Assembly: GCA_031285965.1 (NCBI GenBank)
Contig: JAITVD010000024.1
Location: 1-36,176 of the forward strand
From: Azoarcus sp.
GTDB lineage: Bacteria; Pseudomonadota; Gammaproteobacteria; Burkholderiales; Rhodocyclaceae
Direction of reading: 5' to 3'
DNA length: 36,176 nt
The position numbers and the translations under genes were made by a program. The stretch's first letter is position 1; every line of letters begins with the position of its first letter. The notes under the pieces are model-generated. The model was not told where the DNA came from and searched no databases. It worked only from the letters and a program-made list of their open reading frames with translations. Shown in pieces: positions 1 to 36,176 of this stretch.

Positions 1-1826
1 TAGACGAAACGCGTGCCTACGCGCAGGCGGTTGGAATCCGCGCTGTTGAAGCGCACCGGGTCGCCTGTGGAGAGAGTGACGGAATCGCCGTCCAGCCGCG
101 TCCAGAAGTATTTGCCGTAGAGGTCGAGGGATGCCTTTTCGCTGATGTTCCAGAGATACCCGGCTCCCAGGTGCAGGCCGTAGTAAGCCGTGGAGGAATC
201 GTACTCCGCGTCGCGGCCCAGATTGTCCCGCAAATCGGAACTGCCGTACTCGTTATGCACCTTGCCCGCGCGTCCTGACGCTTCCGCATAGAAACGCCCC
301 GGCCCGGTGTTGGCGAAATCCATACGGCCAAGGATGCCGCCGCCGAGATGGTACACGTCCCCGTCGCCGTTCACGGAAGCCGCATTACTGAAACTGTTGT
401 GCGTGTCGTAATTGCCGTGGCCGTACTCGAAGAACGCGCCGAGGGTCAGGCGGCCGGGGGTGGTATCCACGCCCCAGGCGAGGCCGGTCAGGAAGGTCAG
501 GCTGGACATATCCACATTTGAACCCGTGTCGTAACGTGACCAGCCGCCGGAAATCGCGGCGAACGTCCCGAAGCCGGAGCCGCCCGTCGCCTTTACGGCC
601 TGATGGATGCCCTGTCTGGCAACGAGGTCGCCGCCCTGATTGACGAGAATGAGATCCGCCAGAAAGCCTTCGGAAAGCGCCTTGGCCTGTTCATTGACAC
701 CGGCACTGGTCACGGTGGCGGTGAGCATATTGTTGGCGGCTGCTATATCGAACTCATATTTCAGGGTGACGCCCTGCATCCCCTGGCCGTTGGCCGTGGA
801 GTTCTCCGGCGTTCCGGTCAGCGTCCCCGCGCTCGCGTCAATGAGCGTGACTTGGTTGCCCACGGCAAGGGGGGATGATGCGCCGTCAATGCCCACGTTG
901 ACCGTGGAGGCGGTGATGTCCGCATCGCCGCCGCTGCCTATGGTGAGCATGGTGCCTCCCGCCGCCAGAGTGGTGGGCAGGTAGAAGTTCAGCGTCTGGA
1001 AGTTTTTCACGCCATATACGCTGATGGGAGAGTGCAGATTCAGGGTGTTGCCGGAGAAAGTGTCGCCTATGCCGTCAATGTCGCCCCCGTAGAGAATGGA
1101 GTTTGACGGGTCAAATGTCGGGCTGCCGCTGATGGTGACAGTGTTGTTTGTGGCCGTGACCGTGCCGCTGTTGTTAAGGGCAAACCCGCCGTAAACATTG
1201 CCGTTCACCGTGCCGCCGCTGATGGTGACAGTGTTGTTTGTGGCTGTGGCCGTGGCGCTGCCGTTGGTGCTTTCGGCACGCCCGCCGTAAACAGTGCCGC
1301 TCACCGTGCCGCTGTTGATGGTGACGCTGTTGCCGCTGGCTGTGCCCGTGGCCGAGGCGTTGCCCTGGCCATAGGCATGTCCGCCGTAAACATTGCTGCC
1401 CACCGTGCCGCCATTTATGGTTACGCGGTTGCCGCTGACCGTGACCGGAGCATCCTGCTCGGAGGCATATCCGCCCTTAACTTCCAAATCCACACTGCCG
1501 CCACTGTTGACGGTCACTGAGTTTTCCGTGGCCGAACCGCTGTCTAGGTCATTCCCGCCGGTAGCGTTATTCACCGTGCCGCCGCCGTCGATGATGAGCG
1601 TGTTGCCGTTCGCGTCCCGAAAATTGTCAGTGAAGTTGTTGGGGCCTTGGCCGTAGCTGGGGGAGTCGGGGTCGTCGTAGGGGCTGTTGCCGTGAACGCT
1701 CGCGCCCACATTTTTGTCGATGGTGATGGTTTGCCCGGCCAGCGCCGACTGCGGGAATAGGGCGGGCAGAGCCGCAAGGCCGAGGGCAAGGCTGAATACA
1801 GCGAAGCTGGACAGGGGCTTGTTCAT
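1..1826 (-). CDS. Autotransporter with repeat passenger and C-terminal beta-barrel (partial, runs off window)
   Basis: Reading from the ATG at 1826, the frame stays open for 608 codons to the window edge, so the C-terminus is missing. Residues 1-30 are a classical signal peptide (Lys-3, hydrophobic core, cut after ALA). Residues of about 110-240 are Gly/Thr/Asn-rich repeats with the motifs VYGG and NxVTI, as in beta-helical passengers. From about residue 415 the sequence becomes an alternating Tyr/Gly/aromatic pattern (GTFAAISGGWSRY, FFEYGHGNYD, YAEASGRAG, LGAGYLWNISEKASLDLYGK), typical of the autotransporter outer-membrane barrel. A strong ribosome site, AAAGGAGA, lies 5 nt before the ATG. 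The protein would be surface-displayed; its ligand is unknown. The frame is also open upstream, through a tetranucleotide repeat, to 2225 (see the leader ORF). The family call is firm and the specific function is unknown. Confidence 0.88.
   Translation of the reverse strand, partial: MNKPLSSFAVFSLALGLAALPALFPQSALAGQTITIDKNVGASVHGNSPYDDPDSPSYGQGPNNFTDNFRDANGNTLIIDGGGTVNNATGGNDLDSGSATENSVTVNSGGSVDLEVKGGYASEQDAPVTVSGNRVTINGGTVGSNVYGGHAYGQGNASATGTASGNSVTINSGTVSGTVYGGRAESTNGSATATATNNTVTISGGTVNGNVYGGFALNNSGTVTATNNTVTISGSPTFDPSNSILYGGDIDGIGDTFSGNTLNLHSPISVYGVKNFQTLNFYLPTTLAAGGTMLTIGSGGDADITASTVNVGIDGASSPLAVGNQVTLIDASAGTLTGTPENSTANGQGMQGVTLKYEFDIAAANNMLTATVTSAGVNEQAKALSEGFLADLILVNQGGDLVARQGIHQAVKATGGSGFGTFAAISGGWSRYDTGSNVDMSSLTFLTGLAWGVDTTPGRLTLGAFFEYGHGNYDTHNSFSNAASVNGDGDVYHLGGGILGRMDFANTGPGRFYAEASGRAGKVHNEYGSSDLRDNLGRDAEYDSSTAYYGLHLGAGYLWNISEKASLDLYGKYFWTRLDGDSVTLSTGDPVRFNSADSNRLRVGTRFV
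1131..1428 (-). repeat. Passenger-domain tandem repeats (30-33 aa units)
   Basis: The plus-strand motif gatggtgacagtgttg recurs at 1131 and 1221, with diverged forms near 1317 and 1416. The spacings are 90, 96 and 99 nt, all multiples of three. In protein terms each unit carries TVxGxVYGG, a variable Ala/Ser/Thr segment, then NxVTIxxG. The two copies at 1131 and 1221 are nearly identical at DNA level, so recombination between units could change passenger length without breaking the frame. Confidence 0.7.
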
Positions 1827-1883
1827 GATGTCTCCTTTATGAATGCCGTCAGGGGGATAGGGTTCAGCGTGACAATGTTCACG

Positions 1884-1920
1884 AAACAAAAAAGCCCCGT
1901 TCCATACAAGGAACGAGGCT
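1884..1920 (-). terminator. Intrinsic terminator / attenuator inside the autotransporter leader
   Basis: On the minus strand AGCCTCGTTCC and GGAACGGGGCT form an 11-bp stem (one G-U pair) around a 6-nt loop, followed at once by TTTTTGTTT. It points toward the autotransporter and ends only about 58 nt before its start codon. It therefore either ends an upstream transcript or works as an attenuator. No other minus-strand gene lies between it and the presumed promoter apart from the leader ORF. Confidence 0.75.
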
Positions 1921-2012
1921 GAAAATCCGGGCGGAAAGATGTTTTTGAAAGTGCGGGAAACGCGAAAAGCCGTGCGGGGCTTAGGCGCGGGCGCGGATGA
2001 GAGACGGTGTGT

Positions 2013-2060
2013 TAGGTAGGTAGGTAGGTAGGTAGGTAGGTAGGTAGGTAGGTAGGTAGG
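2013..2060. repeat. Tetranucleotide repeat (TAGG)12
   Basis: There are twelve perfect, uninterrupted TAGG units, 48 bp, reading CCTA on the minus strand. Perfect tetranucleotide tracts of this length are the hallmark of slipped-strand contingency loci in host-associated proteobacteria. This one lies in the presumed transcribed leader of a surface protein. Because 48 is a multiple of three, the leader ORF is presently in frame with the downstream gene. Confidence 0.93.
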
Positions 2061-2210
2061 CGCAAAAATCGGGCCGAAATTTTCAATTCCGGTCAGCGTT
2101 TTGTCGCCTGATACCCTATTGCCGTCCAAGATACCCATATCCTCTGCCAAACATGCTATACAGCGCGGCGGACACATAAGCGCCCTGCGCGGTTCACAAG
2201 AATCTTGGTT

Positions 2211-2241
2211 ATTATAGAGGATAAATTATGAAAAAGACCAA
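2211..2241 (-). promoter_or_regulatory. Candidate promoter of the autotransporter leader
   Basis: A perfect TATAAT lies at 2216-2211 on the minus strand, with TTGGTC at 2241-2236 as a weak -35 and a long 19-nt spacer. Transcription would start near 2204, upstream of both leader start codons and of the repeat, so repeat-number changes would act after initiation. The -10 match is strong; the -35 is doubtful. Confidence 0.45.
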
Positions 2242-2293
2242 GAGGAAGCTTGTAGACGCTTTTGTGGACGCATTGGATACTATGTTGAAATAA
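2228..2293 (+). CDS. Possible 21-residue basic amphipathic small protein
   Basis: ATG at 2228 to TAA at 2291-2293 encodes a 21-residue peptide. It starts MKKTKRKL and ends LDTMLK, with a Lys/Arg-rich head and hydrophobic residues spaced 3-4 apart, as in an amphipathic helix. GAGG lies about 8 nt upstream. It is divergent from the autotransporter leader and overlaps its candidate promoter region. I do not recognise it. An ORF this short can arise by chance; the ribosome site and composition are the only support. Confidence 0.3.
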   Translation: MKKTKRKLVDAFVDALDTMLK

Positions 2294-2670
2294 TTGCACA
2301 TAAGTTTTTCACGCTCTTTCCTGTCTGACTCGTCCCCTATCTATGCTGTTTGGACTGCCTTGGTAGTTGGGGAGCCTTTCAGCGTATGCCCCGGCATGAT
2401 TTTTTTGTCTATTTGACAAAATGTCGTACTGATAATTTTTTATTTGAAAAATAAATTTCAAAACAGTATAGGCAGTATTTCGATTAAAAACATGAAATCA
2501 ACAAAGGTTTTCAGTAATTGGCTGTAAACAGGTCCGCCAGGAAAAGTAAAACAGCCAAACAGTAAATCAGATTTATTTTATTATTTTAGTTGTTCATACA
2601 AATGTTTTTTATTGTGCGTCTGTGATTTGAGTGATTATTCATAATACTCAATAATTCGCGTAAGGTGTTT
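2294..2670. other. AT-rich intergenic stretch with an inverted repeat at 2627-2651
   Basis: No convincing gene is visible on either strand. TTGAGT (2627-2632) and ACTCAA (2646-2651) extend inward through ATTAT/ATAAT to an 11-bp stem with one bulged G. On the minus strand this sits just after the stop of the broken YD-repeat gene, where it could be a weak terminator, although it lacks a T run. GACAAAATGTC near 2416 is a further small inverted repeat. The base composition differs sharply from the GC-rich flanks. Confidence 0.45.
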
Positions 2671-3447
2671 TCAGAGAGTGCTGTATTTTGCCATTTGTGA
2701 GGGATCTGCCCGTTCTATCCAGTTGCCCCTGTCGTCATATTTGTAGGTGACAACGCCTGTTTCCGTAACCTCTCCTTCCTTATTTTTAATGGTGATGAGC
2801 GAAACGTCTCCCTGTTCATTGTATTCGTAAAACGTATGGTCTTTGCTCAAAGAGTTCAGATAAAATTTTATCGTCGCCTGCGGAGTGGTTTTCAATCCTG
2901 CCGCCTTCTGTGTACATAAATTTTTCCACAATTCGGTTGTCGGCGTTATAAACCATTCTTGTTACAATGTCGAAATCATCGGCATTGTTCCTTAAAGTCC
3001 TGCTTTCAACGCAATTCCCCTTTTCATCGTATTGATAGGTTGTACGGAATACAGGGGAGCGAGATATGCTGCCCGCTGTTATTTTTGCTGTTCCTTCTTT
3101 TTCCAGAAGTCCGTGATTGTTGTATTCGTAAACGAATTTTGTTATACCCATATCATCCTGCCTGCCGCTGCGATAACTGAGGTAGGATATTAAGCGAGCG
3201 TTGCTATCATATATATATAATTATCCTCTATAAACAGCGGATTTGAGAGGTATTTCATTTCTGCTCTCGTTCTTTTGCCCGTTTCATCAAACCACGTTTT
3301 GATATAATCGCTACCGTTAGTCATATACACAGATTTTACTTTTCCTTTGAGATTTTCTTTTTCGAGCATTGTTTGCGTTTTATTTTGTTGAGCCAAGCAG
3401 ACGGTTGTTGCCGCAAGGAGAGTTAATGTGAGGATTGCTGTTTTCAC
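2671..3447 (-). pseudogene. Secreted YD-repeat-like protein broken by two frameshifts
   Basis: Three consecutive minus-strand frames join into one protein of about 258 residues. The first part starts with GTG at 3447 and has a signal peptide ending CLAQ, then LKGKVKSVY and a FDETGKR motif. It stops at 3190 after a (TA) dinucleotide tract (3209-3219). Removing one TA restores NYIYDSNARLISYL and continues into the second frame (VYEYNNHG, YQYDEKGN, VYNADNR). A further single-base shift near 2889 leads to the third frame (YEYNEQGD, YKYDDRGNW), which ends at 2671. The YxYDxxGN motifs are those of YD/RHS-type repeat proteins, common in bacterial secreted or toxin-related proteins of uncertain role. 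AT-rich composition suggests transfer. Sequencing error is the alternative explanation. Confidence 0.65.
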
Positions 3448-3495
3448 TATTTAATTTCCCTGCCGAGATATTTCCATCATTGGCCGGAAACCGTC

Positions 3496-3714
3496 CTAAT
3501 CGGGAAAAAGCCCGTCTGGCGCTTCCGCTTCCCCATCTTGCGGCGAGCAAGGTATCCGGTACTCCCCGCTTGCCCACGCGCCGAGGTCAATCTGTTTGCA
3601 ACGCGCCGAGCAGAAGGGGCGGAAAGGGTTTTCTCCGCTCCATTCGGCTTGCTTGCCGCATCGGGGGCAGCGCACGAGGCGCTTTGGCGGCTCGTCCGCG
3701 CCAGAGGCGTTCAC
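3496..3714 (-). CDS. yacG: DNA gyrase inhibitor YacG (zinc-binding)
   Basis: A protein of about 72 residues with CPRCGK near the N-terminus and CSARCK about 20 residues later, the CxxC...CxxxC zinc site of Yac[21 protein letters not shown] and GEYRI are typical of the family, which binds the GyrB subunit and inhibits gyrase. The GTG at 3714 overlaps the zapD stop by 4 nt (GTGA), arguing for coupled translation. A TTG at 3723 is an alternative start adding three residues. Gene order zapD-yacG is common in beta- and gammaproteobacteria, usually next to coaE, as here. Confidence 0.9.
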
Positions 3715-4466
3715 AGGCCGCAAAACGTCAGTTCAAAGGGCAGGTCGCGTTCGAGCGGGCGGGGTCGAAGCTGTGTTTCGGGCAGCATGAAGCGGATGTT
3801 GAGCGCGTATTTGTTCGCGCTGATTTCGGGTACGGCGACTTCGCTGCGGGCGATGCGGATGCGGATCATGTGCGCTGCGCTGCCCGTCATGGGCATTTGG
3901 AACTGACCGCTTCGCGCCACTTGCGATTCCACCCGCCCGCTTGAGCGCAACAGCCGCAGCACGATGGCAAGCCCGTCTTCGATGGGCTTCATCGGCTTCG
4001 CCCAAGCGTCGAGGTCGCGGTGGCGGCTTTCGGCATCGCGGTTGAGCCAGTAGTGATAGGAAGGCAGGTCGAATTCGCAAGCGCCGCCCGGAATGGAAGC
4101 GCGGTTGCGGATGCTCGTCAGCCATTCGTTTTCGCGCAAATGCTGGCCGAAGCGGCCTGTCATGGCCAGCAACCCGGATGACGCCTGTTCGATTTCCTTC
4201 AGCGCGTCGCGGAGCGCCTCCTCGGAAATGTCGGGATTGTCGCGGAACGACAGCAATATCTGGCGCTGCCGTTCAAGCTCCTGGACGAGGTCAATCTTCA
4301 GGTCGGCGCGTCCGGCCACTTCGACAGTTTCAAACAGGGCGAGAATGGCAATGTGATGGTGCAGCGGCTCGTCGCTGCTGCGGAAATGGGCGCTTCTCTG
4401 GAGCAAATCCTCCAGACGCAACAAAGTGCGGATGCGCTCGCTGAAAGGGTATTCGTAGGTAATCAC
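3711..4466 (-). CDS. zapD: Cell division protein ZapD
   Basis: A 251-residue protein close to the usual ZapD length. It opens with [20 protein letters not shown], and [19 protein letters not shown] and [10 protein letters not shown] follow, all family hallmarks. ZapD crosslinks FtsZ filaments at the division ring in the cytoplasm. The start is GTG at 4466. It lies about 100 nt downstream of coaE and overlaps yacG at its end, so the three probably form one unit. No odd features were seen. Confidence 0.93.
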
Positions 4467-4570
4467 GCACGTTCCGAAGAAGAGTTCTTATTGATATTGG
4501 CGATGATAATGCAAACCGAAGGCAAACGGCTTAACGAAAGAATGATAACACGCTATTCGCAAAGCCGATT

Positions 4571-5203
4571 TCATGTTTGCCCGCCAAAGGGCATGGCGGC
4601 GGCAAGGGCGAGATAGCGGTCGTGGAGCGCGTCGGCCTGCGCGTGGAGCGCGTTTAGCGTGCCGCTGTTGTCGATGACATCATCGGCAATGGCGAGCCTC
4701 GCCTCGCGGCTGGCTTGGGCGGCAAGGATGGCTTCGATTTCCTGCCGCGAATGCCCGTCGCGTCCGGCGGCTCTCATGATTTGCGTCTCGCGTGGGCAGT
4801 CGACGACGCAGATACGGTCGCAGCGCGCGCGCCAGCGTCCCGTTTCGGCGAGCAAGGGAACGTCGATGACGACGTAGGGGCTGCGGGCCGCCTTGATGCG
4901 CCGCAGCCCCTCGGCTTCAATCAGCGGATGCAGGATGCCTTCAAGCCGCGCCCGTGCCAGCGGGTCGGCAAAAACCAGCCCGCGCATGTATGCGCGATCC
5001 AGTCCGCCATCCTTGCCGATGACCGTTTCGCCGAAAGCCTTGCGCAGGGAAGGAATCGCCAGTCCGTTGGGCGCGGCCAGTTCGCGGGCGATGGCATCGG
5101 TGTCGATAATTTCGATGCCGAGCCGGGCGAAATGCGCCGAGACCGTGCTTTTGCCGCTGCCCAGCCCGCCGGTCAGCCCGATTTTCAGAACGGCATCGCT
5201 CAT
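4571..5203 (-). CDS. coaE: Dephospho-CoA kinase
   Basis: A protein of about 210 residues that phosphorylates the ribose 3'-OH of dephospho-CoA, the last step of CoA synthesis. The P-loop GLTGGLGSGKST lies at the N-terminus, followed by IDTDAIAREL, the characteristic substrate-contact motif, and VIDVPLLAETG in the core. ATG at 5203 is chosen because it overlaps the preceding stop as ATGA; a GTG at 5212 is possible. The neighbour coaX performs the first committed step of the same pathway, so two CoA-synthesis genes sit in one run. Confidence 0.95.
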   Translation of the reverse strand: MSDAVLKIGLTGGLGSGKSTVSAHFARLGIEIIDTDAIARELAAPNGLAIPSLRKAFGETVIGKDGGLDRAYMRGLVFADPLARARLEGILHPLIEAEGLRRIKAARSPYVVIDVPLLAETGRWRARCDRICVVDCPRETQIMRAAGRDGHSRQEIEAILAAQASREARLAIADDVIDNSGTLNALHAQADALHDRYLALAAAMPFGGQT

Positions 5204-5865
5204 GCGGAGCACGGCTTGTGGCGCTTGGCAAAGGGCTGGCCTTTTAGCACGGTTTCGGCTTTTTCCTTGCTGACGGCGGCCTCTACGCGGCGCTCGGCGG
5301 CGTTGAGCGGTTCGATGCTGGCATCGACACCCTTGGCTTTTACCGAAGCGAGATGGCGTTCGGTATCCCTTTTGTTTCTGGACGGTTCGCTGAGGACGAT
5401 CAGGAATTTGCTGTCTTCGGTTTCCTCGATTTTGATGCTGCTTCTTTCCACGCCCAGCACGATCATGTTGTCCGCCAGAATTTCAGCCGCTTCATGGGTC
5501 AGCATGGTCGGGAGGCGCACAACCCGCCATGCCGCCGCGACCTGAACGTCCTTGGCGGTGGCTCGGATGCCTGCGGCGGAGAAGAGCGAGATGAGCTTGC
5601 TGTTCTGGGCGGCGGTCAGGCCGCTCCAGGCAAGGCAAGCGGCTTGCGCCGCGCCATTTTCCGGCGGGCGGGCGGCAACGGAGGGAGCCGGAGTCGCGTC
5701 CGGCGGAGGCGTTGGGCCGAGCACCTTGATGTGTTCCGGGTGCAATTCGACGGCAATCCTGCCTGTTCCTTCCGACGAGCCGAGATCGAGCCAGTTACGG
5801 GCGGCGGCGAAAAGCAGGACATTGAGCAGCGCAAAAAGGATGAACAGAAAACGTATCGTGGTCAT
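5200..5865 (-). CDS. Single-pass membrane protein, SPOR-like C-terminal region
   Basis: A 221-residue protein. Residues 4-22 (IRFLFILFALLNVLLFAAA) form one membrane anchor without a clear cleavage site. A Pro/Ala-rich stretch follows (about 50-70), then a region resembling a SPOR peptidoglycan-binding domain (AACLAWSGLTAAQNSKLISL, VRLPTMLTHEAAEILADNM, KFLIVLSEPSRNKRDTERHL). Such proteins are often found downstream of coaX in betaproteobacteria and are annotated as SPOR or hypothetical. It starts 6 nt after coaX and overlaps coaE by 4 nt. A role in cell-envelope or septal binding is inference only. Confidence 0.65.
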   Translation of the reverse strand: MTTIRFLFILFALLNVLLFAAARNWLDLGSSEGTGRIAVELHPEHIKVLGPTPPPDATPAPSVAARPPENGAAQAACLAWSGLTAAQNSKLISLFSAAGIRATAKDVQVAAAWRVVRLPTMLTHEAAEILADNMIVLGVERSSIKIEETEDSKFLIVLSEPSRNKRDTERHLASVKAKGVDASIEPLNAAERRVEAAVSKEKAETVLKGQPFAKRHKPCSA

Positions 5866-5871
5866 GGCATG

Positions 5872-6585
5872 TCAGGCCGCCCGCGCAATCTGGTGCAGGC
5901 CGTCGAGAACGAGGTTGTCTATCCTCTGGAAAGGAATGTCAAGCAGAGGTTCGATTTCATCCGCCGCGCCGCCGCTGAGCAGGCAAACGGCGTTGGGGGC
6001 GGCGATTTGGCGGAAAACGCGCCCGATGGCGCCCGCTTGCGCGTTGAGGCAGCCTGAGACGATGGCATCCGCCGTGTCGCGTGGATGGCTGCGGTAGCGC
6101 CCGCCTGTCAGCGGCAATTGCGCGGTTCCGTGGTTGAGCGCCTGACGCATCAGTTCCACGCCCGGCAGGATATGCCCCCCCGTGAAGCGTCCGTCGGCGC
6201 TCAGGAGGTCCAGCGTGGTCGCGGTTCCCGCCATGACGACCAGAACGTCTTGGTTGCGGTGGTAGCCACGCGCCCCGATCAGGGCTGCCCAGCGATCCGC
6301 GCCAAGCCGCGCGGGATGCGCGTACATGTTATGGATGCCGCAACGTTGCGCCCCCGCGCTGACCCATTCCACGGCAAGGCCGCGTCGGGCGAGCATGGCC
6401 GACAGAGCGTCGCCCTTGGCAGCGCCCGCCACGTTGCAGCCCAATACCCGCGTGATGCTTGGCGTTTCGGCACAGACGGCCAGTTCGTTGGGCGCGTCAT
6501 GCGTGCAAGCGCCCGAAACGTGGACGTTCTCGTCCACCAAGCGCCATTTGATGCGGCTATTGCCCGCGTCGATGAGCAGCATCAT
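5872..6585 (-). CDS. coaX: Type III pantothenate kinase
   Basis: A 237-residue protein of the ASKHA fold. LLIDAGNSRIKWRL is the phosphate-binding first motif. HPARLGADRWAALIGARG holds the family's GADR signature, and VVMAGTATTLDLL and GGHILPGVELM follow. It phosphorylates pantothenate in the first step of CoA synthesis and, unlike CoaA, is typically insensitive to CoA feedback. Tandem ATGs lie at 6585 and 6582; the first overlaps the birA stop by 4 nt. The birA-coaX order is conserved in many betaproteobacteria. Confidence 0.94.
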   Translation of the reverse strand: MMLLIDAGNSRIKWRLVDENVHVSGACTHDAPNELAVCAETPSITRVLGCNVAGAAKGDALSAMLARRGLAVEWVSAGAQRCGIHNMYAHPARLGADRWAALIGARGYHRNQDVLVVMAGTATTLDLLSADGRFTGGHILPGVELMRQALNHGTAQLPLTGGRYRSHPRDTADAIVSGCLNAQAGAIGRVFRQIAAPNAVCLLSGGAADEIEPLLDIPFQRIDNLVLDGLHQIARAA

Positions 6586-7397
6586 GGCGCGGGCCGCATG
6601 GAAACATCGCCCGCGTAGACGCGGCGCGTAGCGCCATCGTTGCCGCGCACGAGCAGCGCGCCTTCTTCATCCACGCCGAGGCACAGCCCAACGAGGTCTT
6701 GCCCTTCGCTGCTGACCCGAATCGGTAGGTTGGCAAAGGCGTTGCGTTGCTGCCAAGCGTTGCGCAGCAGCGCGAAACCGGCGCTGGCATAAGTGGTGAG
6801 CGTCGGGTGAAGTTCGGACAGGATGGCGGCGAGGATTTGCTCGCGGGCGGGCAGGTGAGGCATTTCGCGGGCGAGGTCGGTCACGCTGCCCGCAGGGTCG
6901 GGAATCACGGCATCTGCGGGCAGGCGCAGGTTCAGTCCGATGCCGATGACCGTTGCGAGCGAGCCGCGTTCCGGCAGCACTTCCACTAGCACGCCGGCCA
7001 GTTTCGCGCCGCGCGCGAGCACATCGTTGGGCCATTTGAGCGTCACCTCGGGCAACCCGAGCTTTTCGAGCGCCCGCGCCAAGGCCAGCCCCACCGCCAG
7101 AGACAGCCCGCCGGGGGCGGGCGCGTCCGGGGCAAAGCGCCACAGCACCGAAAACGTCAGGCTCGCCCCCGGCCAGGACAGCCATTGCCGCCCGCGCCGC
7201 CCGCGTCCGGCGCTTTGCCGCGTGGCGACGAGAACATGCGCCCTCCCGTCGTTTTCAGGGGGAGCGTCTAGCAAAGCGGAATTGGTCGAGGCGCATTCTT
7301 CCAGCCAGCGGACGCTGAAAGCCGGGGCGAGCGTTCCAAGCGCCCGGTCGAGCGCGGGCAAATCGGGGGCGGGAAGGGGAGAGGAAAGTGTACTCAT
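6582..7397 (-). CDS. birA: Biotin--[acetyl-CoA-carboxylase] ligase, no DNA-binding domain
   Basis: A 271-residue biotin protein ligase. STNSALL, TRQSAGRGRRGRQWLSWPGA (biotin/ATP loop, GRGRRG) and LKWPNDVLARGAKLAGVLVE are the catalytic core motifs, followed by GIGLNL and a C-terminal SH3-like part. The N-terminus is only about 30 residues of Pro/Ala-rich sequence and lacks the winged-helix domain of bifunctional BirA, so it is a monofunctional (class I) ligase. It charges carboxylase subunits such as AccB with biotin. A repressor other than BirA must therefore control the bio operon at 20.7-28.3 kb, or none does. Confidence 0.93.
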   Translation of the reverse strand: MSTLSSPLPAPDLPALDRALGTLAPAFSVRWLEECASTNSALLDAPPENDGRAHVLVATRQSAGRGRRGRQWLSWPGASLTFSVLWRFAPDAPAPGGLSLAVGLALARALEKLGLPEVTLKWPNDVLARGAKLAGVLVEVLPERGSLATVIGIGLNLRLPADAVIPDPAGSVTDLAREMPHLPAREQILAAILSELHPTLTTYASAGFALLRNAWQQRNAFANLPIRVSSEGQDLVGLCLGVDEEGALLVRGNDGATRRVYAGDVSMRPAP

Positions 7398-7481
7398 GAG
7401 CGTCCAGCGTGCAGACCCGCGATTATCACATTTGCCGGAGCCAAATGGCGCGAAGAAGCTCTTCGGCCTTTGTTGGCCGCG

Positions 7482-8486
7482 TCACGGCTTTTCCGCCAGC
7501 TTTTCGACCATCTTCCATACCGCGCTGATCTGCGGCGCGTCGCGGGTATGGTAGCGATGCCCGGTATAGCCCCACCAGTCCCAGCAGCTATTCGGGTTTT
7601 CCGGGTGGGCGTTCGAGGTTTGCGGGTAGAGCACGATCAGGCGGTTGGCGTCGGCCCACTCGTTGTATCCCGACTGGCGAATCCATGTTTCGCCCACTGT
7701 TGAGGCGTTTTGGCGGCAGCCGTGGAAGGCAATGTGGATACGGCATCCTCCGGCGAGACAGGCGGCGGGAATGTAGGCATGGCCCATCTCCGATAGGCCC
7801 GCGTTTTGCGCGGCAAACGGGGATTGGTCGAACGCGAGGAGCTTGCCGCCCGCCGTCTGCGCCTTGGGACGCAAAGGCCCGAGCAAATGCGCGAGCAGTT
7901 GGCCGGACGCGTCGAAATCGCCGCAACGGTTGAGGTAGGGCGGCTCAGTGGCTTCACAGGCGGCCTTTGCCGCCGGGGCGATCATGGCGTGTCCGGCATT
8001 GGGCAGGTGCTCATGAACGATGGCGGGTTCGGGCAGCCATTGCCGATAGAACGCATGAGCGCCATCCACCACGGCGCTTTTTACCGTGTCATCCCGTCCG
8101 CCGGAGAGCAGCCAGACGCGACTGCCGCGCAGTCCGTCCGGCGGGTCGATCAGTTTGGCGGCAGCTAGCTTGTCGACTTCGTCGCGCAGCTTGTCCGGTT
8201 TTGGGACAGGCATAAAAAAATGAGGCGACATGCACGGCCAGATGGCTTTGGTGATGCTTCCCTGTGCGCAGTAATACGGGCCGCCCGCCAGAACGCCCGC
8301 GCCGCGCACTTTTGATGAATGCGCGACATGGAACTGCACCGCCATGAACGCGCCCGAGGAAAGCCCCGAAACGGTAACGTTCCCCGCCTCGGCGGACAGG
8401 GCGGGCAAAGGCTCAGCGGACTGCGCGGCAAAAGAGAGCAGCCACGCAAACGCGAAACCGGCAAGCGCCGACATCTGCCTTTTCAC
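7482..8486 (-). CDS. Secreted PHB-depolymerase-type esterase
   Basis: A 334-residue protein with a signal peptide (about residues 1-24, cut near AQSA). The GLSSG nucleophile box is at 41-45 (Ser-43), an Asp lies at 132/133 (SGGRDDTV) and a His at 166 (PNAGHAMI). A short-chain-depolymerase-like FHGCRQN motif follows near 257. Nucleophile, acid and base all lying in the first half matches the circularly permuted alpha/beta hydrolase layout described for the fungal Penicillium funiculosum PHB depolymerase. It probably hydrolyses poly-3-hydroxybutyrate or related esters in the periplasm or outside the cell. The start is GTG at 8486, overlapping the antiporter stop by 4 nt; the fifth codon is ATG. 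The substrate is inferred. Confidence 0.8.
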   Translation of the reverse strand: MKRQMSALAGFAFAWLLSFAAQSAEPLPALSAEAGNVTVSGLSSGAFMAVQFHVAHSSKVRGAGVLAGGPYYCAQGSITKAIWPCMSPHFFMPVPKPDKLRDEVDKLAAAKLIDPPDGLRGSRVWLLSGGRDDTVKSAVVDGAHAFYRQWLPEPAIVHEHLPNAGHAMIAPAAKAACEATEPPYLNRCGDFDASGQLLAHLLGPLRPKAQTAGGKLLAFDQSPFAAQNAGLSEMGHAYIPAACLAGGCRIHIAFHGCRQNASTVGETWIRQSGYNEWADANRLIVLYPQTSNAHPENPNSCWDWWGYTGHRYHTRDAPQISAVWKMVEKLAEKP

Positions 8487-10201
8487 GCCGGAGGCCGCTC
8501 CACGGGGCGGAAGCGTTCAACCACATGGCGGCTCATGCTTTTGGCAAGCTCTTCCGTGCCATGAAAGATGATGCCGATGCCTTCGCCGCGCAATAGCTGG
8601 GATTCCTCATCGCTATGGGTGCGCACCACGATTTCGATGTCTGGGTTCAATGTACGCGCCGCCTCCGCCATTTGGCGCACGTCCAGCGGGGACGGTGTGG
8701 CGACGACCAATATCGCGGCGTTGGCGATGTGCGCTTGGATGAGCACGGCGGGGTCGATGGCATCGCCATAGACGGCGGCTTTTCCCTGCTTGCGCAAATC
8801 CTCTACGCATTCGCGGTTCTGTTCCGCCACCACGTAAGGGATGCCGCGCTCGTCAAGCGCCTGCGCGATGCGCTGCCCCACTTTCCCGTAGCCGACCAGC
8901 ACCACTTGCCCTTCCAGATATTTGCGGTCGGTGCTCATCGGAAGCTGGGCGTAAGGCTCCTCGCGCTGCTCAAGTTTGCGGGCGAACTCGAAACGGGTCA
9001 GCAGCCAGCGTTTCAGCGGATTGACCGTCATGAACACCAGCGGGTTGAGGGCGATGGAAATCAGCGCCCCGGCCAGAATCAGGCTGCGGGCTTCTTCAGT
9101 CATCAGCCCCGCTTTGACGCCCGCGCTGGCAAGGATGAAAGAAAACTCGCCAATCTGCGCGAGGCTCGCGGAAACCGTCAGCGCCGTGTTCATCGGGTAG
9201 CGGAACGCCAGCACCAGCATGGCGGCGACCAGCGATTTGCCCAAAATGATGACCCCGACGACCGCGAGCGTCTTGAAAGGCGATTCCAGCAAAATCGAAG
9301 GCTCGAACAGCATGCCGACCGAGACGAAAAACAGCACGGAGAAAGCGTCCCGGAACGGCAGGGATTCTTCCGCCGCGCGGTGGCTGAGTTTCGACTCCCG
9401 CATCACCATGCCCGCAAAGAACGCGCCAAGGGCGAAAGAGACATGGAATAGCATCTGCGCGGCGTAAGCGATGCCAATGGCCACCGAGATGACCGCCAGC
9501 GTGAAGAGTTCGCGCGAGCCGGTTCGCACCACCTGCCACAGCAGCCAGGGAATGATTCGCCGCCCCGCCACCAGCATCAGAAAAATGAAAGCCGCCACAT
9601 ACAGCACGGTCTGCCCGACCGTCATCCAGAGCGAGCTTTGCGCGACCTCATCAATTCCGGTTCCCGCGCTGGTATACATTTTTGCGAAGGGCGGCAGCAG
9701 CACCAGCGCCAGCACGGTGGCCAAATCTTCCACCACCAGCCAGCCCACCGCGATGCGCCCGTTCATGGTCTCCAGCACGCCCCGCGTTTCCAGTGCCTTG
9801 AGCAGCACCACCGTGCTGGCGCAAGACAGGGACAGCCCGAACATGAAAGCGTTGCCGCCGTCCCATCCCCAAAGCTCGGAGAGCATCATGCCCAGAATGG
9901 TGGCCAGCCCCATCTGGCACACCGCGCCCGGAACGGCGATGCGCTTGACCGCCAGCAGGTCGCGCAGCGAGAAATGCAGCCCCACCCCGAACATCAGCAG
10001 CATGACGCCGAGTTCCGAGAACTGGCTGGCAATCGTCGCGTCCACCACGAAACCCGGCGTGGCGGGGCCGACGATGATGCCCGCGAGCAAATAACCCACC
10101 AGCGCGGGGACGCGCAGGCGCTCGGCGATGAATCCCAGCCCAAGGGCAATGGCAAAGCCGAAAACGACGGTTGAAATTAAGGCGTAGCTGTGTTCTTCCA
10201 T
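8483..10201 (-). CDS. Monovalent cation:proton antiporter, KefB/YbaL type (CPA2) with RCK domain
   Basis: A 572-residue inner-membrane protein. The first ~390 residues are a 12-13-segment Na/H-exchanger-like core (VPALVGYLLAGIIVGP, LLMFGVGLHFSLRDL, GWLVVEDLATVLALVLLP, FALGAFFAGMVMRES). The C-terminal part from about 430 is a Rossmann RCK_N domain (VVLVGYGKVGQRIAQAL, AAVYGDAIDP, ILVVATPSPLDVRQM). It is expected to exchange K+ or Na+ for H+ under nucleotide control. The length fits YbaL/KefB relatives. It starts at ATG 10201, divergent from trpS, and is followed with a 4-nt overlap by the depolymerase. The exact ion is unknown. Confidence 0.9.
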   Translation of the reverse strand: MEEHSYALISTVVFGFAIALGLGFIAERLRVPALVGYLLAGIIVGPATPGFVVDATIASQFSELGVMLLMFGVGLHFSLRDLLAVKRIAVPGAVCQMGLATILGMMLSELWGWDGGNAFMFGLSLSCASTVVLLKALETRGVLETMNGRIAVGWLVVEDLATVLALVLLPPFAKMYTSAGTGIDEVAQSSLWMTVGQTVLYVAAFIFLMLVAGRRIIPWLLWQVVRTGSRELFTLAVISVAIGIAYAAQMLFHVSFALGAFFAGMVMRESKLSHRAAEESLPFRDAFSVLFFVSVGMLFEPSILLESPFKTLAVVGVIILGKSLVAAMLVLAFRYPMNTALTVSASLAQIGEFSFILASAGVKAGLMTEEARSLILAGALISIALNPLVFMTVNPLKRWLLTRFEFARKLEQREEPYAQLPMSTDRKYLEGQVVLVGYGKVGQRIAQALDERGIPYVVAEQNRECVEDLRKQGKAAVYGDAIDPAVLIQAHIANAAILVVATPSPLDVRQMAEAARTLNPDIEIVVRTHSDEESQLLRGEGIGIIFHGTEELAKSMSRHVVERFRPVERPPA

Positions 10202-10353
10202 TGCCCGATTTTTACATGATTGGCGCTAAACTTCGCACCTTTATTTTGTTGGAAACGGCATCTTGGCATTAAGCCTTTTCCTTCCGGGAAGGCGAATGCC
10301 CCGTTGATGCAATCGCGCGATATTGTCCGGCCTTGCCGGGTACAGCAGGAATC

Positions 10354-11637
10354 ATGGCCACGCAACGCATCCTTACCGGCATCACGCCCTCGGGCACGCC
10401 CCATCTCGGCAACTACGCGGGCGCAATCCGCCCCGCAGTCGACGCTAGCCAGCGCCCCGGCGTTGAAAGTTTCTATTTCCTCTCCGATTACCACGCGCTC
10501 GTCAAGACGGACAGCCCGGAACGGGTGCAGCGTTCCACGCTGGAAATCGCCGCGACTTGGCTGGCGGCGGGGCTGCAACCCGAGAAAGCGTGGTTTTATC
10601 GGCAGTCCGATATTCCCGAAATTACTGAACTCGCTTGGCTGCTGACCTGCGTCACCGGAAAGGGGCTGCTCAACCGCGCCCATGCCTACAAGGCCGCCGT
10701 CGACAAGAACGTCGGCGAATCGGAAGAGCCGGACGCGGGGGTCACGATGGGGCTTTTTATGTATCCCGTGCTGATGGCTGCCGACATTCTCATGTTCAAC
10801 GCGCACAAAGTTCCTGTTGGGCGCGACCAGGTGCAGCATCTTGAAATGGCGCGGGATATTGCCGCGAGCTTCAATTACCGCTACGGCGAGCATTTCACGC
10901 TGCCCGAAGCGGCGGTCGATGAATCCGTCGCTACCCTGCCGGGGCTGGACGGGCGGAAGATGAGCAAGAGCTACGACAACATCATTCCGCTCTTTGCGTC
11001 GGCGGACACGCTGAAAAAACTGGTATTCGCCATCGTGACCGACTCGAAAGCCCCCGGCGTGCCGAAAGAGACCGAAGGCTCCGCGCTGTTCCAGCTTTTT
11101 CAGGCATTCGCCGCGCCCGCCGAGACGGAGGCGATGCGCCGCCGCTTTGCCGAGGGCATCGGCTGGGGGGAAGCCAAGGAAGCTCTTTTCGACAAGCTGG
11201 AATCGTCCATCGCGCCGATGCGGACGCGCTACGAGGAACTGATTGCTGCCCCCGAACGCATCGAACAGGTTTTGAAAAGCAGCGCGATGGTGCTCCGCGC
11301 CCAATACGCCACCCCTTTCATCGCCCGTCTGCGCGAGGCCGTCGGGCTGCGCTCGCTCAATCGCATTGCCGCGCAAGCGGCGGATTCGCGGGGCAAGCCC
11401 AAAGCCAAGCCCCAATTCAAGCAATACCGCGAAGCGGACGGGCTGTTCTATTTCAAGCTCGTGGGCGGCAGCGGGCAACTGCTCCTGCAAAGCCGGGGCT
11501 TTGTTTCCGCCCGCGAAGCCGGGCAGGCGGTTGCGAGCGTCAAAAATGGCGAAGGCTTTGCCCAGTGGAGCGATATGGCTCCCGACGCGGATGAAGCCAG
11601 CGTTCGGCAGGCTCTCGATGCCCTGCGTGCAGACTGA
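10354..11637 (+). CDS. trpS: Tryptophanyl-tRNA synthetase with C-terminal extension
   Basis: A 427-residue class I aminoacyl-tRNA synthetase. The HIGH-type motif is [14 protein letters not shown] at residues of about 10-23, and the KMSKS loop is [10 protein letters not shown]. It charges tRNA-Trp. It is longer than the ~335-residue E. coli enzyme: after about residue 330 come [20 protein letters not shown] and a further ~70 residues, an extension seen in several betaproteobacterial TrpS. ATG at 10354 is preferred, because TTG at 10333 would add an unconserved tail. AGGA lies just upstream. The gene end overlaps murB by 20 nt. Confidence 0.94.
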
Positions 11638-12649
11638 CGCCGACCTCTCGGCACTGAATACCTTTGGACTGCCCGCCCGCGTGCGGCATCTGCTGCGTGT
11701 GCGCTCAATCGAGGAGGCGCTTGAGGCTCGCGCCTTTCTCGCGGCACGTCATGCCGCCGCGCCCAGCCTGATTTTGGGCGGCGGCAGCAACCTCGTTCTG
11801 CGCGGCGAGCCGCTCGATACCGTCCTCAAAGTTGAAATACCGGGGCGGCGCAAATGTGGCGAAACCGAAACTGACATCCTCATCGAAGCGGGCGCGGGCG
11901 AGGTTTGGCACGATTTTGTTCGCTGGACGCTTGCCCAAGGTTGGCCGGGGCTGGAAAACCTGTCGCTCATTCCCGGCATGGTTGGTGCTGCGCCCGTCCA
12001 GAACATTGGCGCTTATGGGCTGGAAGTGGCGGAGCGCGTGGCATCGCTCGACGCGCTCGACCTTGCCAGCGGCGAAATCAGGCCGTTCAGTGCCGCCGAT
12101 TGCCAGTTCGGCTACCGCGACAGCTTTTTCAAGCGCCAGCCAAACCGCTGGCTGATTACGGCGGTTCGTTTCCGTTTGCCGCGCCATTGGCAGCCCGTCA
12201 TTCGCTATGGCGAACTGGCGAGCGAACTTTCCGGGCGCGGCTTCAGCGACGCAAGCCCTCCAACCCCCGTGCACATATCGGATGCCGTCATCGCGCTCAG
12301 GCGGCGCAAGCTGCCCGACCCCGCCGAACTCGGCAGCGCGGGCAGCTTCTTCAAAAATCCCGTCATCGATGCCGCCCGATGCGCCGCGCTACTGGCCGCC
12401 CATCCCGCGTTGCCACATCACCCGCAGCCCGGCGGACGGGAAAAGCTCGCCGCCGGGTGGCTCATTGAGCAGTGCGGCTGGAAGGGGCGGCGCATCGGTT
12501 CCGCTGGCTGTCACGAGCGGCACGCGCTCATCCTCGTCAACCACGGCGGCGCGGTCGGCCAAGACATCCTGCAACTGGCCGCGAGCATCCAGAACGACGT
12601 TTTCAAGCGTTTTGGCGTAGAGCTAGAACCGGAACCTGTATTTATATAG
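11618..12649 (+). CDS. murB: UDP-N-acetylenolpyruvoylglucosamine reductase
   Basis: A 343-residue FAD enzyme reducing UDP-GlcNAc-enolpyruvate to UDP-MurNAc in peptidoglycan synthesis. NTFGLPARV opens it, [13 protein letters not shown] is the FAD-binding loop, and [19 protein letters not shown] is the family signature. [11 protein letters not shown] carries the catalytic Ser, and the C-terminal LEPEPVFI carries the active-site Glu. The length matches the E. coli-like (type I) form. ATG at 11618 lies inside the end of trpS in another frame; GTG at 11627 is an alternative. It is followed one base later by apaH. Confidence 0.94.
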
Positions 12650-12650
12650 C

Positions 12651-13451
12651 ATGGCAACCTACGCAATTGGCGACATCCAAGGCTGTTACGGCGCACTGCG
12701 GCGCTTGCTAGACCAGTGCGCGTTTGACCCCGCCGCCGACCGGATTTGGCTCGTGGGCGACCTCGTCAACCGGGGAACGGAATCGCTCCAAGTGCTGCGC
12801 TTCGTCGCGGGGCTTGGGGACGCCGCCACGGTCGTGCTCGGCAATCACGACCTTTACCTTTTGATGCTCCACGCCGGGCTTGAACCCCGCAGCGCCGACC
12901 TCACGCTTGATGAAGTCCTTGCCGCGCCCGACTGCGACGAACTCATGCACTGGCTCGCCCGTCGCCCGCTGCTCCATGTCGAAAATGGATATGCGCTCGT
13001 GCATGCGGGGCTGCTGCCCCAGTGGACGGTTCCCAAGGCACAGGCGCTAGCGGCGGAAGTCGAAGCCGAGCTTGCGAGCAAGCGCGCAAAGAAATTTCTC
13101 CTGAACCTCATGGGCAACCGCCCGGATTGCTGGAAAAGTAGTTTGAAAGGCTGGAACCGCCTGCGGGTCATCGTCAACGCCTTGACGCGCCTGCGTTTCT
13201 GCACGCCCGATGGCCGCATGGCGATGCGAGCCAAAGGCGCACCCGACACCGCCCCGGAAGGCACGCAACCTTGGTTCGCGTTCCCGGAACGCGCCAGCCG
13301 CACCCACACCATCATCTGCGGCCACTGGTCGACGCTCGGCTTTTACCGCGAAGAAGGGCTGGTCGCTTTGGATTCAGGCTACATCTGGGGCGGCGCGCTG
13401 ACCGCGCTGCGAATCGAGGACGGCGCGGTTTTTCAGGTGCAGGGCGGTTAG
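12651..13451 (+). CDS. apaH: Symmetrical diadenosine tetraphosphatase
   Basis: A 266-residue metallophosphoesterase. MATYAIGDIQGCYGALRRLL gives the first metal motif (GDxQG), followed by WLVGDLVNRG, VVLGNHDLYLL and, near the C-terminus, IICGHWSTLGF and ALDSGYIWGGALTALR. It cleaves Ap4A to two ADP, and in bacteria it also decaps Np4-capped RNA. It follows murB by one base, so trpS-murB-apaH is probably one transcript. After its stop, 125 nt contain no recognised terminator. Confidence 0.95.
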   Translation: MATYAIGDIQGCYGALRRLLDQCAFDPAADRIWLVGDLVNRGTESLQVLRFVAGLGDAATVVLGNHDLYLLMLHAGLEPRSADLTLDEVLAAPDCDELMHWLARRPLLHVENGYALVHAGLLPQWTVPKAQALAAEVEAELASKRAKKFLLNLMGNRPDCWKSSLKGWNRLRVIVNALTRLRFCTPDGRMAMRAKGAPDTAPEGTQPWFAFPERASRTHTIICGHWSTLGFYREEGLVALDSGYIWGGALTALRIEDGAVFQVQGG

Positions 13452-13576
13452 CTATTGTTTTTTCGGCGGTTGCATTCTTTGCAGAGAGCGCAACATTCGG
13501 AAAAATACGAAATCACGAAATGTGTCGATTTATTGAGTGTTTTACTTCTTCATCATGGGTAGCTGATTACTGTCCG

Positions 13577-14158
13577 TCATAGTATTTGTGGCATTAGTCT
13601 GCGGAAAATCATAATTAAAAACAGAATTGAAAATATAACTACAAATATCCTCATGTTGCGCGATATACCAGATGGTGTGCCGCTCTTTTTCGCTAAAACA
13701 ACTGGTATGAATCCTACCGTAACTATTCCAGAACAAAAACACCCTAAAAACCATGTTAAAAAAGATAAAATTTTCAATGGTATTTTTGTAGCATGACGAG
13801 CCATGTTTCTACCTGTGGCAACACTTCCTGCAAATACTAAGCTATATATAGAAAACATAAGGATAATTATGAAAAACATAAAGATAGGATTGGTGCCGCT
13901 ACCTTCTTTTACTACATCATACACGGGGGCTACACGTTTGCCAGTGGCTACTGAAACCCAGTAACCAACAATAGCCCATTTGCCTGGAATGTAAGTCCTT
14001 GAAGCGTCAACCGCGAGTGAAATTCCCGAAATAAGAAGCGATACAGGTCATGAAATAGTAAGCAATAGCTTTTTATTATTGCTTTTCAAAAAATTGAACC
14101 GCACTGTCAGTATGATGATACTAGCAAAGCCCGCAATCAGCCCAATAATAACAAGCAC
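13577..14158 (-). pseudogene. AT-rich multi-pass membrane protein split by an in-frame TGA
   Basis: From GTG at 14158 (GGAG about 8 nt upstream) one frame runs 194 codons to 13577, interrupted only by TGA at 14050-14048. Both sides read as real protein. Before the TGA are VLVIIGLIAGFASIIILTV (membrane segment) and NFLKSNNKKLLLTIS. After it come PVSLLISGISLAV, then YIPGKWAIVGYWVSV, and three more hydrophobic segments (IFMFFIIILMFSIYSLVF, LSFLTWFLGCFCSGIV, IFVVIFSILFLIMIF). I do not recognise the family. Restart at GTG 13924 could give a 115-residue product. AT-rich composition unlike the flanking genes suggests acquisition. A nonsense mutation or sequencing error is likelier than recoding. Confidence 0.55.
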
Positions 14159-14179
14159 GTTATTTCTCCGCTCTTGTTT

Positions 14180-14230
14180 TCATTTCCATGCCACAGGCAC
14201 AAAAAATCGGACATATTTCTTATCAGGCAT
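14180..14230 (-). CDS. Possible 16-residue peptide between tkt and the split membrane gene
   Basis: ATG at 14230 encodes MPDKKYVRFFVPVAWK and stops at 14180. GGAGA lies about 7 nt upstream, and the ORF begins 31 nt after the transketolase stop on the same strand. It may be a short leader for the membrane gene that starts 21 nt later, or chance. There is no further evidence. Confidence 0.2.
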   Translation of the reverse strand: MPDKKYVRFFVPVAWK

Positions 14231-14261
14231 CTGCAAGTCTCCCGAGATTGTGCCTCGATGG

Positions 14262-16277
14262 TTACGCATTCACCATGCCCTTCGCCGCCCCCACCACATT
14301 CCTGACCGTAAAGCCGAAATGTTCAAACAGTTCGCCCGCCGGGGCGGATGCGCCGAAGGCATCGAGGCTGATGACCGCGCCTTCCAGCCCGACGTATTTG
14401 CGCCAGAAGTCGCCGTGCGCGGCTTCGATGGCGACGCGGCGGACGTTTTCGCCGCCGAGAACCTCCCGGCGGTAGGCGGCGCTCTGGCGGTCGAAGACGT
14501 TGGTGGAGGGCATGGAGACGACGCGGGCGTTAATGCCTTCCGCGTCCAGCGCCGCTTTGGAGGCCAGAGCCAGTTGAACTTCGGAGCCGGTGGCGATGAG
14601 CACGATTTTGGGGTTCGCGGCATCGGCGAGGATGTAGCCGCCTTTTTTGATGTTGCCCGCGTCGATATGGCTTGTGACCGTGGGCAGGTTTTGGCGCGAG
14701 AGAGTGAGCAGCGTGGGGCCGTCCGTGCGTTCGACGGCGGCAATCCAAGCGGCGGCGGTTTCCAGCGCGTCACAAGGACGCCAGACATCGAGGTTGGGAA
14801 TCAAGCGCAGGCTGGGAATGTGCTCGACTGGCTGGTGCGTGGGGCCGTCTTCGCCCAGCCCGATGGAGTCGTGCGTGTAGACCATGATTTGCCGCTGGCG
14901 CATGAGCGCGGCCATGCGGATGGCGTTGCGGGCGTAGTCCGAGAAAACGAGGAAGGTGGCGGTATAGGGAATGAATCCGCCATGCAGGGCAAGGCCGTTG
15001 GCGATGGCGGTCATACCGAATTCACGCACGCCGTAATAACAGTAGTTGCCGCCTTCAGCAGTTGTCACACCTCGGCTGCCTTTGACGAAAGTCAGGTTGG
15101 AACTGGCCAAATCCGCCGAGCCGCCGAAGAGTTCCGGTAATTGGGGAAGCAGGGCGGCAATCGCGTTCTGGCTGGCTTTTCGCGTGGCGATGTTTTCGGC
15201 TTTTTCCTTGCAGGCGGCGATGAGTTGCGCGGCAACTTGAGGCCAGTCGGCGGGCAGTTCCCGGCGGATGACGCGGCGCTCGAATTCGGCGGCAAGGTCA
15301 GGGAAGGCGGCGCGATAAGCGTCAAAGCGGCGCTGCCAGTCGGCTTCGAGCGCACTGCCTTTTTGCTTGGCATCCCAAGCAGCGTAAACGTCGGCGGGAA
15401 TCTCAAACGGCGGATGCGTCCAGCCGATAGCCGCTTTGGTTGCCGCCGCTTCATCCACGCCCAGCGGCGAGCCGTGGCAGTCGTGGCTGCCCGCTTTGTT
15501 GGGGGAACCCATGCCGATGACAGTTTTGCAGCAGATGAGCGTGGGCTTTTGGGTTTCTTTCCGCGCCGCTTCCAGCGCGGCTTCGATGGCGTCAACGTCG
15601 TGACCGGGAACGTTCGGGATGACGTGCCAGCCATAGGCTTCAAAGCGTTTCGGGGTATCGTCGGTGAACCAGCCTTCAACGTGTCCGTCGATAGAAATGC
15701 CGTTGTCGTCGTAGAAAGCGATGAGCTTGCCAAGCCCCAGCGTACCCGCCAGCGAGCAGGCTTCGTGGGAAACGCCTTCCATCAGGCAGCCGTCGCCCAA
15801 AAAAACGTAGGTCTGGTGGTCGACGATGGCGTGGCCGGGGCGGTTGAATTCGGCGGCGAGCAGTTTTTCCGCCAGCGCGAAGCCGACGGCGTTGGCAATG
15901 CCCTGACCGAGCGGGCCGGTGGTGGTTTCCACGCCGGGGGCATGGCCGACTTCTGGGTGTCCGGCGGTTTTTGCGCCGAACTGGCGGAAATTTTTCAGGT
16001 CTTCGATGGAAAGCGCGTAGCCCGTGAGGTGCAGCAGGGCGTAGAGGAGCATGGAGCCGTGGCCGTTGGAGAGCACGAAGCGGTCGCGGTCGGGCCACGC
16101 GGGGTTGGCGGGATTGTGTTTCAAATGGCGGCGCCAGAGGACTTCAGCGATTTCCGCCATGCCGAGCGGTGCGCCGGGATGCCCGGAATTGGCTTTCTGG
16201 ATAGCGTCGATGGCGAGCGCGCGGAGCGCGGCTGTGAGGGGATTGAAGGCCGGGGCGGAAGGAGATGTTTGCGACAT
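14262..16277 (-). CDS. tkt: Transketolase
   Basis: A 671-residue TPP enzyme moving two-carbon units between sugar phosphates in the pentose phosphate and Calvin-type pathways. In order it has [52 protein letters not shown], the TPP motif [13 protein letters not shown]...DDNGISIDG, and [20 protein letters not shown] in shorter conserved blocks. The pyrimidine-domain motifs [15 protein letters not shown] and [16 protein letters not shown] follow, then the C-terminal [14 protein letters not shown] at 16277 is chosen at MSQTSPSAP; the frame is open further upstream but unconserved. It lies 89 nt after the inositol-phosphatase-family gene. Confidence 0.95.
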
Positions 16278-16313
16278 GATGGACTCGATAGCCGATGTGC
16301 GGGAAGTGCGCGG

Positions 16314-16342
16314 ATTATCCCTGAAAGGCTTGCTGGCGGAAA
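16314..16342 (-). promoter_or_regulatory. Possible tkt promoter
   Basis: GATAAT at 16319-16314 (five of six consensus) is 17 nt from TTTCCG at 16342-16337 (a weak -35), within the 89-nt gap before tkt. It is plausible but not strong. Confidence 0.28.
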
Positions 16343-16366
16343 ATTCTGCGCGGAGGTTGGGGTTTT

Positions 16367-17227
16367 TCAGGAATGCGATAGCAGCCAGGTGCGCCACTGC
16401 TCGAACAGCGAGGGATTGGCGGCGGCAATGACGCCGCGCTTGACCGCAGGCCCAGCAAGCTGGGTTCCGCCGTCCAGCGAACAGGCTTGCCCGCCCGCTT
16501 CGGACAGAATCAACTGCCCTGCGGCATAGTCCCACAGCATTTGGCCGTTGTGCACATACACATCGAAGCGACCCGCCGCGAGAAAGCACCATTCGAGCGT
16601 ACAAGAGCCGAGGTTGCGCTGTGAAAAATACGGCGGGCGCGTGACGAGTTCGTCGCCCAGATGAGGGCTGACCTGCTTCAGGTCGAAGCCCGCCACGGCT
16701 TCGCGCAGCTTGCGGGTTGTGCGGCGCAGCGGCAGCGCCTCGCTATTGAGAAAAGCCCCCGCGCCCCGAACGGCCAAGAAACATTCTTCGCTGATGGGGT
16801 TGTAGATCACGCCGAGGCACGGCTCATAATCGAAAATCCACGCAATCGAGATAGCGAAAAACGGAATGCCATTCACAAAATTGGTCGTGCCGTCGAGCGG
16901 GTCGATGCACCACAAGCCGCTTCGCCCCGTGCCCCATAAGCGCGCCTGCATTTCCCCGCTCATTTCTTCGCCCAGCACCGGCCCCGGCAGCAGGACGGGC
17001 AGTTCCTCGACCAGCCGCCGCTGGGTGGCGAGGTCGGCTTCGGTGAGAAGCGAGCCATCAGCCTTGCGCCCGCGTGATACCTTGAGATAGCGTGGAAGTA
17101 TTTCGGAGGCCGCGATGTTGCGCACGAGGGCTTCGATTTGCCGCGCCTTGTCCAGCAACGCGCCGGGCGAAGCGGACGGCGGGCTGGTGGGCGGCACAAG
17201 ATGGGGCGAACGGGGCGATGAAGGCAT
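16367..17227 (-). CDS. Inositol-monophosphatase-family phosphatase
   Basis: A 286-residue Mg-dependent sugar-phosphatase-like protein. VLGEEMSGE gives the first metal-binding acids, [20 protein letters not shown] is the family signature, and [17 protein letters not shown] is the C-terminal signature. Likely substrates are inositol-1-phosphate or related sugar phosphates. It is not close enough in detail to call SuhB or CysQ. The first ~20 residues are Pro/Ser-rich and poorly supported, but no later start is obvious. Its start lies 15 nt from the truncated copy of the rsmE 5' end, so before the higBA insertion it and rsmE were tightly divergent. Confidence 0.88.
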
Positions 17228-17239
17228 GGGCGCAATAAT

Positions 17240-17275
17240 ACGATGATTCCGCGTTTTTATTTTCCGGGTGTTTTG
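17240..17275. repeat. 36-bp direct repeat, left copy (rsmE 5' end fragment)
   Basis: This segment is identical base for base to 18021-18056, which is the start of the intact rsmE gene (3 bp upstream plus 11 codons). The two copies flank the higBA cassette in direct orientation, 781 bp apart. After the left copy the match stops at once (agaaa versus ccgcg). Confidence 0.95.
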
Positions 17276-17290
17276 AGAAAGGCAACTTGA
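17243..17290 (+). pseudogene. Truncated rsmE 5' fragment
   Basis: ATG at 17243 reads MIPRFYFPGVL, exactly the first 11 residues of RsmE. It then diverges into RKAT and stops at 17288-17290. It is the old start of rsmE left beside its former neighbour, with the higBA cassette behind it. Confidence 0.8.
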
Positions 17291-17315
17291 TAAGTGTAAA
17301 TTTGCAGTTTACGAT
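17287..17315 (+). promoter_or_regulatory. higBA promoter with overlapping inverted-repeat operator
   Basis: TTGATA at 17287-17292 and TACGAT at 17310-17315 are separated by exactly 17 nt. Inside lies the inverted repeat GTAAA-N7-TTTAC (17296-17312), overlapping the -10. This is a natural binding site for HigA, which autorepresses its operon in this family. It lies just before higB at 17322. Confidence 0.6.
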
Positions 17316-17321
17316 TTGGGC

Positions 17322-17600
17322 ATGATTAAGTCCTTTCTTCACAAAGGCATCCAGGCATTCTTTGAGGCGGGGAGCAGGGCGGGCATCCGGCCAGACCATG
17401 CCAAGCGGCTCAGGATGCAGCTTGCGCTTCTGGACGCTTCGGCCTCGCCTTCCGAGATGGACGTGCCCGGCTGGAGGCTGCACCGCCTATCGCATGGCCT
17501 AGCTGGGCATTGGGCTGTGACGGTCAATGGCAACTGGCGGATGACGTTTGCCTTTGAGGGCGAAGACGCGATTCTTGTTGATTATCAGGACTACCATTGA
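17322..17600 (+). CDS. higB: HigB-type toxin (RelE superfamily mRNA interferase)
   Basis: A 92-residue protein. MIKSFLHKGIQAFFEAGSRA, HAKRLRMQLALLDA, PGWRLHRLSHGLAGHWAVTV and NGNWRMTFAFEGEDAILVDY follow the HigB pattern. That includes the basic/aromatic GNWRMTF strand and the closing VDYQDYH. Family members cut mRNA at the ribosome. It precedes its antitoxin by 12 nt, the inverted toxin-first order typical of higBA. ATG at 17322 is used; the ribosome site is weak. The gene lies between two copies of a 36-bp rsmE fragment. Confidence 0.92.
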   Translation: MIKSFLHKGIQAFFEAGSRAGIRPDHAKRLRMQLALLDASASPSEMDVPGWRLHRLSHGLAGHWAVTVNGNWRMTFAFEGEDAILVDYQDYH

Positions 17601-17612
17601 AAGGGAAAAGCC

Positions 17613-17924
17613 ATGAGCAGAATGTTTGACCCACCGCATCCGGGCGTTTTTTTGCGGGACGAGGTGCTGCCCTCGCTGGGGCTGTCCGTCACGGAGGCGG
17701 CCCGCCAGCTTGGCGTGAGCCGGGTGATGCTCTCGCGCCTCCTCAACGGGCGCGCGGGCGTGAGCGCGGAGATGGCGCTGCGGCTGGAGGATTGGCTGAA
17801 GACACCGGAAGGCGGCCCCGGAGCCGCCATGTTCCTTCGGATGCAGTCCAGCTACGACCTCTGGCGGGCGAGGCATTCCGAGCGGCGCGGCGCTTTTGTG
17901 CGCCCAGCGGTGTCTGCGGTGTGA
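17613..17924 (+). CDS. higA: HigA-type antitoxin (XRE-family helix-turn-helix)
   Basis: A 103-residue protein. PPHPGVFLRDEVLPSLGLSV is the HigA/VapI opening. SVTEAARQLGVSRVMLSRLL and NGRAGVSAEMALRLEDWL form the helix-turn-helix, and FLRMQSSYDLWRAR is the C-terminal helix. It should neutralise HigB and repress the promoter at 17287-17315. AAGGGA lies 7-8 nt upstream of ATG 17613. Nothing is broken in either gene, so the module is probably active. Confidence 0.94.
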   Translation: MSRMFDPPHPGVFLRDEVLPSLGLSVTEAARQLGVSRVMLSRLLNGRAGVSAEMALRLEDWLKTPEGGPGAAMFLRMQSSYDLWRARHSERRGAFVRPAVSAV

Positions 17925-17950
17925 AGGATATTTTCAAGCAGAACCCAAGC

Positions 17951-18010
17951 GGTCTTTGCCAAGACCTATTGGGGGGTAACTGGTCAAACCCGCTGCTGTA
18001 TTTTTAAGAT
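17951..18010 (+). promoter_or_regulatory. Hairpin and candidate rsmE promoter behind higA
   Basis: GGTCTT-TGCC-AAGACC (17951-17966) is a perfect 6-bp hairpin after higA, without a T run. TGGTCA (17981-17986) and TAAGAT (18005-18010), 18 nt apart and each four of six matches, could drive rsmE from inside the cassette with a very short leader. If they do not, rsmE depends on the higBA promoter. Confidence 0.3.
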
Positions 18011-18020
18011 ACTTGATTTC

Positions 18021-18056
18021 ACGATGATTCCGCGTTTTTATTTTCCGGGTGTTTTG
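18021..18056. repeat. 36-bp direct repeat, right copy (start of intact rsmE)
   Basis: This is the second copy of the 36-bp sequence at 17240-17275. It contains the rsmE start codon at 18024 and the first 11 codons, which continue into the full gene. Confidence 0.95.
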
Positions 18057-18743
18057 CCGCGTGACGGAGAAGTTTCGTTGCCGGACGGCTGTGCGCATCA
18101 TGCTTTGAAGGCGCTGCGGCTGTGCAGCGGCGATGCCGTGGCGTTGTTCGATGGCAGCGGCGGCGAGCTTCATGCGCGGCTTGATGTGCGCGGGCGTTTG
18201 GCGGTGGCGGTCGATGGGCAGTGGCAGGAGGCGAGCCGGGAATCCCCGCTCGACATCGTTCTGGTGCAGGCGCTCGCCAGCGGCGACAAAATGGACTGGG
18301 TAATACAGAAGGCGGTGGAACTCGGGGCGGCGGGCATCATTCCCGTGCAAGCGGCGCGGTCGGTGCTGCGCCTCGCGGGGGAACGCGCCGACAAAAAACG
18401 CGAGCACTGGCGGCAGGTCGTGATTGCCGCTTGCGAGCAGTGCGGGCGCAATCGGCTGCCTTTTGTCGCTCCGGTGCAGAGCCTTGCCGCTTGCCTCGCG
18501 CAGACGATGGAGGCCGTGCGGCTGGTGCTCGCGCCCGGCGGCGGGCGGCTTTCGGCGATTCAGCCTCTTCCTGCGGCCATCCATCTTTACATCGGGCCGG
18601 AAGGCGGCTGGAGCGATGAGGAAATGGCGCTCTGCCTGCAAGCGGGATGCCGTCCGGTCGGGCTGGGGCCGCGCATCCTGCGAACCGAAACGGCGGGACT
18701 GGCGGCGCTGGCCGCCTTGCAGGCGAGGGCGGGGGATTTTTAG
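18024..18743 (+). CDS. rsmE: 16S rRNA (uracil-1498-N3)-methyltransferase
   Basis: A 239-residue SPOUT-class methyltransferase. MIPRFYFPG opens the protein, GCAHHALKALRL follows, KMDWVIQKAVELGAAGIIP is the central motif, and IGPEGGWSDEE with LGPRILRTETAGLAAL form the SAM-binding knot. It methylates U1498 of 16S rRNA. The gene is intact, yet its first 36 bp also stand at 17240-17275, beyond the higBA cassette. No good ribosome site precedes either copy. It is convergent with the TPR lipoprotein gene, 9 nt apart. Confidence 0.95.
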   Translation: MIPRFYFPGVLPRDGEVSLPDGCAHHALKALRLCSGDAVALFDGSGGELHARLDVRGRLAVAVDGQWQEASRESPLDIVLVQALASGDKMDWVIQKAVELGAAGIIPVQAARSVLRLAGERADKKREHWRQVVIAACEQCGRNRLPFVAPVQSLAACLAQTMEAVRLVLAPGGGRLSAIQPLPAAIHLYIGPEGGWSDEEMALCLQAGCRPVGLGPRILRTETAGLAALAALQARAGDF

Positions 18744-18752
18744 GAAGCGGGA

Positions 18753-19646
18753 TCAGCGCATGTTTTCGGCTAGCCAGTCCTTGAATGGCGCGGGACGGGA
18801 AGAGCCTTTGTAGATTCTTTCCAGATTGGTTTTGACCAATACGGAACCTTGATGCTGCGGGCCGAATTTTTTGGCGAAAATTTTGTAGGCGACAAGGCAT
18901 TCGGAGAGTGCCCGATCGTAATCGCCCCGGTCGAAATACACGTTGGCAATATCGTTATGGAGCGGCGCGATGGCGGGATGGTCTTTGCCCAGATTCTTTT
19001 TCTGCACCGCCAAGGCTTTTTTGTACCAAGCCAGCGCGTTCCTGAAATCGAACTGTGCGGCATATATTCTGGCAATGCGGTGGTAGTCCGCGATGGTGTC
19101 GGGATGTTCCTTGCCTTGTGCGCTTTCCCGAAGCTCAACGGTTTTTCTGTACCACTCTAGCGCCTGGTTGTGCTCGCCTTGGCGGTAATGGACGTTGGCG
19201 ATGTTTTCGAGGTTGATGATTTTGTCGGTCATGTCTCTGGAGGGCGAGCGTTCCCGCAGCGCCAGCGCCTCCTGATACCACTTCAGCGTTTCCTCGTAGC
19301 TGCCCTTGCTGAGATTGAGCCACGCGAGGCTGTCGTAGGTTGCGATAGTCTCGGGATGCACCTCTCCCAACGTCCGCTTGCGAATCAGCAAGGCTCTTGA
19401 ATACCAGTCTTGCGCCTGCGCGTATTCGCCCCGAGCGATATGTTGCATGGCAATGTCATCATATTCTTTCGCCGCTTTCTGCGAGTCTTCCAGCGACACG
19501 ACGGCAGCGCCCTGCTGCTGCACAGCAGCGGCATCTTGACGCTGCGCGGCGGCGGGTTCTGTGCCGCCATCCTGTGAGGTTGTGGCGCAACCCGACAGGG
19601 CGAAAATGGCGGCAACGAGCGGAAAGGGCAAATAACGCAATTTCAT
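18753..19646 (-). CDS. TPR-repeat lipoprotein
   Basis: A protein of about 297 residues. The signal peptide ends in LSGC, a lipobox with the lipidated Cys near residue 19, so the mature protein is anchored in the envelope. A Gln/Ala-rich linker leads to at least four tetratricopeptide units of the kinesin-light-chain type (EYAQAQDWYSRALLIRKRTL, SYEETLKWYQEALALRE, EHNQALEWYRKTVELRE, DFRNALAWYKKALAVQKKNL). ATG at 19646 has AGGAG about 9 nt upstream; the frame is open further but unconserved. Its end (PFKDWLAENMR) resembles that of the next TPR gene (PFGQWLEEHLR), suggesting tandem paralogues. Function unknown; probably a protein-interaction scaffold. Confidence 0.82.
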   Translation of the reverse strand: MKLRYLPFPLVAAIFALSGCATTSQDGGTEPAAAQRQDAAAVQQQGAAVVSLEDSQKAAKEYDDIAMQHIARGEYAQAQDWYSRALLIRKRTLGEVHPETIATYDSLAWLNLSKGSYEETLKWYQEALALRERSPSRDMTDKIINLENIANVHYRQGEHNQALEWYRKTVELRESAQGKEHPDTIADYHRIARIYAAQFDFRNALAWYKKALAVQKKNLGKDHPAIAPLHNDIANVYFDRGDYDRALSECLVAYKIFAKKFGPQHQGSVLVKTNLERIYKGSSRPAPFKDWLAENMR

Positions 19647-19701
19647 GGACTTTTCTCCTGAGAGGGCGCGAATCCAGCGTCGCGCCCCCCGTATTTCTGA
19701 T

Positions 19702-20706
19702 TTATCGCAGGTGCTCTTCAAGCCATTGGCCGAAAGGCGTGGCATTGTCCAGCTTGTCGTGGGCGCGCGCCAAGCTGAGCCTCACGGCTCTGGCCGTCGG
19801 GTGGTTGTCGCCGACCGCGAGGCGCAAGATGCGGTACGCCTTCAAGTATCCCGACTGCGCGGACATGTAATCGCCCTGAAGCCGATGGATTTCGGCGATA
19901 TTGTTGTAGGTCGTGGCGGCATCAAGGTTTTTGTCGACCGGGGTTTTCTCATAAATTGACAATGCCTTTTTGAACATGTCCAAAGCGTCGGGGTATTTCT
20001 TCTGGCTGCGATAAACATCGCCCAGGGCGCTGTAGATTGCCGCGAGATTTTTTCTGGCCGCGATGCGCTGCGTGCTGTTGGGAAACTGGTCGTAATACGC
20101 CATCAACTGCTCAAAGCCGCTTCTGGATTTTTGATGCCATGTCAGCGAAATCGCGTAGTCGCCGCGCTGATAGTGCTCTCTCGCGGTTTTATAGTCGTTC
20201 AGCGCCTCGGTTTCGAGCAGCTTGAGTTGGGCGGATTCGATTTGCTCCCCTGTTGGAGAGCTTTCGGCGGCATCAGGTTCCGTCGGCGCGGCCTCGATCA
20301 GCCCGATTTCTTCGGAACGCGGGGCTTTGCTCGCCGGAGCGTCGTCTTTGGTGGCGTGGGTGATGAAGGCGACGATGGCAAAAACGGCGGCAAACATCAG
20401 AACGATGAAAGGCCGGTCGTCTTTTTTCACAGGTGAATCTGGTTCAGGGAACGCGCTGTCCGTAGCCAAGGCTTTGGGCGCGTCGTCAGGGCTGAGCACC
20501 GGAATTTCTTCGTCGGACGCTTCCTCGCTATCCGCATCGGTTTTGGGCGGCTCTTCGCTAGGCGCTTCTTTGCTGGGCGTATCAGTTTTGGGGCGTTCTT
20601 CGCCGGAAGCCTCTTGTTGGGCGGCTTCGGGCGCGGCGGAATCCTCGCTGAGATTTTCTTGGTCGGTTGCGGCGATTTTTGGCTCAGCGACGTTTTCCGT
20701 GTTCAT
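19702..20706 (-). CDS. Probable internally initiated TPR membrane protein (3' part of the bioD ORF)
   Basis: ATG at 20706 is preceded by CAGGAG with 7-nt spacing, a good ribosome site inside the long bioD frame. The 334-residue product has an acidic Glu/Asp/Pro/Ser-rich N-terminus with imperfect PSEEPPKTD-like repeats (about 20-75) and one membrane segment at about 99-118 (PFIVLMFAAVFAIVAFITHA). TPR-type repeats follow in the C-terminal half (DYAISLTWHQKSRSGFEQL, KYPDALDMFKKALSIYEKT, DYMSAQSGYLKAYRILRLA). The topology would be N-in with periplasmic TPRs. It is probably the paralogue of the adjacent lipoprotein gene. Whether the cell makes this form, the fusion, or both is unknown. Confidence 0.6.
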   Translation of the reverse strand: MNTENVAEPKIAATDQENLSEDSAAPEAAQQEASGEERPKTDTPSKEAPSEEPPKTDADSEEASDEEIPVLSPDDAPKALATDSAFPEPDSPVKKDDRPFIVLMFAAVFAIVAFITHATKDDAPASKAPRSEEIGLIEAAPTEPDAAESSPTGEQIESAQLKLLETEALNDYKTAREHYQRGDYAISLTWHQKSRSGFEQLMAYYDQFPNSTQRIAARKNLAAIYSALGDVYRSQKKYPDALDMFKKALSIYEKTPVDKNLDAATTYNNIAEIHRLQGDYMSAQSGYLKAYRILRLAVGDNHPTARAVRLSLARAHDKLDNATPFGQWLEEHLR

Positions 20707-21420
20707 GAACGAACTCCTGACGGTGTCTGGAATGGGTTGGCAAGGCAGGGTGACGAGGTGCGCCAGCGCGTCGGGCGCAGCATTGGGCGCGTAGGGAAGC
20801 ACCCCCAGAAGCGGCGCGTCAAGGCAATGACACAAAAATTTAATGTTATCAGATAAATAAGGCGTGTCTGGATATAAGCAGTTTGCAATCCATCCATCCA
20901 GCCGCAGATTGGAGGCTAGGATGGCTTTGGCGGTGAGCTGCGCGTGGTTGATGCAGCCTAGGCGCATGCCGACGACGAGGATGAGGGGGCAGCCCAGTTC
21001 GCGCGCGATGCGCGACGCGTCGATCTCTTCGCCCAGAGGCGCAAGGAAGCCGCCCGCGCCTTCGATGTACAGGCGGTCGCAGCGTTCGGAGAGTTCGTCG
21101 AACGATTGGCGGATGCGGGCGGGGTCGATTTGGATGTTTTCTTCCTGCGCCGCGAGATGCGGGGAGGCGGGCAATTGCAGGCAGTAGGGATTGACCCGTT
21201 CCAGCCCAGGGTCGAAGCTGCCTGCGGCCAGCAGCCGCGCCGCGTCCTCGTTGATGGGCTTGCCGTCGATGATTTCAGCGCCCGAGGCCACGGGCTTCAT
21301 GCCGAGCGCCGTAAAGCCCTTTGCCTTTGCTGCGTGGATGAGCACGCATGAAGCGAATGTCTTACCGATTCCGGTATCCGTTCCGGTGACGAACCAAGCC
21401 CGGCAGGCGCTCTCGCTCAT
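19702..21420 (-). CDS. bioD: Dethiobiotin synthetase fused in frame to a membrane-anchored TPR protein
   Basis: One open frame of 572 codons. Residues 1-226 are a complete BioD: P-loop VTGTDTGIGKTFASC (11-25), MKPVASGAE, VNPYCLQLPASPH, YIEGAGGFLAPL and VVGMRLGCINHAQLTAKAI, with APLLGVLPYAP near the usual C-terminus. BioD makes dethiobiotin from DAPA, CO2 and ATP. No stop follows. A 12-residue tail runs into M239, where an acidic region, one membrane segment and TPR units begin. AGGAG lies 7 nt before codon 239, so the TPR part may also be made separately. BioD is normally about 225 residues and ends on its own. The start overlaps the bioC stop as ATGA. Confidence 0.85.
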   Translation of the reverse strand: MSESACRAWFVTGTDTGIGKTFASCVLIHAAKAKGFTALGMKPVASGAEIIDGKPINEDAARLLAAGSFDPGLERVNPYCLQLPASPHLAAQEENIQIDPARIRQSFDELSERCDRLYIEGAGGFLAPLGEEIDASRIARELGCPLILVVGMRLGCINHAQLTAKAILASNLRLDGWIANCLYPDTPYLSDNIKFLCHCLDAPLLGVLPYAPNAAPDALAHLVTLPCQPIPDTVRSSFMNTENVAEPKIAATDQENLSEDSAAPEAAQQEASGEERPKTDTPSKEAPSEEPPKTDADSEEASDEEIPVLSPDDAPKALATDSAFPEPDSPVKKDDRPFIVLMFAAVFAIVAFITHATKDDAPASKAPRSEEIGLIEAAPTEPDAAESSPTGEQIESAQLKLLETEALNDYKTAREHYQRGDYAISLTWHQKSRSGFEQLMAYYDQFPNSTQRIAARKNLAAIYSALGDVYRSQKKYPDALDMFKKALSIYEKTPVDKNLDAATTYNNIAEIHRLQGDYMSAQSGYLKAYRILRLAVGDNHPTARAVRLSLARAHDKLDNATPFGQWLEEHLR

Positions 21421-22214
21421 TTAGGTTTCCTCAAGGCAAGCAAAATCAGGTCATACGTTGCGGGCAACGCGCCATCCGGGCGGCGGAAGGCTTCATAGGT
21501 GGATTGGAGCGTCTGCCAGCCTTTCCGCCCGATGAACCGCCGCTGCGGGCTTGCGACGGCGCGTGCGCCAATGGCCTTGATATTACCAAGGAGTGCGCGC
21601 AAATCGGCAGCGAAATCAAATAGTGTTTCCCGCAAATGGGACTGGACGGCAAAGCCCGCGTTTCTGGAAACGTCCAGCCAGTGCTCTGGTGGCATAAAGT
21701 CGAGAACGTGCACGCCGTCGTCTACTTTGCCGAAAGCGTCGCGCAATTCATGGAGGGTTCGAGTGCCGAGGGTAGCGATTCGCGCCGCGCCTCCCGGCGC
21801 GAGCACCCGGAAGGTTTCCTTGAGCGCCGTCTCTGGAGAGCACCACTGAAAGGCGAGGCTCGACCAGTAAAAGTCGATGGACGCATCTTTCAGCGGCAAT
21901 CGCTCGATGTCCGCGCAAACAAGGGATGGCGCACATGCGCTGCGGGCGACGTGCGCGAGCATTGCGGCGGAGAAGTCGAGCGCCACGCATTGCGCTTGCG
22001 GAAACCGCTCCGATAGGGCGGGGCGCGCCAGCCCGGTTCCGCACCCGGCATCCAGTACGCGGCGCACCGTGTCCGGCAGCGGATGCTGGCGGGAAAAATC
22101 GAGCAAGCGTTGTGCCGCCGCGCCCTGCACATGGGCGGCGGAGCCGTAAGTTGGCGCGGCGCGGTCAAAGGCGCGGCGAACCTGATGGCGGTATGGGTCG
22201 GAAAATCTGTTCAT
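21417..22214 (-). CDS. bioC: Malonyl-[acyl-carrier protein] O-methyltransferase
   Basis: A 265-residue SAM-dependent methyltransferase. VRRAFDRAAPTYGSAAHVQ is the BioC-type N-terminus, VLDAGCGTGLARPALSERFP is SAM motif I, and DFYWSSLAFQWC and FRVLAPGGAARIATLG follow. It methylates malonyl-ACP to disguise it for fatty-acid elongation, the entry to pimelate synthesis. It overlaps bioH upstream and bioD downstream by 4 nt each, so the three are translationally coupled. Confidence 0.93.
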   Translation of the reverse strand: MNRFSDPYRHQVRRAFDRAAPTYGSAAHVQGAAAQRLLDFSRQHPLPDTVRRVLDAGCGTGLARPALSERFPQAQCVALDFSAAMLAHVARSACAPSLVCADIERLPLKDASIDFYWSSLAFQWCSPETALKETFRVLAPGGAARIATLGTRTLHELRDAFGKVDDGVHVLDFMPPEHWLDVSRNAGFAVQSHLRETLFDFAADLRALLGNIKAIGARAVASPQRRFIGRKGWQTLQSTYEAFRRPDGALPATYDLILLALRKPK

Positions 22215-22972
22215 GGTTCGCCGTTTTGCCCATCAAGGCAGGCGCGTATCTCTGCCGCGCAATCATTCGGGCGCGACAGCAAGGGCGCGTGGCCGCAGCG
22301 TTCATAGACGGTCAGGCGGGCTTGCGGCAGGGCGGCGGCAAGCCCGTGCGCCGCGCCGACTGGCATCAGTGCGTCATCTTCGCCATGAATCAGGCGCACT
22401 GGCTGCCCGATTTCCGCAAGCCGTCCCCGCAAATCGCTTTCCGCAAGGATTTTCAGCCCGTCCGCGAGCGCGGGCAACGGACACTCGCTGTGGGCAATGG
22501 CAGCGGCTTCAAGCTGGGGCAGCAGCCGTCGGCGGCTGGCATCTCCCAAGGTTTGCAGGGCTAGGAAACGGCGCAGCGTTTGGGCGGGCTGCTTGATGTA
22601 TTCATCGGAAAAAGAATTGACTACGGCGGCATCCAGCCCATGCGGCCAATCGGTCGCGGTCACGAAGCGGGGCGTTGCGCCCAAAAGAATCAGGCGCTTC
22701 ACGCGCTCAGGGCAAGCGCGGGCGAGTTCCAGCGCGAGCAGCGCCCCAAGCGACCAGCCGACCACTGCCGCGCCCGAAGGAACTGACGACGCCAGCGCGT
22801 CAGCCCAAGCAGCCAGCGTTGGCGCAGCGGCGCGAACCTCGCCGCCGTGGCCGGGGAGCGCGGGGGCGCAAATCTCAAACCCGTCCGTGCCAAGGGCTGC
22901 GGCCAAGGGCTGCCACACGGACGGGGACATGGCCCAGCCATGCAGAAAGAAAAGCGGCGTTTTTCGGCTCAT
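22211..22972 (-). CDS. bioH: Pimeloyl-[acyl-carrier protein] methyl ester esterase
   Basis: A 253-residue alpha/beta hydrolase. LFFLHGWAMSPSVWQPL gives the oxyanion loop, VVGWSLGALLALELA the nucleophile elbow (GWSLG), HGEDDALMP the acid region and ERCGHAPLLSRP the catalytic His. It removes the methyl group from pimeloyl-ACP methyl ester, ending the BioC-started route. The operon context with bioC and bioD makes the assignment firm. ATG at 22972 is separated from the upstream restriction gene by 147 nt, in contrast to the 4-nt overlaps elsewhere in the operon. Confidence 0.93.
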   Translation of the reverse strand: MSRKTPLFFLHGWAMSPSVWQPLAAALGTDGFEICAPALPGHGGEVRAAAPTLAAWADALASSVPSGAAVVGWSLGALLALELARACPERVKRLILLGATPRFVTATDWPHGLDAAVVNSFSDEYIKQPAQTLRRFLALQTLGDASRRRLLPQLEAAAIAHSECPLPALADGLKILAESDLRGRLAEIGQPVRLIHGEDDALMPVGAAHGLAAALPQARLTVYERCGHAPLLSRPNDCAAEIRACLDGQNGEP

Positions 22973-23119
22973 CGTGTTTTCAAGCGGCTACGGGCTGGGT
23001 GGAGATGTCCGCCATGACCCGGCATGAAGAATTGTGCCGAAACTTACACGATGCGCCGCGTAGTCGAACACAGAAAACGCGATAGACAGACGTTAGATGG
23101 GAGAAGCGAGGATGCACGG

Positions 23120-23854
23120 CTAGCCCTTCGTCTTTTGCTTATTGCCCTTTTCAATTACCTTATCCAATATATTACGAGGATTGACGAGGTAGTTTTTAAA
23201 CTCATTGATATTTTTATCTGTTATCCATAACTGCCCTTCGCCAGTATTTCCTCGATGTTGTCTGATTGAATAATGTCTATTTACTTCGACTTCTTTGCTT
23301 GAAAATACCCAATAACGAATGGTATCTCGCCAGACAGCAATCCAGATAAAAACATCACAACAGGTGGGTTTGACTTGTTGAAAATTCATGTCAAATCCTT
23401 CTGTTGAATCGGTAGACAGGGCTTTCATTATTAAAGAATCTCCACCTTGTCGTTTGACCGCTCTTGATGCTTTTACTTCGATACGGATTCCGTTATACCA
23501 AAAATCATATTGACCAGAATAATCCGAATCTAACGCTTTTGATGGACGCCTTAATTCAGGTACTAACTCATTAAGATGTCTTTGCGCCCATGTTTCGCCA
23601 AATGTTCGTGGCGCGGTAATCTCAAATATGTAAAGATATTTATTTCGTTCCAAATAGGAGTTCCGTATATCGAGATATTGCTCTAAATTGATAATTTGAT
23701 TTGCAATTAAATGACTAATAATATATTCAAAACGATTGAACGGGAATACAGAATATAGTCGTTCAAGAAAATCATTGGATAAATCATATTTTTCTAGAGC
23801 TTTTAATTTAAGCTGTTCAGTATATTTTTCCAATTCTTTAAGCAAGTGTTCCAC
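23120..23854 (-). CDS. Probable type II restriction endonuclease (PD-(D/E)xK)
   Basis: A 244-residue protein with the nuclease core YDFWYNGIRIEVKASR: Asp-117, Glu-126, Lys-128, the D...ExK arrangement. It also has FGETWAQRHLNELVPELRRP and IFEIT just before. I do not recognise the specificity. Pairing with the adenine methyltransferase, overlapped by 17 nt on the same strand, supports a restriction role. AT-rich codon use matches the methyltransferase and differs from the bio genes. The next gene, bioH, is 147 nt away. Confidence 0.75.
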   Translation of the reverse strand: MEHLLKELEKYTEQLKLKALEKYDLSNDFLERLYSVFPFNRFEYIISHLIANQIINLEQYLDIRNSYLERNKYLYIFEITAPRTFGETWAQRHLNELVPELRRPSKALDSDYSGQYDFWYNGIRIEVKASRAVKRQGGDSLIMKALSTDSTEGFDMNFQQVKPTCCDVFIWIAVWRDTIRYWVFSSKEVEVNRHYSIRQHRGNTGEGQLWITDKNINEFKNYLVNPRNILDKVIEKGNKQKTKG

Positions 23855-25595
23855 TTTTCAGTTCCCCCTGTATATGTTGTATTTGCGTTGAAGACAGGTT
23901 GTAAAATTGGTAAACCGCATTTTGGGCGGTTTCAATAGCAGATTCATCACCACTGATGATATTGTTCGCTATTGATTTTAGTTTATCATCCTCTTTTGAA
24001 AGCAATTTCGGGAATGGGAGTTCGCACAAATTGCCTTTGAGCACTTTGATTTCCCTAAATCGCTTAGTATAGATAAATTGGAATAATTCGGAGTTCAGAA
24101 AGATAAGCATTGTTTGAATGCTGATTGACGGAATGGTTGGAATAAGAATATTTGCGCTGTTTAGAAATAGACTTCCGCTATTGTCATATGCAAAGACAAG
24201 TTTGTTTGATATAAACTTGTATACGAGTTTTTCCTTCGCCCTATAAATCTCGTCTTTGGCAACCTGCTGAAAACATGTACGGTCATACACGATATATTTT
24301 TTGGGCGACAAGAGTCTAAAGGCACGAATTTCTTTTCCTGTGTAAATAGGCTCGCCATTTTCTAGTGGTGTATCAAATAACTTTTCAGCGTTGTTGCCTG
24401 TTACTATACCGAGTGCCCAAATGCTGTTTGACAGATTGAATTGTCCTTTTAAGTATATTTTATCTAAAATTTCCTTGTCTTTAGACACTATTCGAGAAAA
24501 AACACAGTTCGGAGATTGGTGGAACGAAGCGGCATCCACTAATTTAGTATTCTTCCCCTCAATAACCTGAATATGCTTTTGCGTTTTCCTATTTGCAATT
24601 GTAAGCGCCACAACTTTTGTCGTTACTCCAGTAAACAAGTTAGCGAAAAATTGTATCTTTTCTATGGAATAATTGTTCATTATATGCAGCCGCAATTTAC
24701 TGTATGCTTTTACATTTAGAAACGATTCTGGTAACAAAAAATTGAGGATACCGTTATTTTCTAAACTATCCAATGCCTTACTTAGAAAATAAGCGAAAGA
24801 TTCGCCTATGCTGAGTTGCGAAAAAGAATTTTTTGCTATGGCTCCCCAAGGGGGGTTTGTAGAAATACAATCAAATTTCTTACCTTTTATTGCGATGGGT
24901 TTTACCGAATCAAACAAACTGTATTCGTCTAAGAAGTCAGAGCAATACACTTGCGGGTCAAAGTCAACTTCTTTGAATCGCACAATGAGATTTGCCTTAC
25001 ACAACATAACCGCAATCGGGTCGCAATCTATGCCGTATAGTTGAGTTGGGTGTTTTATCTTCACATTCAATAAAAAACTACCGCTACCACAACAAGGGTC
25101 TAAAAAGGACTCTCCTTTTGACAAGTCCAATTCGTTATTTAGTTGCCGTGTTATATTTGCGGGGGTGTAGTAAATGCCTTGTTTATTTTTATCGCCCTCA
25201 ACATAAAGTGATTGATAGATAAGCCCAAACAAATCGAATTCATCTAAGGGTAACTCTAATGATAATAATTTTTCAATAGGAAAAAGATTGGAATATTCAG
25301 ATAAAAATTTTTGAACATTTCTTTTGAGGTGATTTTCACTTGTGATTCCAATTGAATTAAAGTAATTTAAGACAATAGAATACATAACATCAGAAATGCT
25401 GTGACCACAAGCCCATATTTCATCAAGTACCCGTTTAATCACGGGAATATTTTTGAAATTAGAAAAATATTCTAAGGGCAGTATTCTTTTTTTTGAATTG
25501 GTTTTGTTTGCCCGTTTTGTTAATTTGATATGGCTATCAGTGATGCTCAGTTTATCCCAATTCCGTTTTGTCGCTTGCGAAATCAACATTTCCAT
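23838..25595 (-). CDS. Type II DNA adenine-N6 methyltransferase (gamma-class)
   Basis: A 585-residue protein. Motif X region GIYYTPANITRQL (140-152), motif I FLDPCCGSGSFLL (164-176), motif II YGIDCDP (187-193) and motif IV NPPWG (247-251) come in the order of gamma-class N6-adenine methyltransferases. The C-terminal 300 residues resemble TaqI-like target-recognition regions (GKEIRAFRLLSPKKYIVYD, FLNSELFQFIYTKRFREI). It should protect host DNA from the overlapping endonuclease. The start at 25595 has only a weak ribosome site; a second ATG lies two codons on. AT-rich composition marks it as acquired. Confidence 0.87.
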   Translation of the reverse strand: MEMLISQATKRNWDKLSITDSHIKLTKRANKTNSKKRILPLEYFSNFKNIPVIKRVLDEIWACGHSISDVMYSIVLNYFNSIGITSENHLKRNVQKFLSEYSNLFPIEKLLSLELPLDEFDLFGLIYQSLYVEGDKNKQGIYYTPANITRQLNNELDLSKGESFLDPCCGSGSFLLNVKIKHPTQLYGIDCDPIAVMLCKANLIVRFKEVDFDPQVYCSDFLDEYSLFDSVKPIAIKGKKFDCISTNPPWGAIAKNSFSQLSIGESFAYFLSKALDSLENNGILNFLLPESFLNVKAYSKLRLHIMNNYSIEKIQFFANLFTGVTTKVVALTIANRKTQKHIQVIEGKNTKLVDAASFHQSPNCVFSRIVSKDKEILDKIYLKGQFNLSNSIWALGIVTGNNAEKLFDTPLENGEPIYTGKEIRAFRLLSPKKYIVYDRTCFQQVAKDEIYRAKEKLVYKFISNKLVFAYDNSGSLFLNSANILIPTIPSISIQTMLIFLNSELFQFIYTKRFREIKVLKGNLCELPFPKLLSKEDDKLKSIANNIISGDESAIETAQNAVYQFYNLSSTQIQHIQGELKSGTLA

Positions 25596-25874
25596 AGACT
25601 TTTTCTTGCTTTACCGCTGTTCACTTCGGTTCAAGTTGGATCGAAGCGAACGGCATGTTTTCGGATGGACGGAAAGACAGCGCGGATATGCAGCAGTTTC
25701 TTTGGCTGTCCGTATCGTCACTATCGGTGGTGTAGCCTGCGGCAGCGCCCATGCGATACATTTTCAGTATTTCGCTCCTCAGTGATTTTGTTTTTGGCAT
25801 AACGCAGAAACAGTGAAAACATTTCCTCTGTTTTCACAAGAATTTTACTTGTCTGCGATTTTAAGCCAGATTTT
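25596..25874. other. Non-coding junction between bioF and the methyltransferase, with a 25-bp inverted repeat
   Basis: No supported gene. GTGAAAACA (25813-25821) and TGTTTTCAC (25829-25837) are perfect 9-bp arms around a 7-nt spacer, 38 nt after the bioF stop. The repeat could terminate the bioF transcript (though there is no T run) or be an operator for the RM genes. A 47-codon ORF runs from about 25763 to the region just before the methyltransferase; its Ser/Cys-rich content resembles nothing I know. Confidence 0.45.
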
Positions 25875-27032
25875 TCAATCTTCCAATCGGTTGATTGCCT
25901 CAGTAAGCCTGTCCACATCATCTGCCGTGTGCGCCGCCGAGAGCGTGATGCGCAGGCGGGCGCTGCCTGCGGGGACGGTGGGCGGGCGGATGGCGGATAT
26001 CCATAGCCCTTGTTTCATGAGCGCGTCTCCGAGCGCGAGCGCGTCGGCGTTGCTCCCGATGATGAGGGGCTGGATGGGGGTGCGCGAGGGCAGCAGTTTC
26101 CAGCGTTTTTGGGCGAGGCTTGACCGGAGGCGTTTGATAAGCGCCGCAAGGTGGGCGCGGCGCTCGTCGCTTGCTTCGATGAGGGCGGCGCTGGCAAGCA
26201 GGGCGTGCGCGAGCGCGGGCGGCGAGCCGGTGGTGAAGAGGTAGGTTCGTGCTTTCTGCATCAGCCATTCAATGACGGTGGCTTCCCCGGCGACGAACGC
26301 GCCCGAAACCCCAGCGGCTTTGGAAAGCGTCGCCATCTGGATGAGCCGTTCGCCGCTGATGTCCGCTTCCGCCAACGCGCCACGTCCTTGCGGGCCGAGC
26401 ACGCCGAAGCCGTGGGCATCGTCGATGAGGAGCCAAGCGTCGAAGCGTTCCGCGAGCGTCATCAGCTCGCGCAGGGGCGCGATGTCGCCGTCCATGCTGA
26501 ACACCGCGTCGCTGATGATGAGTTTTGTTTTGGCGCGGCTGCCCGCAAGCTGGCGTTCGAGCGCGGCCATGTCGAGATGCGGGTAGCGGTGCATGGCGGC
26601 GCGGGAGAGCAACATGCCATCGATTAACGAGGCGTGGTTCAGGCGGTCGGCAAAAATAGCGTCGCCGCGCCCGACCAGCGCCGGGATGATGCCCATGTTC
26701 GCCATGAAGCCCGAGGAAAACACGAGGGCGCGTTCGCACGTGACGAAAGCTGCCAGACGCTCTTCAAGCTCGCGCTGGACGGCGTAATGGCCGCAGACGA
26801 GATGAGAAGCGCCTGCGCCCGCGCCCCATCGCCTCGCGCCTTCGGCCAGCGCGTCGGCGAGCCGGGAATCCGCGGCCAGCCCGAGGTAATCGTTGCTGCA
26901 AAAGGCCGTGATGGTGCGGCCATTGATGATGGCATGGGGCGAGCAGGGGCTTTCGAGGTCGCGCCGGACGCGGCGCAGATGGCTGGCGTCAAGTTCGTCG
27001 AGCGCGGCGTGCAGGGAATCGAGGCGGCTCAT
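25875..27032 (-). CDS. bioF: 8-amino-7-oxononanoate synthase
   Basis: A 385-residue PLP enzyme condensing pimeloyl-ACP/CoA with alanine. FCSNDYLGLAADSRLADAL, GAGASHLVCGHYAVQRELE, FSSGFMANMG, SDAVFSMDGDIAPL, LLIDDAHGFGVLGPQGRG and TLSKAAGVSGAFVAG (PLP Lys) are in the correct order. It overlaps bioA by 4 nt. In an uninterrupted operon bioH would follow; here the RM island does. Confidence 0.95.
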   Translation of the reverse strand: MSRLDSLHAALDELDASHLRRVRRDLESPCSPHAIINGRTITAFCSNDYLGLAADSRLADALAEGARRWGAGAGASHLVCGHYAVQRELEERLAAFVTCERALVFSSGFMANMGIIPALVGRGDAIFADRLNHASLIDGMLLSRAAMHRYPHLDMAALERQLAGSRAKTKLIISDAVFSMDGDIAPLRELMTLAERFDAWLLIDDAHGFGVLGPQGRGALAEADISGERLIQMATLSKAAGVSGAFVAGEATVIEWLMQKARTYLFTTGSPPALAHALLASAALIEASDERRAHLAALIKRLRSSLAQKRWKLLPSRTPIQPLIIGSNADALALGDALMKQGLWISAIRPPTVPAGSARLRITLSAAHTADDVDRLTEAINRLED

Positions 27033-28345
27033 GCCAGCGCCTTGTCCAGCGCGGCGGCAGCGGCGGCGACCAGCGTTTGCAGTTCCGGCGCGCCCATCAC
27101 GTAAGGTGGCATGAAATACACCGTGTTGCCGATGGGGCGCAGCAACGCGCCCGCGTCGAGCGCGGCCATGAAAAAGCGCCGCGAAAAATCTTCCGGCGCG
27201 CCGTCCACGTCGAAAGCGGCAATCATGCCGCGCTGGCGCAGGTGGCGAACCGCTTCGTGGCCGGAAAACGAGTTTTCCAGCAAGCGCCCCAGCAAATTGG
27301 CCCGTGCGCGGTTCGCCACCAGCACGTCGTCCTCTTCAAAAATATCCAGCGTGGCGAGCGCGGCGCGGCATGCCAGTGGGTTGCCGGTGTAGGAGTGCGA
27401 GTGCAGGAAGCCTTTGCGGAGGTCAACGCCGTAAAAGGCACGGAAAATTTCCTCGCGGCACAGCACGGCGGACAGCGGCAGGTAGCCGCCGGAAATGCCT
27501 TTGGAGAGGCAAAGCAGGTCAGGGCGAATGCCCGCCTGCTCATGCGCGAAGAACGTGCCTGTGCGACCAAAGCCGACGGCGATTTCGTCGCAGATGAGGT
27601 GCGCTTGGTAGCGGTCGCACAGCGCGCGGGCTTGGCGCAGGTATTCCGGGTCGTGCATCGCCATGCCCGCCGCGCCCTGCACGAGCGGTTCCACGATGAG
27701 CGCCGCGACGCGGCCTTCTTCCGCTTCCAGCTTGGCTTGCAGCGCGTGGGCGGCGCGCCGCGCCACGTCGGCGGGCGTCTCTCCCGGCGCGGCTTGCCGT
27801 GCGTCAGGCGACGGCACGGTGTCCGCTTGGCGCACCAGTGGCGCGTAGGCATCTTTGAACAGGGCAACGTCCGTGACGGCCAGCGCCCCTACGGTTTCTC
27901 CGTGATAGCTGCCTTCTAGGCACAGAAAACGGTCTTTTTGGGGAAATCCTTGGTTGCGCCAAGCGTGAAAGCTCATTTTCAGCGCGATTTCCGTGGCGGA
28001 AGCGCCGTCCGACGCATAAAAAGCGTGGCCGAGCGCCCCGTCGGTGCGCTCGGAGAGCCGTTCGGCAAGCTCTACGGCGGGCGGATGCGTGCAGCCCGCG
28101 AGCAAAACGTGTTCGAGCCGTTCAAGCTGTTCGCGCAGTGCCGCGTTGATGCGCGGGTTGCAATGCCCGAAAAGATTGACCCACCACGAGCTGATGCCGT
28201 CCAGCAGCCGCCGTCCGTCTTCCGTGATGAGCCACGCCCCTTCGCCCCGGACAATCGGCGTGAGCGGCAAGGATTCGTGGTGCTGCATCTGGGTGCACGG
28301 ATGCCAGACGGCAGCCAGCGAGCGTTGCAGGAGCGTGGCGCTCAT
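27029..28345 (-). CDS. bioA: Adenosylmethionine-8-amino-7-oxononanoate aminotransferase
   Basis: A 438-residue class III aminotransferase converting KAPA to DAPA with SAM as amino donor. [15 protein letters not shown] is the BioA-type N-terminus, [18 protein letters not shown] and [15 protein letters not shown] follow. The cofactor region is [20 protein letters not shown] and [19 protein letters not shown] (PLP Lys). It overlaps lolD upstream and bioF downstream by 4 nt each. Confidence 0.95.
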
Positions 28346-29073
28346 GGGGGCGGGGCGCTGCGGACGCTTTGTCCGTGGGCTTCGTCCCCGTCCGGCATCA
28401 GCATGCCGTCTACCAAGCGCAGCACCCGCTCGCTGCGCCGCGCCAGCGCCTCGTCATGGGTGACGATGACGAAGCTCGTCGCCAGTTTTTCGTTGAGACC
28501 CATCATCAGGTCGAACACGGCTTCTGCCGTGTGGCGGTCGAGGTTGCCAGTAGGCTCGTCGGCCAGCACGCAGACGGGGTTCGTCACCAGCGCGCGGGCA
28601 ATGGCGGTGCGCTGGCGCTCGCCGCCGGAAAGCTCGCCCGGTGTGTGGTCGAGCCGATGCCCCAGCCCGACTTCACGCAGCATGGCTTCGGCGCGCTCGC
28701 CCGCCTCGCTCCGGTTCATGCGGCGGATGTAGAGCGGCATGGCCACGTTTTCCAGCGCGGTGAATTCGGGGAGCAGGTGATGGAATTGATACACGAAGCC
28801 CAGCGCGCTGTTGCGCAAGCGTCCGCGCGCGGCCTCGGGCATGGCGGAAAAATGCTTGCCAAGCAGGCTCACGCTGCCTTCGCTTGGCGCGTCCAGCCCG
28901 CCGAGAAGATGGAGCAGGGTGCTTTTGCCGGAGCCGGACGCGCCGATGACGGCCAGCCGCTCGCCGCGCCGAATCTCGCAATCGATGCCGTTCAGGACTT
29001 GCACCGCGCTGGCGCCTTCGCGGAAGCGTTTGACCAGCCCTTGGCTGCTGAGCACGATTTCCCGTTCACTCAT
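28342..29073 (-). CDS. lolD: Lipoprotein-releasing system ATP-binding protein
   Basis: A 243-residue ABC ATPase. Walker [19 protein letters not shown], the MacB/LolD-type [20 protein letters not shown] (Q-loop), signature [15 protein letters not shown], and Walker [12 protein letters not shown] with the H-loop VTHDE are all present. It powers release of lipoproteins from the inner membrane to LolA. ATG at 29073 is chosen; it overlaps the end of lolE by 8 nt, with GGAGG upstream. It is followed without a gap by bioA, linking lipoprotein export and biotin synthesis in one transcript. Confidence 0.94.
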
Positions 29074-30325
29074 AGCGCAGCGCCTCCGCCGGTTTGGTGC
29101 AGGCGGCCCGCCAGCTTGGGTAAATCGCCGCAATCAGGGTGAGCAGGAAAGAGACGGTCAGGATGGTGATCACGTCGCTTGCCAGCACTTTCGAGGGCAG
29201 TTCGCTGATGAAGTAGATGCTCTTGTCCCAAAGCGTCATGCCGAAAAGGGTTTCGAGCGCCGGAATGACCGCGTCGAGATTGAAGGCGATGCCCAAGCCG
29301 CCCGCCAGTCCAGCGGCCAGCCCGACCACGCCGATGAAGGAGCCTTGGATAACAAAAATCGTCATGACCGAGAAGGGCGAAGCGCCCAAGGTGCGCAGGA
29401 TGGCAATGTCGGCGGCTTTTTCCTGCACGGTCATGGTGAGGCTTGCCACGACGTTGAAAGCCGCCACGCCCACAATCAGGAAAAGGAAAAGCATCATCAT
29501 GGTTTTCTCCAGCGCCACGGCGCGGAAGAAATTGGCGTGGATGCGCGTCCAGTCGCGCAGCGCCAAATCGGGAATCAGGATGATTTTGGCGAGTTCGCGT
29601 GAGACGGTCGGCGCGGCAAAGAGGTTTTCGAGCCGCAGCCGCACGCCGCTCACGGTATCTCCCATGCGGTAGAGGGCTTGGGCGTCGGTCAGATGGATGA
29701 GCGCGAGGGCGGCGTCGTATTGGATGACCCCGGCATCGAAAATGCCGACGACCTCGAACTGGCGCACACGCGGCACGACGGCGGCGGGCGTCACCATGCC
29801 TTGCGGCGCGATCAGGGTCAGCTTGTCCCCCGGTTTTGCGCCGAGCGAGCGGGCGAGGTCGCGGCCAAGGATGATGCCGAAGCGTCCGGGTTCCAAAGCG
29901 TCCAGCGTGCCTGCCCGCATATATTTATCGAAATTTGCTACCTTGCTTTCCGGCTGGGGGAGGATGCCGCGCACCTGCACGCCGCGCACCGCGTCGCCAT
30001 GCGTCAGCATGCCCTGCTCATTCACATAAGGGGCGGTGGCGGCCACTTCGGGATGCTGGGCGGCGTATTCGGCCACCTGCTGCCAGTCCGGCACGGGAGA
30101 GCCTTCCACCGATTCCACTTCGATGTGCGAGGCCACGCCCAAGGTTCGGTCGCGCAGTTCTTCCTGAAAGCCGTTCATCACCGATAGGACGACGATGAGC
30201 GTCATCACGCCGAGCGCGATGCCGAGGATGGAGACCAGCGTGGTGAAGGAAACAAGCCGGTTGCGCCCCTGTGCGCGTTTGCGCGAGCGGGTATAGCGCA
30301 TCCCGACGAAAAGTTCATAGAACAT
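29066..30325 (-). CDS. Lipoprotein-releasing system permease, LolC/LolE family
   Basis: A 419-residue inner-membrane protein: one membrane segment near residues 25-50 ([20 protein letters not shown]), a large periplasmic domain, then three C-terminal segments ([57 protein letters not shown]). [16 protein letters not shown] and [10 protein letters not shown] are LolC/LolE signatures. Only one permease gene is present; in many betaproteobacteria a single LolF-like or LolC/E protein serves with LolD. ATG at 30325 is used. It is divergent from slt. Confidence 0.92.
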
Positions 30326-30445
30326 CAAAAAAGGGCTTGAATAAATAAAAGCGGAATTCTAACCGTCCACGGCGGCTTTCCGCACCTTTATGGTATTGTC
30401 TTGCGGTTTTTACGCCCGATGTTTTTCAGCAGGAGTCCTTGCCGA

Positions 30446-32569
30446 ATGAATAAAGCTCTCGTCCAGACCTTCGCCCGTGTGGCAGCGGTCATTGCTTCGG
30501 TGTGCTGCCACGCCTTTGCTTGCGCACAGTCGGGCGACGCTTACTCGGCAGGCGAAAATCGGTTTCTCGATGCCCGCGACGCGGCGAAAAAAGGCGATCA
30601 GGAAACGCTCGAATACCTTGCCAGCCAGATGAGCGGCCACCCGCTCGACAGCTATGTCCGCTACTGGCAGTTGTCCACCAGCTTGTCCAAAGCCTTTTCC
30701 ATGCCCCGCGAGAGCGATCTGTCACAGTTCATTTCGGATGAGGCTGGCACGCTGCTTGCGGAACGTTTGCGGGTGGATTGGCTGCGCCGGATGGCGCGGG
30801 ACGGGGACTGGTCTTATTTCCTCCAGATGTACCCGAGCCTGCAAAGCCCGGACAGCGAAATGCGCTGCCAAGCGTGGAATGCCCGGCTGGCGACAGGGGA
30901 CAGGAAAGCCCTTGATGAAATCGTCAAAAGCTGGGCATCCCTGACGCTGGCGCATACCACCTGCTTGTCGGCGATGCGCGAAGCCCATACGCAAGGCAGG
31001 GTCGGCGACGACGAAGTTTGGCAATTGTTCCGCCGCCGGGTCGATACCCGTTCGCCCGGTCGCGCGCGGGCGGTTCTCGGCTGGGTTGCGCCGGGGAGCA
31101 TGAAATCTTTCGTGCAGTCCGTCCGCAGGCCGAAGCGCACGCTCGACCGCTTGCCGCGCAATTTTGCCCGCACGCGGGCGGGTCGGGAAATGGCGCTGGT
31201 GGCGCTCACGAGGCTGGCGCGCGATGACGTGTCCGCCGCGTATGTTCGCTTCCAGCGCATCTCCGGCAGGCTTTCCGCCGAAGAGCGCGCGCATGGGTGG
31301 GGCGTGCTGGCCTTGCACGCGGCGCAGAACCACAACCCGAACGCGGCCATCTGGTTCCGCCACGCGGGCAATGTTCCGATGAGCGTGACGCAGCGCGCTT
31401 GGCGTGTGCGTGTGCCGCTGCGGGACGGCGACTGGCAGGGCGTGATCGCGGCCATCAATAAATTGCCCCCCGAAGAACGCGCTTTGCCGGAGTGGATTTA
31501 TTGGCGCGGACGCGCCCTGAAATCCCTGAATCGGTCGGCTGAGGCGGACAGCGAATTCCGGCGCATCGCCAACGTGGCGAATTTCTACGGCATCCTTGCC
31601 AACGAAGAATTCGGCAATCCGTTCGACCCACGCGCCGCGCATACGGCGCTAGCGGCTCCCCCGGTGACAGCGGTTTCCGAAGAAGCCGTTGCCGAGGAAG
31701 CTGCCGAAGGCGGCGAACTGGTTTCCGAGGAGAGCGCGGGGGAAGGCAACGGCGAGGACGGCGGTAATGGAAATGGCGAGGCGATACAGGTCGATGCCGG
31801 AACAGAAGGGGGCATGGGCGCAGCGGTTCCGGTGAATGGCCCCGGCGTTGACAACCATCCGGGCTTCCTGCGGGCGATGGCGCTTTTCCGGCTTGATTTC
31901 CGCATGGACGCCATTCGGGAATGGAACTGGGCGCTGCGCGGGCGCGACCAAGCCTTTCGGCTGGCTGCCGCGCAACTGGCGCTGAAAAACCATCTCTACG
32001 ACCGCGCCATCACCTCCGCTGAAATTGGAAACCCCGCTGGCGCGTGGGAACTGCGGTTCCTCACGCCCTACCGCGACCTCATCGAGCCTCGCGCCCGCGC
32101 CAATTATCTTGACCTGGCTTGGGTCTACGGCGTGATGCGGCAAGAAAGCCGCTTCATCATTCCCGCCCGTTCCCCCACGGGCGCACAAGGGCTGATGCAG
32201 GTCATGCCGAAAACGGGCAAATGGGTCGCCCGCCAGCTTGGCATGCACTATCACCCTGGGCTGCTGCGCGACCCCGAAACCAATGTGGAAATTGGAACCG
32301 GCTATATGCGCATCATCCTTGATGAGCTTGAAGGCGACCAAGTGCTGGCCGCCGCTGGATATAACGCCGGCCCCGGACGCGCCCGACGCTGGCGCGCGGG
32401 CCGACCGCTGGAAGGCGCTCTTTACGCCGAAACCATTCCCTTTGAGGAAACCCGCGAGTACGTCAAGCACGTCATGAGCAACACTGTTATCTACGCCGCC
32501 CTCCTCGAAGGCAAGCCGCAATCGCTCAAGGCGCGTCTTGGCACAATCATGCCGAAGATGCTGGACTGA
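30446..32569 (+). CDS. slt: Soluble lytic murein transglycosylase with acidic insert
   Basis: A protein of about 707 residues with a signal peptide (1-27, cut near ACA), a long helical superhelix, and a C-terminal goose-lysozyme-like SLT domain. VMRQESRFIIPARSPTGAQG carries the catalytic Glu (about 567), LMQVMPKTGKWVARQLG follows, and AAAGYNAGPGRARRW closes the fold. It cleaves peptidoglycan glycan strands in the periplasm. Residues of about 400-470 are a Glu/Gly/Asn/Ala-rich low-complexity stretch that interrupts the helical region and is unusual for Slt. ATG at 30446 has AGGAG 10 nt upstream; earlier starts at 30401 and 30419 would spoil the signal peptide. cca follows 15 nt later. Confidence 0.92.
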   Translation: MNKALVQTFARVAAVIASVCCHAFACAQSGDAYSAGENRFLDARDAAKKGDQETLEYLASQMSGHPLDSYVRYWQLSTSLSKAFSMPRESDLSQFISDEAGTLLAERLRVDWLRRMARDGDWSYFLQMYPSLQSPDSEMRCQAWNARLATGDRKALDEIVKSWASLTLAHTTCLSAMREAHTQGRVGDDEVWQLFRRRVDTRSPGRARAVLGWVAPGSMKSFVQSVRRPKRTLDRLPRNFARTRAGREMALVALTRLARDDVSAAYVRFQRISGRLSAEERAHGWGVLALHAAQNHNPNAAIWFRHAGNVPMSVTQRAWRVRVPLRDGDWQGVIAAINKLPPEERALPEWIYWRGRALKSLNRSAEADSEFRRIANVANFYGILANEEFGNPFDPRAAHTALAAPPVTAVSEEAVAEEAAEGGELVSEESAGEGNGEDGGNGNGEAIQVDAGTEGGMGAAVPVNGPGVDNHPGFLRAMALFRLDFRMDAIREWNWALRGRDQAFRLAAAQLALKNHLYDRAITSAEIGNPAGAWELRFLTPYRDLIEPRARANYLDLAWVYGVMRQESRFIIPARSPTGAQGLMQVMPKTGKWVARQLGMHYHPGLLRDPETNVEIGTGYMRIILDELEGDQVLAAAGYNAGPGRARRWRAGRPLEGALYAETIPFEETREYVKHVMSNTVIYAALLEGKPQSLKARLGTIMPKMLD

Positions 32570-32584
32570 GGCCGGGAGCCGGGT

Positions 32585-33844
32585 ATGCGCGCATATGTTG
32601 TCGGCGGCGCGGTGCGGGATGCCTTGCTCGGTCTGCCAGTTGAAGATAGGGATTGGGTCGTCGTCGGGGAAACGTTTGAAGCCATGATTGAGCGCGGTTT
32701 TCGGCCTGTGGGGCGGGATTTCCCCGTTTTCCTGCACCCGCAGACGCATGAGGAATACGCGCTGGCGCGTACCGAGCGCAAAAGCGGGCGCGGCTATACC
32801 GGATTTGTCTGCTACGCCGCGCCCGATGTCACCTTGGAAGAAGACCTTTCGAGGCGCGACCTCACAATCAACGCGATGGCCCGCAAAGGCGACGGTAGCC
32901 TAATCGACCCTTACGGGGGCGAGCGCGACCTCAAAGCCAAAGTCCTGCGCCACGTTGGGCCGGCCTTCGCCGAAGACCCTTTGCGTGTGCTGCGCACGGC
33001 GCGTTTCGCCGCTCGGTTATCCGATTTTGGCATCGCGCCGGAAACGCTCATCCTCATGCGGGCGATGAGCGAGGGCGGCGAGCTAGACCACCTCACGCCC
33101 GAACGGGTATGGAAAGAACTCTCGCGGGGTCTCATGGAAAGCCATCCTTCGCGGATGTTCCGTGTTTTGCGCGAGTGCGGCGCGTTGAAGCGCATCCTTC
33201 CCGAGCTTGACCGTTTGTTTGGCGTGCCGCAGCCTCCCGCCTACCATCCCGAAATAGATAGCGGCGAACACGTGATGCAGGTCGTCGACTACGCCGCGCA
33301 GACGGGGCATGGGCTGGAAATCCGCTGGGCTTGCCTGCTGCACGACCTTGGCAAAGGCGAAACCCCGGCGGACATTTTGCCGCACCACTACGGACACGAA
33401 GCCCGAAGCGCCCGGTTGGCGGCGCAAGTCTCGGAACGCTTGCGCACCCCCGCGAATTGCCGCGATTTCGCCGTACTGTTTGCCCGCGAGCACGGAAAAC
33501 TGGGGCTGATTGGCGAAATGCGTCCGGCCACGGTTGTTTCCCTGCTCGAATGCTGCGATTGCGCCCGCCGCCCGGAACGTTTCCGCGCCTTGCTGGATGC
33601 GGCGGCTTGCGATTATTTCGGGCGCGGCGGCGACAAACCCGTGCCTTGGCCGTGCGCCGCGCCTTGGACGGAGGCGTTGGAAGCCTTTCTTGCCGTCGAT
33701 GCGGGCGCGGTTGCCCGCAGCGTTGAAGAACCCCGGCAAATTCCCGTCCGGCTGCATGCTATGCGAGTGGATGCCGTGCGCAAATGCCTTATAAATTACG
33801 CCTTCCCTGCTGTTACCTGTCACGAAGGAAAAACGATTTCCTGA
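32585..33844 (+). CDS. cca: CCA tRNA nucleotidyltransferase (multifunctional, HD domain)
   Basis: A 419-residue class II nucleotidyltransferase. MRAYVVGGAVRDALLGLPVE and DRDWVVVGETFEAMIERGF give the active site, ARTERKSGRGYTGF and EEDLSRRDLTINAMA follow, then the RxxRF helix AEDPLRVLRTARFAARL. The C-terminal half carries an HD phosphohydrolase domain (CLLHDLGKG), as in the E. coli-type enzyme with extra phosphatase and phosphodiesterase activities. It repairs or adds the 3' CCA of tRNAs. GGGAG lies 7 nt before the ATG. The slt-cca order is seen in related betaproteobacteria. Confidence 0.95.
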   Translation: MRAYVVGGAVRDALLGLPVEDRDWVVVGETFEAMIERGFRPVGRDFPVFLHPQTHEEYALARTERKSGRGYTGFVCYAAPDVTLEEDLSRRDLTINAMARKGDGSLIDPYGGERDLKAKVLRHVGPAFAEDPLRVLRTARFAARLSDFGIAPETLILMRAMSEGGELDHLTPERVWKELSRGLMESHPSRMFRVLRECGALKRILPELDRLFGVPQPPAYHPEIDSGEHVMQVVDYAAQTGHGLEIRWACLLHDLGKGETPADILPHHYGHEARSARLAAQVSERLRTPANCRDFAVLFAREHGKLGLIGEMRPATVVSLLECCDCARRPERFRALLDAAACDYFGRGGDKPVPWPCAAPWTEALEAFLAVDAGAVARSVEEPRQIPVRLHAMRVDAVRKCLINYAFPAVTCHEGKTIS

Positions 33845-33901
33845 TATGCTGCTTAGGCTCATCTTTTTATTTTTTCAGTAAATTCGCTCGTCAAATAGGC
33901 A

Positions 33902-34732
33902 ATGCAGAAAACAAACGCCGTCCTGTCAGCCGAAACGCCTGATAGCGCACTCGAAATCATCAGTTATCCGCCCGCTTCCGCCCACAAGCACCGGATGCCG
34001 CTCCTTTTCGTGCATGGCGCATACCTTGGCGGCTGGTGTTGGGAAGAACATTTCCTGCCTTGGTTCGCCGAGCGCGGATGGGATGCCCACGCGGTTTCCC
34101 TGAGCGGGCATGGCAACAGCCGAGGACGCGAGCATCTCGACAGCCTGAGCATCGACAACTATGTCTCTGACATTATCGAGGCTGTTGATCTCCTGCCCGT
34201 CCCTCCGATTTTGATTGGGCATTCGATGGGCGGCATGGTGGTGCAGAAATATCTTGAACGAGCCGCCGCCCCCGCCGTGGTGCTGATGGCATCGGTTCCG
34301 CCCCAAGGGCTGATCTATTCCGCGCTGGGTCTGCTATTCACCGCCCCGCAACTGCTTGGCGACCTCAACCGCATCATGGGGGGAGGCGAACCCTCCGCCG
34401 ACAGCCTGCGTGACGCGCTGTTCCACCAGCCCGTCACGGCAGAAAAGCTCGACCGCTACTGGAAGCACTCCCAGGCTGAATCCCACCGCGCCATCTGGGA
34501 CATGACCCTCTACAATCTGCCGCACACCGCCCGCGTCTACCGAGCGCCGATGCTGGTGCTCGGTGCGCAGTACGACAGCCTGATTTCTCCGGGGCAAGTC
34601 CAGATGACCGCTGACGCTTACGGAACGCATCCCGAAATCTTCCTCAACATGGGGCACGCGATGATGCTCGAACGCGATTGGGAACAGGTTGCCGTTCGGA
34701 TTGACGAGTGGCTGGCGGGGCAAGGGCTGTAA
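33902..34732 (+). CDS. Alpha/beta hydrolase of unknown substrate
   Basis: A 276-residue cytoplasmic protein without a signal peptide. LLFVHGAYLGGWCWEEHFLP is the oxyanion loop, LIGHSMGGMVVQKYLE the nucleophile elbow (GHSMG), LVLGAQYDSLISP the acid and NMGHAMMLERDWEQ the catalytic His. The MhpC/lysophospholipase-like fold is certain and the substrate is not. A 57-nt gap separates it from cca, and a likely terminator follows, so it may be a single-gene unit. Confidence 0.85.
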   Translation: MQKTNAVLSAETPDSALEIISYPPASAHKHRMPLLFVHGAYLGGWCWEEHFLPWFAERGWDAHAVSLSGHGNSRGREHLDSLSIDNYVSDIIEAVDLLPVPPILIGHSMGGMVVQKYLERAAAPAVVLMASVPPQGLIYSALGLLFTAPQLLGDLNRIMGGGEPSADSLRDALFHQPVTAEKLDRYWKHSQAESHRAIWDMTLYNLPHTARVYRAPMLVLGAQYDSLISPGQVQMTADAYGTHPEIFLNMGHAMMLERDWEQVAVRIDEWLAGQGL

Positions 34733-34736
34733 AGCC

Positions 34737-34785
34737 CCGCGCCAAGAGCCACTGCGTTTTGCGGCTTGCCATCTGGCGCGGTTTT
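34737..34785 (+). terminator. Probable terminator after the alpha/beta hydrolase
   Basis: CCGCGCCA (34737-34744) pairs with TGGCGCGG (34774-34781), with a shorter inner AGCC/GGCT stem, followed by TTTT. It begins 5 nt after the hydrolase stop codon. Confidence 0.5.
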
Positions 34786-34852
34786 CGCGCCGTTCGGATT
34801 GCCAAGGCTGCTGGATGGGATAACATAACGGCATTCAAACGCAGGGCGGGCT

Positions 34853-35701
34853 ATGGGCGTTGCCATGAAGCAGTTTCTTCTTTTTTTCTCGTTGTGTTTT
34901 TTTGTCGGTCATGCTTTTGCCGAAGAGCAAAACGCGCCGCCCGCCCAGAAAAAAAGCGCGTCCCAGTTCATCGGTATCAAGGTTCCTGCGGAGATGGATT
35001 CCGGCAAGGCGCAGGTTTCGGAAGTGCTCGTCTATCAGGGGCAGTGGGTTCGGTCTGGCGACGTGCTAGTGAAGCTGAAGGACGGGAAGGAAGAGAGCGA
35101 TGTAATATTGCAGAGCAACGGCGTTGTGATGAAAGTTTTGCTGGGAAGGGGAGACAAGGTATCGAAAGGGGCGGTTCTGCTTTATTTGAAAAGAATCGAT
35201 GAAAAAAGACCGGATTTTTTATCTGCGTGGGAGGCTTTTTATGATGTGAATATGGGTGTGCCTGAAGTGGGCAAAAAAATTGGCGGAACGGTTAAATACA
35301 ATATTGAGATACCGGAATTAAAGGATGGAAAATGGAAAAACGCCTGTTCCATCCGAATGAGCTATGTGTTGAATAAAACGGGCTTTCCGGTCAAACCAGA
35401 AGGGTATGCGGTCGCAAAAGGCGCGGATGGAATGCAATATATGTATCGGCTGAATGACATGATTTCTTTTTTGCATGAAACTTTAGGCGCGCCCGACATC
35501 GTCATCGACCGTGCGCCTCGCCCGGAAAACTTTAGAGAAATGAAAGGGATTCTGGCCGTGACAGGCGATGGCCGAGGCGATTCGACAGGTCATATCACAT
35601 TATGGAATGGCCTAAGGTGTTCCGATATTTGCCATCTGACGGGAGACCCCTGGAACAGAACTTTCACGCCCCGCAAAGCGGCTTTGTGGCTGTTGCCGTG
35701 A
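34853..35701 (+). CDS. Tae4-family peptidoglycan amidase with signal peptide and lipoyl-like domain
   Basis: A 282-residue protein in three parts. Residues 1-23 are a signal peptide (LLFFSLCFFVGHAFA). Residues of about 42-113 show the twofold pattern of biotinyl/lipoyl-like domains (VSEVLVYQGQWVRSGDVLVK, then GVVMKVLLGRGDKVSKGAVL), but the modifiable Lys position reads Val (EESDVI). Residues 120-282 match Tae4 of type VI secretion: NACSIRMSYVLNKTGFPV (catalytic Cys-165), MYRLNDMISFL, GHITLWNG (catalytic His-247), CSDICHLTGDP (the family's paired cysteines) and ALWLLP. Tae4 cuts the gamma-D-Glu-mDAP bond of peptidoglycan. A signal peptide is unusual for a T6SS effector. No Tai4 immunity gene is visible beside it. 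ATG at 34865 is an alternative start. Confidence 0.85.
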   Translation: MGVAMKQFLLFFSLCFFVGHAFAEEQNAPPAQKKSASQFIGIKVPAEMDSGKAQVSEVLVYQGQWVRSGDVLVKLKDGKEESDVILQSNGVVMKVLLGRGDKVSKGAVLLYLKRIDEKRPDFLSAWEAFYDVNMGVPEVGKKIGGTVKYNIEIPELKDGKWKNACSIRMSYVLNKTGFPVKPEGYAVAKGADGMQYMYRLNDMISFLHETLGAPDIVIDRAPRPENFREMKGILAVTGDGRGDSTGHITLWNGLRCSDICHLTGDPWNRTFTPRKAALWLLP

Positions 35702-35821
35702 GCGGGAGATATATATGTTAAGCGAAATAGCCTAGAATAGCTGCCTGTACAACGAACTGCCTGTCATTTTGGCGAGGCACTTGTGGTTTAATGCGGTTAA
35801 TTCATTTGGGATACTGACATC

Positions 35822-36176
35822 ATGGCGGACAGGCCGTTCATTGTTTTGGGCGACCGGACGACGCACGGGGGAACCGTCATCAGCGCGGATCTCACTTGCT
35901 GCATCAACGACAGGCCCATGGCGCGTGTCGGCGACAGGGTGGTGTGTCCCAAATGCAAAGGCGTGTTCGCCATCAACTCCGGTGCGCCGGACATGGTGGA
36001 CGGCAATGGGCGCGGCTACGCCCGCCACATGGACACCACGGACTGCGGCGCCCGCCTGATTGCGGGCCAGATAATGACAACCTGGACGGACAAGTCATTG
36101 CTGGGCGATCCGGTGGCCAGCACGTTGCATGCCGCCGATGGGATACAGACGGCTTCCGCAACGGCGGGCATTTCGG
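35822..36176 (+). CDS. PAAR-domain protein (partial, runs off window)
   Basis: ATG at 35822 opens a frame of 118 codons to the window end. ADRPFIVLGDRTTHGGTVIS, NDRPMARVGDRVVCPKCKG, AINSGAPDMVDGNGRGYARH and DTTDCGARLIAGQ are the repeated strands of the PAAR fold, with His and Cys residues placed to bind the tip metal. PAAR proteins sharpen the VgrG spike of type VI secretion and often carry or recruit toxins. The sequence after about residue 85 may start a C-terminal effector region. It lies 120 nt after the Tae4-family gene on the same strand. Confidence 0.87.
   Translation, partial: MADRPFIVLGDRTTHGGTVISADLTCCINDRPMARVGDRVVCPKCKGVFAINSGAPDMVDGNGRGYARHMDTTDCGARLIAGQIMTTWTDKSLLGDPVASTLHAADGIQTASATAGIS

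Follow-up and report, generated by a model that had tools for sequence, protein, structure and literature searches.

Organization of the autotransporter leader

The window, i.e., the whole stretch of 36,176 nucleotides of Azoarcus sp. DNA that was analyzed, opens with an autotransporter gene on the minus strand that is truncated by the window edge. The gene is preceded by a reading frame containing an array of tetranucleotide repeats and, between array and gene, by a hairpin with an adjoining T run. Listed from the gene upstream, the features are:

3..1826, minus strand: autotransporter gene with a signal-peptide-like start, MNKPLSSFAVFSLALGLAALPALFPQSALA (recognized by eye); truncated by the window edge
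1832..1838, minus strand: AAAGGAG, ribosome site of the autotransporter, read from the sequence
1888..1893, minus strand: six T, completing a presumed intrinsic terminator; the first T (1893) doubles as the final base of the stem
1893..1920, minus strand: hairpin AGCCTCGTTCC-TTGTAT-GGAACGGGGCT with 11 pairs, a presumed attenuator; -20.4 kcal/mol, z -6.1 against shuffles
1981..1983, minus strand: TAA reached at unit numbers of 1 mod 3 (short-leader state)
2012..2014, minus strand: TAA at the repeat edge, formed at unit numbers of 2 mod 3 (short-leader state)
2013..2060, minus strand: (CCTA)12 on the coding strand, i.e., (TAGG)12 on the plus strand; presumed slippage switch
1827..2177, minus strand: leader reading frame from ATG 2177 (alternatively ATG 2138), putative translation MCPPRCIACLAEDMGILDGNRVSGDKTLTGIENFGPIFA(PTYL)4..., running into the autotransporter at 12 units
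2211..2240, minus strand: candidate leader promoter, TGGTCT (2240-2235), 18-nt spacer, TATAAT (2216-2211); 9/12 consensus matches in a lenient scan

The autotransporter carries a beta-domain (Pfam PF03797, E 2.8e-11), and its passenger region contains three imperfect tandem copies of 96 bases (1125-1412). On the minus strand, the leader frame opens past a TAA at 2228-2226, with ATG 2177 as its first and ATG 2138 as a further in-frame start; the ribosome site ahead of ATG 2177, GCAGGG, is modest. Despite this modest site, the window has a simple repeat within an upstream leader frame. The array itself contains TAG stops in all three plus-strand frames.

The original prediction had described twelve perfect TAGG units within an upstream reading frame in phase with the autotransporter. 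Twelve units were indeed counted at 2013-2060, a number known from one assembly, and at this number the frame of ATG 2177 is open into ATG 1826. Across 8-16 units only 9, 12 and 15 leave the frame open, as expected if multiples of three are needed. The stops foreseen for a gain or loss of one unit were also recovered: 10, 13 and 16 units give exactly the TAA at 1983-1981, and 8, 11 and 14 units end at the TAA at the repeat edge (2014-2012). The distance of 104-117 codons to the real start proved accurate, as ATG 2138 and ATG 2177 lie 104 and 117 codons from ATG 1826, respectively. Open and closed registers coexisted in 65-100% of leaders shuffled with the first base kept; the register pattern therefore carries no weight on its own, and we dropped the presence of both as evidence.

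The terminator-like hairpin (1920-1893), which did not figure in the original prediction, sits within the leader frame between the repeat and the gene. The terminator ends ~60 nt ahead of the autotransporter ATG, which by prediction leaves some room for another promoter. A lenient scan of positions 1500-3600, a stretch picked after the fact, found three terminator-like sites where shuffling gives 2.6; as this count is near expectation, the hairpin is distinctive only in its stem length and energy. Across 21 genomes of the genus, its exact pattern turned up only twice, in the window and in the second copy described below, and on these grounds we rejected a common genomic terminator repeat as its identity.

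That the TGGTCT/TATAAT site at 2211..2240 is the leader promoter we only infer: it is absent from the output of a stricter promoter scan, and the promoter-like sites around the repeat, four in number, are about as many as chance would give (3.0 expected). Rfam 15 yielded no matches (window 1-4000, E up to 1; six sources, gathering score), and a PDB search and a tRNA scan returned nothing relevant to the leader. Opposite the presumed promoter, an open reading frame of 21 codons with a good ribosome site, MKKTKRKLVDAFVDALDTMLK, lies on the plus strand (2228-2293). Further upstream on the minus strand (2671-3447), three overlapping or adjacent short open reading frames (2671-2931, 2816-3151 and 3190-3447) may be pieces of one broken gene.

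A second copy in the same genome

A search for arrays by a five-unit pattern among 395 sampled genomes of the family found them in the window genome only, where there are two; their occurrence is more than chance. The leader has one relative in its own genome, at G000:C43:82790-82966 (hereafter C43), which is 76% identical and contains (CCTA)11. The C43 autotransporter is a paralog of that in the window (66% identical over the matched part), and the hairpin in front of it resembles that of the window (z -5.1, ~37 nt ahead of the ATG). With its 11 units the C43 leader stops at the repeat edge, and its ATG has no obvious ribosome site. A TAA in the frame of the gene lies three bases ahead of the autotransporter ATG, so that the leader cannot be fused to the protein, whatever the number of units.

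Outside the own genome, no full-length match to the leader DNA was found among 199 genomes of the family; a 29-nt match in G085 to the stretch past the repeat was set aside. Several autotransporter relatives in the genus have other arrangements. In one, L078 (G209:C8), a looser form of the hairpin lies ~40 nt ahead of the ATG, and there is no array. AAGC arrays lie in or near the early codons of the relatives' own genes at L079 (G142:C216) and L084 (G206:C23), as does a C12 tract at L081 (G210:C89), and an AAGC array precedes the gene by a few hundred bases at L083 (G214:C33). In addition, a species of the window's genus carries (ATCC)27 within an acyltransferase-like open reading frame (L053 1501-1608, G206:C76; assigned by eye), which looks like a classical phase-variable gene with a coding repeat.

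A Desulfovibrio locus with two unit numbers

Named genomes, from which the own genome was possibly left out, were scanned for arrays of at least seven CCTA units, giving 27 stretches. Two of them represent the same locus, in Desulfovibrio sp. An276 (L103, 10 units) and in an uncultured Desulfovibrio (L107, 11 units), with flanks identical at 397/399 and 1972/2000 positions. The unit number thus differs between the two genomes compared. Both have a strong ribosome site, GGGAGGAG, followed by an ATG and a leader frame MEEKAGKGTAGVGSGTCFSMILA(PTYL)n, with the array beyond the first 23 leader codons. The best promoter-like site starts 48 nt upstream of the leader start, as found by a scan on L103, to which L107 is identical in this upstream sequence. 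The predicted terminator (-28.4 kcal/mol, z -5.0) lies ~20 nt ahead of the gene ATG, too close to leave room for a promoter behind it, and the gene encodes an inverse autotransporter (IAT_beta, E 8.3e-63).

With 10 units, the long leader crosses the terminator and ends at the gene start; with 11 units, the leader is short and stops at the repeat edge. Fusion of leader and gene would require the same register in which the leader ends at the repeat edge. Among 79 genomes of that genus, six matched the L103 leader. In three of the relatives (G469, G462 and G407), leader and terminator are kept and at most two CCTA units are left; their leaders end before the hairpin in G469 and G407 and beyond it in G462.

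A family of leaders in one genome

One of the six genomes, G448, matched the L103 leader over the array and its left flank only, at five places, with arrays of 13, 11, 13, an interrupted 9, and 8 units. Four of these five CCTA loci have a leader with three hairpins in common, the last with a T-rich tail. In the four leaders, which were used to build a covariance model, 5 of the 15 pairs of the terminator helix show changes on both sides, and the whole three-hairpin structure contains six such pairs vs. none or one when slid; further pair types, a second measure of covariation, did not exceed shuffles (295/500). The model recovers the four leaders and an additional one, C52 (E 7.8e-7), in which (CT)17 replaces CCTA; there, one register reaches +135 and two stop by +17. 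By the RNA model, G448 therefore holds one family of five leaders, in addition to a sixth, looser CCTA array with similar flanks (C87). Under strict filters the model found no leaders beyond G448 among 79 genomes of its genus.

The long register ends within the last hairpin in three of the model leaders and runs further in the fourth; all five family leaders are presently in the short register. The stretch L144 folds at -23.9 kcal/mol. L103, L107 and four G448 leaders show a clear start codon and ribosome site for the leader frame, which are weak in C43. The leader codons show no third-position bias. The amino acids of the leader peptide are thus not under visible selection, and we rejected such selection as an explanation; the absent bias fits a leader whose translation rather than product matters and, equally, an untranslated leader.

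The genes behind these leaders are diverse. The cargo of C87 is a TpsA adhesin with its TpsB. C26a precedes part of an EcoRI-type adenine methylase (L140 214-735, PF13651, E 5e-41), perhaps a methylation gene subject to phase variation, and the cargo of C26b is a methyltransferase-like open reading frame below the Pfam cut-off. C3 and C52 precede two secreted-looking proteins without a Pfam match, and no clear gene lies close behind C56.

Recurrence of the layout and a shared motif

The flanks of the 27 named arrays, taken on both strands, served as controls (n = 54). A terminator within 200 nt occurs in four of them, and a terminator combined with a gene start in two, both belonging to L103/L107. 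The window, C43 and the G448 leaders C3 and C26a pass the same combined test. C26b and C56 have a terminator and fail only because no open reading frame of at least 100 aa starts within 100 nt of the hairpin. A terminator is predicted between repeat and gene in the window, C43 and L103, and none was detected by the terminator finder in C87 and C52.

Directly ahead of the array, the window, C43, L103/L107 and the five G448 CCTA leaders share the six bases YTTGCR, which were found in 1 of 25 other named arrays (L090). The YTTGCR motif is read in different frames in the window's copies and the Desulfovibrio copies, and the CT leader has neither CCTA nor TTGCR. The shared YTTGCR hints at common descent or at a function that is not understood. 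The exception L090 (6228-6283), from a Gammaproteobacteria MAG, has (CCTA)14 behind the same TTCTTGCA motif and a short open reading frame, with no terminator by the terminator finder. Other arrays are arranged differently: (CCTA)10 lies in the 5' region of a TolC-like outer-membrane gene (by eye) of an uncultured Mailhella, with no apparent hairpin (L104 7824-7863), and in two unrelated bacteria (CCTA)n lies directly ahead of stretches resembling signal peptides in open reading frames, an early-codon layout (L100 5668-5699, L105 6589-6640).

A putative phase-variable attenuator

The repeat and its registers, the hairpin with its T run, the copies with the same layout and the differing unit numbers of the Desulfovibrio locus are directly observed. 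They make it likely, in our judgment, that the autotransporter gene of the window is preceded by a 5' leader acting as a phase-variable transcription attenuator. According to this proposal, an upstream promoter would give rise to an mRNA that comprises the leader frame with the CCTA repeat, the intrinsic terminator and the autotransporter with its own ribosome site, and slippage would alter the number of CCTA units. In the ON state, the frame would take the ribosome into or through the hairpin, which would be blocked from forming, and RNA polymerase would continue into the gene; in the window this would be the state at 3n units, including the present 12. In the OFF state, the ribosome would leave at least 60 bases ahead of the hairpin, the terminator would form and most transcripts would end early. 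At the window locus, we infer transcription start, leader translation, termination, read-through and switching from these features. By this logic, the window (12 units) and L103 (10 units) would be ON, and C43 and L107 (11 units each) would be OFF. The unit number does set the leader end, either well before the hairpin or inside or beyond it, although chance alone often produces such registers. The agreement of the leader frame with that of the autotransporter is probably incidental, and what should matter is whether the ribosome reaches the hairpin.

The open frame of the window also allows for classical translational phase variation, in which the autotransporter would start at 2177 or 2138 and carry the repeat among its own first codons. 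Twelve units indeed connect ATG 2177 to the protein in an open frame, and relatives in the genus have repeats in or close to the first codons of the protein (AAGC at G142:C216 and G206:C23, C12 at G210:C89). The window alone is ambiguous in this respect, but the signal peptide and ribosome site at 1826 would then be preceded by an extension of 104-117 residues, the synthesis of which would need read-through of the strong hairpin. Moreover, the repeat does not lie between the gene's own start and its body in C43 or L103, and fusion is impossible in both, owing to the TAA before the ATG in C43 and to the repeat-edge stop of the fusing register in L103, which excludes leader-protein fusion as the point of the switch. 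We therefore regard an early-codon switch as unlikely, and the suggestion of the original prediction that the repeat acts on a leader and not on the protein itself is the best fit. Promoter-spacing repeats are well known in other bacteria, and the unit number could alter how regulators or RNA polymerase are spaced or bound, with the leader frame being incidental; the Mailhella array, in the 5' region of a gene with no apparent hairpin, would suit such an action on DNA. At L103/L107, however, the best promoter-like site lies upstream of the leader and the array lies beyond the first 23 codons, the (CT)17 leader has similar registers and not the repeat sequence, and the terminator that separates array and gene would have no explanation, all of which renders an effect on the promoter improbable.

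Repeats of variable length in leaders can also be targeted by small RNAs, e.g., at tlpB of H. pylori, and a CCUA tract that binds a small RNA or alters folding would make length rather than frame the determinant of expression. YTTGCR, common to the window's and the Desulfovibrio copies despite their different reading frames, would be in line with a role of the RNA itself, but the lack of an Rfam match and the (CT)17 copy without CCTA and TTGCR make this explanation very unlikely. Finally, the repeat could be mutable without regulatory consequence and have the hairpin as its neighbor by chance, given that the register logic is common in shuffles and the regional count of terminator-like sites is at chance level. 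Such a coincidence is very unlikely in view of the recurrence of the layout at the window, C43, L103/L107 and several G448 leaders, the compensatory changes that maintain the G448 terminator helix and the control flanks, 54 in number, among which only those of L103/L107 share the layout. The attenuator proposed above thus remains our preferred explanation.

Comparison with known switches

The proposed switch resembles the tetranucleotide phase variation of Haemophilus and Neisseria in unit slippage, in the 3n rule of the frame and in its association with surface proteins. In those genera the repeats typically lie within the protein's own open reading frame, whereas here the switch would reside in a separate leader that is followed by a terminator.

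A closer parallel is offered by the pil1 pilus locus of Streptococcus gallolyticus, with variants that extend to pil3. Danne et al. (2014; PMC3894217) showed that repeats in a leader frame set the access of ribosomes to a terminator hairpin, with support that includes mutants and transcripts; a second paper, PMC5891635, mentions the same repeats. The pil1/pil3 loci and the present ones share a short repeat in an upstream leader frame, a stem-loop terminator before the structural gene, and a leader that either stops well short of the hairpin (low) or extends to its vicinity, into it or past it (high). A surface adhesin as cargo is likewise common to both. Unit numbers differ among isolates of S. 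gallolyticus and, here, between two Desulfovibrio genomes, the window locus being known at one number. The predicted layout satisfies the sequence features of the S. gallolyticus mechanism. The pil1/pil3 repeat is a GCAGA pentanucleotide ahead of a pilus operon in a Gram-positive host; the repeat here is CCTA (once CT), the hosts are Gram-negative and the system is known from sequence alone. The cargo here differs from that described for pil1/pil3 and comprises autotransporters, an inverse autotransporter, a two-partner secretion adhesin and methyltransferase-like genes, and, again unlike the pil1/pil3 arrangement, the long leader of the window, C43 and L103 extends up to the gene start or overlaps it. 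As in E. coli trp-type attenuation, to which PMC3894217 also refers, translation of the leader would decide on terminator formation, but control here would lie in a mutable reading frame and not in stalling at amino-acid codons; an antiterminator pairing was not identified in the leaders studied here.

Among the matches listed, which cover titles and the beginnings of abstracts from part of the literature, PMC3894217 was the only one to describe the mechanism, and the matches searched for Desulfovibrio and Sutterella held no report of it. The mechanism itself is thus known from S. gallolyticus, and the repeat, the Gram-negative hosts and the cargo would be new.

Implications

A broader reading, which we advance tentatively, is that the mutable-repeat leader and its terminator form a reusable cassette ahead of unrelated surface and DNA-modification genes. 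It would occur several times in one genome and probably in two phyla, the latter if the window organism is a relative of the Burkholderiales. Such a relationship is probable: the CCA enzyme of the window is, among plasmid-collection records, most similar to that of Comamonas (61.7%), and its transketolase to gamma- and betaproteobacterial ones. The cassette may possibly have spread by horizontal transfer, as the shared YTTGCR could indicate, and its unit would be exchangeable (CCTA for CT) with the frame logic kept. The layout predicts ON and OFF states from sequence alone, and the pair of loci with 10 and 11 units and the exchange of CCTA for CT are available as natural comparisons. Surveys of phase-variable genes that consider protein open reading frames or promoters could miss such switches because the repeat sits in a short leader. 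If the proposal is true, the streptococcal pilus switch also works in Gram-negative gut bacteria, where it would control autotransporters and perhaps DNA methyltransferases.
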